From NCBI RefSeq assembly GCF_002975405.1, contig NZ_PCPS01000001.1:992001-1056000 (forward strand): a stretch of DNA of 64,000 nucleotides, read 5' to 3'. Below, piece after piece: positions 1 to 64,000 of the stretch. The notes under the pieces are model-generated. The model worked only from the letters and a program-made list of their open reading frames with translations, made no database searches and was not told the origin of the DNA. The position numbers and the translations under genes were made by a program. This DNA is from Arthrobacter sp. MYb229. Its GTDB lineage: Bacteria > Actinomycetota > Actinomycetes > Actinomycetales > Micrococcaceae. Every line of letters begins with the position of its first letter. Positions within the stretch are counted from its first letter, which is position 1.

Positions 1-50
1 GCCATCTTTTTCTTTAACCACCAGGTTATAAATCACCAAGGATGAACTGC

Positions 51-1277
51 GTGAAGCGTATCGTTTTGGGCGTCTCGGCCGGGATCGCCGCCTATAAGTC
101 AGTGTTGTTGCTTCGCCTGCTGCGCGAGGCCGGACATCATGTGGACGTAATTCCCACCGAGAATGTGGCCAACTTCGTAGGCTACGCCACCTGGGAGGCC
201 CTTTCCGGCAACCCGGTGACCTCCAAGGTCTTCGACGCCGTCGAATCGGTTAACCACGTGCGCCTAGGCCAGCAGGCAGATCTGGTGCTCGTCGTCCCGG
301 CTACCGCGGACATCATGGCCAAGGCCGCGGCCGGGATCGCCGATGATCTGTTGACCGGCACGCTGCTTGCCACCCGCGCCCCGGTGGTAATGGCCCCGGC
401 CATGCATACCGAAATGTGGCAGCACCCGGCCACACGCGCAAATGTCGACACGCTGCGCGGCCGCGGGGTGACGGTTGTCGAACCGGCCAGCGGGCGCCTG
501 ACCGGCAAGGACACCGGCCCCGGAAGGCTTCCGGAGCCCGAAGAGATCTTCGCCGAGATCGCACCCTTGCTGAGCACCCCGATGCTTGCCGGACAGCGCG
601 TCCTGATTACCGCCGGGGGCACGCGCGAGCCGCTGGACCCGGTGCGCTTCCTGGGCAACCGCTCCTCGGGCCGCCAAGGCGTGGCACTGGCGCAGGCCGC
701 CCGTGACGCCGGCGCGCAGGTGACACTGCTCGCGACGCATCTTGAGGTCCCGGCCCCGCACGGGGTCCGCCTGGTCCACGCTTCCAGCGCACTGGAACTT
801 CGTGCGGCCGTTTTTGCCGAAGCGCCGGGAAACGACGTGCTGATCATGAACGCGGCCGTCGCCGACTTCCGCCCGGCCTCCATCGAGAATTCGAAGATCA
901 AGAAACGCGACGAGCACTCCGCCCCGGTGATCACCCTGGTGCGCAATCCGGACATCCTCGCCGAGGTGGTCCAGGCGCGTTCCGCGGACGCCACGCTGCC
1001 CGGGCTGATCGTTGGCTTCGCCGCCGAGACGGGCGATGAGCACGGCAGCGTGCTGGACTACGGCCGTTCCAAGCTCGAACGCAAGGGCTGCGAAATGCTG
1101 GTGGTCAACGAGGTCGGCGCGCAGCTGACCTTCGGGGAAGACACCAATAGCGTTCAGGTGCTTTTCGCCTCGAAGGCGCCCAGCGTGCAGGCTAAGGGAA
1201 GCAAGCTTGACGTGGCACGGGTCGTCATAGAGCAGATCGCCGACGCAATAATCGGACATTCACGCGTCACAAAGTGA
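51..1277 (+). CDS. coaBC: Bifunctional phosphopantothenoylcysteine decarboxylase / phosphopantothenate-cysteine ligase
   Basis: Makes 4'-phosphopantetheine for coenzyme A: the C-terminal CoaB part ligates cysteine to phosphopantothenate and the N-terminal flavoprotein CoaC part decarboxylates the product. The N-terminus reads RIVLGVSAGIAAYKS (flavoprotein fold), with the NHVRLGQQADLVLVVPATA segment carrying the expected His, then PAMHTEMW. The CoaB half begins near residue 180 with VLITAGGTREPLDPVRF and includes NRSSGRQG. At the place where E. coli Dfp has its ACG cysteine this protein has LTG, probably a lineage variant. I prefer the GTG start because AAGGA lies 8 nt upstream; an ATG nine bases earlier overlaps that Shine-Dalgarno. 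It precedes metK on the same strand. Confidence 0.93.
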   Translation: MKRIVLGVSAGIAAYKSVLLLRLLREAGHHVDVIPTENVANFVGYATWEALSGNPVTSKVFDAVESVNHVRLGQQADLVLVVPATADIMAKAAAGIADDLLTGTLLATRAPVVMAPAMHTEMWQHPATRANVDTLRGRGVTVVEPASGRLTGKDTGPGRLPEPEEIFAEIAPLLSTPMLAGQRVLITAGGTREPLDPVRFLGNRSSGRQGVALAQAARDAGAQVTLLATHLEVPAPHGVRLVHASSALELRAAVFAEAPGNDVLIMNAAVADFRPASIENSKIKKRDEHSAPVITLVRNPDILAEVVQARSADATLPGLIVGFAAETGDEHGSVLDYGRSKLERKGCEMLVVNEVGAQLTFGEDTNSVQVLFASKAPSVQAKGSKLDVARVVIEQIADAIIGHSRVTK

Positions 1278-1342
1278 GCCGCGCCATATAGCGCTTGGTC
1301 ACGTAACGTCGCAACTAAAAACAATCGGTCGGTCAGACCAGA

Positions 1343-1348
1343 TAGAGT
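1343..1348 (+). promoter_or_regulatory. -10 element of a leaderless metK promoter
   Basis: The hexamer TAGAGT ends 6 nt before the GTG start codon of metK, so transcription should begin at or next to the start codon and the mRNA would have no 5' UTR. No Shine-Dalgarno is present. Just upstream, GGTCGGTCAGACC is a short inverted repeat that could be an operator. Confidence 0.55.
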
Positions 1349-1354
1349 AAAAAG

Positions 1355-2560
1355 GTGACTTCAACTAGCCCCGAACTTCGTCTTTTCACCTCGGAATCCG
1401 TCACCGAGGGACACCCAGACAAGATTTGCGACCAGATCTCGGATGCAATCCTCGACGCCATGCTGGCGCAGGATCCGAACTCCAAGGTTGCTGTCGAAAC
1501 GCTGACCACCACCGGACTGGTGCATGTGGCCGGCGAGGTAACCACCAACGGTTATGTCGAGATCCCCGAGATCGTGCGCAGCACCATTCTGGATATCGGA
1601 TATGACTCCTCGGCCAACGGCTTCGACGGCGCCCGCTGCGGCGTGTCGGTCTCCATCGGCCAGCAGTCCCAGGAAATCCACGACGGCGTGTTCAACTCGC
1701 TGGAATCCCGTGAGGGAACCGCCGAAGGCCCGCGCGACCTGCAGGGCGCCGGCGACCAGGGCCTGATGTTCGGCTACGCCTCGGATGAAACCGACTCGCT
1801 GATGCCAACCCCGATCTTCCTCGCCCACCGCCTCTCCGAGCGGTTGACCCAGGTGCGCAAGAACGGACGCATGCCGTTGCTGCGCCCGGACGGCAAGACC
1901 CAGGTGACCATCGGCTACGACGGGGATACCCCGGTCTCGGTGGATACCGTGGTGGTTTCCAGCCAGCACGCCGCCGAGTACGAGCTGGAGACCCTGAAAG
2001 CCGATCTCGCCGAAGAGGTGGTTGCGCCGATTCTGGAGCGCGCCAATCTGGATACCTCGAATGTGAAAATCATTCTGAACCCTTCGGGCCCGTTCGTCAT
2101 CGGCGGTCCGGTGGGCGACGCCGGGTTGACCGGCCGCAAGATCATCGTGGACACCTACGGCGGTTTCGCTCGCCACGGCGGCGGCGCGTTCTCCGGCAAG
2201 GACCCCTCGAAGGTCGACCGTTCGGCGGCCTACGCGATGCGCTGGGTAGCCAAGAACGTCGTCGCAGCGGGCCTGGCCCGCCGCGCCGAGGTGCAGGTGG
2301 CCTACGCGATCGGCGTGGCACGTCCGGTGGGGCTCTACGTGGAGACCTTCGGCAGCGAAACCGTTGACCCGGCCAAGATCACCCACGCCATCAACGAGAT
2401 CTTCGACCTGCGCCCGCTGGGCATTATCGAAGACCTGGACCTGTTGCGTCCGATCTACCGCAAGACCGCCGCGCACGGCCACTTCGGCCGCGACGACAAC
2501 GATTTCACTTGGGAGCGTCTGGACCGCGTGGACGCGTTGCGCAACTGGTTCAACGCCTAG
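1355..2560 (+). CDS. metK: S-adenosylmethionine synthetase
   Basis: Cytosolic enzyme that makes S-adenosylmethionine from methionine and ATP. The 401-residue length is normal for the family. Signatures include [16 protein letters not shown] near the N-terminus (ATP-binding His and Asp), [12 protein letters not shown] (hexapeptide motif) and [19 protein letters not shown] (P-loop-like motif), all intact. The GTG start fits both homology and a leaderless promoter. priA follows after 7 nt, so the two are probably co-transcribed. Confidence 0.97.
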
Positions 2561-2567
2561 GAACCAT

Positions 2568-4529
2568 GTGCAGCAGGATGCCCTGATCTCAGCACCCGAG
2601 CCGGCCCGCATCAAACGGGTTGCTCGGGTGCTGATTGATTCTTCGGTCCCGCACCTGGACCGGCTCTTCGACTACGAGATCCCGCCCTCGATGGTCCAAT
2701 GCGCGATGGTGGGTGCTCGCGTCAAGGTGCCCTTCGGCCCGCAGCAGCTGCCCGGATTCATCACCGAAATCCTCGAAGACCATCCCTCGCCTATCAAGCT
2801 GAAGGCGCTGGCGAAACTGGTCAGCGACCAGGTCGTATTGCACCGTGCGGTCTTCGAGGTCGCCGAGCTGGTGGCCAACCGCTATGCCGGCACCGTGTGG
2901 GATGTGGTGCGCCTAGCGGTGCCGCCGCGCGCGGCGAAGGTGGAAAAAGAAGAGCTGCTCGACCAGCTGCCCACCCTGCCCGAATCACCGAATCAGCTGG
3001 AGCACTACGAGCAGGGCGCCCAAGCGCTGCAAGCCTGGGCCAACGGGGACACGCTGCGGGCGGTGGCCACCTGGGTGCCGAACTTCTTTGGCTCCTGGCC
3101 AGGATTCCTGCTTGATGCCTGCCGCCCGGTGCTGGCGCGCAAGGAACGGGTCCTGCTCTTGGTGCCCGACGCCAGCGACCTGGAACGCCTAGCCGAGCAT
3201 CTGGACGAGCACTATGGCAAGGACTGCTATGCGCGTCTGCAGGCCGATGACGGGCCCACTCCGCGCTACCGGAATTTCTTGCGCGCCATCGGCGGCCACG
3301 TGCACATCGTGATCGGCACGCGTTCGGCTGCCCAATGCCATGTGCCCGATCTTGGGCTGATCGTGTTGTGGCAGGACTCGGACCAATCCCATCGCGAGCA
3401 ACGCGCGCCCTACCAGCATGCGCGCGAGGTGGCACTGCTGCGCAGCACGCATGGCAACTGCTCGTTGCTGATCGCGTCGCCGTCACGTTCGGTGGAGGCC
3501 CAACGCCTGGTCGCCACCGGCTGGGCCATCGAGTTGAAGATGCCGCGCGAGATTTTGCGCGCACACACCGCCCGCGTGGTGGCGACCACCAACGATTTTG
3601 AACTGGAACGAGATCCGGTGCTGGCCCGGGCGCGGATCCCGTCCCTTGCCTGGCGTGAGGCCACCAAGGCCCTGGAAAGCGGACCGGTGCTGGTCCAGGT
3701 GGCCCGCACCGGGTTCATGCCCGCCTTGGCCTGCCAGGACTGCCGCACGCTCGCGCGCTGCCCGCAATGCCAAGGTCCGCTGCAACTGGGCGGCTCCGGT
3801 CATCATGTGGCCTGCAAATGGTGCGGAGAGCAGTATCGCGAGTACCGGTGCGCAGAGTGCAATTCACCGCGCATCCGAGCCGCCAGCATCGGCGCCGACC
3901 GCACCGCCGACGAGTTGGGTCTCGCCTTCCCGAAGGTGCCGGTGATTTCCTCCACCGGCGCGAAGCCGGTGCGCCGGCTGAGCGACAAGCCGGCGCTTGT
4001 CGTCGCCACACCGGGGGTCGAACCCTTCGTGGAAGCCGGATACCGCGCGGTGCTCCTCTTGGACGCCGACAAGATGATGGCCCATGACTCCTTGCGCAAC
4101 ACCGAAGAGGTGCTCAGCCGGTGGTTCACCGCAGCCTCCCTGGCCAGCAGCTCCGGGGTCGTGGTGCTCACCGGGACGCCGAGCCCGGCCGGGGCCGCGC
4201 TGGTCCGGTACGACCCGGCGAGCTTTGCCGAGCGGGAGCTGGGGGAGCGGCGTGAACTTGGCCTGCCCCCAGCGGTGCGCAGCGCCGTGATCTCCGGCCC
4301 CGGGGCCGAACGGTTGATCGCCGCGCTGGACCCGGCAATGCGCGAACGGCTTCAGATCCATGGGCCGACCATTATCGACGGGCCACCGATCGAACACCGC
4401 TATGTGGTCTTCTACTCCTACGCCGAGGGCGCGGCAGTGACCTCGACCCTGCGCGCCCTGCGCGCGCGGATGTCCGCGGCCAAGGACCCGGTGGTCAATA
4501 TCGCGGTGGATCCCGACGAGGTGCTCTGA
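2568..4529 (+). CDS. priA: PriA-family primosomal protein N' lacking helicase motifs
   Basis: PriA normally recognises stalled replication forks and reloads the replisome. The N-terminal DNA-binding region (RVARVLIDSSVPHLDRLFDYEIP) and the central zinc-binding cysteines (CQDCRTLARCPQC, CKWCGEQYREYRCAEC) are clear. The Walker A GxxGxGKT that should precede VLLLVPDAS is absent, and the DEEH box is replaced by WQDSD ahead of the conserved YQHAREVALLRS. It therefore looks like a helicase-dead, DNA-binding PriA, as is known for Actinobacteria. The open frame extends far upstream inside metK; the GTG chosen lies 7 nt after the metK stop, giving 653 residues. Confidence 0.9.
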   Translation: MQQDALISAPEPARIKRVARVLIDSSVPHLDRLFDYEIPPSMVQCAMVGARVKVPFGPQQLPGFITEILEDHPSPIKLKALAKLVSDQVVLHRAVFEVAELVANRYAGTVWDVVRLAVPPRAAKVEKEELLDQLPTLPESPNQLEHYEQGAQALQAWANGDTLRAVATWVPNFFGSWPGFLLDACRPVLARKERVLLLVPDASDLERLAEHLDEHYGKDCYARLQADDGPTPRYRNFLRAIGGHVHIVIGTRSAAQCHVPDLGLIVLWQDSDQSHREQRAPYQHAREVALLRSTHGNCSLLIASPSRSVEAQRLVATGWAIELKMPREILRAHTARVVATTNDFELERDPVLARARIPSLAWREATKALESGPVLVQVARTGFMPALACQDCRTLARCPQCQGPLQLGGSGHHVACKWCGEQYREYRCAECNSPRIRAASIGADRTADELGLAFPKVPVISSTGAKPVRRLSDKPALVVATPGVEPFVEAGYRAVLLLDADKMMAHDSLRNTEEVLSRWFTAASLASSSGVVVLTGTPSPAGAALVRYDPASFAERELGERRELGLPPAVRSAVISGPGAERLIAALDPAMRERLQIHGPTIIDGPPIEHRYVVFYSYAEGAAVTSTLRALRARMSAAKDPVVNIAVDPDEVL

Positions 4530-4549
4530 TCGACGCCTAGGCGTCGATC
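4528..4549. terminator. 22-bp perfect palindrome containing the stops of two convergent genes
   Basis: Two 11-nt arms, GATCGACGCCT and its complement, meet with no spacer. The priA stop codon overlaps the left edge and the stop codon of the convergent hydrolase lies in the middle. No T-run follows on either strand, so termination would be weak or factor-assisted; it may instead be a 3' stabilising hairpin. Confidence 0.4.
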
Positions 4550-5403
4550 CGGGCCAGGAACTTGGTGATCGCCGCGGCGGTCTCGGGTGCTTTTTCGTAG
4601 TGGATCAGGTGCCCGACGTCTTCGAGCATCACCAGTTCGGCTTGGGTGAAGCTCGTCCGCAAGGCTTCCTGGGTTTGCGCAGTGCCCAGCTCATCGAGCA
4701 TGCCGCCAACCAGCAACGCCGGGATGCCGATGGCCCGGGCGTACCCGCCCACCGTGCAGCTGATCGATGCCTGGTAGGACTGGGCCAGGGTGTCGCGCGA
4801 ATGGAAGCCGCCGAAGTAGGCGCGGTGCTGCTCGCGCACGTACGCGCGCATCGCCGGATCCTTGCTTTTGGTCATGACCAGGCTCATCGCATCGGAGAAG
4901 AGCCTCGAGCGGAGCACCGCCTCGCCTAGGGGCGCAGGGAGTTTGGCGCACAGCGTGTAGTAGCAGCCGGTGAGCTTGGCGATGAAGGCTTGGGAGGATT
5001 CGAGGGCCAACTCGGAGATGGGATTGAGCAGCAGCAAGGCGGAAAAGTTGCGCTGCGTGGCGAGTTTGGCAGCGACCAGCGAGCCGAAGGAATGCCCGAG
5101 CAAGATGCTGTGCGCAGGCAGCCGAAGTTCGTCGGCCAGGTCGTTGAGCGCCAGGGCATAGCCGTCGACGTCGTGGGCCAGCTGCATCGAGGTGGATTCG
5201 CCGAACCCCGGCAGATCCGGCACGATGATCGTATATTGCGGCAGCTGCTCGATGATCCGGGTCAGTCCGTGATGATCCCCGCGGAATCCATGGATCGCAA
5301 AGATGACCCCGGCGCTGCTTGCGGTGCTGGCCGGATAGCTGAAGACCCTGGTTCTCGAGCCGTGCAGGGCGTGGGTGGTAACCAATTCGGTGCGTGGGCT
5401 CAT
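4537..5403 (-). CDS. Alpha/beta-fold hydrolase
   Basis: A 288-residue soluble hydrolase with a complete catalytic set: the oxyanion region FAIHGFRGDHHG, the nucleophile elbow GHSFGS, an acid in GGMLDELG and the His in DVGHLIHYE. The family contains esterases, C-C hydrolases and haloperoxidase-like enzymes, and the substrate cannot be read from sequence. It ends convergently against priA. A TAGGCT hexamer lies 7 nt before the ATG, consistent with a leaderless transcript. The downstream regulator gene starts on its far side and is transcribed toward it, so the two might be co-transcribed, although this gene has its own promoter-like box. Confidence 0.85.
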   Translation of the reverse strand: MSPRTELVTTHALHGSRTRVFSYPASTASSAGVIFAIHGFRGDHHGLTRIIEQLPQYTIIVPDLPGFGESTSMQLAHDVDGYALALNDLADELRLPAHSILLGHSFGSLVAAKLATQRNFSALLLLNPISELALESSQAFIAKLTGCYYTLCAKLPAPLGEAVLRSRLFSDAMSLVMTKSKDPAMRAYVREQHRAYFGGFHSRDTLAQSYQASISCTVGGYARAIGIPALLVGGMLDELGTAQTQEALRTSFTQAELVMLEDVGHLIHYEKAPETAAAITKFLARIDA

Positions 5404-5410
5404 AATTTCA

Positions 5411-5416
5411 AGCCTA
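5411..5416 (-). promoter_or_regulatory. -10-like hexamer before the hydrolase gene
   Basis: Read on the minus strand, TAGGCT is followed by 7 nt and then the ATG. This is the same geometry as at metK, DUF3043 and the dipeptidase. The hexamer overlaps the last codons of the regulator gene upstream. Confidence 0.4.
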
Positions 5417-6451
5417 CCCGTCCAAGAGGGCCATGGCGGTGCCCTCGTCTATGACCAGTTCGGTGATCAGCCCGCCATTGAGTGCGCCGCGAACGGCGTT
5501 GATCTTGCCTCGGCCGGCCACCACGCAGAAGCGCCGTGGCACCTGGCGCAGCGCGGCGAGGGTGGGGCCGGTAGCGCGGGCATTGATCTCGATTTCCGCG
5601 TCATTTCCATGCTTGTCGAAGAACACGGTGGCGACGTCACCCACCACGCCCTTCTCTCGCAGTTGCTTTGTTTCGGCTTCGCTCAGGTAGCCGCCGCGGT
5701 ACACCTGGGAGGCGAGTTTTGAGTCGGCCGCGCCGAGCGAGAAGACTGCCAGATTCATTTCCTCCTGAATATTCAGCACGCGTCGCACGGAAGTTTCCTG
5801 CCACATCGCCTCCCGCGTGCTGGCCTTGTCGAAGAAGGCCGGGACCGGGAACTGTTCGGTGCGCGCGGTGAAGGCCTGGCCGAAGCGGGTGAGGATTTCG
5901 CTTGCATAGCGCACCCCGCTGGACACCGGGTTGGCGGCCCCATTCAATTGGACGACCACCGAATCATGGGTGGGGTGGCTGTTCAACGCGGCGGAAACCG
6001 CTTGCATGGTTTGCCCCCAGGCCACACCAACGGTCATCGATGAGGAGACCATGGTGCCCAGCAGGTAGGCCGCGTGCGCCGAAACGCGTTGGAGGAGTTC
6101 GGTATCATCCATCGAACCGTCGGTAGGCACCAAATGCACGCTGATCCCGTATTGCTCGGTAAGCTGATTGCCGAGCAGCGCGGACATATTTGCGGAAGGG
6201 TTGATCTTCACCGACACCATGCCGGTGCGTTTGGCGTGGGCGAGCAGGCGGGAGACCGTGGAGCGCGAAACCCCGAGCTCACGGGCGATCACCTCCATTT
6301 TGATGTCCTGCAGGTAATACAGCTGGGCCGCACGCAGCGCATCCTTCGCCTTGGGGCTGGCTTGCACGGATGTGCCAGGATTTGGCAGTTTGTACGGACC
6401 GGAGCTGGGGGATATCTGCATCAATGGGACCATTTCTGCACGTTTGTGCAT
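5414..6451 (-). CDS. SorC/DeoR-type sugar-binding transcriptional regulator
   Basis: A helix-turn-helix (MEVIARELGVSRSTVSRLLAHAKRTG, about residues 50-80) is followed by a SorC-type effector-binding domain to the C-terminus (GVAWGQTM, LNGAA, EELT/ELVIDEG-like end). Regulators of this family bind phosphorylated sugars and control adjacent catabolic genes. It is divergent from glpD-glpF-glpK, so control of glycerol use is the natural inference, with glycerol-3-phosphate or a related compound as possible effector. Start choice is uncertain: the first ATG is used, but later in-frame ATGs at residues 7 and 11 are possible and no clear Shine-Dalgarno separates them. Confidence 0.85.
   Translation of the reverse strand: MHKRAEMVPLMQISPSSGPYKLPNPGTSVQASPKAKDALRAAQLYYLQDIKMEVIARELGVSRSTVSRLLAHAKRTGMVSVKINPSANMSALLGNQLTEQYGISVHLVPTDGSMDDTELLQRVSAHAAYLLGTMVSSSMTVGVAWGQTMQAVSAALNSHPTHDSVVVQLNGAANPVSSGVRYASEILTRFGQAFTARTEQFPVPAFFDKASTREAMWQETSVRRVLNIQEEMNLAVFSLGAADSKLASQVYRGGYLSEAETKQLREKGVVGDVATVFFDKHGNDAEIEINARATGPTLAALRQVPRRFCVVAGRGKINAVRGALNGGLITELVIDEGTAMALLDG
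6437..6450. promoter_or_regulatory. Candidate operator between the regulator and the glp operon
   Basis: The palindrome TGCAC-GTTT-GTGCA sits at the 5' end of the regulator gene, with CGTTT half-sites repeated nearby (CGTTTGTGC, CGTTTGACC, CGTTTCGTT). A TTGACA box follows at 6492-6497 on the glpD side. The arrangement suits autoregulation plus control of glpD by the SorC-type protein, but no binding site for this exact regulator is known to me. Confidence 0.35.
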
Positions 6452-6529
6452 TTCGTTTGACCGTTTCGTTCCATGGTGACCAGACTAACTGTTGACACGT
6501 ACCAATCGTCAATAAAGGGGCATGTAATC

Positions 6530-8209
6530 GTGAATCGGGACCAGCTAGAGCAACTACGTGCACGGCCAAAGGCGCGCGTGCTCGTTGTCGGCGGCGGCAT
6601 TAATGGCGTAGCAACTTTCCGCTACCTGGCGATGCAGGGAATCGATGTGGCGCTCGTGGAACGCGGGGACTACTGCCAGGGCGCCTCGGGCGCCAGCTCG
6701 CATATGATCCACGGTGGCATCCGCTACCTGGAAAACGGAGAGTTCCGTCTGGTCCACGAATCGGTGCAGGAACGCAACTCCCTCCTGGAAATCGCACCGC
6801 ACTATGTGAAACCGCTGCAGACCACGATCCCGATCTTCTCCACCTTCTCCGGCATGCTCAGCGCTCCGATGCGCTTCTTGAGCCACAAGTCGGGAAAGCC
6901 TACCGAACGAGGTGCGGCGCTCATCAAGGCCGGCCTGATCATGTATGACGTCTTCGCCGGCATCGGCGGACGCAATACCCCATGGCACAACTTCAAGGGA
7001 GCCAAGGCCGCCCGCAAGGATCTGCCCGCTTTGCGCGACGATGTGAAGTACACCGCCACCTACTTCGATGCCTCGGTGCACAACCCCGAGCGGCTCACCC
7101 TGGACGTCTTGCGCGACGGCCTGAAGGCCAGCGACCAAGCGCGCGCCTCGAACTACGTGGAGCTTGCCGGAGTTGAATCGGGAACCGCGAAATTGCGCGA
7201 TGTGCTCACCGGCGCGGAATTCGATTTCGACGCCGAGGTCATCATCAATGCCACCGGCGCTTGGGTCGACCTGACCAACGCGGAGCTTGGCAAGGAAACC
7301 AAGTGGACCGGTGGCACCAAGGGCTCGCACATCGTGCTGGACCACCCGGAACTGCTTGCCGCCACCGGCGGGCGTGAGATCTTCTTCGAAAACGAAGACG
7401 GCCGCATCGTGCTGATCTACCCGATGCTCGGCCGCGTCCTGGTGGGCACCACCGACTTGGAACACGATATGCGTGATCCTGCGGTGTGCACCGAGGAGGA
7501 AGTGGACTACTTCTTCGACCTGATCCAGCAGGTCTTCCCGCGGATCGCCGTGGCTAAGGAAGATATCGTCTACAAATTCTCCGGCGTGCGTCCGCTGCCA
7601 AATCACGACGATACCGCTCCTGGCTTCGTCTCGCGCGATTACCAGGTGAAGGAAACCCGCCTGACCGATAGCACGACGATGCTCTCGCTGATCGGCGGCA
7701 AGTGGACCACCTTCCGCGCGCTGGCCGAGAACCTCGGGGGCAAGGCGCTGGATTTCCTGGGCGAAAGCGCGAAAGTCAGCACCGAAGGTGTGGCCATCGG
7801 CGGCGGCAAGAACTTCCCGAAGAACGACGGCGAGCTTGCCGCCTGGTATGCCGCCCGCGAGCAACGTGCACCGCATTCACGCCTGCGCGTGTTGCTTGAG
7901 CGCTACGGCACCGGGGCAGACAACGTGCTGGAGCAGCTCGGTCAGCACGAGCAGCTCCTGGAGCACAGCAGTGAACTGTCCGTGGAAGAACTTGCCTACC
8001 TGGTTGAGCATGAGCAGGTGGGCCGCCTGATTGACGTGTTCATCCGGCGCACCAACCTCGCCTTCCGCGGGTTAGTCACCAAAAATTTGGTCATCGAGGT
8101 CGCCTCGCACCTCGTGACACCAATGGGCTGGGATCAGTCCCAGACCGAAGCCGAGATCGACCATTCGCTCTCGGTACTTGCAGATAGCCATGGGGTCATC
8201 CTCGCGTAA
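6530..8209 (+). CDS. glpD: Glycerol-3-phosphate dehydrogenase, FAD-dependent
   Basis: Oxidises glycerol-3-phosphate to dihydroxyacetone phosphate at the membrane and passes electrons to the quinone pool. The N-terminal dinucleotide-binding motif VLVVGGGINGVATFRYLA is followed by the family signature around GASSHMIHGGIRYLE and by GGKWTTFRALAE; the C-terminal accessory domain runs to the end. The GTG start is chosen because AAAGGGG lies 9 nt upstream; the frame is open 19 codons further. It is first in an operon with glpF and glpK and is divergent from the SorC-type regulator. Confidence 0.95.
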   Translation: MNRDQLEQLRARPKARVLVVGGGINGVATFRYLAMQGIDVALVERGDYCQGASGASSHMIHGGIRYLENGEFRLVHESVQERNSLLEIAPHYVKPLQTTIPIFSTFSGMLSAPMRFLSHKSGKPTERGAALIKAGLIMYDVFAGIGGRNTPWHNFKGAKAARKDLPALRDDVKYTATYFDASVHNPERLTLDVLRDGLKASDQARASNYVELAGVESGTAKLRDVLTGAEFDFDAEVIINATGAWVDLTNAELGKETKWTGGTKGSHIVLDHPELLAATGGREIFFENEDGRIVLIYPMLGRVLVGTTDLEHDMRDPAVCTEEEVDYFFDLIQQVFPRIAVAKEDIVYKFSGVRPLPNHDDTAPGFVSRDYQVKETRLTDSTTMLSLIGGKWTTFRALAENLGGKALDFLGESAKVSTEGVAIGGGKNFPKNDGELAAWYAAREQRAPHSRLRVLLERYGTGADNVLEQLGQHEQLLEHSSELSVEELAYLVEHEQVGRLIDVFIRRTNLAFRGLVTKNLVIEVASHLVTPMGWDQSQTEAEIDHSLSVLADSHGVILA

Positions 8210-8217
8210 CCTGCACC

Positions 8218-8242
8218 GGCCGGCGGCAGGTTGCCGTCGGCC
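8218..8242 (+). other. Intra-operon hairpin between glpD and glpF
   Basis: Arms GGCCGGCGGCA and TGCCGTCGGCC pair over 11 bp (one G-U) with a 3-nt loop. No T-run follows, so it is more likely an RNA-processing or mRNA-stability element than a full terminator. It could make glpF-glpK expression differ from glpD. Confidence 0.5.
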
Positions 8243-8266
8243 TACGAAATCACTAAGAGGTCAACG

Positions 8267-8995
8267 TTGTCCACTCACGTGTTTCTTGCCGAACTAGCCG
8301 GCACATTCATTCTCCTACTCATGGGCGGCGGTGTCTGCGCCAACGTCGCGTTGAAAGGCACCCTCGGTAGCGCCGCCGGATGGCTTGCCATCAGCTTCGG
8401 CTGGGGCCTAGGCGTCTACTGCGGTGTCTGGATCGCCGGTATTTCAGGTGCTCACCTGAACCCTGCGGTGACCCTGGGCTTGATGATCAACCCAGATATC
8501 ACCGAATACGCACCGGGCGTCGCAATCACCTTCGCCAACACCATGCTCTACTTCCTGGCGCAGCTCGTTGGTGCCTTCCTTGGCGCCGTTGGCGTCTGGC
8601 TGGCCTACAAAAAGCACCTCGATGACAAGCAGAACGCCGGCAATCAGCTTGGCGTCTTCGCCACCGGTCCGGCGATCCGCTCCTATGGCTGGAACGTCGT
8701 CACCGAGGTATTCGGCACGTTTGTGCTCGTCTTCGTCATCGCCGGTCTGGGAAAGACCCCGCACCAGCTCGGCCCGCTAGCGGTCGCACTGCTCGTGGTG
8801 GCCATCGGCCTGTCCCTCGGTGGAGCTACCGGCTACGCCATCAACCCAACCCGAGACCTCGGTCCGCGACTGGCACACGCTATCCTTCCTATCAAGGGCA
8901 AGGGATCTTCCGACTGGGCCTACTCCTGGGTGCCCATCACCGGTCCGGTCATCGGTGGTCTACTCGGCGGCGTCGCTGCCGGCCTGCTGTTCTAG
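8267..8995 (+). CDS. glpF: Glycerol uptake facilitator (aquaglyceroporin)
   Basis: Major intrinsic protein that lets glycerol diffuse through the membrane. Six hydrophobic segments are visible and both half-helix motifs are present: SGAHLNPAVTLG and GYAINPTRDLGPR. The Asp after Arg in the second motif is typical of glycerol-conducting members; the second motif is NPT rather than NPA. A TTG start is inferred because AAGAGG is 6 nt upstream and the homologous N-terminus (STHVFLAELAGTFILLL) begins there. It lies between glpD and glpK, 17 nt before glpK. Confidence 0.93.
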   Translation: MSTHVFLAELAGTFILLLMGGGVCANVALKGTLGSAAGWLAISFGWGLGVYCGVWIAGISGAHLNPAVTLGLMINPDITEYAPGVAITFANTMLYFLAQLVGAFLGAVGVWLAYKKHLDDKQNAGNQLGVFATGPAIRSYGWNVVTEVFGTFVLVFVIAGLGKTPHQLGPLAVALLVVAIGLSLGGATGYAINPTRDLGPRLAHAILPIKGKGSSDWAYSWVPITGPVIGGLLGGVAAGLLF

Positions 8996-9012
8996 AAAGA
9001 GAGATGTGAATC

Positions 9013-10533
9013 ATGAGTGAAAAATATGTCATCGCCATTGACCAGGGAACGACCAGTTCCCGAGCCATCGTCTTCGATCATGCAGGCGAGGTTGTCTCGG
9101 TAGGCCAGCTGGAGCACGAACAGATTTTCCCGGCCGCAGGTTGGGTTGAGCACGACGCAGCGGAAATCTGGAACAACACCCGCGAGGTCATCGGCCAGGC
9201 CCTGTCCAAGCAAAACCTGACCCGCCACGACATCGAAGTTGTCGGCATCACCAACCAGCGCGAAACCGCTGTGGTCTGGGACAAGAACACCGGCAAGCCG
9301 GTGTACAACGCGATTGTCTGGCAAGACACCCGCACCCAGGACATCGTCGACGAGTTGGCCAAGGATGGGGGAATCGACCGCTACAAGGACCGCGTCGGCT
9401 TGCCACTGGCCACGTATTTCTCCGGAACCAAGATCAAGTGGATCCTGGACAACGTCGAAGGCGCGCGGGAGCGTGCCGAAGCCGGCGACCTGCTCTTCGG
9501 CACCACCGATTCGTGGGTGCTGTGGAACCTGACCGGCGGCGTGGACGGCGGCGTGCACGTCACCGACGTGACTAACGCTTCGCGCACCCTGTTCATGGAT
9601 CTGAAGACCCTGACCTGGGATGAGCAGATTTTGGCGGACTTCGGTGTGCCAGCTTCGATGATGCCCGAGATCCGCTCCTCTTCCGAGGTTTATGGCACCG
9701 TGGCAGGCAATCAGCTGCTGCGCGAAGTACCCGTGGCCGGCATCCTGGGCGACCAGCAGGCAGCTACCTTCGGCCAGGCCGCCTTCACCGCCGGTACTGC
9801 GAAGAACACCTACGGCACCGGTTGCTTCTTGATCTTCAACACCGGCACCGAGATCGTGCATTCCTCCAACGGCTTGCTCACCACCATGGCCTATAAGCTG
9901 GGCGATGCCGCACCGGTCTATGCTTTGGAAGGCTCGATTGCCGTGGCCGGTTCGCTGGTGCAGTGGTTGCGTGACAATATCGGCATGATCGCCACGGCTC
10001 CGGAGATTGAAGAGCTGGCGGCCAAGGTGGAGGACAACGGCGGGGTCTACATCGTCCCGGCGTTCTCCGGCCTGTTCGCCCCGTACTGGCGTGCCGAGGC
10101 TCGAGGCGCCATTGTGGGTCTGACCCGCTTCGCGAATAAGAACCATATTGCCCGCGCGGCGCTGGAGGCCACCGCCTTCCAGACCCGCGAGGTGCTTGAT
10201 GCGGTCAACGCCGATGCCGAGGTGCCTCTGACCGAACTGAAGGTCGACGGTGGCATGGTTGCCAACGAGAGCCTGATGCAGTTCCAGGCGGACATCCTAG
10301 GTGTTCCGGTGGTCCGTCCAAAGGTTACCGAAACCACCGCATTGGGCGCCGCATATGCCGCAGGCCTGGCCGTGGGCTTCTGGAAGGGCCTGGGCGAACT
10401 GGAAACCAACTGGTCCGAGGACAAGCGTTGGGAACCGGCCATGGGTGAAGAAGAGCGCGAGCGCAGCCTGCGCCTTTGGAAGAAGGCAGTGACTCGCACC
10501 TTCGATTGGGTGGATGAGGACACGAAGGCCTAA
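9013..10533 (+). CDS. glpK: Glycerol kinase
   Basis: Phosphorylates glycerol with ATP and so traps what GlpF lets in. The 506-residue protein starts [18 protein letters not shown] (FGGY phosphate-binding loop), contains NQRET, the family signature region [12 protein letters not shown], and the second signature [18 protein letters not shown]. Length and motifs are normal. ATG start with GAAAGAGAG upstream. It closes the glpDFK operon, and a strong hairpin follows the stop. Confidence 0.97.
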
Positions 10534-10574
10534 CTCGGCCGCGCCGCCCTCGACCTTGTCGATGGGCCGATAGC

Positions 10575-10618
10575 AGCGGACCCCGAATCAACTGATGATC
10601 GTTGATTCGGGGTCCGCT
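10575..10618. terminator. Bidirectional terminator between glpK and the DUF222 gene
   Basis: A perfect 18-bp inverted repeat (arms begin AGCGGACCCC and end GGGGTCCGCT) with an 8-nt loop. It lies in the gap between two convergent genes and would serve both. No long T-run follows. Confidence 0.8.
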
Positions 10619-10643
10619 GTCGTTAACCCTCGGCGCCGGGACA

Positions 10644-12434
10644 TCACTCGTCGTTCTCCGGTGGCTCCGGACCGGCTACATCGGGGTCGGGCGCATCACC
10701 GAGCTGCAGCGCGTCCCAATAGGTGTTGCGCCGCGGTTTCTGCTCCGGGTCCAGATGCGCAGGCAGGATGACGTGCGGCAAGCCGTCGACGTCCACGATC
10801 TTAAGCTGCCCGAGATGGCGGCTATGGTGGCTATCGGGGCAGACCGCCGCCCCGGATTTAACACTTGTGGTGCCACCCTCGGCCCAGGGCAGCTTATAGT
10901 GATCGATCTCCACGTGATCGGGAGCCGTGGTGCAGCCGGGCACAATGCATCCGCGATCTCGCGCCAGCACACCCATCCGCACGTAGCCCTCGTGGTAGCG
11001 TCTGGATCTTCCCATGTCCAGGGGTTGGCTGTTGCCGCCGAGCACCACGGGGATCACGTTGGCATTGGCGAGAGCCCGTCTGAGCTCGCCGGGAGGGAGC
11101 CGAACGCCGTTGGAAGTAGTCCCATAAGCGCGGTCCAGATTCTGCAGATCGCTGAGCCACATGTAGACAATGAATCGCGGGATGACCGCCTTGGCCTTGC
11201 CGCCTGCGGGGGTGGCGAGAATCGCCATGAGCGCGTTGAGCCGGCGCAGTGCGACGCTGACCTCCTCGCGGTCGGCGGCAACTTCTGCGTTGGCCGGGAT
11301 GTTCTTCCCGGGCGTTGCTTCAGCATCGTCCGCTGGCAGCTCGGGTTTGGCTCCGGAGGGTTCTTCCGCTGCGCGGGCCCAGGCGGGCATGGGGTTTTCG
11401 GTGCGCAACCATGTTGGTGCTCCGGCTGTTGGCTCCTCGGCGGTGCCGGACCGGTCGATAGATTCGGCGGATTCCGCCGCCCGGGCAGCCGTTGGCTCGG
11501 TGGCGGGCTGATCGGCTGCTTCGGTGCTGCCATCGGGCTGCACGGGGGTCCGGGCTGCCTGGCCGGCCTTGGTGCGCGGGGCGCTGGCCTGCACGGCGAT
11601 CGAACGGATCAGCTGGGCCTGCGTGGCTAGGGTGCGAAGAGTGAATTCGTGCACGCCTTGGACCACCGGGCCGATGAACAGCCCGAGCTTCGGTGGGAGC
11701 TTGTCGCCTTTGAGCTGCTTGTAGAGACTGATCCGGGAGCTGATGTCTTTGCGTGCTTCATCTGGCCCCAGGCTCCGCAGTGACTCGGCGGCATGCTCCT
11801 CCAGGAAGCGGCCGTCGGTGCCGCGCGCCTTCAGCTCGGTGGGCACGCCGTCGAAGGTGGTGTCGGTGGCTTCGAGCTTCTCCAGGCGACGTGCGGTGGC
11901 TGCGATGCTGCGGCGGTCGGCGCCGCCCTTGGCATAGACCTCGGCCAGCTGGGCGAAGCGCGGCTCGCAGATCGTGCCCTGCGGCGTACGGCGGCCGATG
12001 AGCAGGTGGGCATCGTCGATACGGCGTTGGGCCTCGAAGTAGTTCAGTCCGAGCCAGGCAGCGAGCAGATCGCCGGTGCTCTGATAGCAGGTGCGTCCGG
12101 CGGCTAGTTCGGGCTGCGCCTCGAAGCTGCAGGTGCCGTCGCGCAGCCCGTCGTAGGTTTCCAGACTGAGCGCGTGCGCGCCGCTGGCCTCTGCATCCAG
12201 TGCGGTGGTGAGCTGGGCGAGGTGGACCTGTTGGGAGAACTTCTCGACCAGATCCGCATGGGCCAGGACCAGGCGCGGGTCGCGGGTCTGGTGGACCAGC
12301 TGGCCGATGGCGGTGAACAAGGCCAGACAGAGGATCCCCAGGCGCACGAGCATGGCACCGGTGAGGTGCGCCCCGAGCTGAAGCGGGGCCCTGCACAGGG
12401 TGTGCAGCGCTGAGATGAGTGCTGGCGTGTTCAT
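10644..12434 (-). CDS. DUF222 / HNH endonuclease-signature protein
   Basis: A 596-residue actinobacterial protein: the DUF222 region covers roughly residues 40-430, followed by an HNH-type zinc-finger nuclease motif near the C-terminus (RGCIVPGCTTAPDHVEIDHYKLPWAEGG ... CPDSHHSRH reads as C-C-H-H). The middle (about residues 290-370) is low complexity, rich in Ala, Glu, Thr and Pro, and probably disordered. Paralogues of this family are numerous in actinobacterial genomes and have been linked to mobile or repetitive loci; the function is unknown. The N-terminus is unusually hydrophobic (MLVRLGILCLALFTAIG). Convergent with glpK. Confidence 0.85.
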   Translation of the reverse strand: MNTPALISALHTLCRAPLQLGAHLTGAMLVRLGILCLALFTAIGQLVHQTRDPRLVLAHADLVEKFSQQVHLAQLTTALDAEASGAHALSLETYDGLRDGTCSFEAQPELAAGRTCYQSTGDLLAAWLGLNYFEAQRRIDDAHLLIGRRTPQGTICEPRFAQLAEVYAKGGADRRSIAATARRLEKLEATDTTFDGVPTELKARGTDGRFLEEHAAESLRSLGPDEARKDISSRISLYKQLKGDKLPPKLGLFIGPVVQGVHEFTLRTLATQAQLIRSIAVQASAPRTKAGQAARTPVQPDGSTEAADQPATEPTAARAAESAESIDRSGTAEEPTAGAPTWLRTENPMPAWARAAEEPSGAKPELPADDAEATPGKNIPANAEVAADREEVSVALRRLNALMAILATPAGGKAKAVIPRFIVYMWLSDLQNLDRAYGTTSNGVRLPPGELRRALANANVIPVVLGGNSQPLDMGRSRRYHEGYVRMGVLARDRGCIVPGCTTAPDHVEIDHYKLPWAEGGTTSVKSGAAVCPDSHHSRHLGQLKIVDVDGLPHVILPAHLDPEQKPRRNTYWDALQLGDAPDPDVAGPEPPENDE

Positions 12435-12530
12435 GCCTCCATGATTGCGCCAGATCGGCCCTGCGCCGCGGCTTCGTCCGCGGGTTGTGGATAGCCTGGC
12501 GGAATATTTCTTGCGCCGGCCTTGGGCGCG

Positions 12531-13289
12531 ATGGAAAACCCCGGCATTTCGAATCCAGCGGGGAGCGCCTGGGCCGGAGGCATGCGGGAAGTTGAGCTGG
12601 CCGGCGGGAATGCAAGCGGGAGTGTGGTCCGCGTGGGGCGCACGGTTCGCAAACCTGCGGGGCCTTCGGCGGACTCGGTCCTCCGGTATTTACGGCATCT
12701 GCAGGGACACGGAATTGCGCTGCCCGAACATTTGGGTTTCGACGAGCGCGGGCGTCAAGTCCTCGAATTCGTCCCGGGTCCACTCGCGATGAAGCAGCCA
12801 AAGCCCGGCCCGGAGCAGTTGGCCCGCATCGGTGGCATGGTCCGGGCCATTCACGATGCGAGCGGTGACTTCGCGCCCCGGCGCGGCGAGGTCTTCGACA
12901 GCCCGATCGCGGCTCCGGGAGCCGATCTGGTGTGCCACAACGATCTGGCCCCGTGGAATCTGGTGATGGGGGAGCGCTGGGTGCTCATCGACCGGGATGC
13001 TGGCGCGCCGAGTACCAGATTGGGGGACTTGGCCTATGCCGCGCAGGCTTTTCGCGCAATGACCCGGCGGATCTCAGCGCGTTCCTCGACGGCTACCAGG
13101 CCGCTGCCCGCCATGATCGAACGGGTTGGCGCCATGCACGGGCTGCTGGAATCGTCGAATATCCGCGGCATCGAACCGTGGGGATCCATGTATGCCGACG
13201 GGCATGGGGATCATTGGGCTGCGGTGCGCGCATATTTGCAACGCCACCGGCTGGCCCTCTCCGCGGCGCTCGAGCGGCACTACGCCTAG
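12531..13289 (+). CDS. Aminoglycoside/choline-kinase-like phosphotransferase, probably with a compensated frameshift
   Basis: The N-terminal lobe reads ELAGGNASGSVVRVGRTVRKPAG; the catalytic loop is CHNDLAPWNLV and the metal-binding segment VLIDRDAGAPSTRLGDLAYA, where family members usually have IDWD. The substrate is unknown. After DLAYAAQAF the reading frame gives an Arg/Ser-rich run, while the +2 frame over about 13055-13100 reads NDPADLSAFLDGYQAA, which is what this family has there; the original frame then resumes at LPAMIERVGAMHG. Two compensating indels are therefore likely, and the present protein would have about 15 altered residues. Start: ATG chosen; another ATG (MREVELAGG) lies 17 codons on. 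Confidence 0.65.
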   Translation: MENPGISNPAGSAWAGGMREVELAGGNASGSVVRVGRTVRKPAGPSADSVLRYLRHLQGHGIALPEHLGFDERGRQVLEFVPGPLAMKQPKPGPEQLARIGGMVRAIHDASGDFAPRRGEVFDSPIAAPGADLVCHNDLAPWNLVMGERWVLIDRDAGAPSTRLGDLAYAAQAFRAMTRRISARSSTATRPLPAMIERVGAMHGLLESSNIRGIEPWGSMYADGHGDHWAAVRAYLQRHRLALSAALERHYA

Positions 13290-13406
13290 CGCGGCACGGC
13301 TCGACGCGGTGCCGGCCGGCGGCCGGGGAAGCGGTCATGGGGCATGCCGTTTTTGCCGTGGCGCAGCTGGCGCTTCATCGATGCACCTCTGCGGCGGGAA
13401 CTGCGA

Positions 13407-13412
13407 TAGAAT
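13407..13412 (+). promoter_or_regulatory. -10 element of the leuS leader transcript
   Basis: TAGAAT is followed by 6 nt and then the ATG of the short leader peptide, so the RNA should start at the ATG. No convincing -35 hexamer was found. Confidence 0.5.
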
Positions 13413-13418
13413 CGCTGT

Positions 13419-13445
13419 ATGCATTTTCAGCGCGACCTAGTCTAA
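13419..13445 (+). CDS. Putative leuS leader peptide MHFQRDLV
   Basis: An eight-codon open frame beginning exactly where transcription should start. It contains one leucine codon, CTA, the rarest kind in this G/C-rich genome, three codons before the stop. It is followed at once by a small GC hairpin (13448-13462) and a terminator hairpin. Position and content fit a ribosome-stalling sensor of charged leucyl-tRNA controlling leucyl-tRNA synthetase. This is inference from layout. Confidence 0.5.
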   Translation: MHFQRDLV

Positions 13446-13463
13446 GAGCGGCCTGCGGCCGTA

Positions 13464-13490
13464 CCCCCGAGTGGATATTTGGGGGCTTTT
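13464..13490 (+). terminator. Attenuator terminator upstream of leuS
   Basis: Stem CCCCCGAG / TTTGGGGG (8 bp with two G-U pairs and one A-U) around a 6-nt loop, followed by CTTTT. It lies 70 nt before the leuS start and directly after the leader peptide, so it should act inside the leuS 5' UTR, not at the end of the preceding gene. Confidence 0.65.
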
Positions 13491-13559
13491 GTTGTGTCTG
13501 GAGACAATACCAAGTTTTTCCGTCAGGAAATTTTTCCGCAAGTTTGTGAGACGAGCTCA

Positions 13560-16049
13560 GTGACATCATCGACGAACGAGACCAGAACCTACGACTTCAA
13601 GGACCTCGAGTCCAAGTGGCTACCGGTTTGGGATGAACTAGAAGTGTTCAAGCCCGCCGACGATGGCACCCGTGAACGTCGCTACGTGCTGGATATGTTC
13701 CCCTACCCCTCCGGAGACCTGCACATGGGCCACGCGGAGGCCTTTGCCATGGGCGATGTTGTCGCACGCTACTGGCGCCTGCGTGGCTTTGACGTCATGC
13801 ACCCGATCGGCTGGGACTCCTTCGGCCTGCCGGCGGAGAACGCCGCGATCAAGCGCAATGCGCACCCGGCCGAGTGGACCTACAAGAACATCGACACCCA
13901 GGCCGAGAGCTTCAAGCGCTACGCCATCTCCGCGGACTGGGACCGCCGGCTGCACACCTCGGATCCGGAGTACTACCGCTGGACCCAGTGGCTGTTCAAC
14001 AAGTTCTACGAAAAGGGCTTGGCCTACCGCAAGGACCACCCGGTCAACTGGTGCCCGAAGGACCAGACCGTGCTGGCCAACGAGCAGGTAGTCAACGGCG
14101 CCTGCGAACGCTGCGGCACCGCCGTGACCAAGAAGTCGCTGAACCAGTGGTACTTCAAGATCACCGAGTACGCCGACCGCCTGCTCGAGGACATGGATGC
14201 GCTCAAGGGCCACTGGCCAGAGCGCGTGCTGCTGATGCAGAAGAACTGGATCGGCCGTTCCGAAGGCGCCCAGGTCACCTTCCAGATCGAAGCCCACGAG
14301 CAACTGGCCGGGGTGCAGATCCCGGTCTTCACCACCCGCCCGGACACCCTCTACGGGGCGACCTTCATGGTGGTCGCCGCGGATGCCGCGCTGGCCAACG
14401 AGCTGGTCACCGAGCAGCACCGCGAAGCGCTGGAAGCCTACCAGGAGCAGGTCAAGACGCTTTCGGAGATCGAACGCCAGTCCAGCGAGCGCGAGAAGAC
14501 CGGGGTGTTCACCGGCCGCTACGCGATCAACCCGCTCTCGGGCGAGAAGCTGCCGGTCTGGGCCGCGGACTACGTGCTGGCCGACTACGGCACCGGCGCG
14601 ATCATGGCCGTGCCCGCACACGACCAGCGCGACCTGGACTTCGCCCGCACCTTCGACCTGCCGGTGCGCGTGGTCGTGGAGACCGGCGAAGAGGACCCGG
14701 CCGTGTCGGGAACCGCCACCGCCGGCGAGGGCAAGCTGGTCAACTCCGGCGAGCTGACCGGGCTGGACAAGACCGAGGCGGTCGCCAAGGCGATCGAGAT
14801 CGTGGAAGCCGCCGGCACCGGCGAACACACGATCAACTACCGGCTGCGCGACTGGCTGCTGAGCCGCCAGCGCTTCTGGGGCACCCCGATCCCGATCATC
14901 CACTGCGCCGAATGCGGCGAGGTCCCGGTCCCCGATGACCAGCTGCCGGTGCGCCTGCCGGATAACCTGCGCGGCGAACAGCTGGCACCGAAGGGCACCA
15001 GCCCACTGGCCGCCGTCGCGGAATGGGTCAACGTGCCCTGCCCGAAGTGCGGGGCGGACGCCAAGCGCGACACCGACACCATGGACACCTTCGTGGACTC
15101 CTCCTGGTACTTCCTGCGCTTCGTCTCCCCGAACTACACCGAGGGCCCCTTCGACCCGCAGGCGGTCCGCGACTGGATGCCGGTAGGCCAGTATGTGGGC
15201 GGGGTCGAGCATGCGATCCTGCACCTGCTGTACTCGCGCTTCTTCACCAAAGTCATCCACGACCTGGGCCTGATCGACGCGACCGAGCCGTTCAGCGCGC
15301 TGCTGAACCAGGGCCAGGTGCTCAACGGCGGCAAGGCCATGAGCAAGTCCCTGGGCAACGGCGTGGACCTCGGCGAGCAGCTGGACAAGTTCGGCGTCGA
15401 CGCGGTGCGGCTGACCATGATCTTCGCCTCCCCTCCGGAGGACGACGTGGACTGGGCGGACGTGTCCCCAAGCGGTTCGCAGAAGTTCCTGGCCCGCGCC
15501 TGGCGCATCGCCCAGGACGTCACCAGCGCACAGGACGTGGACTACACCACCGGCGAGAAGGCGCTGCGCCAGATCACCCACCGCACCGTGCACGAGGCAG
15601 CCCAGCTGCTGGATTCGGGCAAGTTCAACGTGGTGATCGCCAAGACCATGGAATTGGTCAACGCGGCGCGCAAGACCATCGATTCGGGAGCCGGCGCCGC
15701 CGACCCGGCCGTCCGCGAGGCGGCCACCGTCACCGCCCAGCTGCTGAGCATGTTCGCCCCCTACACCGCCGAGGACATGTGGGCCGAGCTCGGCTACGCC
15801 CCGAGCGTCGTGAACAGCGCCTGGCCGGAGGTCGATCAGTCGCTGCTGGTCGACGATACGGTCACCGCCGTGGTCCAGATCAAGGGCAAGGTCCGCGCAC
15901 GCCTGGACGTTCCGATCGACATTTCCGAGGATGACCTGCGCGAGCAGGCCTTGGCCCATGAGACGGTGATTCGCATGCTCGACGGCAAGGAGCCGTTGAA
16001 GGTCATCGTCCGTGCGCCGAAGCTCGTGAATGTGGTTCCGGCACCGTAA
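13560..16049 (+). CDS. leuS: Leucyl-tRNA synthetase
   Basis: Charges tRNA-Leu. Class I motifs are intact: the HIGH box as HMGH in [19 protein letters not shown] and the KMSKS box as [10 protein letters not shown]. The editing domain (about residues 220-410) includes [14 protein letters not shown], and the C-terminal anticodon-binding region is present. About 829 residues from the GTG chosen, which is where homology begins ([18 protein letters not shown]); the frame stays open upstream into the attenuator, which cannot be coding. The 5' UTR carries the leader peptide and terminator described above. Confidence 0.96.
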
Positions 16050-16058
16050 GCTCAAGGC

Positions 16059-16991
16059 ATGAACGAACGCACCAAGGGCCCACGCGCGGGCTGGCTGCCT
16101 AAATGGCTGGCCCCGCGTGGGCTTGCGCGTACCCGAATCGGCGTGGTCACCGACTCCGCCGCCTGCCTGCCAGCACAATTGCTGGACAGCGAAGACTTCG
16201 CCTGCCTGGGAATCCCGATCATCGTGGACAACCACGTGCACGGCGAAGATCTGAACGCCCTGATGATGGGCCTGGCCATGGGAAAATCCGTCAAGACCTC
16301 GCGTCCGGCGCCCGGAGAATTCGCCCGGGCCTACCGGGAGCTGGCCGCCGCCGGTTGCGAGTCGATCATCTCCATTCACCTCTCCGGGCAGCTTTCCGGG
16401 ACGGTGGAGGCAGCGCGCCTAGCCGCCGCCGACATCAAAATCCCGGTGCAGGTCATCGATTCGCGCACCGTCGCGATGCCCCAGGGCTTTGCGGTCACCG
16501 ACGTGCTGGCCGCGCGCGATGCCGGAGCCCCGCTGGAAATGCTCGAGCAGATCGCCCGCGGCGCGGCGCGGAATTCCGTCTACTTCGCCGTGCCGAGCCT
16601 GGAGCAGCTGCGCCGCGGGGGACGGATCAGCACCATCTCTTCGGTGCTGGGCAACCTGCTGAACGTCAAACCGATCCTGAGCATCGAAGCGGGTGTGATC
16701 CAGCCCATCGAAAAGCCGCGCTCCTTCGCCCGGGCCCAGGCGCGGCTGGTGGCGCTTGGCGCCCAGGCTGCTACCGCGGCCCAGGGGCCGGTACGCATCG
16801 GCGTCATGCACTTCGGCGCGGCCGAACTTGCCACCGAGATCGCCAACGAGCTCGCTCCGCTCAGCGCGCAGCAGGTGCTGATCGAATCCCTGCCGGCGGT
16901 GCTCGCGGCGCATACCGGCATCGGGGTGCTCGCCGTGGCCGTGGGGCCGCTGAATCCACAATCCGAGCCGGAGGACACCCTCCCTTCGTAG
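16059..16991 (+). CDS. DegV family fatty-acid-binding protein
   Basis: DegV (FakB-like) proteins bind a fatty acid and, in Firmicutes, present it to the kinase FakA. Family signatures are IGVVTDSAACLP near residue 27 and the lipid-contact segment SIHLSGQLSGTVEAARLAA. About 310 residues, normal length. It starts 9 nt after leuS and precedes the competence genes. No FakA partner is seen in this window. Confidence 0.88.
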   Translation: MNERTKGPRAGWLPKWLAPRGLARTRIGVVTDSAACLPAQLLDSEDFACLGIPIIVDNHVHGEDLNALMMGLAMGKSVKTSRPAPGEFARAYRELAAAGCESIISIHLSGQLSGTVEAARLAAADIKIPVQVIDSRTVAMPQGFAVTDVLAARDAGAPLEMLEQIARGAARNSVYFAVPSLEQLRRGGRISTISSVLGNLLNVKPILSIEAGVIQPIEKPRSFARAQARLVALGAQAATAAQGPVRIGVMHFGAAELATEIANELAPLSAQQVLIESLPAVLAAHTGIGVLAVAVGPLNPQSEPEDTLPS

Positions 16992-17012
16992 TAGTGGCGC
17001 AAACTATCGGCC

Positions 17013-17645
17013 ATGGGGCGCCACGACTTCTTCAGTAAATTTGCGCCACGGCCGACCAGGTTGCGCTTCGCCGTGTCGCGGGTCGCTGCCCTCGTGCTGG
17101 TCCTCGTGGTCCTGGCCTGGGTGGCCTTTTCGATCATCTTCTCGCCGCCGCCGGCGGCCGAAGAGCTGGATTCCATTCCGCTGGTGGCCGACCCCGAACA
17201 CCCGGCCGCCACCGAACCGCTGGCTACGCTCACCGTGCATGTGGTCGGGGCCGTGAAAAAGCCCGGCGTCTACGAGCTTCCCGATGGTTCGCGGATCACC
17301 GATGCGATCGAAGCAGCCGGCGGGATGAGCAAAAAAGCCCGCCCGGAGCTATTGAATTTGGCGGCCAAACTCGCCGACGGGCAGCAGATCATCCTGCCCG
17401 GAACTAGTGATGCCTCGGCAACTCCGGGCGCCCCGCAAGCCCAAGGGCCAAACGCGAAGATCTCGCTGAACCAGGCCGATGCGCAGACCCTGCAGACCCT
17501 GCCGGGCATCGGCCCGGCACTAGCCAAACGCATTATCGACTTCCGGGACAAAAATGGCCCGTTCACCAGCGTCGCGGAACTCGACGCTGTCTCTGGAATA
17601 GGCCCGGTGCTCTTGGGGGAGCTCTCGGAATTGGTGATCCCATGA
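17013..17645 (+). CDS. comEA: ComEA-like DNA-binding competence protein
   Basis: Membrane-anchored receptor for incoming double-stranded DNA. One N-terminal membrane helix (VAALVLVLVVLAWVAFSIIF, about residues 22-41), a SLBB-type domain (HVVGAVKKPGVYELPDG to QIILPG), a short linker and a helix-hairpin-helix pair (LNQADAQTLQTLPGIGPALAKRI ... LDAVSGIGPVLLGELSELV). Its stop overlaps the comEC start by 4 bp (ATGA), showing translational coupling. The frame allows few alternative starts; ATG used. Confidence 0.92.
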   Translation: MGRHDFFSKFAPRPTRLRFAVSRVAALVLVLVVLAWVAFSIIFSPPPAAEELDSIPLVADPEHPAATEPLATLTVHVVGAVKKPGVYELPDGSRITDAIEAAGGMSKKARPELLNLAAKLADGQQIILPGTSDASATPGAPQAQGPNAKISLNQADAQTLQTLPGIGPALAKRIIDFRDKNGPFTSVAELDAVSGIGPVLLGELSELVIP

Positions 17646-19912
17646 AGACGGACTTCCGCGGGCTTTGGATCTTGGCCGGGGCCTGGGTGACCGCATACCT
17701 GCAACCGCCGCTGCTGGTCACCATCATCGTGCTGCTGCTCTTCCTCGTGGGCTTCGCGCTGCTGCTGCGCCGGCGCCACGATGCTCCCTCCTCGGCTCCC
17801 TGGTTCAGCGGACCGCTGCTGCTGCTCCTGGCCTCGATCAGCATCAGCTTCGCCGCCCTGGGGCAGAACGACTGCCGGCTGCCCGAGGGAGCAGAACAGC
17901 AGCGGCGGGTCATCGTGGCCTTTAACGATCCGCCGCGCCTCGGCGAAGACGGAACGAACAAGGGCATTGCGCAGATCGGAGAATATTGGCACCAGGAGCA
18001 GTGGGTTGCTTGCCCCATTCCGATATATCTGAGCCTGCCCTACCCGCTGGAAACCGGCGCGGATAGTTTCGAAACAATTCTGGACCTGCAATCCACCGGG
18101 GCAAAAGGTGCATTCCACTGGTGGGCTCGGGCACAGAGCGAACCGGTGGTGAAGACCTGGCAGGAACCGACACCGGCAGATCACTTGAAAACCAGATTCG
18201 CGTCGAGCCTGAAAGAACTACCCGACGAGGCCCGCGGGCTCCTTCCGGGCATGCTCTACGGGGACCGCTCGGGGCAGGGCGAAGAACTCTCCGCGGCAAT
18301 GAAAGACAGCGGGCTGAGCCACCTCACCGCCGTCAGCGGGTCAAACGTGGCGTTGCTCGGTGCCATGGTGCTGGTGATCCTCAGGCTTTGCGCCGTGCCC
18401 AGGGTGCTGGCCGCGCTGCTGGGCATCGGCTTCCTGGCCTTATTCATCTGGTTCGTGGGCCCTGACCCGAGTGTGCTCCGCGCCGGATTAATGGGAATCA
18501 TCGCAACAATCTCGCTCATGCTGGGCCGCGGGCGCGGGTCCTTGGGCATCTTGAGCCTGTCGGGGACCATTTTGCTGCTGATCGATCCGTCGCTAGCAGT
18601 GGAACCGGCCTTCGCCTTATCCGTACTGGCCACCTTGGGCATCATCGTACTGACACCGGCCCTCACCGACATCCTTTCACGCCTCTTCCCGTCGTGGTTT
18701 GCGCAATTGACGGCAATTTGCTGCGCCGCGCAATTCACCTGTCTGCCGGTGATCATCGCCTTGAACTCAAATTTCAGCCTGTACTCGCTGCCGGCCAACC
18801 TCTTGGTCGCACCATTGCTGCCCCTGATCACCAGCATGGGGGTGATCAGCCTGCTGTGCTGTACTCCATTGCCGGCGGTCACCGACATCTTGTTATGGGT
18901 GCCTGGCCTTCCGGCGGGATGGATTGGAAAGCTCGCGCTCTGGGTAGTCGAGCTGCCCGGTGCCGCACGTTCATGGCCTCCTGGGATTGCCGGCATCTCG
19001 CTCGCAGTGGGATTCTCGGTGGTGTTCGCCGTCCTGCTGCTGAGCACCTATGAAAGCGAGCACGCGAGTATTCATCGGCTGGCCGGCGCCGGATTGGCGG
19101 TGCTCGTGGTGCTCCTCGTGTCGCTGGTGCTCCCGGCGACCCTGTTCTACCGTCCGGCGATCCCGGTGACCTGGAATATCGCGATGTGCGATGTCGGCCA
19201 GGGTGACGCGTTCGTGATTCGTAGTGGTCCCGCTGAGGGGTGGCTCTTGGACGCCGGACCCACGGATGGGGGCGTGGCTGGCTGCCTGGATCAGCTGGGG
19301 ATCAAAAAGTTATCCAAGGTCTTCATCACGCATGAACACGCCGATCATCTTGGCGGGATCGCCGACGTGGAAGCGGCCGGAATTCAAATCGATCAGCGTC
19401 TGGTTTCCACCGGCTTCGACCCTAGCCGCTGGTCCGAGACCGCAGTGCTCAAACCGGGGGATAGCGGTGGCACGGACGCCGTGCACTACCGGGTGATCGG
19501 GCCAAATGAAATCCGTGCGCGCTATGCCGAACCCAATGACACATCCTTGGTGATCGTTTTCGACTTTCTTGTCCACGGTCAGGTGCTGAGTTTCTTTACC
19601 GCCGGGGACCTGGAGGAAGCAGCGATGCATCAGCTGCTGGCCGAACTGCCGCAACCTCCGGTCCAGGTGCTCAAGGCCTCGCATCACGGCGCGCGAAATG
19701 GCGGCACGGAAATCATTGAAAAATTGCGGCCGCAGGTCCTTTTGATATCTGCGGGTGAAGACAATTCCTATGGTCATCCGCACCAAGAAATTCTCGACGC
19801 GGCGCAGCGAACCGGAGCGCGCGTGATCAGATCCGACCTCGAGGGTACGGTTCTGCTCACATTCGAACCGGACAAGGTGCTCGCCACAGCGATCGGGCCT
19901 GCAGTTCGGTAG
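17642..19912 (+). CDS. comEC: ComEC/Rec2 DNA internalisation channel
   Basis: Polytopic membrane protein thought to form the channel that takes single-stranded DNA across the membrane. After N-terminal helices and a soluble loop comes the competence domain (LPGMLYGDRSG, HLTAVSGSNVALLGAM), more helices, and a C-terminal metallo-beta-lactamase-like domain with CDVGQGDAF and THEHADHLGGI (HxHxDH metal ligands), plus KASHHGARNG. All three ComEC parts are present in 756 residues. Paired with comEA and followed by holA, the usual actinobacterial order. Confidence 0.93.
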   Translation: MKTDFRGLWILAGAWVTAYLQPPLLVTIIVLLLFLVGFALLLRRRHDAPSSAPWFSGPLLLLLASISISFAALGQNDCRLPEGAEQQRRVIVAFNDPPRLGEDGTNKGIAQIGEYWHQEQWVACPIPIYLSLPYPLETGADSFETILDLQSTGAKGAFHWWARAQSEPVVKTWQEPTPADHLKTRFASSLKELPDEARGLLPGMLYGDRSGQGEELSAAMKDSGLSHLTAVSGSNVALLGAMVLVILRLCAVPRVLAALLGIGFLALFIWFVGPDPSVLRAGLMGIIATISLMLGRGRGSLGILSLSGTILLLIDPSLAVEPAFALSVLATLGIIVLTPALTDILSRLFPSWFAQLTAICCAAQFTCLPVIIALNSNFSLYSLPANLLVAPLLPLITSMGVISLLCCTPLPAVTDILLWVPGLPAGWIGKLALWVVELPGAARSWPPGIAGISLAVGFSVVFAVLLLSTYESEHASIHRLAGAGLAVLVVLLVSLVLPATLFYRPAIPVTWNIAMCDVGQGDAFVIRSGPAEGWLLDAGPTDGGVAGCLDQLGIKKLSKVFITHEHADHLGGIADVEAAGIQIDQRLVSTGFDPSRWSETAVLKPGDSGGTDAVHYRVIGPNEIRARYAEPNDTSLVIVFDFLVHGQVLSFFTAGDLEEAAMHQLLAELPQPPVQVLKASHHGARNGGTEIIEKLRPQVLLISAGEDNSYGHPHQEILDAAQRTGARVIRSDLEGTVLLTFEPDKVLATAIGPAVR

Positions 19913-19946
19913 GATCGAGTTAACGCACGACGCATGAAGGAGCTCG

Positions 19947-20939
19947 ATGGCACGCGCGCAAGCATCTCCGGGAATTTCTTGGCGGGATTTAACACCCCAA
20001 CCCTTGATTCTGCTGACCGGATCCGAACAATATCTGGCTTCGCGCGCCTTCGAGCTGTTGCGCAGCCAAGCTGCTACGCGCGAGGACATCCAGCATACTC
20101 GGCTCAACGCGGCCAGCTACGAGCCAGGCGAACTGTTGCTGGCCACGAGCTCCTCGTTGTTTTCCAGCGCGAACCTCGTCGAGGTACACGACCTGGCATC
20201 AATGAACGAGTACTTCCTCAAAGATGCCTTGAATTATCTGAAGGATCAGGCACCGGAGAATGTGCTGATCATGCACCACTCCGGGGGTACCCGCGGCAAG
20301 AAATTACTGGATGCCATAAAGGCCGCCGGCGCGTTGCTCGTCAATTGCCAGCCGATTAAACGCGACGCCGAGAAAATCGACTTTGTGCAGGCCGAATTCA
20401 AGTCAGCCAAGCGCCGGATCACCAATGATGCGGTGAAGTCACTAGTCGCCGCGGTTGGCAATTCCTTGGCAGAGCTTGGATCCAGCTGTCACCAGCTGAT
20501 TCAGGACACCACCGGAACCATCGATCAAGAGGTGGTCGATCGGTACTATGGTGGCCGTATCGAAGCGACGGCCTTCAAAGTGGCGGACGCCGCCTTGGCC
20601 GGAAATGCGCAATTGGCCTTGACCACGTTGCGCCACTCCCTGGATACCGGAACAGATCCAATTCCCATCGTCGCGACCTTGGCGATGAAGATCCGTCAGT
20701 TGGCGAAGGTGCTCGGAGTCAACGAGCCGGCGGCGTCCTTGGCCTCCGAGCTGGGCATGGCGCCGTGGCAGGTTCAGGCAGCGCAGCAGCAAGCACGCGG
20801 TTGGAAACGCGCTGATGTCGCGCAATGCATTGAGAACATCGCCCAAACAGATCGCATGGTCAAAGGCGGCGGGCGGTCACCAGGCTATGCCTTGGAACGT
20901 GCGATCTTATTTATTGCTTCCAAAGCACCGCAGCGATAG
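19947..20939 (+). CDS. holA: DNA polymerase III delta subunit
   Basis: Clamp-loader subunit that opens the beta sliding clamp. The 330-residue protein begins PLILLTGSEQYLASRAFELLR, then VEVHDLASMN and HHSGGTRGKKLLDAIKAAGA, and ends with the alpha-helical C-terminal domain (LAMKIRQLAKVLG). GAAGGAG precedes the ATG. It follows comEC by 34 nt, an order common in many bacteria. Confidence 0.93.
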   Translation: MARAQASPGISWRDLTPQPLILLTGSEQYLASRAFELLRSQAATREDIQHTRLNAASYEPGELLLATSSSLFSSANLVEVHDLASMNEYFLKDALNYLKDQAPENVLIMHHSGGTRGKKLLDAIKAAGALLVNCQPIKRDAEKIDFVQAEFKSAKRRITNDAVKSLVAAVGNSLAELGSSCHQLIQDTTGTIDQEVVDRYYGGRIEATAFKVADAALAGNAQLALTTLRHSLDTGTDPIPIVATLAMKIRQLAKVLGVNEPAASLASELGMAPWQVQAAQQQARGWKRADVAQCIENIAQTDRMVKGGGRSPGYALERAILFIASKAPQR

Positions 20940-20956
20940 CTCGGCTTGCCTGGCAC

Positions 20957-21448
20957 CTAGCTTTCGTTCCGCTTGGGATCGGTGGAACGGGCCAGTTCTT
21001 CGTAGAGCGTCCAAAAATCCACCATGGCGCGCGGCTTGCCGGCGAGCAGATCTTCCAGATACCGCAGATGAGTATGCCAACCGATCAGGTAGTCGGCGGC
21101 CTTATCCGCTAACCCCCGGTGTTCGAGGTGCAACCCGGTGCTGGATTCTCGCCCGGTAAGTTCGATCCGCAACTCCGAGGGCTCTTCGTCGGGGAACTTC
21201 CAGGACATGGCCAAGAGCTTGAGCGGATCAATTCCTCGCACCTGTGAGGTGCAGGGGTAATTCGGTGCGTGTTCGACCGTGACTACTTCACCGGAGCGAA
21301 AGGTCCCAGAGACCAGCGTCCCGAGCCACCCCGACAACGGCGCGGACTCGGTCAGCGCGTGCCACACCTGGTCTGCCGTGGCTGGCATTTCCCAATGGTG
21401 CAGGACACGTCCTGCGAAAATATTTACTGATCTACCGACTAATGGCAT
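20957..21448 (-). CDS. SRPBCC (AHSA1-like) domain protein
   Basis: A 163-residue helix-grip fold protein. Family features are HHWEMPATADQVWHALTESAPLSGWLG at the start and a C-terminal helix (WHTHLRYLEDLLAG) lining a hydrophobic pocket. Members bind small hydrophobic ligands or act as Aha1-like co-chaperones; no specific role can be read here. Convergent with holA (17 nt gap). Confidence 0.8.
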   Translation of the reverse strand: MPLVGRSVNIFAGRVLHHWEMPATADQVWHALTESAPLSGWLGTLVSGTFRSGEVVTVEHAPNYPCTSQVRGIDPLKLLAMSWKFPDEEPSELRIELTGRESSTGLHLEHRGLADKAADYLIGWHTHLRYLEDLLAGKPRAMVDFWTLYEELARSTDPKRNES

Positions 21449-21498
21449 AGCTGAACACTAGCGCAGTGCCGCAGGGCAGAGAAGCGGTGCTTAAAGCA

Positions 21499-21534
21499 CA
21501 AGATCCCCGAAACCCAAGGGCTTCGAGGATCTTG
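21499..21534 (-). terminator. rpsT terminator
   Basis: On the minus strand an inverted repeat with outer arms CAAGATCC and GGATCTTG and further pairing inward (CGAA/TTCG) lies about 20 nt after the rpsT stop. The T-run is weak. Confidence 0.6.
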
Positions 21535-21551
21535 CTGAAGTTTAGCGTTGC

Positions 21552-21812
21552 TTAGAGGGCGTTAACCTTCTTGGCAATGGCCGACTTACGGTTAGCAGCA
21601 TTCTTCTTGTGAAGAACACCCTTGCTAACAGCCTTGTCGAGCTTCTTGCCAGCCAGACGCAATGCGTCAGTTGCCTTATCCTTGTCACCGGCGGCAATTG
21701 CGTCGTTGACGTTACGGACCACGGTCTTAACTTCCGAGCGGACTGCTACGTTACGCAGACGAGCCTTTTCGTTGGTAAGATTACGCTTCTTCTGGGACTT
21801 GATGTTTGCCAC
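21552..21812 (-). CDS. rpsT: 30S ribosomal protein S20
   Basis: Primary 16S rRNA-binding protein. The 86 residues match the family: [20 protein letters not shown] at the N-terminus, the long basic helix with [18 protein letters not shown], and [21 protein letters not shown] at the end. GTG start. The gene stands alone on the minus strand with its own terminator, upstream of holA as in many Actinobacteria. Confidence 0.97.
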
Positions 21813-21982
21813 TTTAATAAACTCTCTCGTTTATTGCGAAATACGGTCGGTAGAGGGTTCATCCTTCGGGCCATCGACTGAGCGGTGTGGGGCACCTATG
21901 GCGACCCAAAGGGGGCGTGTCACCCAACCTGCGTGACACACAAGAATTAACTCTAGCAGAACGCCGCGGCAACGACCAACGC

Positions 21983-22549
21983 CTAGCGGCCGTTATTTAG
22001 GGCGTTCACCACATTGCCGAAACGCTGCTCGTCGAGAATGGCCCCTTCGCGACGTACTGCACTTTGCGACAGGCGGATGATTCGGTCGAGCTTGACCTCG
22101 CTGGGACGGCGCTCGCGGTCCCAGGCGCCGGTTCCGATGTCCATGTAGTCCGGATTGCTGTGACCGCCATTGTTCTTGTCTTTGCTCGTCAGCATCAGGC
22201 CAAGCAACCAGCTGTCATCGCGGCCGATAATCAGCACCGGGCGGTCCTTTCCCTGGCTGTGGTCTTCCTCGTAGGGAACCCAGCCCCAAACCACTTCGCC
22301 GGGATCGGCCTCGCCGTCGAGGCTCGGGTTGTATTCATAGTGGACGGTGCCGCGGAAATCGCCCGGGTAGGCCGATTCGCGGAGGTTATTCCCGCCATTG
22401 CTGCTGCCATGCCGCTGCTGAGCCCGGCTCGGAGCATTGCTCGGCCGGCGGGTAGTGGGGGAGGTGTTTGACCCATTGGCGCGAGTGGAGTTGAAAACCT
22501 TAACTGCACGCACAACGAGGGAAAGAATCTTCTGCACATTCAAAGCCAT
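21983..22549 (-). CDS. PemK/MazF-like family protein
   Basis: The C-terminal about 110 residues have the PemK/MazF fold pattern: GEVVWGWVPYEEDHSQGKDRPVLIIGRDD, then LMLTSKDKN and a terminal helix. MazF proteins are mRNA-cleaving toxins. The first 70 residues are Ser/Asn/Arg-rich and probably disordered after a short hydrophobic stretch. No antitoxin-like small gene lies on either side: the neighbours are rpsT and lepA. It may be a domesticated, chromosomal member rather than an active toxin-antitoxin module. ATG used; an in-frame TTG lies 3 codons upstream. Confidence 0.75.
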   Translation of the reverse strand: MALNVQKILSLVVRAVKVFNSTRANGSNTSPTTRRPSNAPSRAQQRHGSSNGGNNLRESAYPGDFRGTVHYEYNPSLDGEADPGEVVWGWVPYEEDHSQGKDRPVLIIGRDDSWLLGLMLTSKDKNNGGHSNPDYMDIGTGAWDRERRPSEVKLDRIIRLSQSAVRREGAILDEQRFGNVVNALNNGR

Positions 22550-22661
22550 GATCGACAAACTATCAGGGCGCGCGGTACCAAATAGGTAGTGACGCGTAAA
22601 TCATGACAGAATGGAGCCTAATTCCGCGTCTATTCTTAGTTTGCAAATGAGGTCTGTTTAG

Positions 22662-24506
22662 GTGTCTCCATTGGCCCGCACCGCCCAGGTGCCAGCCGCG
22701 ACCGATCCGTCGCTCATCCGTAACTTCTGCATCATTGCCCATATCGACCACGGTAAATCCACCTTGGCCGACCGCATGCTGCAATCCACCGGCGTGGTCT
22801 CCGCACGCGACATGAAGGCCCAGTACCTGGACCGCATGGATATCGAACGTGAACGCGGTATCACCATCAAGTCCCAGGCTGTCCGTATGCCTTGGGAAGT
22901 CGATGGCGTGACCTACGCGCTGAACATGATCGACACGCCTGGCCACGTCGACTTCACCTATGAGGTTTCCCGTTCCCTGGCGGCCTGTGAAGGCGCGGTC
23001 CTGCTCGTTGACGCAGCACAGGGCATCGAAGCACAGACCCTGGCGAACCTCTACCTGGCCATCGAGAGCGATCTGAACATCATTCCGGTGCTCAACAAGA
23101 TCGATCTGCCAAACGCGCAGCCGGAGAAGTATGCCGAAGAGCTGGCAAACCTCATCGGTTGCGATCCCGATGACGTCTTGAAGGTTTCAGGTAAGACCGG
23201 CCAAGGCGTTGAGGCTCTCCTGGATGAGGTCATCAAGCAGCTTCCGCCGCCCGTTGGCGTGGCCGATGCTCCTGCACGGGCCATGATCTTCGACTCCGTC
23301 TATGACACCTACCGCGGTGTGGTCACCTACGTTCGTGTCGTCGACGGCATGTTGCGTCCGCGCGAACGCGTCCAGATGATGTCCACCGGCAGCACGCACG
23401 AACTGCTCGAAATTGGCGTCTCCGCCCCCAACCCGGTTCCAAGTAAGGGACTGGGCGTGGGTGAGGTCGGCTACCTGATCACCGGTGTGAAGGATGTACG
23501 CCAGTCCAAGGTCGGAGACACTGTCACCAATAGCCTGAAGCCTGCCGCTGAGTCCCTCGGCGGATACGAAGATCCGAAGCCGATGGTGTTCTCGGGACTT
23601 TACCCGATGGACGGTACTGATTACCCGGCGCTGCGCGATGCTTTGGATAAGCTTCAGCTCAACGACGCCGCCCTGGTGTACGAGCCAGAGACTTCCGTCG
23701 CTTTGGGCTTCGGGTTCCGCGTTGGCTTCTTGGGGCTCTTGCACCTGGAAATCACCCGTGAGCGTTTGGAGGCCGAGTTCAACCTCGACCTGATTTCTAC
23801 CGCTCCGAACGTGGTCTATGAGGTCATGGGCGAAGACAAGCAGTTGACCACCGTGACCAACCCCTCGGAGTTCCCCGAAGGCAAGATCCTCGAGGTTCAC
23901 GAACCACTGGTCTCGGCAACTATTCTCGCTCCATCCGAATTCATCGGCTCGGTCATGGAATTGTGCCAGGGACGTCGCGGCACCTTGCGCGGTATGGATT
24001 ACCTCAGCGAAGAACGCGTAGAAATGCGCTACACGCTGCCGCTGGCCGAGATCGTTTTCGATTTCTTCGACCATCTGAAGTCACGTACGCGTGGTTACGC
24101 ATCCTTGGACTGGAAGGCCGACGGAAGTCAGGTTGCAGACCTGGTCAAGGTCGATATTCTACTGCAGGGTGAGCAGGTGGACGCGTTTAGCGCGATCACC
24201 CACCGCGACAAGGCGTACTCATACGGCGTGATGATGACCGGCAAGCTGCGTGAACTGATTCCACGCCAGCAGTTCGAGGTGCCGATTCAGGCTGCCATCG
24301 GTTCGCGCATCATCGCCCGCGAGTCCATTCGCGCCATCCGCAAGGATGTGCTGGCCAAGTGCTATGGCGGCGATATCAGCCGCAAGCGCAAGCTGCTGGA
24401 AAAGCAGAAGGCCGGTAAGAAGCGAATGAAGATGGTCGGCCGCGTGGAGGTTCCCCAGGAAGCCTTCATCGCCGCGTTGTCCACCGGCGAAGAGAAAAAG
24501 AAGTAA
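22662..24506 (+). CDS. lepA: Elongation factor 4 (LepA), ribosomal back-translocase GTPase
   Basis: Translation GTPase that can remodel mistranslocated ribosomes. GTPase motifs AHIDHGKST (G1), ERGITIK (G2), DTPGH (G3) and NKIDLP (G4) are present, followed by domains II and III, the EF-G-like domain V and the LepA-specific C-terminal domain ([42 protein letters not shown]). 614 residues, normal. GTG start with GAGG about 10 nt upstream. hemW starts at the base after its stop, so the two form an operon. Confidence 0.97.
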
Positions 24507-25736
24507 ATGCCCTCAGTTTTGCCTGATGGCGATCCGGCTCCGGCCGATGGTCTGCTCCCCGCATTGTGTTCACACAATGCGCAGGAGCGGACCATGTCCT
24601 TTTATGTACATATTCCGTTCTGCACGGTGCGCTGCGGATACTGCGACTTCAACACCTACACCGCAAAGGAACTTGGTTCCGGGGCGAGCCAAGCCAGCTA
24701 TGCGGCCACCGTCAGCCAGGAAATCAGCTTCGCTCGGCAAGTGATGGACAAATCTGGCTTGCCGCATCGTGAAATCGAGACCGTGTTCTTCGGTGGCGGC
24801 ACCCCGACCCTACTGCCAGCCAGCGACCTGGTGTCGGTTTTGGCACGCATCAACAGCGAATTCGGGCTGAAGCCCGGCGCCGAGGTCACTACCGAGGCGA
24901 ACCCGGATTCGGTGACCCGTGAAAGCCTGCAAGAGCTCAAGGACGGCGGGTTCACCCGCGTGTCCTTTGGCATGCAGTCGGCGGTGCCACATGTGCTGGC
25001 GGTGCTGGAGCGAACCCACGATCCCAAGGGCGTGCCGCAGGTGGTCCGCTGGGCTCGCGAAGTGGGTCTCCAGGTGAGCGTCGATCTGATCTATGGGACT
25101 CCGGGGGAGTCCTTGGAGGATTGGCGCACCAGCGTGGAAGCGGCTTTGAGCTATGAACCGGATCACATTTCGGCCTACGCGCTGATTATTGAAGAGGGCA
25201 CCAAGCTTGCGGCGCAGATTCGCCGCGGACAGGTACCGAACATCGACGATGACGATCATGCCGAAAAGTATCAGCTGGCCGATGAAATGTTCGCGGCCGC
25301 GGGCTTCCGCTGGTATGAAGTTAGCAACTGGGCCAAGGGCGAAGGGCATGCTTGCCGGCATAACGTTGCCTACTGGCAAGGCGGAGACTGGTGGGGCGCC
25401 GGACCGGGTGCCCATTCGCATGTTGGTGGCCTGCGCTGGTGGAATGTGAAGCATCCTTCGGCCTACCAGCAGCGGATCGACGGCGGGATTTCCCCGGGCC
25501 ACGGCCGCGAGTTCCCCGATGCCGAGGCAGTCAAACTGGAGCGCACGATGCTGCTGACCCGGTTGGGCAGCGGCATGCCGATCGCCGAATTGGATGAGCA
25601 TGGCCGTCGGGCAGTTGCCGGACTCATTGCCGACGAGCTGATCGAACCGCAGTCGGCCTTTGCCGGAACTATCGTGTTAACGCAACGAGGTCGGCTCCTG
25701 GCCGACCTTGTAGTGCGGGAACTGTTGGACTTCTAA
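24507..25736 (+). CDS. hemW: HemW-like radical SAM protein (heme chaperone)
   Basis: Relative of oxygen-independent coproporphyrinogen III oxidase now regarded as a heme-trafficking protein. The radical SAM cluster motif CTVRCGYCDF (CxxxCxxC) follows YVHIPF; FFGGGTPTLLP and TEANPDSV are typical. About 409 residues from the ATG immediately after lepA; the conserved part begins about 30 residues in at MSFYVHIPFC, so an internal start there cannot be excluded. Convergent with the next gene. Confidence 0.92.
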   Translation: MPSVLPDGDPAPADGLLPALCSHNAQERTMSFYVHIPFCTVRCGYCDFNTYTAKELGSGASQASYAATVSQEISFARQVMDKSGLPHREIETVFFGGGTPTLLPASDLVSVLARINSEFGLKPGAEVTTEANPDSVTRESLQELKDGGFTRVSFGMQSAVPHVLAVLERTHDPKGVPQVVRWAREVGLQVSVDLIYGTPGESLEDWRTSVEAALSYEPDHISAYALIIEEGTKLAAQIRRGQVPNIDDDDHAEKYQLADEMFAAAGFRWYEVSNWAKGEGHACRHNVAYWQGGDWWGAGPGAHSHVGGLRWWNVKHPSAYQQRIDGGISPGHGREFPDAEAVKLERTMLLTRLGSGMPIAELDEHGRRAVAGLIADELIEPQSAFAGTIVLTQRGRLLADLVVRELLDF

Positions 25737-25753
25737 AGTTTCAGCAAGGATTG

Positions 25754-26155
25754 TTACTTCATTAGCCGCAGGTTGAATGCGTAGCGGTATGGGCGTCCCC
25801 TGTTAGCCTGGATGGCTGCACGGGCGCCCATCAGCGTCATATAGACCCAAAGCGCCACGGTGGCTACCGCGAACGCCCAGCCAAACCCGGGAACCAGGGT
25901 GAGCACGTTCAGCACGATGGCCAAAATGGTCAGCGGAAACGTGAAGTTGAAGGCTTCTTTCGACTCCTGCGAGGTAAAAGGTCCACGGTCGCGGTACACG
26001 GCGAAGATGATGGCCGCGGGAATGCATCCCAGTACCGCGCCGAAATGCGACATCATGGCCCATTGGCGATCCTCGGAAGGAGTCAAGGGCAAAGCCGAGA
26101 CCTTGGAACCTTCGAAACGTGAATTTTCCGGCGGTACGGTCTTGCGTGCAGTCAC
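25754..26155 (-). CDS. DUF4870 membrane protein
   Basis: A 133-residue protein with a charged N-terminus, then WAMMSHFGAVLGCIPAAIIFAVYRDRGPFTSQESKEAFNF, typical of DUF4870, and two to three membrane helices to the C-terminus. No known function. GTG start with a GGAAG box upstream. Transcribed in the same direction as the DUF3097 gene behind it. Confidence 0.8.
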   Translation of the reverse strand: MTARKTVPPENSRFEGSKVSALPLTPSEDRQWAMMSHFGAVLGCIPAAIIFAVYRDRGPFTSQESKEAFNFTFPLTILAIVLNVLTLVPGFGWAFAVATVALWVYMTLMGARAAIQANRGRPYRYAFNLRLMK

Positions 26156-26246
26156 GTGGCGCTTCCTTGTTTAGCAGTGGGTGGTCGATCTGATTCTATC
26201 GAGGATCTAGCGACGCAGAGTACAACCCGCCCTAAAAATCCAACTA

Positions 26247-27116
26247 TTAGTCAATCGTTAGGAAACCGTAATCTTCGCTGGTTAGAAAATCGATGAGCTC
26301 CTCGACCTTACCCAGCAGCTGCGGTTCAAGCTGTGCGTAGTGGTCAACTCGGGAAAGGATGCGCTGCCAACCCAGCCCGATGTCCTCGGCAGTTGAATGC
26401 GGCCAGCCGAACGCGCGTAATATTCCGGTTTTCCAATCCGTTCCACGGGGGATCACCGGCCACTTCTCAATATTAAGTGCTGCCGGTTTCACCGCCTGCC
26501 ACACGTCGACATACGGATGACCAAGAATCAGGACATGATTCGCCGCACCGGGAACCGCCATCGCTTCCTTCACGATACGTTCTTCCTTGGTGCCCGCAAT
26601 CAGGTGGTCAACCAAGATCCCCAGACGCCGTTCGGGCGAGGGATTGAAAGCGCGAATGGCGCCGGCAAGATCGTCGACGCCATGCAGAGGCTCAACGACG
26701 ATGCCTTCCACGCGCAGGTCATGGCCCCAGACTTTCTCCACTAGTTCGGCATCGTGCTTGCCTTCGACCCAGATCCGGCTGGCGCGTGCCTCGCGGGCCT
26801 TCAAACCGGTGACCGCCCGGGAACCGGAAGCTGAAACCATGGTCTTTGGCGCCAATGCCTTGGCTTGTGGCTCAACGATCTCCACCGGCTCGCCTTCGAG
26901 CAGGAAGCCGAAGCCCGCTTGGAAAGAGCGGGTCTTGCCCCGCCGGTCTTCCAAAACGATCACCCGCATTCCTCCGGACTTCTCGGTACGCACCACTTCG
27001 CCGACCCAACCGCTGTCCACGTCTTCGAGTAAAAGCCCCATTGAAACCGGAACTTGACGCAGTTTTTTCGGTGCAGGTGCACTGAGGTCGTGGGCTCCCC
27101 AGGAGTAATTGGTCAC
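26247..27116 (-). CDS. DUF3097 family protein
   Basis: A 289-residue actinobacterial protein. Recognisable segments are VSMGLLLEDVDSGWVGEVVRTEKSGG (N-terminal), SRIWVEGKHDAELVEKVWGHDLR (resembles a TOPRIM-like core) and GILVDHLIAGTKEERI, all highly conserved in the family. Function unknown; a role in nucleic-acid handling would be a guess. GTG start. Divergent from hrcA with about 125 nt between them. Confidence 0.85.
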   Translation of the reverse strand: MTNYSWGAHDLSAPAPKKLRQVPVSMGLLLEDVDSGWVGEVVRTEKSGGMRVIVLEDRRGKTRSFQAGFGFLLEGEPVEIVEPQAKALAPKTMVSASGSRAVTGLKAREARASRIWVEGKHDAELVEKVWGHDLRVEGIVVEPLHGVDDLAGAIRAFNPSPERRLGILVDHLIAGTKEERIVKEAMAVPGAANHVLILGHPYVDVWQAVKPAALNIEKWPVIPRGTDWKTGILRAFGWPHSTAEDIGLGWQRILSRVDHYAQLEPQLLGKVEELIDFLTSEDYGFLTID

Positions 27117-27183
27117 GTACTGCCTTTCGCTGTGATCGAATACGCTCGAAATCCAATGCTAGCAACCGATGTAGGTATTAGAC

Positions 27184-27210
27184 TTGGCACTTGATAGGTT
27201 AGAGTGCCAA
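27184..27210. promoter_or_regulatory. CIRCE operator (HrcA binding site)
   Basis: TTGGCACTT, nine bases, then GAGTGCCAA. This is the 9-N9-9 CIRCE inverted repeat with consensus TTAGCACTC-N9-GAGTGCTAA. It ends 31 nt before the hrcA start, so HrcA should repress its own operon with dnaJ and release it on heat shock. Confidence 0.9.
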
Positions 27211-27241
27211 ATCCTTGCCGGAGTTCATAGGAGGTGTTGAC

Positions 27242-28255
27242 GTGAGCGAGTTTCGACGTCTGGACGTTTTACGCGCCATTGTGGAGGACTACGTCCAGTC
27301 GCATGAACCGGTAGGTTCAAAGGCTTTGCTTGATCGGCATAACCTAGGAGTTTCTGCTGCCACGATTCGCAATGATATGGCCTTGCTGGAAGAAGAGGGG
27401 CTCATCGCTGCCCCGCACACCTCCTCGGGAAGAATACCCACGGAAAAAGGCTATCGCCGATTCGTTGACCAGATCGGCGAGCTTAAGCCGTTGTCTCGGG
27501 CGGAGCGCGAGGCCATCAACAAAATCTTGGATAATTCCCAGGATTTAGATGAAGTCTTGCATAGCACCGTGCGCTTGCTGGCACGTTTGACGAATCAGGT
27601 GGCGTTGATCCAGGTGCCGCACTATGACACCGCATCGCTGCGCAATCTGGACCTAGTCGGACTTGGCTCATCCCAGGTATTGATGGTCATGATTGCCTCC
27701 AATGGCACCGTCGACCAGCGGATGATCGGCACTTCCAGGGCGTATAGCGACGACGAACTGCAGGGTATGAAGCAAGGCGTGCTCAAGGCCTTTGGCGGTC
27801 GGCAGTTGGCAGATCTCGTAGGTTCGCTGACCACCGAATCAATTCCGCTCCAGCTTCTGGAAGATACGCTGTTCATGACGGTGCTCGGTTCCTTGCAGGA
27901 GATGGCACGTGCGGCTAACACCCAGCGCATCGTGATGGCGGGGACCGCGAACCTTGCCCGTTCGGTGGGAGATTTCCCGCTGACGCTCACCCCGGTGCTC
28001 GAAGCGCTTGAAGAGCAGGTGGTGCTGCTGAAGCTGTTCTCCGAGTTGGAAGCGGACTCTCGGGGCGTGGCGGTAGCCATTGGCACCGAGCACCATTACG
28101 GGCAGCTTTCCGACGCAACGGTCATCGCGACAACCTATGGCTCGGACACCAGGAACAAGCTTGGAGTGCTCGGTCCGACGCGGATGAATTATCCAACCTC
28201 CATGTCTTCGGTCCGGGCGGTTGCCCGTTACCTGTCAAAGATTTTGACGAACTAG
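27242..28255 (+). CDS. hrcA: Heat-inducible transcription repressor HrcA
   Basis: Represses heat-shock genes through CIRCE, with GroEL as the folding sensor. The N-terminal winged helix (RRLDVLRAIVEDYVQSHEPVGSK, LGVSAATIRNDMALLEEEGLI) is followed by HTSSGRIPTEKGYRRFVD and the C-terminal GAF-like domain. The GTG start is supported by a perfect AGGAGG 7 nt upstream; the frame stays open 9 codons further. dnaJ follows after about 50 nt. Confidence 0.96.
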   Translation: MSEFRRLDVLRAIVEDYVQSHEPVGSKALLDRHNLGVSAATIRNDMALLEEEGLIAAPHTSSGRIPTEKGYRRFVDQIGELKPLSRAEREAINKILDNSQDLDEVLHSTVRLLARLTNQVALIQVPHYDTASLRNLDLVGLGSSQVLMVMIASNGTVDQRMIGTSRAYSDDELQGMKQGVLKAFGGRQLADLVGSLTTESIPLQLLEDTLFMTVLGSLQEMARAANTQRIVMAGTANLARSVGDFPLTLTPVLEALEEQVVLLKLFSELEADSRGVAVAIGTEHHYGQLSDATVIATTYGSDTRNKLGVLGPTRMNYPTSMSSVRAVARYLSKILTN

Positions 28256-28306
28256 TTTCGTCAGCAACAACGTTTTATATTTTTACGAAAGGACACGGCG
28301 AATATC

Positions 28307-29431
28307 GTGAGCTCGCATTACGAGACGCTGGGTGTTGCCCAGGACGCGACCCCGCAGGAAATCAAGAGCGCCTACCGCAAGCTGGCGCGCAAGCTGCACC
28401 CCGATGTCAACCCAGGCGAGGGGGCAGCCGAGCAGTTCAAGCTCGTCACACGAGCCTACGAAGTCCTTTCCGACGAAAAGAAGCGCGCCAACTTCGACGC
28501 CACCGGCGACCTGAACGGCAACGGCCAGCAGGGATTCGGCGGCGGAGGCCAGAACTTCGGTGGCTTCGGCGACATCTTCGAACAGTTCTTCGGCGGCGGG
28601 CAAGCCCAAGGGCCGGCCTCGCGCACGCAGGCCGGCCGCGACGCGCTGATCACCATCACCATCGATTTGGTCGACGCTGTCAAGGGCACCGTATACCCGC
28701 TCGAGATGGAAACGGCCGTCACCTGCAAGGTCTGTGAAGGCTCTTGCTGCCGGCCCGGCACCAGCCCGGTTACCTGCGAAACCTGCCGCGGTGCGGGCCA
28801 GATCCAGCGTCCGGTGCGTTCCTTCCTCGGCCAGATGATGACCGTGGAAACTTGCCCGGCCTGCCGTGGCTTTGGCACGACCATTCCGGATCCATGCAAT
28901 GAATGCAATGGCGAGGGACGCGTGCGCGAGCACGTCTCGAAGTCGCTGAACATTCCGGCCGGTGTCGATGCCGGCACTCGTATCCAGCTGCGCGGACAGG
29001 GCGAAGCCGGTCCCGGCGGTGGCCCGAACGGAAACCTCTTCGTCGAAATCGACGTACGCCGCCACAAGGTCTTCGAACGCGCGCAGACCGACTTGCACGC
29101 GAAGATGGCCATCCCAATGACCGGCGCCGCCCTCGGTTGCGAGCTGAAGCTGGAAACCTTCGATGGTGAACAGCAGATCACCGTGGAATCGGGCGCCCAG
29201 GACGGGGACACCATCACTCTGCCAGGGCTGGGTGTGCCGCGCCTGCGCGGTGGCAAGCGTGGCGACATCGTGGTGCACCTGCAGGTGGAGACTCCGACGA
29301 AGCTGGACGCCGCACAGCGTGAGCTGCTCGAGCAGCTGGCGGCATTGCGTGGCGAAGAGATGACCGCCGGCCGCGTCGAACAGTCCGGTGGAATGTTCTC
29401 GCGACTGCGTGACAAGTTGAACCAACGCTGA
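28307..29431 (+). CDS. dnaJ: Molecular chaperone DnaJ (DnaJ2 type)
   Basis: Hsp70 co-chaperone. J domain with HPD at residues 31-33, a Gly/Phe-rich linker (about 72-100), a zinc-finger region with four CxxC pairs starting at residues 140, 157, 183 and 197, and a C-terminal substrate-binding domain. The first zinc repeat reads CEGSCCRPG with two extra cysteines; I recall this from other actinobacterial DnaJ2 proteins. Downstream of hrcA, so probably under CIRCE control, and 2 nt before rsmE. Confidence 0.95.
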
Positions 29432-29433
29432 GC

Positions 29434-30207
29434 ATGAGCAATCACAGCTTCGTGATCGACGCTCAGCAAGCAGCTGAGGCCATGGTGGGGGACAGCTTGG
29501 AGCTCACCGGGCCCGAGGCCCACCATGCGGTTGCGGTCAAGCGTGTGGCGCCCGGCGAGGAGCTGGACTTGCTCGACGGCACCGGGCTCCGGTTGCGAGT
29601 CAAGGTCAGTGCCGCGGCCAAGGACCTGCTCAGCGTGACCGTGGTGGAACGCATCGAAGAAGCGCCGCCGGTCCACCCGGTCGGCCTGGTGCAGGCGCTG
29701 GCCAAGGGCGACCGGGATCTACAGGCCGTGGAATCGGCGGTGGAACTGGGAATTTTCACGGTCCGCCCCTGGCAGGCCGATCGATCGATTGTGCGTTGGA
29801 ATGGGCCGAAGGCCGAAAAGGCCTTAGCTAAATGGCGTTCGCAGGTGCGTTCGGCACAGAAGCAGTCACGCCGCGCCTTCGAACCAAAGGTCTTGGACCC
29901 GCTCGGGTCCAAGGCTCTGGCCGGACAGATCGCGCAGCTTGCTGCCCAGGGCGAGCTGGTTCTGATCCTGCATGAATCAGCTAAATGCTCGGTGGCCGAG
30001 GAAACCCGGTCGTGGCTCGATTCGGCCCCGGCACATGCGGGGGTGACGTTGGTAGTGGGCCCCGAAGGCGGGATCAGCGACGCGGAGCTCGATCAGTTTG
30101 TCGGCGCTGGTGCCAAGGCCGCGCTCTTAGGCGAGCACGTGCTACGCGCTTCGACGGCCGGGCCGGCAGCCCTCGTTCTGGTTCGGCATCTGCTCGGAGA
30201 ACTGTAG
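29434..30207 (+). CDS. rsmE: 16S rRNA (uracil-1498-N3)-methyltransferase
   Basis: SPOUT-fold enzyme that methylates U1498 of 16S rRNA. The N-terminal PUA-like part (LTGPEAHHAVAVKRVAPGEELDLLDG) is followed by the knotted domain: KGDRDLQAVESAVELG, RSAQKQSRRAFEP, VVGPEGGISDAELD and LGEHVLRASTAGPAAL. Immediately after dnaJ in the same operon; a strong terminator follows. Confidence 0.95.
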   Translation: MSNHSFVIDAQQAAEAMVGDSLELTGPEAHHAVAVKRVAPGEELDLLDGTGLRLRVKVSAAAKDLLSVTVVERIEEAPPVHPVGLVQALAKGDRDLQAVESAVELGIFTVRPWQADRSIVRWNGPKAEKALAKWRSQVRSAQKQSRRAFEPKVLDPLGSKALAGQIAQLAAQGELVLILHESAKCSVAEETRSWLDSAPAHAGVTLVVGPEGGISDAELDQFVGAGAKAALLGEHVLRASTAGPAALVLVRHLLGEL

Positions 30208-30231
30208 CCGCCGAAAGGTTCAGCAATTAAG

Positions 30232-30265
30232 AAGTTCCGCAGGCCGACGGCCTGCGGAACTTTTT
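30232..30265. terminator. Bidirectional terminator between rsmE and the lipoprotein gene
   Basis: A perfect 14-bp stem (arms AAGTTCCGCAGGCC and its complement) with a 3-nt loop, followed by a T-run on the plus strand. On the minus strand the hairpin is followed by CTTAATT, so it can also end the convergent lipoprotein transcript. Confidence 0.85.
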
Positions 30266-30288
30266 AATTGGTAGCGAATATTCGCAGC

Positions 30289-31215
30289 CTATTTAATGGT
30301 GAACTCGCTGGATACCGAGGCGATCTTTTCTTCGGATCCGGATTCCCTGCCCCAGAAGGTGAGTTTGTAGGCGCCTACGCTCAGCTGCTTGGTGAAATCA
30401 AAGGAGCCATCGGGATTGACCTTATCTTCCGGGATTGGCTCCTCGGCGGTGAGCACGGTGAGCTTTCCCGACTTGTCCTTGCTCTCCAAGCTGTAATAGA
30501 TGCCGTCGCTGAACTTCGAGGCGCGAGCATTGAACTGGATCTGACCGGCCTTGCGGGTCGACCCGTATTGCGGGTCGATAATCCAAATCGGGGCCATGAA
30601 TGAGGCATCGCGGTCGTAGGAGTCCGCCAGTCGCAAGTCGCCGAAGACCGTGGCGTTGGCCCGGCCGTCAACCAGAATTCTCACTTTCGGTGGCAGCGAG
30701 CCAACGAGGAGGCCTGCATTGGACGCGGCGGCGGTGGCGGTGAACACCAGCTGCTGAATTGTGCGTTCGGAAAGGCCACGATCAAGCTTTGCACCGAAGA
30801 CCTTCTCCGGTAGGTCCAGGGTGATCACATTGTCCTGGTTCATGGACACGCCAACTTCACCCGAAGGCTTCAGATGCGTGTACCACTCGGCATTGGCCGG
30901 CTTTTCGTTGAGCAGGTAGGAGATTGAATCGCCGATCGGCTCGCCAGTGGCGTTTTTTGTGGCGTACTCGCGGTAGAGGAAAACCCCGAGGTCCATATTT
31001 TCAAGCCAGTAGATCGGGAGCCTGTCGATCGGGGAATGGTGCTCCACCGAATCGTTGGCAGGAGGCAGTCCCACGGTACCCGCGGCAGTACTGATCGGCA
31101 TTTCGTGGGATTCTTCGCGCGAGGCAAGACCGCAGCCAGCTGCTACGACGAGAGTTAAACAGACTCCGGTGACGGTTACCCGCTTGGAGATCAACCTCGT
31201 AATTCTTCCTTGCAC
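30289..31215 (-). CDS. GerMN-like lipoprotein
   Basis: Secreted, lipid-anchored protein. The signal peptide (about 25 residues) ends in the lipobox VAAGC. The central part (YWLENMDLGVFLYREY ... DLPEKVFGAKLDRGLSERTIQQLVFTATAAASNAG ... VRILVDG) matches the GerMN pattern seen in LpqB-like and spore-related proteins; the C-terminal about 100 residues look like a beta-sandwich (VNPDGSFDFTKQLSVGAYKLTFWG). The exact function is unknown. Start uncertain: the GTG used here, or a TTG 7 codons later that is preceded by AAGGAAG. Confidence 0.75.
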   Translation of the reverse strand: MQGRITRLISKRVTVTGVCLTLVVAAGCGLASREESHEMPISTAAGTVGLPPANDSVEHHSPIDRLPIYWLENMDLGVFLYREYATKNATGEPIGDSISYLLNEKPANAEWYTHLKPSGEVGVSMNQDNVITLDLPEKVFGAKLDRGLSERTIQQLVFTATAAASNAGLLVGSLPPKVRILVDGRANATVFGDLRLADSYDRDASFMAPIWIIDPQYGSTRKAGQIQFNARASKFSDGIYYSLESKDKSGKLTVLTAEEPIPEDKVNPDGSFDFTKQLSVGAYKLTFWGRESGSEEKIASVSSEFTIK

Positions 31216-31499
31216 TACTTACCAATCCGTTGATTATTCACTTGACACCTTGCTGTAAACCAGCTCTGGCGCTCAAATAGTTTGGCACATGATGGCGCCC
31301 GGGATCGCCAAAAAGGAGTCTAACGAAGGATTCGTAACCAAATCTATACCTTTACCACCACAGATGCTTTAGAATCACTTCAGATTTTTGTGCTCTAGCT
31401 ACCTGCGAAATTATCCCCTAAGCGTGCTGAACTAGATAGACTGTAGGGGACAAGAACAATAATCATTGCCAAGCTCAGCAAAGGGGCACTAAGCACTGC
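31216..31499. other. Divergent intergenic region, lipoprotein / phoH
   Basis: 284 nt with no convincing gene. It contains a TTGACA at the lipoprotein side and a TAGACT hexamer near 31436 that could serve phoH, neither with a matching partner at standard spacing. Confidence 0.4.
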
Positions 31500-32528
31500 A
31501 TGCAGGTTGAACAGAACAAGATGCCGGTCGAATCCGGCCCCGCGTCATTGACGATCACCTTCGACACTCCCGAACTCATGGTTGCCACGCTGGGTCCAAG
31601 CGATGAATTGTTGCGCATTCTGACCGGCGCCTACCCGCTGGTGCAGTTTCGCCCCAATGGCGCTTCCTTGACCCTGGTTGGCGAGCCCGTGCAGGTGCGC
31701 AAGGCTCAGCGTGTGACCGAAGAGGCCCGTGCACTTGCCGGCCGCGGCTCCCGGATGAGCGCAGACACCATTGAGCAGATCATCAAGATGCTCTCCGCCG
31801 GTGGCGCCGACGCGCCCACCGACGTCCTCGGGCTGAAGATTCTCTCCGGACGGGGACGCGCGATCCGGCCGAAAACGCTGAATCAGAAAAGCTATGTCGA
31901 CGCCATCGAAGACAACACGGTGACCTTCGGCGTGGGTCCTGCCGGTACCGGCAAAACTTTCCTGGCCATGGCTATGGCCGTGGCAGCCTTGCAGGCGAAA
32001 GAAGTCAGCCGCATCATCTTGACTCGTCCCGCCGTAGAAGCCGGGGAGAAACTGGGCTTTTTGCCCGGAAGCCTCACGGAGAAAATCGATCCCTATCTGC
32101 GTCCGCTCTATGATGCGCTGCACGACATGATCGACCCGGAGACCATTCCACGGTTGCTGGAGGCAGGCACCATCGAGGTCGCTCCCTTGGCGTACATGCG
32201 CGGGCGCACCTTGAACGATGCCTTCGTGATTCTCGACGAAGCGCAGAACACCACCAGCGAACAAATGAAAATGTTCCTCACTCGTTTGGGCTTCGGCTCC
32301 AAGATGGTCATCACCGGCGATGTCACTCAGGTGGATCTGCCCGGTAACTCGGTCTCCGGGCTTCGCATGGTGATCGACGTGTTGGCGGGTATCGACGACA
32401 TCGCCCTGTGCCGGCTGGATGCCGGCGACGTGGTGCGCCACCGCCTCATTGCAGATATCGTCACGGCGTACGATCGCTGGGACACCCAACAGCGCAAAGC
32501 ACAATCCCGGGGACGGCACAAGTCATGA
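31500..32528 (+). CDS. phoH: PhoH-like ATPase
   Basis: Cytosolic P-loop ATPase linked to RNA metabolism (the family member YbeZ works with YbeY in ribosome maturation). Walker A GPAGTGKTFLAMAMAVAAL near residue 145 and Walker B FVILDEAQNTT near 245, followed by GDVTQVDLPGNSVSGLR. 342 residues. The stop overlaps the ybeY start (ATGA), which ties the two functions together. The Shine-Dalgarno (AAAGGGG) is unusually far from the ATG, so an internal start is possible. Confidence 0.94.
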   Translation: MQVEQNKMPVESGPASLTITFDTPELMVATLGPSDELLRILTGAYPLVQFRPNGASLTLVGEPVQVRKAQRVTEEARALAGRGSRMSADTIEQIIKMLSAGGADAPTDVLGLKILSGRGRAIRPKTLNQKSYVDAIEDNTVTFGVGPAGTGKTFLAMAMAVAALQAKEVSRIILTRPAVEAGEKLGFLPGSLTEKIDPYLRPLYDALHDMIDPETIPRLLEAGTIEVAPLAYMRGRTLNDAFVILDEAQNTTSEQMKMFLTRLGFGSKMVITGDVTQVDLPGNSVSGLRMVIDVLAGIDDIALCRLDAGDVVRHRLIADIVTAYDRWDTQQRKAQSRGRHKS

Positions 32529-32998
32529 GCGTCGAAGTAAATAACGAAACAGACTACGAAGTGGATCTGCAGGACGTGCAGAAACTCGCTGACTCGATCA
32601 CCCAGGCGATGTTCATTCACCCGGAAACGGAAGTTTCCGTCGTCTTCATCGACGAAGAGGCCATGAGCGAATTGCATGTGGAGTGGATGGACCTGGAAGG
32701 TCCCACCGATGTGATGAGCTTCCCGATGGACGAGTTGCGTCCGGGGTCGGAGAAGGCCCCGTCGGAAAGCGGCATCCTCGGGGATATCGTGATCTGCCCC
32801 ACCGTCGCCGAGGCCCAGGCCAAGGCCGGTGGGCACCCGGTCCACGATGAGATCTTGCTGCTCACCACCCACGGCATGCTGCATTTGATGGGCTTCGACC
32901 ACGATGAGCCTGCCGAAAAGGCCGAAATGTTCGGTCTGCAGCGCCGTCTGCTCGAGAGCTACACCGGGCGCCCGGCGCCGAAGGAAACGGTGGAATAG
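32525..32998 (+). CDS. ybeY: Endoribonuclease YbeY (rRNA maturation factor)
   Basis: Metal-dependent RNase needed for 16S rRNA 3'-end maturation and 70S quality control. The zinc site HGMLHLMGFDH (HxxxHxxxxxH) is intact, with VLSFP-like TDVMSFPMDELRPG and GDIVICP. The ATG overlapping the phoH stop is chosen; the frame is open well into phoH but homology starts here. 157 residues. It sits in the phoH-ybeY-corC-era set. Confidence 0.94.
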   Translation: MSVEVNNETDYEVDLQDVQKLADSITQAMFIHPETEVSVVFIDEEAMSELHVEWMDLEGPTDVMSFPMDELRPGSEKAPSESGILGDIVICPTVAEAQAKAGGHPVHDEILLLTTHGMLHLMGFDHDEPAEKAEMFGLQRRLLESYTGRPAPKETVE

Positions 32999-33001
32999 CC
33001 G

Positions 33002-34294
33002 GTGGGCATAGTCCTATTAGTCGTGGCGTTGGCCTTCATGGCCAGTGCCGCAATTCTCACCGCCGCCGATTCCGCCTTTTACGCCTTGTCCCGCAATGCG
33101 GCCGAACGGTTGCGGATCGAGTCGAATTCCAAAGCGATAAGCCATATCCTGGACGACAGCGAATCGCACGCCCAGGCGATCCGCTTCTGGCGTATCTGGT
33201 TCGAGACGGCCTCCGCGGTGGCCGTCGCGCTGCTGGTGGCCCGTTGGATTGATAATATCTGGATGGTCGGCTTGGTGGCGACTATGGTTATGGCGGCCCT
33301 CGGATTCGTCCTGGTCAGTGTCTCCCCGCGGCGCTATGGCCGCTCCAATGCGCGCAATGTCGTGCGCGCAACCGCACCGATGGTCCGGCTCTTGCGGGTG
33401 CTGCTCGGCCCGATCACCAACTGGCTGGCGAGCATCGGCACCGCGATGAGCCCGGGGCCCGGAAACGATGAAGACGGCTACCTCGGCAAGGAGCGCCTGC
33501 GCGACATAGTGGACCGTGCCAGCGAGGGAGAGGACCTGGACGAAGAGTCCGCGGAATTGATCTCCTCGGTGATGGATCTGGAGGAAACCAACGTCCGTGC
33601 GGTCATGGTGCCGCGCACAGACATGGTGGTGCTCACCGGCGAACATACGATCAACGGCGCGCTGGAACTGTTCATGGCTTCAGGCTATTCGAGGATCCCG
33701 CTGATCGGCGAAGACACCGATGACATCCAGGGCATCATCTACCTCAAGGATGTGATCTCCGAGATCCACGGCCTGCAGCAGGCCGAGCGCCTCGAGGACC
33801 TCTCCCGTCCGGTGCGTTTCGTCCCCGAGTCGAAAAACGCTGCAGAACTCCTGCAGGAACTGCAGCAAGAGGCAATTCACCTGGCGGTGGTCATCGACGA
33901 GTACGGTGGCACCGCGGGCCTGATCACCCTGGAGGACCTGCTCGAGGAGATCGTCGGCGAGATCGACGACGAGTATGACCGCTCGCGCACCGAGCTGATC
34001 GAAAACCCCGATGGCTCGCTCTTCGCAATGGCCTCGGTATCCATCGATGACGTCGCAGATCATTTTGATGTGTTCATCGATGATGAAGATGTAGACACCG
34101 TCGGTGGCCTGCTCTCCAAGGCGTTGGAATCCGTGCCCGTGCTCGGATCCACCGCCGATGTCTACGGTCTGCGCCTGACCGTGGTGGCCCTGGCCGGCCG
34201 CCGCAACCGCATCGGCAAAATCCATGTAGAGCGTCTGGAAACGGACGCATCCGATCATAAAGAGAACGACGAGGAATCCTCAGATGAGCGATAA
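33002..34294 (+). CDS. CorC/HlyC-type transporter-associated protein (CNNM and CBS domains)
   Basis: Four N-terminal membrane helices (DUF21/CNNM, to about residue 140), a CBS-domain pair (VMVPRTDMVVL ... GYSRIPLIGEDTDDIQGIIYLKD ... LAVVIDEYGGTAGLITLEDLLEEIVGEI), and a C-terminal CorC/HlyC domain from about residue 335. Members are linked to magnesium and cobalt efflux; the haemolysin name is historical. GTG start 3 nt after ybeY; its end overlaps era by 11 nt. Confidence 0.9.
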   Translation: MGIVLLVVALAFMASAAILTAADSAFYALSRNAAERLRIESNSKAISHILDDSESHAQAIRFWRIWFETASAVAVALLVARWIDNIWMVGLVATMVMAALGFVLVSVSPRRYGRSNARNVVRATAPMVRLLRVLLGPITNWLASIGTAMSPGPGNDEDGYLGKERLRDIVDRASEGEDLDEESAELISSVMDLEETNVRAVMVPRTDMVVLTGEHTINGALELFMASGYSRIPLIGEDTDDIQGIIYLKDVISEIHGLQQAERLEDLSRPVRFVPESKNAAELLQELQQEAIHLAVVIDEYGGTAGLITLEDLLEEIVGEIDDEYDRSRTELIENPDGSLFAMASVSIDDVADHFDVFIDDEDVDTVGGLLSKALESVPVLGSTADVYGLRLTVVALAGRRNRIGKIHVERLETDASDHKENDEESSDER

Positions 34295-35246
34295 AGACAA
34301 ATTGCTGGCCACCAGCGGCTGGCCCGAGAACTACCGTTCGGGTTTCACCTCCTTCGTGGGGCGCCCGAATGCTGGCAAATCCACGCTGACCAACGCGCTG
34401 GTGGGCCAGAAGGTGGCCATCACCTCGGCCAAGCCGCAGACCACCCGGCACACCATCCGCGGGATCGTGCACCGTGATGACGCGCAGCTGATCCTGGTCG
34501 ACACCCCGGGCCTGCACCGCCCGCGCACCCTCTTGGGGCAGCGGTTGAACGACCTCGTCGCGCAGACCCTTTCCGAGGTCGATGCCATCGGTTTCTGCTT
34601 GCCGGCCAATGAGAAGATCGGCCCCGGCGACCGTTTCATCGCCTCCCAGCTGGCCCAGCTGCAGCGCAAGCCGATCGTCGCCCTGGTGACCAAGGCCGAT
34701 CTGGTCGACCGCGAACAGCTCGCCGCGCAATTGATGTCCGTCGCTGAACTGGGTGTGGAGAGCTTCGGCGAAGACGGCTTCGCAGCGATCATTCCGGTGT
34801 CCGCGGTGAAGGAATTCCAGGTCGAAGAGGTTGCCAACGTACTGGTCCAGCACCTGCCCAAGGGACCGCCGCTCTACCCGGATGGCGAACTTACCGACGA
34901 GCCCGAGCTGAAGATGGTCGCCGAACTGATCCGTGAGGCCGCCTTGGAAGGCGTGCACGATGAGCTGCCGCACTCCCTGGCCGTGGTCGTCGAGGAGATG
35001 ATCCCACGCGAGGGACGCAGCGAAGGCAACCAGCTGGTGGACATCCACGTCTCGCTCTTCGTGGAGCGCTCGAGCCAGAAAGCCATCATCATCGGCAAGG
35101 GCGGCTCACGCCTGCGCGAGGTGGGGTCCAACGCCCGTCAGGGCATCGAGAAGCTGCTGGGCACCAAGGTCTTCTTGGACCTGCACGTGAAGGTTGCCAA
35201 GGACTGGCAGCGCGACCCGAAGCAGCTCGGCCGCTTGGGCTTCTAA
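34284..35246 (+). CDS. era: GTPase Era
   Basis: Binds the 3' end of 16S rRNA and couples ribosome assembly to growth. G1 GRPNAGKST, G2 TTRHTIRG, G3 DTPGLH, G4 TKAD, and a C-terminal KH domain (KAIIIGKGGSRLREVGSNAR). 320 residues. Last gene of the hrcA-era core block; a hairpin follows, then composition changes abruptly. Confidence 0.96.
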   Translation: MSDKDKLLATSGWPENYRSGFTSFVGRPNAGKSTLTNALVGQKVAITSAKPQTTRHTIRGIVHRDDAQLILVDTPGLHRPRTLLGQRLNDLVAQTLSEVDAIGFCLPANEKIGPGDRFIASQLAQLQRKPIVALVTKADLVDREQLAAQLMSVAELGVESFGEDGFAAIIPVSAVKEFQVEEVANVLVQHLPKGPPLYPDGELTDEPELKMVAELIREAALEGVHDELPHSLAVVVEEMIPREGRSEGNQLVDIHVSLFVERSSQKAIIIGKGGSRLREVGSNARQGIEKLLGTKVFLDLHVKVAKDWQRDPKQLGRLGF

Positions 35247-35269
35247 GCCCGGCCCGGTAGATTACCCCA

Positions 35270-35309
35270 CCCCCGGATTGCCTTTCCTCGAGAGGCGGTC
35301 CGGGGGTTT
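35270..35309 (+). terminator. era terminator
   Basis: Stem CCCCCGGATTGCCT paired with AGGCGGTCCGGGGG (14 bp with two G-U pairs), 9-nt loop, followed by TTTG. It marks the end of the conserved block. Confidence 0.75.
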
Positions 35310-35313
35310 GCAT

Positions 35314-35601
35314 TTAACCGTGTTGGCTTTTAGCCGGCTTAGGAGCCTGCTCTAGACGATTCGGCTCGCCAAGGAACCGGTTAACCCCACGCCGTGGCCC
35401 GAGCTCATCTAAAAGTTGAATAGTCGCGCGGCATAGTTGACCTAGGATTTCCTTGGGTTTAACGACGTCATCGGAAGGGTCGGGAGAGCTGAGCCCCCGT
35501 CTTCTACCGTCCTCAACGAGCAGCAATGTCTTAGCGGCCGGGAACCAAATTAGTAGTGAGTCTGCAAACGATGCGCAGTTTCCGCCTGGTGGATCCTCCA
35601 C
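35314..35601 (-). CDS. Hypothetical small protein
   Basis: A 95-residue open frame with no family I recognise. It reads MEDPPGGNCASFADSLLIWF at the start and has a mixed, soluble composition. It begins right after the era terminator in an AT-richer stretch with no conserved neighbours. It may be a remnant or a chance frame. Confidence 0.25.
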   Translation of the reverse strand: MEDPPGGNCASFADSLLIWFPAAKTLLLVEDGRRRGLSSPDPSDDVVKPKEILGQLCRATIQLLDELGPRRGVNRFLGEPNRLEQAPKPAKSQHG

Positions 35602-36010
35602 CTAGCATTTACGAGGTGTAGATTTGGGATTCTTATTCCGGGCAGCTCGTTAACGTAGCGGGCAGCGAGGCCCATACCGCTCACAATTACCTGGGGCCTG
35701 GCAATTACGCTGGGCGCCGGCCGCCACGTTGCTTCGTTTTGAAGAATTCATGCTGACACCCACAAATGGCACTGCCTTGGCGACGTGGTTAGCGGATACC
35801 TCGAAACGGGTGCCTACGTACTACATGGGACTCTCAGGATCCGCCACAAGTTGGTGGTCCAGATTGAGCGTATCTGACAACTAATCCAATATTCGCTTCC
35901 TCCGTCCATACAAATTTACGCAATGCTTCGATTTTGACCCTGCGCCATGAAGGAACGGAATACCAACACCAGATGAAGAGCTGATTATCGGAGGGAGCCC
36001 GTATATTCTT
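35602..36010. other. Gene-poor segment before the IS21 element
   Basis: About 400 nt with no supportable gene. A minus-strand frame at 35834-36016 (ends VVRYAQSGPPTCGGS) runs out of the IS21 left end; it could be the tail of a gene cut by the insertion, but I do not recognise it and no matching head was found beyond 39435. Confidence 0.35.
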
Positions 36011-36928
36011 TGTCAAGAGTTGGTGTCACCGCTAACTGAATACAGACCCCTGAACGACTTTCGAAAATTGACCCCACCGGGGCCATTCAACAGTCATTCT
36101 GAGGGAGCGATTACTGTGGAACAGTGGGCAGAGATCCGTCGGCTGCATCGCGCTGAAGGCGTGCCAATGAAGGAGATCTCGCGTCGTCTTGTCATCGCAC
36201 GAAACACCATCCGTACAGCGCTGGTGTCAGCAGAACCGCCAAAGTACCAGCGCACGGGTCGATCGTCGATTCCTACGAACCGGAAATCCGTAAGCTGTTG
36301 TGTGAATACCCGCGCATGCCAGCAACGGTCATCGCAGAACGTATCGGGTGGCAGAACTCAATCTCCACGCTGAATAACCTAAACGCTCAGAACCGGCCGG
36401 AATCCACCAGCGTGGACCCAGTAGATCGCCTGGTGCACGATCTGGGACAAGCAGCGCACATGGATCTGTGGTTCCCCGAGCCACGGATCTCCGTTGGATA
36501 CGGCCAAGCTCTGATGCTGCCGGTGCTGGTGCTGACCTTATCGTATTCGAGGGTGTTCAAAGCGCTGATGATTCCCACCCGGCAAGGACCGGATCTGACC
36601 GCAGGGACGTGGCAGCTATTCAACGATGTTGGCGCGATGCCCGAGACCATGATCTGGGATCGTGAATCGGCGATCGGTGGCAAGGGCAAAGTCACCGAAC
36701 TAGCTGCAGCTTTCACAGGTACTTTGGCCACCAGGATCGTTTTGACGCCGCCGAGGGATCGAAGAATTCAAAGGGCAGACTGAACGCAATAACCAGTATC
36801 TGGAAACCTCGTTCCTGCCCGGGCGTAAGTTCACCTCGCCAGCGGATTTCAATGAACCACCGACGCAGCGGCTGCCCCGGGCAAACACACGCACGGTCCG
36901 TTCCATCCAGGGCCGGCCAATAGACAGG

Positions 36929-36931
36929 CCG
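36929..36931 (+). repeat. Left target-site duplication of the IS3 element
   Basis: CCG directly before the left inverted repeat; the matching CCG is at 38278-38280. Three base pairs is a usual duplication length for IS3-family elements. Confidence 0.75.
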
Positions 36932-36972
36932 TGTCAAGTCCCGGGTTTTGTTGAGGGCAATCGGGTAAAAAT

Positions 36973-37911
36973 CTAAGCGGCTAAAGCCGTGTCGCGCACG
37001 CCAGCGTAATAAGCGTCCTCCACCTCGGACGGAGACCGGTAATCGAGCATGCTGTGCACCCGGTCCGTGTTGAACCAATGCACCCATTCAGCGGTGGCCC
37101 GCTCAACGTCATGATGCCCCTCCCACGGGCCATCCAAATGGATCAGCTCGGCCTTATAGAGGCTGTTCAGCGCCTCGGCCATTGCGTTATCGTAACTATC
37201 ACCCTTGGACCCGACCGACGCGACCGCACCGGCCTGCTCCAAGGTTTCCGCGTACCGGATCGCCCGATACTGCACCCCGCGATCTGAGTGGTGCTTGAGA
37301 TCCCTCAGGTCAGAGCCTTGTTGACCGCGGCGATGCAGTCCCATGCGCAACGCGTCCAGCGCCAGGTCGGTATACATGCGCGTCGAGGCCTGCCACCCGA
37401 CGATCATCCGGGAGAACACGTCCAGCACGAACGCGACGTAGACCCACCCGGACGCGGTTTTCACGTAGGTTAGATCCGCGACCCAGAGCCTATCGGGGGC
37501 TGGTACGGTGAAGTCGCGATTCACCAGGTCCAGCGGCCGCCCGGTTTCCGGTGCTGGTTTCGTAGTGCGGGGATATTTTCCGCGCACCACTCCTCTCACC
37601 CCGAGCTGCCGGCAGAGCCGTTCGATCGTGCATCTGGCCACGGCGGGCTCTCCTCGGAGGGCCCGGTGCTTGTTCAGGTGCGCGTGGATTTTCCGGATGC
37701 CGTAGACCCTCCGGCGAGGGTGGGTGTGAATGGCCATGATCTGTTCCTTCAGGACCGCGTCGGTCAGGCTGCGGGCCGACGGGGCACGGTTGAGGTGGGC
37801 GTAGTAGGTCTGTGGGGCGATCTTGGCACCGAACCCTTCACTCAGGGTTCGGCAGATCGGTTCGATACCCCACCGATGCTTATGTTCGTCGATAAACCGG
37901 ACGATCAGCGC
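36973..37911 (-). CDS. IS3 transposase OrfB (DDE integrase core), made as OrfAB by -1 frameshift
   Basis: The integrase-core protein. Upstream reading in this frame gives ALIVRFIDEHKHRWGIEPIC, then the HTH_21-like segment RRVYGIRKIHAHLN, then the catalytic motifs: WVADLTYV (first Asp), HSDRGVQY (second Asp) and SYDNAMAEALNSLYKAE (Glu). It has no good start of its own in the upstream part; the first internal ATG-type start is at 37737. It is expected to be translated as a fusion with OrfA after slippage near 37941-37935. Confidence 0.9.
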   Translation of the reverse strand, partial: ALIVRFIDEHKHRWGIEPICRTLSEGFGAKIAPQTYYAHLNRAPSARSLTDAVLKEQIMAIHTHPRRRVYGIRKIHAHLNKHRALRGEPAVARCTIERLCRQLGVRGVVRGKYPRTTKPAPETGRPLDLVNRDFTVPAPDRLWVADLTYVKTASGWVYVAFVLDVFSRMIVGWQASTRMYTDLALDALRMGLHRRGQQGSDLRDLKHHSDRGVQYRAIRYAETLEQAGAVASVGSKGDSYDNAMAEALNSLYKAELIHLDGPWEGHHDVERATAEWVHWFNTDRVHSMLDYRSPSEVEDAYYAGVRDTALAA

Positions 37912-38213
37912 TGTGGGCGGTCGAACTCCGCGGCGAAAAAAGCCGCCGCGGACTTCAGGATCTCGTTGGAGCGGCGTAGTTCCCGATTTTCCTTCTCCAG
38001 CTGCCGGATCCGTGCCGAGGAGTCTTCCGGTTCGACCGGGAGTTCTTGTTCTTCGGCTTTCTTCACCCAGGAACGCAGGGCCTCTTTATGCACGTTCGTT
38101 TGCTCGGCGACCCGTGCGATCGCGCCAGCGCGGGTCTCGGGGTCCTTGCGGGCTTCAACGCAGAGCCGGGTCGCCCGTTCGCGGAGTTCTTGAGGGTATT
38201 TCGAGTTCGCCAT
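37905..38213 (-). CDS. IS3 transposase OrfA (DNA-binding part)
   Basis: A 102-residue helix-turn-helix protein of the IS3 OrfA type: SKYPQELRERATRLCVEA at the start and a leucine-zipper-like coiled coil RIRQLEKENRELRRSNEILK. It ends SAAAFFAAEFDRPQR and stop. The last part overlaps the OrfB frame. Confidence 0.9.
   Translation of the reverse strand: MANSKYPQELRERATRLCVEARKDPETRAGAIARVAEQTNVHKEALRSWVKKAEEQELPVEPEDSSARIRQLEKENRELRRSNEILKSAAAFFAAEFDRPQR
37935..37941 (-). promoter_or_regulatory. Programmed -1 frameshift site of the IS3 transposase
   Basis: Minus strand heptamer T-TTT-TTC, in phase with the OrfA frame (X-XXY-YYZ), at the FF codons. A -1 slip here enters an open frame (RRGVRPPTALIVRFIDE) that continues into OrfB. 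The usual IS3 signal is A6G; this is the pyrimidine version. Confidence 0.65.
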
Positions 38214-38277
38214 GATGTTCTTAGGGTAATCCTTTCGGGATATCTGGCTTATCCTCTATCAAACACGGGACGCTTCA

Positions 38278-38280
38278 CCG
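38278..38280 (+). repeat. Right target-site duplication of the IS3 element
   Basis: CCG immediately after the right inverted repeat, equal to the CCG at 36929-36931. Confidence 0.75.
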
Positions 38281-38691
38281 CCGGTGGATTTGCAGGCGAT
38301 GACCCAGTTGCCGCCGATTCCACCGGCAACCGGCTTCACTCATCGGGTGCAGATCAGCAGGGATTACTACGTGCGTTTGGACCGCAACGATTATTCCGTG
38401 CATCCATCGATGATTTGGGGGTCATGTTGACTTCACGCTCACGTTGGACCGTGTGCTCGGTGTCTGCGACCAACGAATCGTCGCTGATCATCCACGCTGC
38501 TGGGCTAAGCATCAAGTCACTACCGATCCAGAGCCTGTTCAGGTTGCCGCAACTTTGCGTTCCGTGTTCAACAAGATCCGGCGCACGGCCTTTACTGGTG
38601 GGTTACAGGATCCTGTGGTGGCCTCGCGGGAACTATCTGAATACAACAAGATCTTCGGCCTTGATGGCCAAGACTTTATAGGAGATAAGCA

Positions 38692-39369
38692 ATGAGTTCT
38701 TTGGAAGCGACGATCGAGCACTTGGCCAGGGCAATGAAGATGCCGACGGTGCGTCAGACCTGGCAGCAACTAGCGAACCAAGCCAGGGATGAGGGCTGGT
38801 CGCAAGAAGAATACATTGCTGCTGTTTTGCAACGGCAAGTTGCTGACCGGGAGGCCAGCAGAACAACGTTGCGTATTGCCGGCGCTCATTTTCCTTCGAT
38901 GAAAACGATTGAGGACTTCAACTGCGAATTCCAGCCCTCGCTCAGGCGGGACGTGTTGGCCAATTTGGCCACGACAACATTCATCCCCAAGGCGGAGAAT
39001 GTGATCCTCTTAGGTCCGCCGGACGTAGGGAAAACTCATTTGGGGATTGCCTTGGGGGTCAAGGCCTGCCAGCAGGGGTATCCGACGTTGTTTGATACCG
39101 CGGCCGGTTGGATGCAGCGACTGACATCAGCTCATCAGTCAGAGAATCTGATCAGCGAGTTGCGTAGGCTCAAGCGCTATAAGTTGCTGAACATCGATGA
39201 GGTTGGGTATTTGCCGTTTGGGCGGTGGGGCGAGTTGTGCGGTGATGATGTAGTTGCTTCGGCCATGCTTGACCGGTTGGTTTATCATGCCGAGGTTTTG
39301 ACTTTGGCCGGTGATTCGTACCGGGTGAAGAATCGTCAGGACCTGCTGAAAAACGTTGATCAGGTTTAG
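38692..39369 (+). pseudogene. istB: istB ATPase of IS21, internally deleted
   Basis: AAA+ helper of IS21 transposition; starts at the ATG overlapping the istA stop. The N-terminal half is typical (RQTWQQLANQARDEGWSQEEYIAAVL, ENVILLGPPDVGKTHLGIALG), although the Walker A has Asp where Gly is usual. After the Walker B segment LLNIDEVGYLPF the sequence jumps to GRWGELCGDDVVASAMLDRLVYHAEV, missing the about 30 residues between two LPF-type motifs that contain the sensor Ser/Asn region. The frame is open, 225 residues instead of about 255, but the product is probably inactive. Confidence 0.8.
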
Positions 39370-39435
39370 GAATTTGGGTTTGGAGGGGTCAATTTTCGTT
39401 TGTCGGTAGGGGAGAATTTTCAGCTAGTGTTGACA

Positions 39436-40359
39436 GTTGGACGACGAGAGTCTCCGCTGGTTTTGCGACTGCCATACCCGCTACGGGAACTTTAGCCAGC
39501 AGCCCCATGTTTCTTCCGACTCATGATTCAGAGGTCGCTGTCAGATAGTCGTTGAGGGTACCAAAAGTCCACGTATCGCACATAGCCGTGAAATTGGTCG
39601 TCCTCGAAGTGACGAGATCACACACCGGTTACGTGGAATTCTGGTAACGAAAGTGACTAGCTGACAGCTCACCATCTGAGTTTCTTGAACGTCAGCAGTC
39701 GGTCGCAGATCTTAAAGGCTTGCTCAAGTACATCGTTGAAACTTTCGTGTTCTAGGCCTAGTTTAAGGGCGAGCTTGTCGATGTTAGTCGGATTCCTAAG
39801 CTCGTGACTCCAACTGTTCATTTCCCGGGGAATAGAAATCGTTGTGGCTCGCGCCGGTCGTGCGACGTTATGAGCGGCAGCTTCGATTGTGCGACAGATT
39901 GATACTTGACGGCTTCTGGCGCATGGCCCCCAAATTCGGTTTAAGGTGCTTCCTGCGATTACGCTGATGCGATCGAGCACTACGCTCGCCCAGTTTGCCA
40001 TGCCATGATGATTGTCGCGGCGCTCTCATGAGAATTATCAGGGTGGAGTTGACTGTCGATAAAGACTGGACAGTTGTATCATCGCCATGCTGGGCTCGCG
40101 GAGGCAAAAGCACCACTGCACTCGAGTTTCGAAAGTTGACGGCCAGCGGGTCACTAGAAGCGGAGCGGGAGTTCAGACAGATCTATACCCACCAAGCTTC
40201 ATGATGCCGAGCCGACTCGGCTAGTAACTGGGAATGGCAGGGATTGGTTGTATCTACCATTGTTTACTTGTCTTCCGGCAGTTACGGCACGTATTACGAA
40301 TTCGCTCCAGATTCTTGGTCACGGGGTTTCCTTCATCAAGCCGCTTCACGCGTGCATAC
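39436..40359. other. Segment between IS21 and hamB, no clear gene
   Basis: About 920 nt of lower GC content. The only frame worth naming is on the minus strand at 39669-40001. Another minus-strand stretch just beyond the IS end starts MGLLAKVPVAGMAVAKPAE and runs into the element; unrecognised. No tRNA or attachment repeat was found. Confidence 0.4.
39669..40001 (-). CDS. Hypothetical small protein downstream of hamB
   Basis: 110 residues. The C-terminal part (NPTNIDKLALKLGLEHESFNDVLEQAFKICDRLL) looks like a helical soluble protein; the N-terminal part is Arg/Ser/Ala-rich and less protein-like, so the true start may be later. It is on the hamAB strand, 358 nt beyond hamB. Function unknown; it may be a remnant. 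Confidence 0.25.
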   Translation of the reverse strand: MANWASVVLDRISVIAGSTLNRIWGPCARSRQVSICRTIEAAAHNVARPARATTISIPREMNSWSHELRNPTNIDKLALKLGLEHESFNDVLEQAFKICDRLLTFKKLRW

Positions 40360-43300
40360 CTAGTTGCGATTCGAAATCAGCCCGGCAAGAACTTTCGAAA
40401 AGTAGCTTGGCAGTCTTGCGACTATTTCTGTGACTTCGTCCGCGTGAGTGAACATTGACTCAAGGAAATCCTCGCCTTCGAATCCGGATAATCTTAATTG
40501 ATCTCGAAGTAAAAGGGCTACCGCCCTATCTGCGAATCCACTCTCATACGCAGATATCGAGAGTGTATCTGGAACACCGTATTTTAATGCTTTCAAGAAG
40601 GTGCCTAGAGGAGTACTTTCTCCTCCTTCGTCAGCTCCGAGGAACTGGCCGACAGCTGCAACGATCAGAGAGGCATCGAATGCAAGTGTTGAGTTCAATA
40701 ATTTGAATAAGTCGGATTCACCAAGTTTTCGCCTTTTGGAGCCGAATGGTTTGGTGAAGTTATGCTCCAAGGCAAGGTCAAATATCTGCTTGTAACTTGA
40801 GCCGTTTAGCCACGCGCTTGTGAGAGCGAAAACCGCGCCGGACGGTTCGATAGACAAAGCCATTTTGTTCTCAAAAGTCTGTTCCAGTATTGGCCATAGG
40901 ACTGAAAGTAACATCTCATTGGTCGTAGCTTCGAGTAGTTCATTCCGATTATTCTGCACCCATCTGAATACGAGAATCGCCCTCTCAGCGCTCAGAAGTG
41001 TACGGCCAAATTCAACCTGTCGTTCCGGTTCGGGAACGAATGTACTAATAGAATCGGATAGCCGACTGAACAATTGGCGGAGCGCGATCCGTTCTTGGTC
41101 AGAAGCAATTGCGAAAGCAAATGTCTGTTCACACAATTCCACAGCCTCGGTGCTGAACTCATCCAAAGACAAGGCATCGCGATTTGCCATCAGGAAGCTC
41201 TCGACGGCTTCTAACAGGTCACGCCTGCGCTTGATATCACTAACAAGGCTAGCGTCGCCGTTCGCCCGATCGAGTTGTGAGTCCTCGCCTATAAATAGCA
41301 ATTCCGTGATCTCCAATGGAGACAACTCTGCAAACGTGCTGGCCGAACTAAACGGCAATATGGCACTCAGAATCGAGCTAGTCGTTTCTTCCGAATTATC
41401 TAGGTCCAGAAGCACCGTAGATTGCTCGTACCTCCATGCGTCTTGACGATTCCTACGACGGTCAAATGTTCTGGGATCGGCAAAAATAACTAAGCCCTCT
41501 GTGTGCATGCCAGCCCGCCCTGCACGTCCGAGCAGGTTCTGGAAGTCGCGTACGCTAATGTTGTATCGGCCCTGCTGTGTGCCAGCGACGATGAGGTAGC
41601 GTATGGGAAGATTCACACCCTGGGCAAGGGTAGACGTGCAGATCACAAAACGAATGAGTTCGTTCTGCATTGCATGCTCGATAGTGAGCCTGAGCCCGTT
41701 AGGTGTATTTCCGTGGTGAACGAAAATTCCAAGTTGAGCGGCGCGCGACTGTAGGCTGTCTACTCCGAAGTGCAATTGAACCAGCTCATTGAGGCCTGCC
41801 AGTTCTTTTGGATTAGCCTCCGCAGACGGACGGGGGAGCGAAACGTCTCGGTCAAATACGTCGACAGCGCGAGCGAGTATCTTGTTTGCAGTCGCTTTGG
41901 TTCCAGCGAAAACAGCCACGGCCCCTTCGGGCGCTAAACGAAGCCCAAGGTACAGAGACACATCGGTAGCGACTGTGGCGTTACTTTGGTCAGGGAATAC
42001 ACGGTCGACTCGCTCGAGATGACGCCGCGCAAGCGTTTGACTTTCGATAGAGCGAGGGACAAAATAGTCAGGCTGAATATCGTAGTTCGAGGTCTCAAAA
42101 AATTGGAGTTGGCCACGCCGCTCCATCCAAGTTGCAAAGGCTACGGCACGAGCGGTTGGAGACAGTCCGCTCCCATCGACAACGGTTCCATCATCGCCGA
42201 GTAACCACGATCTTAGGCTTTCTGCATTTCTGATCACGGCGGATATTGCCACTACTTGTGAACTTATTGGCAATCCAGCTCGCAGCTCAGTAACAAGTAA
42301 CTCGTATGTCACACCCCTTGTGCCAGAATCGAATTGATGTGCTTCGTCGTAGACAAGGAGATCAATATGCCCAACAAGTTCTTGTTCCTGTCGTAGCACG
42401 AATTGAAGTTTTTCGGGAGTAAGCACAAGAATCCCAGGGGGCGAATCTACCCTCAAATCGACTCCGAACAGTTTGGAAAATTCTGAGGAAAAGTCGTGCT
42501 GGAGCGCATCGGACAATTCGTTAACCTGCACGTCATCATCGGCAAACGCGAGGTTAAGAGAAGTAGCGATCTCGTGGCTTAAAGCTCTGAAAGGTGCGAC
42601 AACAACTGCGAGATTTACCCGTTCAGACAAGAACCCAGAACGGAGGATCATCTCAATCGAGCGAGTCTTTCCTGCACTTGTTGGCATCTGTACGATCCCC
42701 GAGGTACCTGCGAATAGTCCGGATCTACCGATTTCCATTTGCGCCGGCCAAAGTTCTTTCGGGAAGTTCGGATTCCGGATTGGGGTCCGCCACCGCTCTA
42801 GAGCCACTCCGCTGTACTTAGGCAGCATAACCCAAGATGATGATTGAAACTTGAGACGGAGAATCGCGACTATTAGGTCCGCGAACAGGAGATCCCGCGC
42901 AGATGGACTCGCGTAGGCCAATGCGCGGAGACGCATTGCTGCAGCCATCGCATCGGCAGCATCGGTCCCTTCAAGAAAATGCATTGCGACTAAACTAGCA
43001 ATATCGGAAGCTAGACGCAGGTGAGCCCCTTCTACGATTGTAGGCAGCTCGTAATTATTATGTAGGATCCAGATTAAGAGACTTTCAGCCGACGATTCGG
43101 CAGCACCAGATATAAGTTTGTCAGCCATAACTCGACTGCTCCCCGGACGCCCCGACAAGTAATACGCTGAGGATGCGAGCAGTGTAGTGTCGCTATCTAA
43201 ATCCGGGGAAAGATTTGAACTCAAGAGTGCATCGAAATAGCTAGCCGCAAAATCTAGTTCTTCATGCTCACTTGGCGAGATCGAGTCACCGTCGTTCAGC

Positions 43301-43470
43301 TGAGCAGCGGTATCCCCGAGAGTCGCAATTGCCAACAGCAAAAGTGACTCCGGTTCGTCATTTGCGCGGAGTCGCAATTTTTGATGTTCTGCAGGCAACC
43401 CAAGTTCGAGCATCTTCCCCTTGGCTCGTGTCACCCCATAAAGTCGGAGACTGTCCGCTTCAGGCTTCAT
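40360..43470 (-). CDS. hamB: Hachiman defence helicase HamB (superfamily 2)
   Basis: Large DEAH-type helicase, 1036 residues. An N-terminal helical region (1-240) precedes the two helicase lobes: motif I MPTSAGKT (about 262-269), AP-FRALSHE (Ia), TPEKL, DEAH at 375-378 (motif II), ISAVIRN (III), FAGTKATANKIL, CTSTLAQGVNLP (V) and QNLLGRAGRAG (644-654, VI), Ski2-like in style. A long C-terminal helical region follows. It begins 11 nt before the end of the HamA nuclease gene; that pairing is the Hachiman arrangement, in which the helicase scans damaged or phage DNA and licenses the nuclease. AT-richer than the core genes. Confidence 0.8.
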   Translation of the reverse strand: MKPEADSLRLYGVTRAKGKMLELGLPAEHQKLRLRANDEPESLLLLAIATLGDTAAQLNDGDSISPSEHEELDFAASYFDALLSSNLSPDLDSDTTLLASSAYYLSGRPGSSRVMADKLISGAAESSAESLLIWILHNNYELPTIVEGAHLRLASDIASLVAMHFLEGTDAADAMAAAMRLRALAYASPSARDLLFADLIVAILRLKFQSSSWVMLPKYSGVALERWRTPIRNPNFPKELWPAQMEIGRSGLFAGTSGIVQMPTSAGKTRSIEMILRSGFLSERVNLAVVVAPFRALSHEIATSLNLAFADDDVQVNELSDALQHDFSSEFSKLFGVDLRVDSPPGILVLTPEKLQFVLRQEQELVGHIDLLVYDEAHQFDSGTRGVTYELLVTELRAGLPISSQVVAISAVIRNAESLRSWLLGDDGTVVDGSGLSPTARAVAFATWMERRGQLQFFETSNYDIQPDYFVPRSIESQTLARRHLERVDRVFPDQSNATVATDVSLYLGLRLAPEGAVAVFAGTKATANKILARAVDVFDRDVSLPRPSAEANPKELAGLNELVQLHFGVDSLQSRAAQLGIFVHHGNTPNGLRLTIEHAMQNELIRFVICTSTLAQGVNLPIRYLIVAGTQQGRYNISVRDFQNLLGRAGRAGMHTEGLVIFADPRTFDRRRNRQDAWRYEQSTVLLDLDNSEETTSSILSAILPFSSASTFAELSPLEITELLFIGEDSQLDRANGDASLVSDIKRRRDLLEAVESFLMANRDALSLDEFSTEAVELCEQTFAFAIASDQERIALRQLFSRLSDSISTFVPEPERQVEFGRTLLSAERAILVFRWVQNNRNELLEATTNEMLLSVLWPILEQTFENKMALSIEPSGAVFALTSAWLNGSSYKQIFDLALEHNFTKPFGSKRRKLGESDLFKLLNSTLAFDASLIVAAVGQFLGADEGGESTPLGTFLKALKYGVPDTLSISAYESGFADRAVALLLRDQLRLSGFEGEDFLESMFTHADEVTEIVARLPSYFSKVLAGLISNRN

Positions 43471-44326
43471 CGGCGGCCCTCAAATATAAACCATGGGCTA
43501 ATTTCATGAGTTGATTGCCATGAATGACTAGCAATTGAAGGTCCTTTTGATGGGGGTGATTATTCGAAGTCGAGGCGTGAAGCATGCTCGAGTCGTAGTT
43601 TGTGTCATTGACGACTGCGCCGGCTCCAAATCGGAGGTCGAAGGGATGATCTACCTTGTTCTGGAATCTGGCAACGCTGGCCACCCCGATCGTATTCTGA
43701 CGAGCCCTCAAAAGTCGCTTCGCTTTGTTTAACGTATAGCCGAGTCTCGCGTAATCGGTACCTGAATCGTCAATAGCGTCTTGTAGTCGATTTCCGCTCC
43801 CTGCCGCAGACAAACGAGCCTTTACTTCGAATGCAAGTAATGAATCGCTCGCTTGGGCTTTTGTTGCATCAAGCTGCCAGAAGCCCACCACGTCTACTCC
43901 CTTTACCGATTCGTTGGGATTCGCCTTGTCTGCGTATTTCCACCTAGGGACCCAAAAACCCAGGATGTGCTCGACATAATCTGAAATAACTAGCTCTGCG
44001 AAGTCACCAGCGCGAATCGCAGGACCCGCACCGCTTTTTTCTGCCGGAAATACAAAATTCAAGAGATAATCCCGCCGGGAGAGGCCCGTACCATCCCGGA
44101 GTTCGTCAATCTCCTCGTCAAGGCAGTATGCCTGTCGGAAAGCCGACGCCCAATCACTGAGTACTGATGGGTCATCTGGCACCTTCAACGCACAGACTTC
44201 GATGGGTTCACCACTCGAACTGGCAAGCGCCGGAAGCTGCACAAGGTGTTCGGAAAGGTAGTCGGGCTTCTGCGAAAAAAAAGATGAGAGGGCGTTAGAT
44301 CTACTTGATCGGACAGATTCGCTCAC
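43460..44326 (-). CDS. hamA: Hachiman defence nuclease HamA (DUF1837)
   Basis: A 288-residue protein with the DUF1837 layout and a PD-(D/E)xK-like active site: E111 in GDFAELVISDYV, D145 in VKGVDVVGF and E167-x-K169 in LLAFEVKARLS. It is followed by DSGTDYARLGYTLNKAKRLL and a His/Asn-containing C-terminus. In Hachiman, HamA is the DNase effector held in check by HamB. GTG start. Residues 15-18 are coded by a run of eight T, a possible slippage point. The 11-nt overlap with hamB indicates translational coupling. AbpA-type proteins are related, so the exact subtype is less sure. Confidence 0.78.
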   Translation of the reverse strand: MSESVRSSRSNALSSFFSQKPDYLSEHLVQLPALASSSGEPIEVCALKVPDDPSVLSDWASAFRQAYCLDEEIDELRDGTGLSRRDYLLNFVFPAEKSGAGPAIRAGDFAELVISDYVEHILGFWVPRWKYADKANPNESVKGVDVVGFWQLDATKAQASDSLLAFEVKARLSAAGSGNRLQDAIDDSGTDYARLGYTLNKAKRLLRARQNTIGVASVARFQNKVDHPFDLRFGAGAVVNDTNYDSSMLHASTSNNHPHQKDLQLLVIHGNQLMKLAHGLYLRAADEA

Positions 44327-44804
44327 TTTCGAGGCCCGTCCATTACTGGTCGTTTAGTCAATTCACCAGATAACTTCCGGATCACGTTACCCCTAGTAAC
44401 TTCAAAGAAAAATTTTTGCGACATTCTCATACTCTAAACCTTTCTACGGTTGGGCCTCTGAACCGCCGTAATAGCCACGTTGCTGATAGTCTCTTTCATC
44501 AACAAAATGCCACTCCGCGTCAGACTTCATCGTCAGGTTTGCAGCTCGTTCTTGGCGCATATCTGTATGTTTGTCCTCGCGCCGAAGTTTAGGCGCGAGT
44601 TGAAGATTCCTATAGACAGTGATAGTTGCGCGCGATTGGTTAGAGTGAATACAGAATGGCGTGCGGCGCACCGATACTGGGTTTTAGAGTGCGATTTTTG
44701 ACGCGGCTGCGGAACGAGGATATTAGCCATATTGTCTTCTTTATAGAGGCTGGCCCATGCTGCTGACAGATCATTGCGCTACGACTAAGCGTGTTTAAGG
44801 TGGT
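44327..44804. other. Gap between hamA and the CPBP gene
   Basis: 478 nt. Three short overlapping frames on both strands share the same bases and none resembles a known protein. It holds a perfect hairpin, CTCGCGCC-N8-GGCGCGAG at 44576-44599. The hamA promoter is presumably here, but no clear -35/-10 pair was found. Confidence 0.4.
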
Positions 44805-45623
44805 TCAATACAGGAAAATCGGCAGCCAGTCACGGTTGTGCGCGTGCACCAGCGCGAGGAACAGTACGAAGTCGAAGATCAAATGCACCGAGACGACGTA
44901 GGTCAGCGACTTGGTCAGCTTGAAGGTATAGCCCTGCAGCAGGGCGAAGGGGAACGTGAGAAGCGGACCCCAAGCCTGGTAGCCGATCTCCCAGAGGAAG
45001 GAAGAGAAGATCACCGCCTGCAGGATATTGGCGAGCCAGTCAGGGAAGTGGCGTCGCAGCAGCGTGAAGGTGGTGCAGATGAAGAACAGCTCATCCCAGA
45101 TGCCCACGGCGTTCACTCCGAGGAAGAGCCGCCAGAAGATGGTGGGATCCGAGGCGTCCGGCCAGTTCTGGAAGACCCCCGTGCTGATCAGGTACACCGG
45201 CAGAATGAGGAAGCCCAGCGCTACCACGCCGAGCAGATACAGTTTGGCGGCCAACGGCCATTTACGTCCGGTGTTCACCGGAAATTTGATGATCTCCTCG
45301 CGGTAGGCAAACCGTGAGACCAGCCAGGGCACCAGCACGGCCATGCCGAGCGCACCACCCATCTGGAGCATGTGCCCGATGCTCAAATCGGCATTGAGCG
45401 GAACGAAGCTGATGAGCGCCAGCCCCGCCGCGATCAGTCCCAGGTGGCGGGCGAGCTGGCGATCGATAAATGCTGCCGTGAGCACGCTGAGCACGAGCGT
45501 AGTGTAGCCCGCCGGGTCATTGGCTACGGCGAAGAGCAGCACGCCGGAGAGCGAGAGCAGTACCGCCGGCAGCAATTTCCAGCTGAGCGCGGTGCGGGGC
45601 GGATCATCTAGGGTGAGCTTCAC
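44805..45623 (-). CDS. CPBP (CAAX protease / bacteriocin-processing) family membrane protein
   Basis: About 272 residues with seven or eight hydrophobic segments. The CPBP motifs are only partly kept: WDELFFICTTFTLLRR stands where EExxxR is expected and VHLIFDF where HxxxN/D is expected; the middle motif is less clear. Active members cleave near CAAX-type motifs or give bacteriocin self-immunity. The catalytic DE for EE change leaves activity uncertain. GTG start preferred; the frame opens 11 codons upstream. Composition is again G/C-rich, so this marks the right edge of the island. Confidence 0.7.
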   Translation of the reverse strand: MKLTLDDPPRTALSWKLLPAVLLSLSGVLLFAVANDPAGYTTLVLSVLTAAFIDRQLARHLGLIAAGLALISFVPLNADLSIGHMLQMGGALGMAVLVPWLVSRFAYREEIIKFPVNTGRKWPLAAKLYLLGVVALGFLILPVYLISTGVFQNWPDASDPTIFWRLFLGVNAVGIWDELFFICTTFTLLRRHFPDWLANILQAVIFSSFLWEIGYQAWGPLLTFPFALLQGYTFKLTKSLTYVVSVHLIFDFVLFLALVHAHNRDWLPIFLY

Positions 45624-45662
45624 ACCACCAGCATGCCACCTCCGCCCGCGGCGCAAAAGGGT

Positions 45663-46238
45663 TCAGTGCAGCAGCGTGCCGAGCGAGGCGACGAAGCCGC
45701 CGAGCAGAAAAGCGCCGACGCCGATGGCCAGCGGCCGGTTGTCCATGCCCGCGCCTCCGCCCAGTGCCTGGTGGGTTACCGCGTGCCCCTTGCCGCGGCG
45801 CAGCTGGGCCCGGTTCACCGGCCAGGCGATGAAGAAGGCGACGGTCAGGGCGAGGGCCATGGCAACCCAGAAAACGGGGTTGAGGACCCCGGAGTCCATG
45901 GCTCCGGGAATGAGCAGCATGACGAGGTTATCCACGATCTCCATCGTCACGATGGACAGGGTATCGGCGGCGAGGACCAGGCCCAGGGCGGCGGACAGGG
46001 CGATGCCGCCGCGCACCAGCGGGATGGCCGACAGTGCGTAGCCGAAGAGGAAGGCCAACGAGATGGACAGCGCCACCGTCGGCAGGTTTGCCCATCCGGC
46101 CGCGGTGCCCACCAGCAGCCCGATGATTTCCCCGATGGCGCAACCGGTCAGGCAGTGCAGCGTTGCGCCCACCGCCATCGACGACATGTCATGCCCGGCG
46201 CCGTGCCCGCCGTGCCCACCGTTCGTATCGTGTTCCAT
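45663..46238 (-). CDS. DUF4396 membrane protein
   Basis: 191 residues with a His/Gly/Met-rich N-terminus (HDTNGGHGGHGAGHDMSSM) and five hydrophobic segments. GATLHCLTGCAIGEIIGLL with its Cys pair and Glu is typical of DUF4396. Such His-rich tails suggest metal binding, and relatives are found near copper and metal genes, but the function is not known. The ATG is preceded by AAGGAGAT at good spacing; the longer open frame upstream is not coding. Confidence 0.8.
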   Translation of the reverse strand: MEHDTNGGHGGHGAGHDMSSMAVGATLHCLTGCAIGEIIGLLVGTAAGWANLPTVALSISLAFLFGYALSAIPLVRGGIALSAALGLVLAADTLSIVTMEIVDNLVMLLIPGAMDSGVLNPVFWVAMALALTVAFFIAWPVNRAQLRRGKGHAVTHQALGGGAGMDNRPLAIGVGAFLLGGFVASLGTLLH

Positions 46239-46330
46239 GGATCTCCTTCCGGGTGCTTTCAGGAATCGGCTAGCCTTCCGCGGTTGTTCAGCATCATACC
46301 GCCTGCGCCGTGGCCGGCTACGTGCCCACG

Positions 46331-47503
46331 CTATGTGGCGATGCGCTTGAGGATCTGCTTGGCCACCAGCCGGTCTGCTCCGGGCAGATGGGTTGCCCGA
46401 ACGATCCAACGGCGCACCAGCAGCTGCAGCTTGTTCTTCGGCAGGAAAGTATTCGCCGCACGCCGCCCCGAGGCCTGCGCGGTGGCGATGACCGGACGCA
46501 TGGCCCGTTCATAGCCGGCCAGCGCGTTCGGCAGCTGCGCCGGCTCGGTGACTGCGGCCAAGGCCTCGCCGAGGGCTGCGGCGCCGGCAATGGCCATGGA
46601 GCCGCCCTGACCGGCAAGCAGCGATACCGCGGCCGCCGCATCTCCGAGCAGCACCACCGGACCGCGGTGCCAGCCGGACATGACCACCTGGGCTACGGCA
46701 TCGTCGTAGGGATGCTCCGGGCATAGCCGAAGCAGCCGATCCACCCGTCCATCAACTCCGGCGAAGGCCTTGCGCAGCCGCTGCCGGGGATCGCTGGGCG
46801 TCGCGTCTTCCGGTTGGCGATACACCAGGAAGGCGGCAACCTCGGTGGAACGCAGCCCGTAGATCCCGGCGGTGCGGTTGACAGTATCGCTGAGCACCAA
46901 ACGGTTCTTGAACTCCCGATTCAGCTCTGGCTCTTCAACAATGAAGGCCGCCGCCCGCATCCCCAAGGGCCGCAGGTAGTCTTCTTCGGGCCCGAAGACC
47001 GCGTCCCGGACCTTGGAATGGATCCCGTCGGCGCCCACCAAGAGCTCCGCGATTTCCCGATGCTCTTGGCCCGCTAGCTGCACCTGTACCCGAGCATCCG
47101 CCGTTTCGATCCGCTCAACCCGGGCGCCGTAGCGGATGCCAACTCGGCCCGGGGCAACATCCTGCAAGGCCTTGCGCGCCGCACCTTCCATATCCGGGCG
47201 CAAGAGCGTAAGCACTCGCCCGCCTGCCAGGTCCGAGAACTTCTGGTAATCCAGGCTTGCGGTGCGCCGGCCCTTCGCGTCAACGTATTCGGCGGCCTGC
47301 ACCCGGTAGGCAACCTCTGCCAGATAGGGGTAGAGCCCGATGCGTTCGGCGGCGCGCAGGCCGGGGCCGAAGAAGTCCATCATGTAGCCATCTGGGCGCG
47401 GCTCGGCGGAGCGTTCAAGCACCAGCACCTGCCAGCCGGCCAACCCGAGCTGGCGCGCCGCCACAAGCCCGGCAATTCCCGCTCCGATGATGATCGCCTT
47501 CAT
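46331..47503 (-). CDS. FAD-dependent monooxygenase (PHBH-like)
   Basis: About 390 residues. GxGxxG FAD motif IIGAGIAGLVAARQLGLAGWQVLVLER at the start, the DG fingerprint LLVGADGIHSKVRDAVFG in the middle, and the GD motif VVLLGDAAAAVSLLAGQGGSMAIAGA, all in the expected order for aromatic-ring hydroxylases and tetracycline-modifying relatives. The substrate is unknown. GAAGG lies just upstream of the ATG. It is divergent from leuA, 344 nt apart. Confidence 0.85.
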   Translation of the reverse strand: MKAIIIGAGIAGLVAARQLGLAGWQVLVLERSAEPRPDGYMMDFFGPGLRAAERIGLYPYLAEVAYRVQAAEYVDAKGRRTASLDYQKFSDLAGGRVLTLLRPDMEGAARKALQDVAPGRVGIRYGARVERIETADARVQVQLAGQEHREIAELLVGADGIHSKVRDAVFGPEEDYLRPLGMRAAAFIVEEPELNREFKNRLVLSDTVNRTAGIYGLRSTEVAAFLVYRQPEDATPSDPRQRLRKAFAGVDGRVDRLLRLCPEHPYDDAVAQVVMSGWHRGPVVLLGDAAAAVSLLAGQGGSMAIAGAAALGEALAAVTEPAQLPNALAGYERAMRPVIATAQASGRRAANTFLPKNKLQLLVRRWIVRATHLPGADRLVAKQILKRIAT

Positions 47504-47688
47504 CCGTAGCCCTTCCCTCAGCTCCACCGCCCGGGCCCGCGTGCAACCGGGCCTGAAATCCCATTGTTCGCACGTTTGCCCCGAGCTGTCCATGGCCATC
47601 GAGCCGATCCCGAAGATCGCTTCCACCGGCCGATGTCCACTATTTGACACAATTGAGTAGCAAATCCCGTCGCAGTTCAATGCGGTGT

Positions 47689-47694
47689 TATGCT
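47689..47694 (+). promoter_or_regulatory. Extended -10 of the leuA leader transcript
   Basis: TGT-TATGCT, 6 nt before the leader GTG. The extended TGn could make a -35 unnecessary; none is seen at 17 bp. The transcript should start at the leader start codon. Confidence 0.55.
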
Positions 47695-47700
47695 CAAAAA

Positions 47701-47757
47701 GTGCATTTCGAGCTTCTACTTCTAATCTGCCGCTGCGAGGATCCAAGAGACCGTTAG
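47701..47757 (+). CDS. leuA leader peptide
   Basis: An 18-codon frame starting GTG, reading MHFELLLLICRCEDPRDR, with four consecutive leucine codons (CTT CTA CTT CTA). It ends 90 nt before leuA and its first base is where transcription should begin. Leucine-codon leaders upstream of leuA are known in Actinobacteria; ribosome stalling at low leucyl-tRNA alters downstream RNA pairing. A stem AGACC/GGTCT spans the stop codon. Confidence 0.75.
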   Translation: MHFELLLLICRCEDPRDR

Positions 47758-49587
<1,830 letters not shown>

Positions 49588-49603
49588 CCGCTGGAAGATG
49601 CTG

Positions 49604-49646
49604 AACGCCACGGGGCACAACTTCGGTTGCGCCCCGTGGCGTTTTT
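49604..49646 (+). terminator. leuA terminator
   Basis: Perfect 13-bp stem (AACGCCACGGGGC with its complement), extended inside by CAA/TTG, then TTTTT. A strong intrinsic terminator 16 nt after the stop. Confidence 0.9.
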
Positions 49647-49680
49647 AGTCTTGCGCGGTTGAGGTGGGAGAATTGGGGAT

Positions 49681-50430
49681 GTGTCACGTTCCGGATTCGC
49701 CTCGCGCAGCTACCGCACCCGCGGTCTGGTGTTGCGCACCCATAAACTTGGCGAAGCGGACCGCATCATTACGCTGATCACCCCCACGGGCTTGGTCCGC
49801 GCCGTCGCCAAAGGCGTACGGCGCACCTCTTCGCGCCTCGGCGCCACGCTCGAGCCGTTTATGGAGGTTGATGCGCTGATCGTGATGGGACGAAATCTCG
49901 ACGTCGTCTCCCAGGCACAGCTGCGCACCCCCTACGGCCAGCAGCTGGTCACCGACTATGCGAGCTACACGGTAGCCACCGCCATGGTTGAAATTGCCGA
50001 GAAGCTGCTTGAAGCAGATGCCGATTCGACCAATAAGCAGTATCTGTTATTGCATGGTGCGATCGCGTTGCTCTCCAAGCATCGGGTTGATGCCGGAGCC
50101 GTGCTGGATTCCTATATTCTTCGCGCTCTGTCCATTGCCGGCTGGGCCCCCTCGTTCACCGATTGCGTGCGCTGCGGTGCAGCGGGGCCGCATGAGGCAC
50201 TGAATGTGCACCTGGGCGGGGTGGTTTGCCCCGCCTGCCGGCCAGCGGGATCGCTCGCCCCGCATCCGATCACCATCGGGTACCTGCAAGCCCTGCTGAC
50301 CGGCGACTGGGACACGGTCGCCCAGGGGGGACCTCGAGCGAAAAAGCAGGCAGCGGACATCGTTGCCAGTTACCTGCAATGGCACCTGGAACGTGCCGTG
50401 AAGTCATTAAGACACGTGGAGAGAACATGA
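49681..50430 (+). CDS. recO: DNA repair protein RecO
   Basis: Helps RecR load RecA on SSB-coated gaps. OB-fold N-terminus ([24 protein letters not shown]), helical C-terminal part and a zinc site CVRCG ... CPACR. 249 residues, GTG start. Its stop overlaps the uppS start as ATGA, as is usual in Actinobacteria. Confidence 0.94.
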
Positions 50431-51233
50431 GCAAGCTTCGCCCCATCACCGGCCGTCCAGGTCCGGTCACGCCATACCCGCACCCGGATAACCCGGTGAT
50501 GCCCAGCATTCCGGCGGCGCTGATCCCCGAGCATATCGCGATCGTCATGGACGGCAACGGGCGCTGGGCGAACCAGCGCGGCCTGCCGCGTACCGAAGGG
50601 CACCGGGCCGGGGAGGCCGCGTTGCTCGATGTCATGGCCGGCGCCGTGCAGCTGGGCATCAAGCACGTCTCCGTCTACGCGTTCTCCACGGAAAACTGGA
50701 AACGCAGCCCGGAAGAGGTGCGCTTCCTCATGGGGTTCTCCCGCGATGTGCTGCGCCGCCAGCGCGATACCTTGAATTCTTGGGGTGTGCGGATCCGCTG
50801 GTCCGGACGTGAACCGCGCCTGTGGAAGTCTGTGGTCAACGAGCTTCGTGCGGCCGAGGAGCTAACCGAAGCTAATCTCGGTTGCCAGCTGACCATGTGC
50901 GTGAACTACGGCGGCCGCGCCGAAATTGGCGACGCGCTGTCCGCGATTGCCAAGGACGTCGCAGCCGGGAAGCTGAAGGCCTCGGCGGTGGGGGAGAAAA
51001 CTCTCGGCAAATACCTCTACGCCCCAGAGCTTCCGGACGTTGATCTTTTCCTGCGTACCAGCGGCGAGCAGCGCACCAGCAACTTCCTGTTGTGGCAGTC
51101 GGCCTACGCGGAAATGGTCTTCCTCGATCAGCTTTGGCCAGATGTGGACCGCAGGACGTTATTCACCGCCGTCGAGCAATTTGCGCAACGCGATCGACGT
51201 TACGGCGGGGCAGTGGATAAGCCGAAGAATTAG
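50427..51233 (+). CDS. uppS: Isoprenyl (undecaprenyl or decaprenyl) diphosphate synthase
   Basis: cis-Prenyltransferase making the polyprenyl carrier lipid for the cell wall. Signatures: [17 protein letters not shown] (catalytic Asp), [12 protein letters not shown], and the C-terminal [23 protein letters not shown]. 268 residues from the ATG overlapping recO. Its stop overlaps the stop of a convergent hydrolase gene by 4 bp. Confidence 0.95.
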
Positions 51234-52267
51234 CGCGGCCGGTCGAGGAGCCGAAGCCACAGCGCCAGATCCCGGTAGGCGGCGGCCCTGGCAGGTTCTG
51301 CTGAGGTGAAGACGTCATGCATGGCCCCGTGGATTTGCGCGAGCGTCACGAAACTTCCCAACTTCAAGGCACGCAATCGGATCTGGTGTATGTCAATCAC
51401 CGAGTCGGTGCTCTGCATTGCCGGCGAATAGCTGGTGCTGAAATGCGAAGCGTCAGAACTGATCACAAAAATAGGTTGCGTCAGGTTCAGTCCCTTGGCG
51501 ACGGTGGCGTGTCCGTCGAGAATGGTTTTCATCCAAGCGGTAGTCGGCTGGAATGCCAGCCGCGGCCGCCATAGCCGATGGATGTCCCATTCCCCGACGC
51601 CTTGATCGCTCAAAGAATTCCAATAGTGGTCAAATTCCGGCAGTGCCAATTTACGCCGGCCATTGGTGCGGCCGATCGCTTCGAGAATTCCATGCATCGG
51701 AACGCGCAAAAATGCGGTGCCTTGAAATTCGAGCCACGGCGCATTGAGCACCAGGGCCTGGATGCGCGGGCCGGTGCGTGCCACCCACAGGCTAAGGATC
51801 AGTCCGCCTTGCGAGTGCCCCTGCCCGATGATCGGCAGGTCGGGATGGGCCGTGCCGAGCAGGTCCATGGCGGCTTCTAGTTCCTGGTCATATACCGCGA
51901 GGTCATCGACGTAGCCTGGAATTTCGTGTTCTGCCCGAAGACTGCGCCCGTAGCGCCGCAGATCCAAAGCGTAGAAATGGTATCCACGCTGATGCCAGAA
52001 TTCGGCAAGTTCGCGGTTGAAGAAGTAGTCGCTCCACCCGTGGACGCTGAGCACCACCCCGTTGAACTTTCTCAGTAGGCGGTTGCGCCAACCGGCGGGC
52101 TTGTAGCGCACGAGCGTGCCCACTGCCGGCCCCTCGGAATCGGTACCGAAGTCCAAGGTCGTATATTCGAAGCCTTCGCCTAGCGGATCTGCCACCCATT
52201 GCCCTGGGTTGGTCGTGGTGGTGAAGTCCGGCCACTGCCCGCTAGGTAAATTCGATGAGACCTTCAT
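51230..52267 (-). CDS. Alpha/beta hydrolase, monoacylglycerol-lipase-like (serine aminopeptidase S33 type)
   Basis: 345 residues. Oxyanion region [13 protein letters not shown], then [14 protein letters not shown], the nucleophile elbow GQGHSQGG, and a C-terminal acid/His pair in the part around [14 protein letters not shown]. Closest in style to PldB/monoacylglycerol lipases; substrate unknown. I choose the second ATG because TATGCT lies 7 nt before it (leaderless); the first ATG is 4 codons upstream and inside the -10 spacing. Confidence 0.85.
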
Positions 52268-52274
52268 ATGTTGA

Positions 52275-52280
52275 AGCATA
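52275..52280 (-). promoter_or_regulatory. -10 element of the lipase-like gene
   Basis: Minus-strand TATGCT, the same hexamer as at the leuA leader, 7 nt before the ATG. No Shine-Dalgarno precedes the start. Confidence 0.45.
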
Positions 52281-52328
52281 CCGACCGCAAGTTGTCGGAA
52301 TCGGGAACTTCACGAGAAACTAGTAACC

Positions 52329-53393
52329 ATGCGCATTTATCCCCTGGTCTTCAAGCATGTTTTCACCAAGATGGATCCTGAAAAGGCCCATTACTTCGCC
52401 TTTGACGCCATCAAGCTCATGCAACGTGTGGGATTGACCAAGGCAGCCCGAAAGTTTTTTGCCCCCGATCCGAAACTCCAGCGAACCGTGATGGGGATAG
52501 ATTTTCCATCACCATTCGGCCTGGCAGCCGGGTTTGATAAGGGGGCCACCGGTATTTTGGCGTTGAGCGACATCGGTTTCGGCCATGTCGAAATCGGTAC
52601 CGTGACCGGTCAGGCGCAGCCGGGCAACCCCTTGCCACGGCTTTTCCGTCTTGTTGATGACCGTGCGGTGATCAACCGCATGGGCTTCAACAATGAAGGA
52701 GCCGAGGTCGTCGCCGCCCGCGTCGCCACCGCACGCCAGCGGCTCAAGTCCGACTATGCCGGCACCCGCCCGGTCATCGGAGTGAACATTGGCAAGACCA
52801 AGTTGGTCGAACTAGACGATGCGGTGGGCGATTACCTGCAGTCCACGCGTCAGCTGGCCAACCATGCGGATTATTTGGTGGTCAATGTTTCCAGCCCGAA
52901 CACTCCGGGCCTGCGCCTGTTGCAAAGCGTTGAGTCGCTGCGACCGCTGCTCAGCGAAGTCGGGCAGTTGGCCGATCAGGTCTCCGGCCGCCACATCCCG
53001 CTATTGGTGAAGATCGCACCGGATTTGAGCGATGAAGATCTCGCCGATGTCGCGACGTTGGCTACCGAGCTAGGCCTGGATGGGATTATCGCCACCAATA
53101 CGACGATTGGACGCGAAGACTTGTCCAGCGATGCCGCCAAGGTCGAAGAAATCGGCGCCGGCGGCTTGTCCGGTGCTCCGTTGAAAGAACGCTCGCTGGA
53201 AGTGCTTCGCCAGCTACGTGAATTGGTCCCCTCGAAGATGGCCATCATTTCCGTCGGCGGCGTGGAGAACGTCGCCGACGTCGAGACACGGCTCGCTGCG
53301 GGCGCCGATCTCGTTCAGGGGTACACCGCGTTCCTCTATGAGGGTCCGTTCTGGGCACGCGCCATCAACAAGGAACTAGCTAGCCGCCGGTAA
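52329..53393 (+). CDS. pyrD: Dihydroorotate dehydrogenase, quinone-dependent (class 2)
   Basis: Fourth step of pyrimidine synthesis, at the membrane, passing electrons to quinone. N-terminal membrane-association helices ([28 protein letters not shown]), [39 protein letters not shown] (catalytic Ser region) and [35 protein letters not shown]. 354 residues. A hairpin follows the stop. Confidence 0.95.
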
Positions 53394-53415
53394 TCTGCTG
53401 TCGAAGGATCGGTCT

Positions 53416-53446
53416 GAAGCTCCCGAAATACCGTTTCGGGAGCTTC
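53416..53446 (+). terminator. pyrD terminator
   Basis: Perfect 13-bp stem GAAGCTCCCGAAA with its complement around a 5-nt loop. Followed by GCTGTCTC, a weak T-tract. Confidence 0.7.
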
Positions 53447-53718
53447 GCTGTCTCTGGGTGCCATTTCCCGCGTGAAAAACCGCCCAACGCTGGGGGAGAA
53501 GCTGGCCAGCCCAATGCGGCCGTGCTCATCGGCACCATCTGTTACCAAATCCAAACCTTGTGGATACTCGCAAAGAGCTGGTAAACCCGTTTACAAGGGC
53601 AAATGTGATGCAGCAGTGGCGGCACAGGCTTTTGAGTTTTATAACCTTGTAAAGCGATTCACAAGGTTTCTACGTTGTGAATGGCCTCGCTTTATGCGGG
53701 GCTGAACGACATAAAAGA
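53447..53718. other. Intergenic palindrome cluster after pyrD
   Basis: 272 nt without a convincing gene (a 77-codon plus-strand frame has no family resemblance). It holds several inverted repeats: GTAAAC-CC-GTTTAC at 53581-53594; AACCTTGT-N10-ACAAGGTT at 53643-53668; ATTCACAA-N10-TTGTGAAT at 53657-53682. The last two overlap, share the same 8-N10-8 design and have centres 14 bp apart. CCTTGT/ACAAGG occurs four times in all. It looks like a protein-binding array; the protein is unknown. Confidence 0.5.
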
Positions 53719-53746
53719 AGGGCGGATTCCATAAGGAATCCGCCCT
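53719..53746 (-). terminator. Terminator of the DUF3043 gene
   Basis: Perfect 12-bp stem AGGGCGGATTCC with its complement, 4-nt loop; on the minus strand it is followed by TCTTTTAT, so it serves the DUF3043 gene whose stop is 20 nt before it. Confidence 0.8.
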
Positions 53747-53766
53747 AGAAGATTTGGACAATGAAA

Positions 53767-54360
53767 CTAGTCGATGTCGGCGCCGCGCTTAATCTGCGGC
53801 TTCGGCAGGCGCAGCTTGCGGAACTGCATGCCGCGCATCGCCGCGTACATGCGGATTCCACGATCCATGGAGCCGAATTTAGCGACCAAGCGGCGCTTGA
53901 GCAGCACCGTAGTGACGATCAATTCGATGATCACCAGGGCGATGACAACCCACAGGGCACCCTGCACGTACATCTGTACCGAGAGGTTCTGATTGAACGT
54001 CAACGACAAGATCAGGAATGCGAAGATTACGAACATCATGAATTCGCTGAACATCCAGCGCGAGTCGATGAAGTTACGGGCATAGCGCTTCTGCGGACCC
54101 TTGTCGCGAGGCATCAGGTAGCGTTCGTCACCGGTCTCATTGGCGATGCGCAAGCGGTTCTGGGCTTCGATGCGTCGTTGACGATCGGCTTCCTTGGCTG
54201 CCTTGCGATCGGTAGGCACTAGTGGGCGCTGGCGGCTGGCTTGCTGCGCGCTGCGCTTAGGGGTCGGGCCAGTCTTGCGGCCGTCAGTTGATTCGGGAGC
54301 CAGTGCAGTCGGCTCCTCATTTGCGGGGGATTGAGAGTCATCTTTTTTACGTCCAAACAC
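53767..54360 (-). CDS. DUF3043 membrane protein
   Basis: 197 residues, typical actinobacterial DUF3043: a charged N-terminal half (PTPKRSAQQASRQRPLVP, then ERYLMPRDKGPQKRYARNFIDSRW), two membrane helices (FMMFVIFAFLILSLTF and GALWVVIALVIIELIVTTVLL) and a basic tail. Function unknown. The GTG start is 6 nt after a TAGGAT hexamer, so the mRNA is probably leaderless. Divergent from the dipeptidase. Confidence 0.88.
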   Translation of the reverse strand: MFGRKKDDSQSPANEEPTALAPESTDGRKTGPTPKRSAQQASRQRPLVPTDRKAAKEADRQRRIEAQNRLRIANETGDERYLMPRDKGPQKRYARNFIDSRWMFSEFMMFVIFAFLILSLTFNQNLSVQMYVQGALWVVIALVIIELIVTTVLLKRRLVAKFGSMDRGIRMYAAMRGMQFRKLRLPKPQIKRGADID

Positions 54361-54366
54361 GCCCCT

Positions 54367-54372
54367 ATCCTA
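54367..54372 (-). promoter_or_regulatory. -10 element of the DUF3043 gene
   Basis: Minus-strand TAGGAT, 6 nt before the GTG start. Together with the divergent TAGGCT at 54418 it packs two leaderless promoters into about 70 bp. Confidence 0.5.
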
Positions 54373-54417
54373 CCGGGTTGTTTGCGGCACAGTGACATTA
54401 GCAACCTAGGTCATTGC

Positions 54418-54423
54418 TAGGCT
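54418..54423 (+). promoter_or_regulatory. -10 element of the M20 dipeptidase gene
   Basis: TAGGCT, 6 nt before the ATG; no Shine-Dalgarno. A GTGACA lies about 20 bp upstream as a possible weak -35. Confidence 0.5.
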
Positions 54424-54429
54424 GAAGTC

Positions 54430-55839
54430 ATGACAAATAATTCTTCAGTCGTCGCCTCGAACCATGGCGTCGATGTCACTGCCCTGAAAAGTCATATCGA
54501 GAAGAACTTTGAGAAGATCCTCAAAGAGCTCGGTTCGCTGGTAGCCATCCCTGGCGTCGCTTGGGAATCCTTCGATCCGGCCAATCTGGAAGAAAGCGCT
54601 CAGGCCGTGGCCGCGCTGGCGCGTGACGCTGGCATGGAGAGCGTTGAGATTCTGCGCGAGCCAGCCGAGGATGGCGTCATGGGCGCACCGGCGGTGGTGG
54701 CTCGCCGCATGGCCCAGCCTGGCAAGCCAACCGTCCTGCTCTACGCGCATCACGATGTCCAGCCTCCTGGCAACGAAGAAGACTGGAACACTCCGGCCTT
54801 TGAAGCCACGAAGGTGGGGGAGCGGCTCTATGGCCGCGGTGCCGCGGACGATAAAGCGGGCATCATGGTGCACATTGCTTCCCTGTGCGCGGTGCTGGAT
54901 TCCGTGGCGGATTTTGGTGTCGGCGTCACCTACTTCTTCGAGGGTGAAGAAGAGGCTGGTTCGCCATCCTTCAGGAACTTCCTGGAGGCGCATCAGGACA
55001 AGCTCGCGGCCGACGTTATCGTAGTGGCCGACTCCTCTAACTGGGCCGTGGGAACTCCCGCCCTGACCAGCTCGCTGCGCGGCATGGCGGCCGCGGAAAT
55101 CACCGTGCGCTCGCTGGGGCACGCAGTTCACTCGGGCATGTTTGGCGGCCCGGTGCTCGACGCACCGGTTCTTGCAGCGAAACTCATTGCGTCATTCCAT
55201 GATGAAAATGGTTCGGTTGCCGTGCCCGGTTTGGTGGCGAACGATATCGCCGAGGTTGACTTCGATGAGTCCGAGTTCCGCCGCGACAGCTCGGTGCTTG
55301 AATCCGTTCAACTGGCAGGCACGGGCAAGATCACGGACCGCTTGTGGAATAAACCAGCGCTCAGTGTCATTGGAATGGATATGCCCAGTGTTGATCGCTC
55401 GTCCAATACCCTGATCCCGCAAACGCGCTTCAAGGTATCGATGCGTTTGGCTCCAGGACAGGAACCAAGCCAGGCCTTGGCCTCGCTGGAAGCTCATGTG
55501 AACTCCGTGGACCTGCGTGGTGCCGAGGTGCAGTTTGTGGCTACCGAAGCAGGTAGCGCCTATCAGGCGGATCTTGAAGCTTCGGCTAATGGCACCGCAC
55601 GCTGGGCCCTGGAGCAGTCGTGGGGAGTTGAGCCGGTCAGCATGGGCCTGGGTGGATCGATTCCGTTCATTGCAGATCTGCTCGACGTATTCCCGCAGGC
55701 CCAGATCCTGGTGACCGGCGTGGAAGACCCCGACTCGCGGGCGCACTCGGCTAATGAGTCGCTTCACATTGGGGACTTCCAGAAGGCGATTGTCGCAGAA
55801 GCCCTGCTGTTGGCGCGGATTAATTCCGAAGGCCTGTGA
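54430..55839 (+). CDS. M20 family metallo-dipeptidase
   Basis: Zinc-dependent peptidase of 469 residues. Metal ligands and catalytic residues are in order: LLYAHHDVQPPG (His and catalytic Asp), RGAADDKAG (bridging Asp), FFEGEEEAGSPSF (catalytic Glu pair), VVADSSNW, and the dimerisation domain with LRGMAAAEITVRSLGHAVHSGMFGG. The C-terminal His region is in SRAHSANESLHIGDFQKAI. Related to carnosinase-like and succinyl-diaminopimelate desuccinylase-like enzymes; substrate probably short peptides. Confidence 0.9.
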   Translation: MTNNSSVVASNHGVDVTALKSHIEKNFEKILKELGSLVAIPGVAWESFDPANLEESAQAVAALARDAGMESVEILREPAEDGVMGAPAVVARRMAQPGKPTVLLYAHHDVQPPGNEEDWNTPAFEATKVGERLYGRGAADDKAGIMVHIASLCAVLDSVADFGVGVTYFFEGEEEAGSPSFRNFLEAHQDKLAADVIVVADSSNWAVGTPALTSSLRGMAAAEITVRSLGHAVHSGMFGGPVLDAPVLAAKLIASFHDENGSVAVPGLVANDIAEVDFDESEFRRDSSVLESVQLAGTGKITDRLWNKPALSVIGMDMPSVDRSSNTLIPQTRFKVSMRLAPGQEPSQALASLEAHVNSVDLRGAEVQFVATEAGSAYQADLEASANGTARWALEQSWGVEPVSMGLGGSIPFIADLLDVFPQAQILVTGVEDPDSRAHSANESLHIGDFQKAIVAEALLLARINSEGL

Positions 55840-55973
55840 ACCGCGTCATACAAGGAGAAGTTCTGAGAGCATTTTCAGCGACCGCGACGTAGTATTGAAT
55901 CAAGAAAAGGCGCCATATAACCTGAAGATATTCGGGCCGACGGTGTCACACCAAGCAGTATGGGAGGAAAATC

Positions 55974-56348
55974 ATGACTGCAGCAGTTGACCAGACCAAG
56001 GGTGACTCAACCGAGCTACCAACCCACGAGGTAGAAATTTCCGACGTGGCTGCGCAGAAGGTGCGTTCACTTCTGGAGCAGGAAGGCCGTGACGACCTTC
56101 GTTTGCGTATCGCCGTTCAGCCTGGCGGCTGCTCGGGCCTGATTTACCAGCTCTACTTTGACGAGCGCATGCTCGAAGGTGACGCACTGCGTGACTTCGA
56201 CGGCGTAGAGGTCATCGTCGACAAGATGAGCGTGCCGTATCTCTCCGGCGCTTCGATCGATTTCGAAGACACAATTTCAAAGCAGGGCTTCACCATTGAT
56301 AACCCTGCAGCCTCCGGCTCCTGCGCCTGTGGAGATTCCTTCCACTAG
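55974..56348 (+). CDS. erpA: Iron-sulfur cluster insertion protein ErpA (HesB/IscA family)
   Basis: A-type carrier that delivers Fe-S clusters to apo-proteins. 124 residues; the three cluster ligands are in QPGGCSGLIY and GSCACGDSFH. The start ATG has GGAGG at a good distance. A strong terminator follows. In Actinobacteria this gene typically sits next to the cytochrome oxidase genes, as here. Confidence 0.94.
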   Translation: MTAAVDQTKGDSTELPTHEVEISDVAAQKVRSLLEQEGRDDLRLRIAVQPGGCSGLIYQLYFDERMLEGDALRDFDGVEVIVDKMSVPYLSGASIDFEDTISKQGFTIDNPAASGSCACGDSFH

Positions 56349-56361
56349 GCCTTAGGGAACT

Positions 56362-56414
56362 AACGCCGCCGTTCAAACGTTGAAGAAATTTCTCGTTAGA
56401 ACGGCGGCGTTTTT
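56362..56414 (+). terminator. erpA terminator
   Basis: 12-bp stem AACGCCGCCGTT with its complement, 26-nt loop, then TTT. A nested CTAACG/CGTTAG repeat crosses the base, so alternative pairing is possible. Confidence 0.75.
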
Positions 56415-56561
56415 CGGTATTCTGGGGTCGAAGAGGGTAAGCTCTACATTAAGTAGTAAAACTATGTTTCCCTTCGTGAGCCACCTCACCGTGCAACTCG
56501 TTTAGCCGCGAGGTGACTTATGAAGACCACATTCTGCACCAACAAAGAGGAAGGGCCGTCT

Positions 56562-57452
56562 GTGAGTTCGCAACACCGAACCGGCAGTCTCGGATCCGCC
56601 AAGGCAAAAGTTATTGCCTTGGTTGGCGCCGGCGCATTGCTGCTGACGGGATGTACAGCGGAGGCTAAACGCGGTTGGCTCCCAAATGTGGAGCGCGATA
56701 CCACGAACCACACTGGAGCAATCCAGGATCTATGGGTTCACTCTTGGATCGCCGTGATCATTATCGGAATTCTGACCTGGGGTCTGATGCTTTGGTGCGT
56801 CGTGGCTTACCGTCGCCGTAAGACCGATACTGGTTACCCACGTCAGCTGAGCTACAACCTGCCATTGGAGATCTTCTACACGGCCATTCCTTTGGTCCTT
56901 GTTTTGGTCTTCTTTAGCTTCAATAACACTGTTGAGAAGTCAATCAACGCACCTGTGGATTCCGAGGTCGTCGTAGACGTCCGCGCGAAGCAGTGGTCGT
57001 GGGACTTCAACTACAGCTACCAGGGCCAGGAGAAGTACTTCGCTGGCGAACAGGCTCACCTGAACAAGGACGGCTCGGCTGGCGTGAAGGAATCACTGCC
57101 TACCTTGTACCTGCCTGCAGGTAAGTCGGTAACGCTCGAGCTTAACAGCCGCGATGTTATCCACTCGTTCTGGGTTCCAGCATTCCTTCAGAAGCTGGAC
57201 ATGATTCCAGGCAAGACCAACTACATCTACCTGACCCCACAGGTTGAGGGTAACTTCGATGGCAAGTGCGCCGAGCTTTGCGGCGAGTACCACTCGGAGA
57301 TGCTCTTCAACGTTGCGGTCGTTAGCGACGCAGAGTTCAAGGCTGAACTTGCCAAGCTGGAAGATGGCCACATTGGTGAGGAATACGACCGTCAGCCTAA
57401 CAAGGTCAACTCCATCGTTGTGGAGCACGGTCACGCAGAGGAAGGAGAGTAA
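56562..57452 (+). CDS. ctaC: Cytochrome c oxidase subunit II
   Basis: aa3-type oxidase subunit that accepts electrons through the CuA centre. Signal peptide with lipobox LLLTGC, two membrane helices ([40 protein letters not shown]), then the periplasmic cupredoxin domain with [11 protein letters not shown] and [12 protein letters not shown] (CuA His, Cys, Cys, His and Met ligands). The GTG start is used because AGAGGAAGG lies before it; an upstream ATG with GAGGTG, 14 codons earlier, is also possible. ctaD follows 5 nt later. Confidence 0.93.
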
Positions 57453-57457
57453 TCGCT

Positions 57458-59176
57458 ATGACTACGTTTGAGTATGCTACCGACGACGTCAAGTCGATTG
57501 CCCCATCCGTCGTGCCGAAGTCAAAGGGTCGACTCTTTGTCGACTACATTACTTCGACCGACCACAAGAAGATCGGGTACATGTACCTGATCACCTCGTT
57601 CATCATGTTCTGCATCGGTGGCGTCATGGCGCTGCTGATTCGTGCGGAACTGTTCGAGCCAGGTATGCAGATCCTGCAGACCAAGGAACAGTACAACCAG
57701 CTGTTCACCATGCACGGCACCGTCATGCTTCTGATGTTCGCAACCCCGCTCTTCGCAGGTTTTGCCAACGTGATGATGCCACTGCAGATCGGTTCCCCGG
57801 ATGTGGCCTTCCCACGTCTGAACGCATTGGCCTTCTGGTTCTTCTCCTTGGGCTCGACTATCGCCCTGGCTGGCTACCTCACCCCTCAGGGTGCCGCTAG
57901 CTTCGGTTGGTTCGCTTACGCACCATTGTCGAACACCACCTTCTCGCCAGGCATCGGTGGAGACCTTTGGGTCTTCGGCCTTGCACTGTCGGGCTTCGGT
58001 ACCATCCTTGGCGCCGTCAACTTCATCACCACCATCATCTGCTTGCGTGCTCCTGGCATGACCATGTGGCGCATGTCGATCTTCGCGTGGAATACCTTGA
58101 TCACCTCGATCTTGGTCCTGATGGCCTTCCCACCGCTGGCAGCTGCGCTGTTCGCCTTGGGTGCAGATCGCCGCTTCGGGGCACATATCTTCGACCCGGA
58201 TAATGGTGGAGCCGTTCTCTGGCAGCACCTGTTCTGGTTCTTCGGTCACCCAGAGGTTTACATTATTGCGTTGCCGTTCTTCGGTATCGTTTCGGAGATC
58301 TTCCCGGTCTTCAGCCGCAAGCCGATCTTCGGCTACAAGGGCCTGGTTTTCGCGACCATCTCCATTGCAGCTCTTTCGGTCTCCGTTTGGGCTCACCACA
58401 TGTACGTGACCGGTTCCGTGATGCTGCCGTTCTTCGGCTTCATGACGATGCTGATCGCGGTGCCGACCGGCGTGAAGTTCTTCAACTGGATCGGCACCCT
58501 GTGGCGAGGTTCGATTACCTTCGAAACTCCAATGCTGTGGAGCATCGGCTTCCTGATCACCTTCTTGTTCGGTGGACTGACCGGTATCATCCTTTCCGCT
58601 CCATCGCTGGACTTCCACGTTTCGGATACCTACTTCGTGGTGGCACACTTCCACTACGTGGTCTTCGGCACCGTGGTGTTCGCAATGTTCGCCGGCTTCT
58701 ACTTCTGGTGGCCAAAGTGGACCGGCAAGATGCTCAACGAGCGCCTTGGCAAGATCCACTTCTGGCTGCTGTTCATCGGCTTCCACGGCACCTTCCTGAT
58801 CCAGCACTGGCTGGGCGTTATGGGTATGCCACGTCGTTACGCTGACTACATGCCAGAAGATGGCTTCACCGCCATGAACCAGGTTTCGACCGTGTTCGCC
58901 TTCATCCTGGGCATGTCGATGATTCCGTTCTTCTGGAATGTGTGGGTCACTCACCGCAATGGCAAGAAGGTTGAAGTTGACGATCCATGGGGCTTCGGCG
59001 CATCGCTGGAGTGGGCAACCTCTTGCCCTCCACCACGTCACAACTTCCACTCGATCCCACGAATCCGCTCCGAGCGCCCTGCGCTGGATCTGCACCACCC
59101 AGAACTGAGTGGTCGTTCCACTCCTACTGCTGGTGCCGCAAAGATCTTCGGACCGGCTGACCAGAAGGACCTGTAA
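57458..59176 (+). CDS. ctaD: Cytochrome c oxidase subunit I
   Basis: Catalytic haem-copper subunit with twelve membrane helices. Haem a and CuB ligands are present: [24 protein letters not shown] (His-Tyr pair and K-channel region), WAHHMYVTG (two CuB His) and [11 protein letters not shown]. The C-terminal extension ([13 protein letters not shown]) is usual in Actinobacteria. 572 residues; operon with ctaC and ctaF (2 nt gap). Confidence 0.97.
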
Positions 59177-59178
59177 AG

Positions 59179-59580
59179 ATGAAAGTTGAATCCTGGCTTT
59201 TCCTGGGTGGAATCTTCTTCTTCACCCCAGTGGCAATTGTCTATGGCTACATGACCAACTGGAACGAATGGGTAGGCCTGCTGGCTCTGCTCATGCTCAC
59301 CGGTTTGTCGGCCATGGTCGGCGGTTACCTGTTCTTCACCGCCAAGCGTGTTGGTGCTCGTCCAGAGGACCGCATTGATGGCGAAATCCACGAGAACGCC
59401 GGAGACCTCGGTCTGTTCTCGCCATGGAGCTGGTGGCCACTGGTACTTGCCGGTGCCGCAGCAATTGGCTTCCTCGGCTTGGCCGTTGGATGGTGGGTCT
59501 TCTACATTGGAGCAGGCCTATCGGTAGTCGCACTTGTTGGCTGGGTTTACGAATACAGCCGCGGCGATCACGCCCACTAA
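59179..59580 (+). CDS. ctaF: Actinobacterial cytochrome c oxidase subunit 4
   Basis: Small accessory subunit specific to actinobacterial aa3 oxidases. 133 residues, four hydrophobic segments; KVESWLFLGGIFFFTPVAIVYG, then GGYLFFTAKRVGARPEDR and SPWSWWPLVLAGAAAIGFLGLAVGWW are typical. Last gene of the ctaCDF operon, followed by a strong hairpin. Confidence 0.93.
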   Translation: MKVESWLFLGGIFFFTPVAIVYGYMTNWNEWVGLLALLMLTGLSAMVGGYLFFTAKRVGARPEDRIDGEIHENAGDLGLFSPWSWWPLVLAGAAAIGFLGLAVGWWVFYIGAGLSVVALVGWVYEYSRGDHAH

Positions 59581-59590
59581 GTAGTTCTCT

Positions 59591-59635
59591 TAACGGGGTG
59601 ACAAGTTTTTACTTGTCACCCCGTTAGTATTTTAA
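59591..59635 (+). terminator. ctaCDF terminator
   Basis: Perfect 15-bp stem TAACGGGGTGACAAG with its complement, 6-nt T-rich loop, followed by GTATTTT. Confidence 0.88.
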
Positions 59636-59664
59636 GCAGCACCGCCTTGTCAAAGGAGATCCTC

Positions 59665-60447
59665 GTGCGTTACTCGCCGACGCCAGCCGTTACCGCCACA
59701 CTCGATGCACAGAGCAAGACGAGCAAGTATCGCCAGATCCGTGACATTCTGAAGACGCATGCCCGGGAGGCCTGCAAGCCAGGTTATAAGCTTCCACCCG
59801 AGCGTGAGCTGGCCGCTCACTTTGGCGTGGCGCGAAAGACCATCCGCCAGGCAATTGATGCCTTGGTCGATGAGCAGGTACTCAAACGCGTGGTCGGCAT
59901 CGGCACCTTCGTGGTCCCGGAAAAAATGGATCTCCGCGTACGGCTGCACTCGTACTCCGAAGATATGATGCGCCGCGGCATGGTGCCCGACGCACGCGTG
60001 CTGGAGTTCGACGAACTCAAGGCCTCGGCCTACCTCAGCGCGCAGCTCATGGTTGACGAGGGCACGGCGGTGATCCGCTTCAAGCGTCTGCTGCTTGCGG
60101 ACGGCACCCCCATGAGCCTGGATGAGAACTACATGCCCGCGGACCTGGTGCCAGGCTTCACCGACGGACCGCCGCCATCCAAGCTCTATCAGGCGCTCCA
60201 CGAGCGCTACGGGATCTTGCTGGAGTGGGGCGAAGACCAGGTTGAAAGCACCGCCGCAAGCAGCGCGCAAGCGCTACTGCTCGGTGTTGAACCTGGCTTC
60301 CCACTTCTGCAGATCACCCGATATGCCTACATTGGCGAGCGGCTTGCCGACTATTCGGTCTCGCTGTATCGCTCAGACCGGTACAAGCTCTTTGTGCCGC
60401 TGCAACGGCTCGGAACGCGCACACCTCGCTATACGGAGAATTTCTAG
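59665..60447 (+). CDS. GntR family transcriptional regulator (HutC/UTRA type)
   Basis: 260 residues. Winged helix-turn-helix (YRQIRDILKTHAREACKPGYKLPPERELAAHFGVARKTIRQAIDALVDEQVL) followed by a UTRA effector-binding domain (DEGTAVIRFKRLLLADGTPMSLDENYMP ... RYAYIGERLADYSVSLYRSDRYKLFV). These usually sense a sugar phosphate or amino acid derivative and control adjacent genes. No target operon is next to it: the oxidase genes are upstream behind a terminator and a transposon follows. The GTG with AAAGGAG 6 nt upstream is chosen over a TTG 6 codons earlier. Confidence 0.85.
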   Translation: MRYSPTPAVTATLDAQSKTSKYRQIRDILKTHAREACKPGYKLPPERELAAHFGVARKTIRQAIDALVDEQVLKRVVGIGTFVVPEKMDLRVRLHSYSEDMMRRGMVPDARVLEFDELKASAYLSAQLMVDEGTAVIRFKRLLLADGTPMSLDENYMPADLVPGFTDGPPPSKLYQALHERYGILLEWGEDQVESTAASSAQALLLGVEPGFPLLQITRYAYIGERLADYSVSLYRSDRYKLFVPLQRLGTRTPRYTENF

Positions 60448-60590
60448 GCTTAGAATCGCGTACAGCGGCTCTGGCGAGTGTTCCACCATTGCCTAATTGC
60501 TTCCGACCGCCCTCAGCGCCGTAGCTCTCCTGCGCTGACTACCGAATCAAAAATCATGCATTCGCTCCTGCTTTATTGTTCTGCGAGATT
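60448..60590. other. Gap between the GntR gene and the Tn3 element
   Basis: 143 nt with no gene or clear structure; AT-richer just before the transposon end. Confidence 0.4.
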
Positions 60591-60628
60591 GGGGTCTGAG
60601 GAAGATCGGTACGGAAATTCACGCTAAA
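60591..60628. repeat. Left terminal inverted repeat of the Tn3-family element
   Basis: Begins GGGGTCTGAGGAAGATCGG and ends near ACGCTAAA, the GGGG start and 38-bp length usual for Tn3 ends. Its reverse complement is not seen before the window ends. Confidence 0.7.
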
Positions 60629-60646
60629 GAGTCTGAGGCCTGTTGA

Positions 60647-63600
60647 ATGGGTTCCATGGCGGTCGATTTTCTAAGTGATGAGCAGGCAGCAGGGTTCGGC
60701 GGATTCCCCGACGAGGTATCGGCGGAGGACCTGGAACGTTTCTGTTGGTTGGACGATGCAGACCTGTCGGTAGTTGGTCGCCGTCGGGGAATGCACAATC
60801 GCCTGGGATTTGCTGTCCAACTGATCACGGTGCGGGTGGCAGGACGGTTCCTGACGGATCCATTGGCTGTTCCGTGGCCGGTGGTGGAATTCCTGGCCGG
60901 GCAGTTGGATATTGCGGATGCTTCCGTGCTCAAGCTGTATGCGCAGCGGGGACAGACCGGGTATGAGCATGCCGCGGAAATTTCCATCGTGTACGGGTAT
61001 GCGGATTTCTCCGATTCGGCCAGCCACGCGGAGCTGAGGCTGTTCCTGGAGGCCCGGGCCTGGACGTCGTCGGAGGGACCGGTGCGTCTGTTTGAACGGA
61101 CGGTGCTCTGGCTGCGTGAACGCAAGGTCCTTCTCCCCGGCGTCTCTACGTTGACACGACTGGTTATAGAGGTCCGTGCCGGAGCAAATGACCGCCTCCA
61201 TTCCATGCTGGTTGACGCGGCCGGCCCCGCCTTGATCCTGGAATTGGAAGGCCTGCTTCGCGTTGGGGAGGGATCACGGCTGACCGCGTGGGAAAGATTG
61301 CGGACCGGGCCCTCGAGGGTATCGGTGCCAGAGTTGTTGCGGCAGTTGGAGCGGCTGGGTCGCTTGCGGGCACTGGGTGCCGGGTCCATCGATGTGGAGA
61401 TGATCCCCGAGGGTCGGATGAATGCCCTAGCCCGCTACGGGTTGGCGGGCAAGACCTCATCGCTTCGAGAACTATCAGACCAGCGGCGGGGTGCGACACT
61501 GCTCTGTGCCGTGCGCGCCTTGACGTCAGAAGTTGCCGATGATTTGTGTGATGCCTTGGACGCCATTGTCACCGAACGCGTTCTTCGCAAGGCAGCCAGG
61601 GAATCCAGTGCCGCCCGGTTGAAATCCCTGCCACGCTTGTCCAAGGCCTCACTGCAATTGGCGAAGGCCGCGAAAACACTGGTCGAGGTGTTGGACAACA
61701 CGGAGTATTCCGGCGCAGAGGCCGCCTCGGTGCTGGCCGATCAGGTTTCCTTGCCCGAGATACGCGCCGCGCTGGAGGTGGTGAACGAAGTGGTGAATCC
61801 CGACGGAACCGGGGCGGACACTGCAACCGAGATGATGCGCCGGTTCGCCACCGTGCGCTCGTTCCTGCCGGCGTTGGCCGCGGCGGCACCCTTCGGGGCC
61901 ACCGCGGGCGGGACGCCAACGTTGGCGGCGCTGACGGCGCTGCCGGAAGTTCTGGACGGCCGCAAAAAGGACCCGGCCGAGGTTGATCTGTCCGTGCTCT
62001 CGCCGGCTTGGCAGCGTCTTGTCACGGTTGCGGAGGAGATCGACCGCAAGGCCTATACGGTGGCGGTGATGGAGGCCGTCCATAAGGCGCTGCGGCGTAG
62101 GGACATTTTCGTGGTGGGTGGGCGTCGCTGGGGAGATCCCCGGGCGCGGTTGCTCACCGATCCGGCGTGGCAGAAAACCAAGACTGAGACCTTGAGGGCG
62201 CTCCAGCTGCCGGAAGAGCCAGCGGACCACCTGGCCGATGTTCGCCACCGCCTTGATGCCCGTTATCTTGCGGCGGCCGAGCAACTGGCCGACAATCCCG
62301 CGATACGCATTGATGATTCCGGCAAAGTCCACCTCTCACCTTTGGAGGCCAAGACGATACCGGAGTCACTGACGCAGTTGCGGAGGTTGGTCTCCGGGAT
62401 GCTGCCGCGGGTGGACCTGCCCGATGTGCTGCTGGAAGTGCATTCCTGGACGGGGTTCCTCTCGGAATTCAGCCACGTCTCGGAGGCCTCCGCAAGGATG
62501 GGCCAGCTCAGCGTTTCGGTCGCCGCCATCCTGGTTGCCGAGGCATGCAACGTCGGCCTGACACCGGTGGTCAAGGAAGGCCACCCCGCACTGACTCGGG
62601 GACGCCTGACGCACGTAGATCAAAACTATGTACGCGCCGATACGCTTCGCGCGGCCAACGCCCGTCTAATCCAGGCCCAGTCCGGTCTGGGACTCGCGCA
62701 ACGCTGGGGCACAGGCTTGTTGGCGTCAGTCGACGGAATGCGGTTCGTGGTGCCGGTGGCCACCGTCAATTCCGGGGCAAATCCCCGGTACTTTGGCCAC
62801 GGTCGTGGATTGACTTGGCTGAACTATCTCAACGACCAGGTCTCCGGGCTGGGTGCCGTCGTGGTCCCGGGAACGGTCCGCGATTCCCTGCATATTTTGG
62901 ATGGGCTGCTCGATCTTGATGGCGGCCAACGCCCCGAAATGGTCGCCACCGATACGGCCTCCTACTCGGACCAGGTTTTCGGGCTCTTCACCCTGCTCGG
63001 ATACCGGTTCTCACCCCGCCTGGCAGGGTTACCGGACCAACGGTTCTGGCGCGTCGACGCCACGGCGGACTATGGGAAGCTGAACGCGGTGGCCGGCCGC
63101 AACCGAATCAACATGGAGCTCATTACGGCGAACTGGCCGGACATGCTTCGCCTTGCCGGGTCCTTGACCGCCGGGACGGTGCGCGCCTCGGAAATCCTGC
63201 GGGTCACCCAGGGCGGTGGGACACCAACTCTGCTCGGAAAGGCGTTGGCGGAGTACGGCAGAATAGCCAAGACCGAGCATCTGCTGGACTTCATCGATGC
63301 CGACGAGGGTTATCGTCGGCAAATCCACACCCAGTTGACTGTGCAGGAATCCAGACATGCGCTGGCCAGACTCGTCTTTCATGGCAGGAGAGGCCAGATA
63401 CGCCAGTCCTACCGGGAGGGCCAGGAAGACCAACTTGGCTCACTCGGTCTGGTGCTGAACGCGGTCATCTTGTGGAACACCCGCTACCTGGACGCCGCGC
63501 TCACCGAACTCCGCGACCGCGGCGTCCCCGTTGCCGACGAGGACGTACAACGACTGTCGCCGCTGGTCTCGGAACACATCAACATGCTGGGTCGCTACTC

Positions 63601-63670
63601 TTTCGCCGCGGACTCCACCGGCACGCAACTTCGACCTTTCAGGAACCCCGACGAGGACCGGGAAGCCTGA
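60647..63670 (+). CDS. tnpA: Tn3 family transposase
   Basis: 1007 residues, full length. The N-terminal DUF4158-like domain (LSDEQAAGFGGFPDEVSAEDLERFCWLDDADL) binds the terminal repeats. DDE residues: SVDGMRFVVPVATVNSGANPRYFG (first Asp), VATDTASYSDQVFGLF (second Asp) and the Glu in the region around TVRASEILRV; the end ILWNTRYLDAALTEL ... LSPLVSEHINMLGRYSF is typical. The frame is uninterrupted, so it may be active if both ends remain. Confidence 0.93.
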   Translation: MGSMAVDFLSDEQAAGFGGFPDEVSAEDLERFCWLDDADLSVVGRRRGMHNRLGFAVQLITVRVAGRFLTDPLAVPWPVVEFLAGQLDIADASVLKLYAQRGQTGYEHAAEISIVYGYADFSDSASHAELRLFLEARAWTSSEGPVRLFERTVLWLRERKVLLPGVSTLTRLVIEVRAGANDRLHSMLVDAAGPALILELEGLLRVGEGSRLTAWERLRTGPSRVSVPELLRQLERLGRLRALGAGSIDVEMIPEGRMNALARYGLAGKTSSLRELSDQRRGATLLCAVRALTSEVADDLCDALDAIVTERVLRKAARESSAARLKSLPRLSKASLQLAKAAKTLVEVLDNTEYSGAEAASVLADQVSLPEIRAALEVVNEVVNPDGTGADTATEMMRRFATVRSFLPALAAAAPFGATAGGTPTLAALTALPEVLDGRKKDPAEVDLSVLSPAWQRLVTVAEEIDRKAYTVAVMEAVHKALRRRDIFVVGGRRWGDPRARLLTDPAWQKTKTETLRALQLPEEPADHLADVRHRLDARYLAAAEQLADNPAIRIDDSGKVHLSPLEAKTIPESLTQLRRLVSGMLPRVDLPDVLLEVHSWTGFLSEFSHVSEASARMGQLSVSVAAILVAEACNVGLTPVVKEGHPALTRGRLTHVDQNYVRADTLRAANARLIQAQSGLGLAQRWGTGLLASVDGMRFVVPVATVNSGANPRYFGHGRGLTWLNYLNDQVSGLGAVVVPGTVRDSLHILDGLLDLDGGQRPEMVATDTASYSDQVFGLFTLLGYRFSPRLAGLPDQRFWRVDATADYGKLNAVAGRNRINMELITANWPDMLRLAGSLTAGTVRASEILRVTQGGGTPTLLGKALAEYGRIAKTEHLLDFIDADEGYRRQIHTQLTVQESRHALARLVFHGRRGQIRQSYREGQEDQLGSLGLVLNAVILWNTRYLDAALTELRDRGVPVADEDVQRLSPLVSEHINMLGRYSFAADSTGTQLRPFRNPDEDREA

Positions 63671-64000
63671 ACGAAGCAATACAGCGCTGACATCTACCGG
63701 CCCGCGAGGGGAACCCTCTACGGGACACCTCCCGAACGCACGGATAAGATTCGGTGCAACATGTTCACAGAGCTGAAAGCCAGGCATTACAGTGGTTGCG
63801 AAATCAGACAACACGAACGCGTCAACTAATCGCCGTCATGCGCCCCACTTAAGCGAACGAGTAGCTAAAACGGATCAACGACTTACAGGCTCTCGCAGAG
63901 TGGTGGCAGTGAACCGCGCATGCGATTGCTGAACCAGAAGTACAACGATGCATAGACCAATGAGCAGCAACGATTCACGCAGCACAATCGCTAACGGAAA
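63671..64000. other. Tail of the window after the Tn3 transposase
   Basis: 330 nt. No gene, no resolvase start and no second transposon end were found. Composition becomes AT-richer toward the edge. Confidence 0.4.

Follow-up and report, generated by a model that had tools for sequence, protein, structure and literature searches.

Hachiman is a known bacterial anti-phage system in which an enzyme that cuts DNA is paired with a helicase that senses it. The structures 8vx9, 8vxa and 8vxy represent the E. coli version, HamAB (Tuck et al., PMC12278908). According to PMC12278908, defence by E. coli HamAB was ablated by the substitutions E138A,K140A in HamA and D431A in HamB, and the solved HamB carries DEGH. 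A variant, HamMAB, is described in PMC12799240 as follows: a trypsin-like protease is fused to HamA, a HamM nuclease gene lies upstream and the D-GExK motif is lost.

The pair described here was found in a 64,000-nt stretch (the window) of Arthrobacter sp. MYb229 (Micrococcaceae, Actinomycetota; GCF_002975405.1, NZ_PCPS01000001.1, positions 992,001-1,056,000). We consider it, with a probability of about 93%, to be a Hachiman system of type I (HamA1/HamB1) that is complete, was horizontally acquired into the era-leuA interval and most likely works, by homology, as proposed below. It shares with E. coli HamAB, whose solved chains are the first fold matches of both models, the combination of a HamA nuclease with a Ski2-like HamB and the aligned catalytic residues; it differs in HamA (~14% identity), in the length of HamB (1174 aa in E. 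coli, 1036 aa here) and in the DEAH that stands in place of DEGH. For the PADLOC HamA1/HamB1 group (PDLC00161/PDLC00188), with members in Specibacter, E. coli Y5, Priestia flexa, Exiguobacterium and plasmids of Leptospira and Piscirickettsia, the profiles match end to end, and the catalytic residues and an 11-nt gene overlap are shared, whereas the hosts differ, HamA identity is 32-44% outside the Micrococcaceae and most HamB proteins carry DEGH. hamAB of Specibacter cremeus (L004) has 69% identity in HamA, 75% and 66% in two pieces of HamB, the 11-nt overlap and DEAH, but lies at another chromosomal place, next to what we take, by eye, to be ORFs like purU, glyA and folD; one N breaks the hamB frame in that assembly. 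AbpAB (8zue), an E. coli anti-phage pair whose PDB entry is titled Hachiman, was a much weaker match (HamA fold E 8.9e-03, HamB profile 51.8 bits). The features of the locus are listed in Table 1.

Table 1. Features of the hamAB locus (positions in the window; residues numbered in the translation)
Feature	Position	Strand	Description	Basis
hamA	43460..44326	-	288 aa, DUF1837/HamA nuclease	PADLOC profile, fold match, residue check
hamB	40360..43470	-	1036 aa, Ski2-like SF2 helicase	PADLOC profile, fold match
hamA/hamB overlap	43460..43470	-	11 nt, ATGAAGCCTGA; HamA ...DEA-stop, HamB MKPE...	
Putative Shine-Dalgarno of hamB	43478..43481	-	GAGG within hamA, 7 nt upstream of the hamB ATG	Sequence and Arg codon bias, by inference
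HamA catalytic residues	E167 codon 43826-43828, K169 codon 43820-43822	-	E111, D145, E167-V-K169	Residue check; codons by arithmetic
HamB motifs			TSAGKT 264-269, DEAH 375-378, GRAGRAG 648-654	Residue check
HamB DEAH box (motif II) codons	42337..42348	-		Arithmetic from coordinates
Imported block, approximate ends	35306..44805	.		Congener interval comparison, era-leuA distances
Probable IS21-family remnant	36048..39412	+	IS3-type element inside; imperfect inverted repeats 36048-36078 / 39382-39412, 77% complementary	
IstB-like ORF of the IS21 remnant	38692-39369			Pfam IstB_IS21, 4.3e-52
Probable IS3-type transposase pair	36973..38213	-	One ORF with rve/HTH_21, one with HTH_Tnp_1; located within the IS21 remnant	Pfam

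HamA and HamB

The two genes are directly adjacent on the same strand in the order hamA, hamB; both ORFs end exactly at the positions in Table 1 and contain no internal stops. Near full-length PADLOC matches to both proteins, in this arrangement, bear out the earlier note, which had read the pair from the sequence as an actinobacterial Hachiman with an 11-nt overlap and a lower G+C content than its surroundings. The G+C content is 51.4% in hamA and 50.7% in hamB, against 64.5% in era, 62.6% in leuA and 60.4% in the window.

HamA matched PDLC00161 with 310 bits (residues 26-287). The residues E111, D145, E167 and K169, named earlier, were recovered in the translation, were invariant in 11/11 aligned HamA rows and were aligned by a profile of 11 HamA rows with E84, D119, E138 and K140 of E. 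coli HamA. The same profile matched the PDB chains 8vx9_A (4e-07) and 8vxy_A (1.8e-06), and no further chain at E≤1. A DUF1837/HamA protein with a D-ExK nuclease motif is thus present, on the PDLC00161 match and the alignment of D145, E167 and K169. The predicted fold, a moderate model (mean pLDDT 75.5), gave the solved E. coli HamA as first match (8vx9_A, E 1.3e-05), with ~14% identity, TM 0.55 and rmsd 6.3 in the structural alignment. The Pfam HamA model PF08878 scored 19.4 bits, under its curated cut-off of 25; other Pfam domains were absent. In the profile searches that had been proposed as a check, HamA models were hit and a different nuclease family was not, an outcome in favour of the earlier reading. 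The description of the pair as rather divergent holds against the Pfam model and the solved E. coli HamA, but not against the PADLOC models, which fit end to end.

HamB matched PDLC00188 with 1124 bits over residues 1-1029, and its SF2 motifs are intact, with DEAH and GRAGRAG where they had been reported. The predicted fold gave the solved E. coli HamB first (8vxa_A, E 1.5e-22), from a weaker model than that of HamA (mean pLDDT 64.9). PDLC00188 and PDLC00189 both match from residue 1, and the N-terminus is modelled as helical but with pLDDT below 50 at residues 1-90; because this stretch and residues 438-546 both fall below 50, the N-terminal HamA-binding region of HamB (NAH) is poorly modelled. 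DEGH replaces DEAH in 7/9 aligned HamB rows.

The era-leuA island and alternative readings of the pair

On either side lie era and leuA, identified by NCBIfam matches over cut-off. Measured between protein matches, they are separated by 265-1537 bp in 17/17 congeners and by 12,583 bp here, in agreement with the earlier view of an island between usually close genes. Positions 35306-44855 matched none of the 17 congener era-leuA intervals. CPBP-protease, DUF4396 and FAD-monooxygenase genes (Pfam) occupy the leuA side. The CPBP gene was partly matched in 1/17 congener intervals and the DUF4396 gene in 0/17, so the import may extend further towards leuA; the FAD-monooxygenase gene has a match to most of its length in the era-leuA interval of 7/17 congeners and is therefore probably not part of it. 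When 35-48 kb of the window was compared with the Specibacter locus at the nucleotide level, only hamAB was similar, as expected for a moved module. In this genus the era-leuA interval is thus an insertion place; the island with hamAB is a feature of one genome. The IS21 and IS3 family names of the two elements in Table 1 are probable assignments.

That HamB is a housekeeping helicase of the Hel308/Ski2 type, with HamA as an unrelated neighbour, deserves practically no credence. HamB does match Hel308 structures and the models for ATP-dependent DNA helicase (108 bits, its best NCBIfam match, far below the cut-off of 887) and Hel308 (82 bits), but HamB reaches a tenfold score on the HamB model, Hachiman structures rank first, and hamA joined to hamB by an 11-nt overlap is met again in different phyla. 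The congener searches covered 7 of the 17 genomes for HamA and all 17 for HamB; none of the 17 has a full-length HamB, and their best matches (38-45 bits) were to generic helicases; the genome of MYb229 alone of 18 has a full-length match. The profile scores already refute a housekeeping role, which the earlier note had named as a finding that would count against its reading. That the pair is a new subtype of Hachiman, or a divergent system that employs another effector, is very improbable: the sub-threshold Pfam score of HamA, the shorter HamB and its DEAH (DEGH in most aligned rows and, according to PMC12278908, in the solved HamB) would fit it, but the PADLOC models match end to end, the catalytic residues are unchanged, HamA has no extra Pfam domain and the window ORF list holds no minus-strand ORF of ≥80 aa between hamA and the CPBP ORF. 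The suggestion of a distinct subtype is accordingly dropped, since the pair falls in the recognised HamA1/HamB1 group and its RefSeq relatives are named Hachiman HamA. HamMAB was likewise excluded: HamA has 288 aa, lacks a second Pfam domain and retains D and ExK, and the first minus-strand ORF upstream is the CPBP protease (Pfam). We regard a decayed or silent remnant, brought in with insertion sequences, as unlikely, if less so than a new subtype. IS21-like and IS3-like debris adjoins hamAB, and scans of the locus gave 2 promoter-like sites (4.8 expected from shuffled sequence) and 3 terminator-like sites (4.9 expected), so that promoter-like sites are not above chance; but both frames are open over their full length with intact motifs, and a pair with 69% (HamA) and 66-75% (HamB) identity persists at another place in Specibacter. 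The Hachiman reading is retained: the locus is a real but ordinary, intact-looking member, which leaves the nature of Hachiman unaltered.

Proposed mechanism and hamA-hamB overlap

For the complex, the trigger, the nuclease action and the translational coupling, we infer the following from the solved relatives and the gene arrangement. The system is likely to act by genome-integrity-sensing abortive infection: HamB would bind HamA via its N-terminal helical region and keep it inactive while surveying intact DNA. On infection, free or single-stranded DNA ends would set off the ATPase and ratcheting of HamB and thereby activate HamA, which would degrade phage and host DNA (D145, E167 and K169, metal-dependent), so that the infected cell would die ahead of phage release. 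In this group the 3' end of hamA carries the hamB start codon and probably its ribosome-binding site, and HamB would be translated in step with HamA; that the two are made together by translational coupling is likely on this arrangement. No earlier in-frame hamB start was present in the window ORF list.

The overlap survey comprised 18 loci including the window, reduced to 16 distinct loci by removal of near-copies (L011, identical to L052; L050, 99.1% identical to L036 in hamA). The HamA proteins of 15 of these (all but L004) were scanned against PADLOC, and 15/15 scored best on PDLC00161. Plasmid matches to HamA amounted to 12 records, of which 7 were used (the other five were, in Piscirickettsia, three near-copies and a partial match, plus another record from Leptospira), and 3 of the 19 matching E. 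coli records were used. The HamB tree contained 21 rows, with the short HamB of L014 (827 aa) and L051 (865 aa) kept; left out were L004 (frame broken by the N), L011 (hamB annotated in three pieces), L050 (a near-copy), L047 (HamB start not located) and L049 (a single fused gene).

The overlap was 11 nt in 16/16 distinct loci of the HamA1/HamB1 group and read ATGARGCYTGA in 15/16. Other Hachiman groups had overlaps of 4, 14 or 17 nt in the 6 measurable loci among 8 records picked from positions 11-25 of the best 25 of 176. For the Arg codon count, 17 rows were reduced to 15 without near-copies, and L034 was left out: an AGG/AGA Arg codon stood at the expected hamB ribosome-binding-site position in 13/15 loci. 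We tentatively propose, at close to even odds, that this branch, present in at least four phyla, keeps the overlap, with the hamB ribosome-binding site within the last codons of hamA, because HamA needs co-synthesis with its keeper HamB, which would make the overlap a dosage lock on a self-killing nuclease as well as a branch marker. A somewhat less probable, though serious, alternative is that the overlap plays no part in expression and merely follows from the conservation of the two protein ends (HamA ...EA, HamB MKPE): with both ends constrained the DNA is nearly fixed, the overlap sequences have common ancestry, and the AGG/AGA codon is missing in 2/15 loci (L012, L035). Against this, loci with Arg at that position use AGG/AGA in 13/13 cases, compared with 72/208 other Arg codons in the same genes, and the overlap of L034 is still 11 nt although its letters differ. 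On the co-synthesis proposal, the conserved overlap suggests how a toxic nuclease and the helicase that restrains it stay balanced. In a literature search on Hachiman overlap and coupling, no published description of a conserved 11-nt hamA/hamB overlap stood among the matches listed, and one joining Hachiman and Arthrobacter returned no paper.

Distribution

The locus adds a Micrococcaceae member to the HamA1/HamB1 group, which looks rare in Actinomycetota: at E≤0.001, HamA was matched in 1/396 sampled genomes of the phylum (its own), and in 2/149 sampled Micrococcaceae genomes, its own included. The Pfam HamA model matched 0/296 genomes of the phylum and missed that of MYb229 too, and hence says nothing on absence. 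In the viral scan, a single HamA protein query gave no match and a HamA alignment query matched 4 contigs; among phage records, the HamB query gave 5 partial helicase matches, none reaching 80% coverage. Other Hachiman groups exist in Actinomycetota, for example at L048.

Identity of the gene pair

Both genes, which the earlier note had read as an overlapping Hachiman nuclease (HamA) and helicase (HamB), are open throughout and overlap by 11 nt in the window, and every residue quoted for the two proteins was found at its position. HamA scored 310 bits against the PADLOC HamA model PDLC00161 (residues 26-287 on profile 9-270 of 271) and HamB 1124 bits against the HamB model PDLC00188 (residues 1-1029 on profile 1-1034 of 1037), nearly end to end in each case, which supports the Hachiman identity. 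The pair is a real member, ordinary in kind, of a known family.

Features of the hamA-hamB island in the window
Feature	Position	Strand	Description
hamA	44326-43460	minus	GTG start, 288 aa, without internal stop
hamB	43470-40360	minus	ATG start, 1036 aa, without internal stop
IS21-like remnant	36048-39412		adjoins hamB; transposase frames broken; imperfect inverted repeats; contains IstB-like ORF of 225 aa
IS3-type element	36973-38213		inside the IS21-like element

The Pfam domains above cut-off in HamB were DEAD, Helicase_C and ResIII, and its NCBIfam scan gave 14 models, mostly helicases, all far below their own cut-offs; the NCBIfam scan of the window HamA gave no match at E≤1. Against solved chains, HamB matched E. 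coli HamB best (124 bits). The single HamA sequence did no better than E 0.71, and a profile of 11 HamA rows recovered two E. coli HamA chains as the only ones at E≤1. In the profile alignment, HamA E111, D145, E167 and K169 correspond to E. coli HamA E84, D119, E138 and K140, and are invariant (11/11 rows); in E. coli HamAB, defence was ablated by E138A,K140A (accessible text of PMC12278908).

The HamA model (mean pLDDT 75.5, built with 8 sequences) was searched against the PDB with Foldseek, and only the E. coli chains 8vx9_A (E 1.3e-05, TM 0.55, rmsd 6.3) and 8vxy_A were retrieved at E≤0.001. For the HamB model (mean pLDDT 64.9, pTM 0.59; residues 1-90 and 438-546 unreliable), the E. coli chains 8vxa_A, 8vx9_B and 8vxy_B ranked first, followed by Hel308.

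The suggestion of a possibly distinct subtype was rejected, because relatives across phyla, including E. coli, fit existing PADLOC models: PDLC00161 was best for 15/15 scanned HamA of the group, and PDLC00188 matched at E≤1e-100 in all nine rows of the HamB alignment. The HamB of the L. plantarum plasmid locus (L034) had PDLC00175 as its best model.

The window HamA scored 19.4 bits against Pfam PF08878, below the cut-off of 25, and the Pfam model also missed the genome itself; surveys relying on Pfam may therefore undercount Hachiman of this kind.

The era-leuA interval and relatives elsewhere

The flanking genes are era (GTPase Era, 358.9 bits against a cut-off of 237) and leuA (2-isopropylmalate synthase, 878 bits against a cut-off of 455). 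A search for both in 18 genus members, the genome itself among them, placed them 12,583 bp apart (match to match) in the window versus 265-1537 bp in 17/17 congeners, in agreement with the earlier view that they are normally close and that the window carries an island. The pair is also AT-richer than the core, as had been noted, with a G+C content (hamA 51.4%, hamB 50.7%) far lower than that of era (64.5%), leuA (62.6%) or the window (60.4%).

When the congener intervals were aligned to the window, the era end and leuA side were matched by all 17, and window 35,306-44,855 had no match in any of them. The FAD-monooxygenase gene beside leuA (46331-47746) was mostly matched in seven of the 17 intervals (L019-L025) and over a short part only in L016 and L026; parts of the CPBP-protease gene were matched in L027. 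Because most of the FAD-monooxygenase gene is matched there in seven congeners, the interval varies without Hachiman too.

A HamA relative was found in 2/149 family genomes, one of them the genome itself (seven congeners being among those without a match), and in 1/396 phylum genomes, the latter being the genome itself. The second family match, G143, has the same contig coordinates as the Specibacter cremeus locus; Specibacter is placed in Micrococcaceae, so the window's genome, which shares its family with G143, probably belongs there too. Full-length HamB was present in one of the 18 genus genomes, its own, and the other 17 gave generic helicase matches only (best 45 bits). When window 35-48 kb was compared with the Specibacter locus at the DNA level, only the gene pair (40.46-44.14 kb) was similar.

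Relatives with 32-69% HamA identity are spread over Actinomycetota, Bacillota, Pseudomonadota and Spirochaetota and sit on chromosomes, on plasmids and on four IMG/VR contigs. In E. coli, 19/5426 genomes matched the relative from that species at the DNA level (at least 80% covered in 8). On one IMG/VR contig (L037 4935-8853), hamA DNA is 80% identical to that of a Piscirickettsia plasmid (L032), which suggests that Hachiman was moved by mobile elements. In E. coli Y5 (L052 8001-18573), a same-group Hachiman adjoins annotated Drt3a/Drt3b reverse transcriptases and integrases, and the neighbourhood looks like a defence island. A Nostoc plasmid gene (L049 821-5050, 4230 bases) annotated as HamA also has a HamB match (residues 240-993) and looks like a fusion of both in one protein.

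The 11-nt overlap between hamA and hamB

A hamB start codon, annotated or inferred rather than measured, lies 11 nt before the hamA end in all 18 loci of the group surveyed (16 once the near-copies L011 and L050 were removed). The recorded start in L033 is 27 nt further downstream, and a further in-frame ATG occurs at 35 nt in 7/18 loci. The overlap reads ATGARGCYTGA in 15/16 distinct loci and TTGGCAACTAA in the L. plantarum plasmid locus (L034 3992-7823), where unrelated letters and a TTG start accompany the same length. In the six loci from other Hachiman groups that could be measured, the overlaps are 17, 4, 17, 4, 14 and 4 nt; the best PADLOC models of their HamA differ from the group's, in L048 only by a narrow margin.

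In a HamB tree of 21 rows, a single branch with support 100/100, recovered in 100% of 200 bootstrap trees, separates the 15 rows that have the 11-nt overlap from all others; the program warned of long branches (L034, L048) and of uneven composition. The window's own place inside this group is weak (83/72).

Short gene overlaps have been associated with translational coupling and with complex subunits, and 4 and 1 nt are by far the commonest lengths (accessible text of PMC10666635). Among the papers listed from an open-licence library, none described this overlap for Hachiman, and PMC12278908 uses neither 'overlap' nor 'operon' in its main text. If the window pair works like its E. coli homologue HamAB, as described in the accessible part of that paper, HamB would survey DNA and keep HamA restrained; DNA ends would trigger HamB, HamA would then degrade all DNA, and the outcome would be abortive infection. 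In the group, co-translation from the overlapping start would help the output of the two proteins to stay matched.

The position of the seventh codon from the hamA end (stop included) suits a Shine-Dalgarno sequence. This codon is AGG or AGA in 13/13 loci with Arg there, versus 72/208 among the other Arg codons of the same 13 genes; the product of the gene-wise frequencies is 3.1e-7 if the loci, which are not fully independent, are treated as such. In 2/15 loci the codon encodes Leu or Thr.
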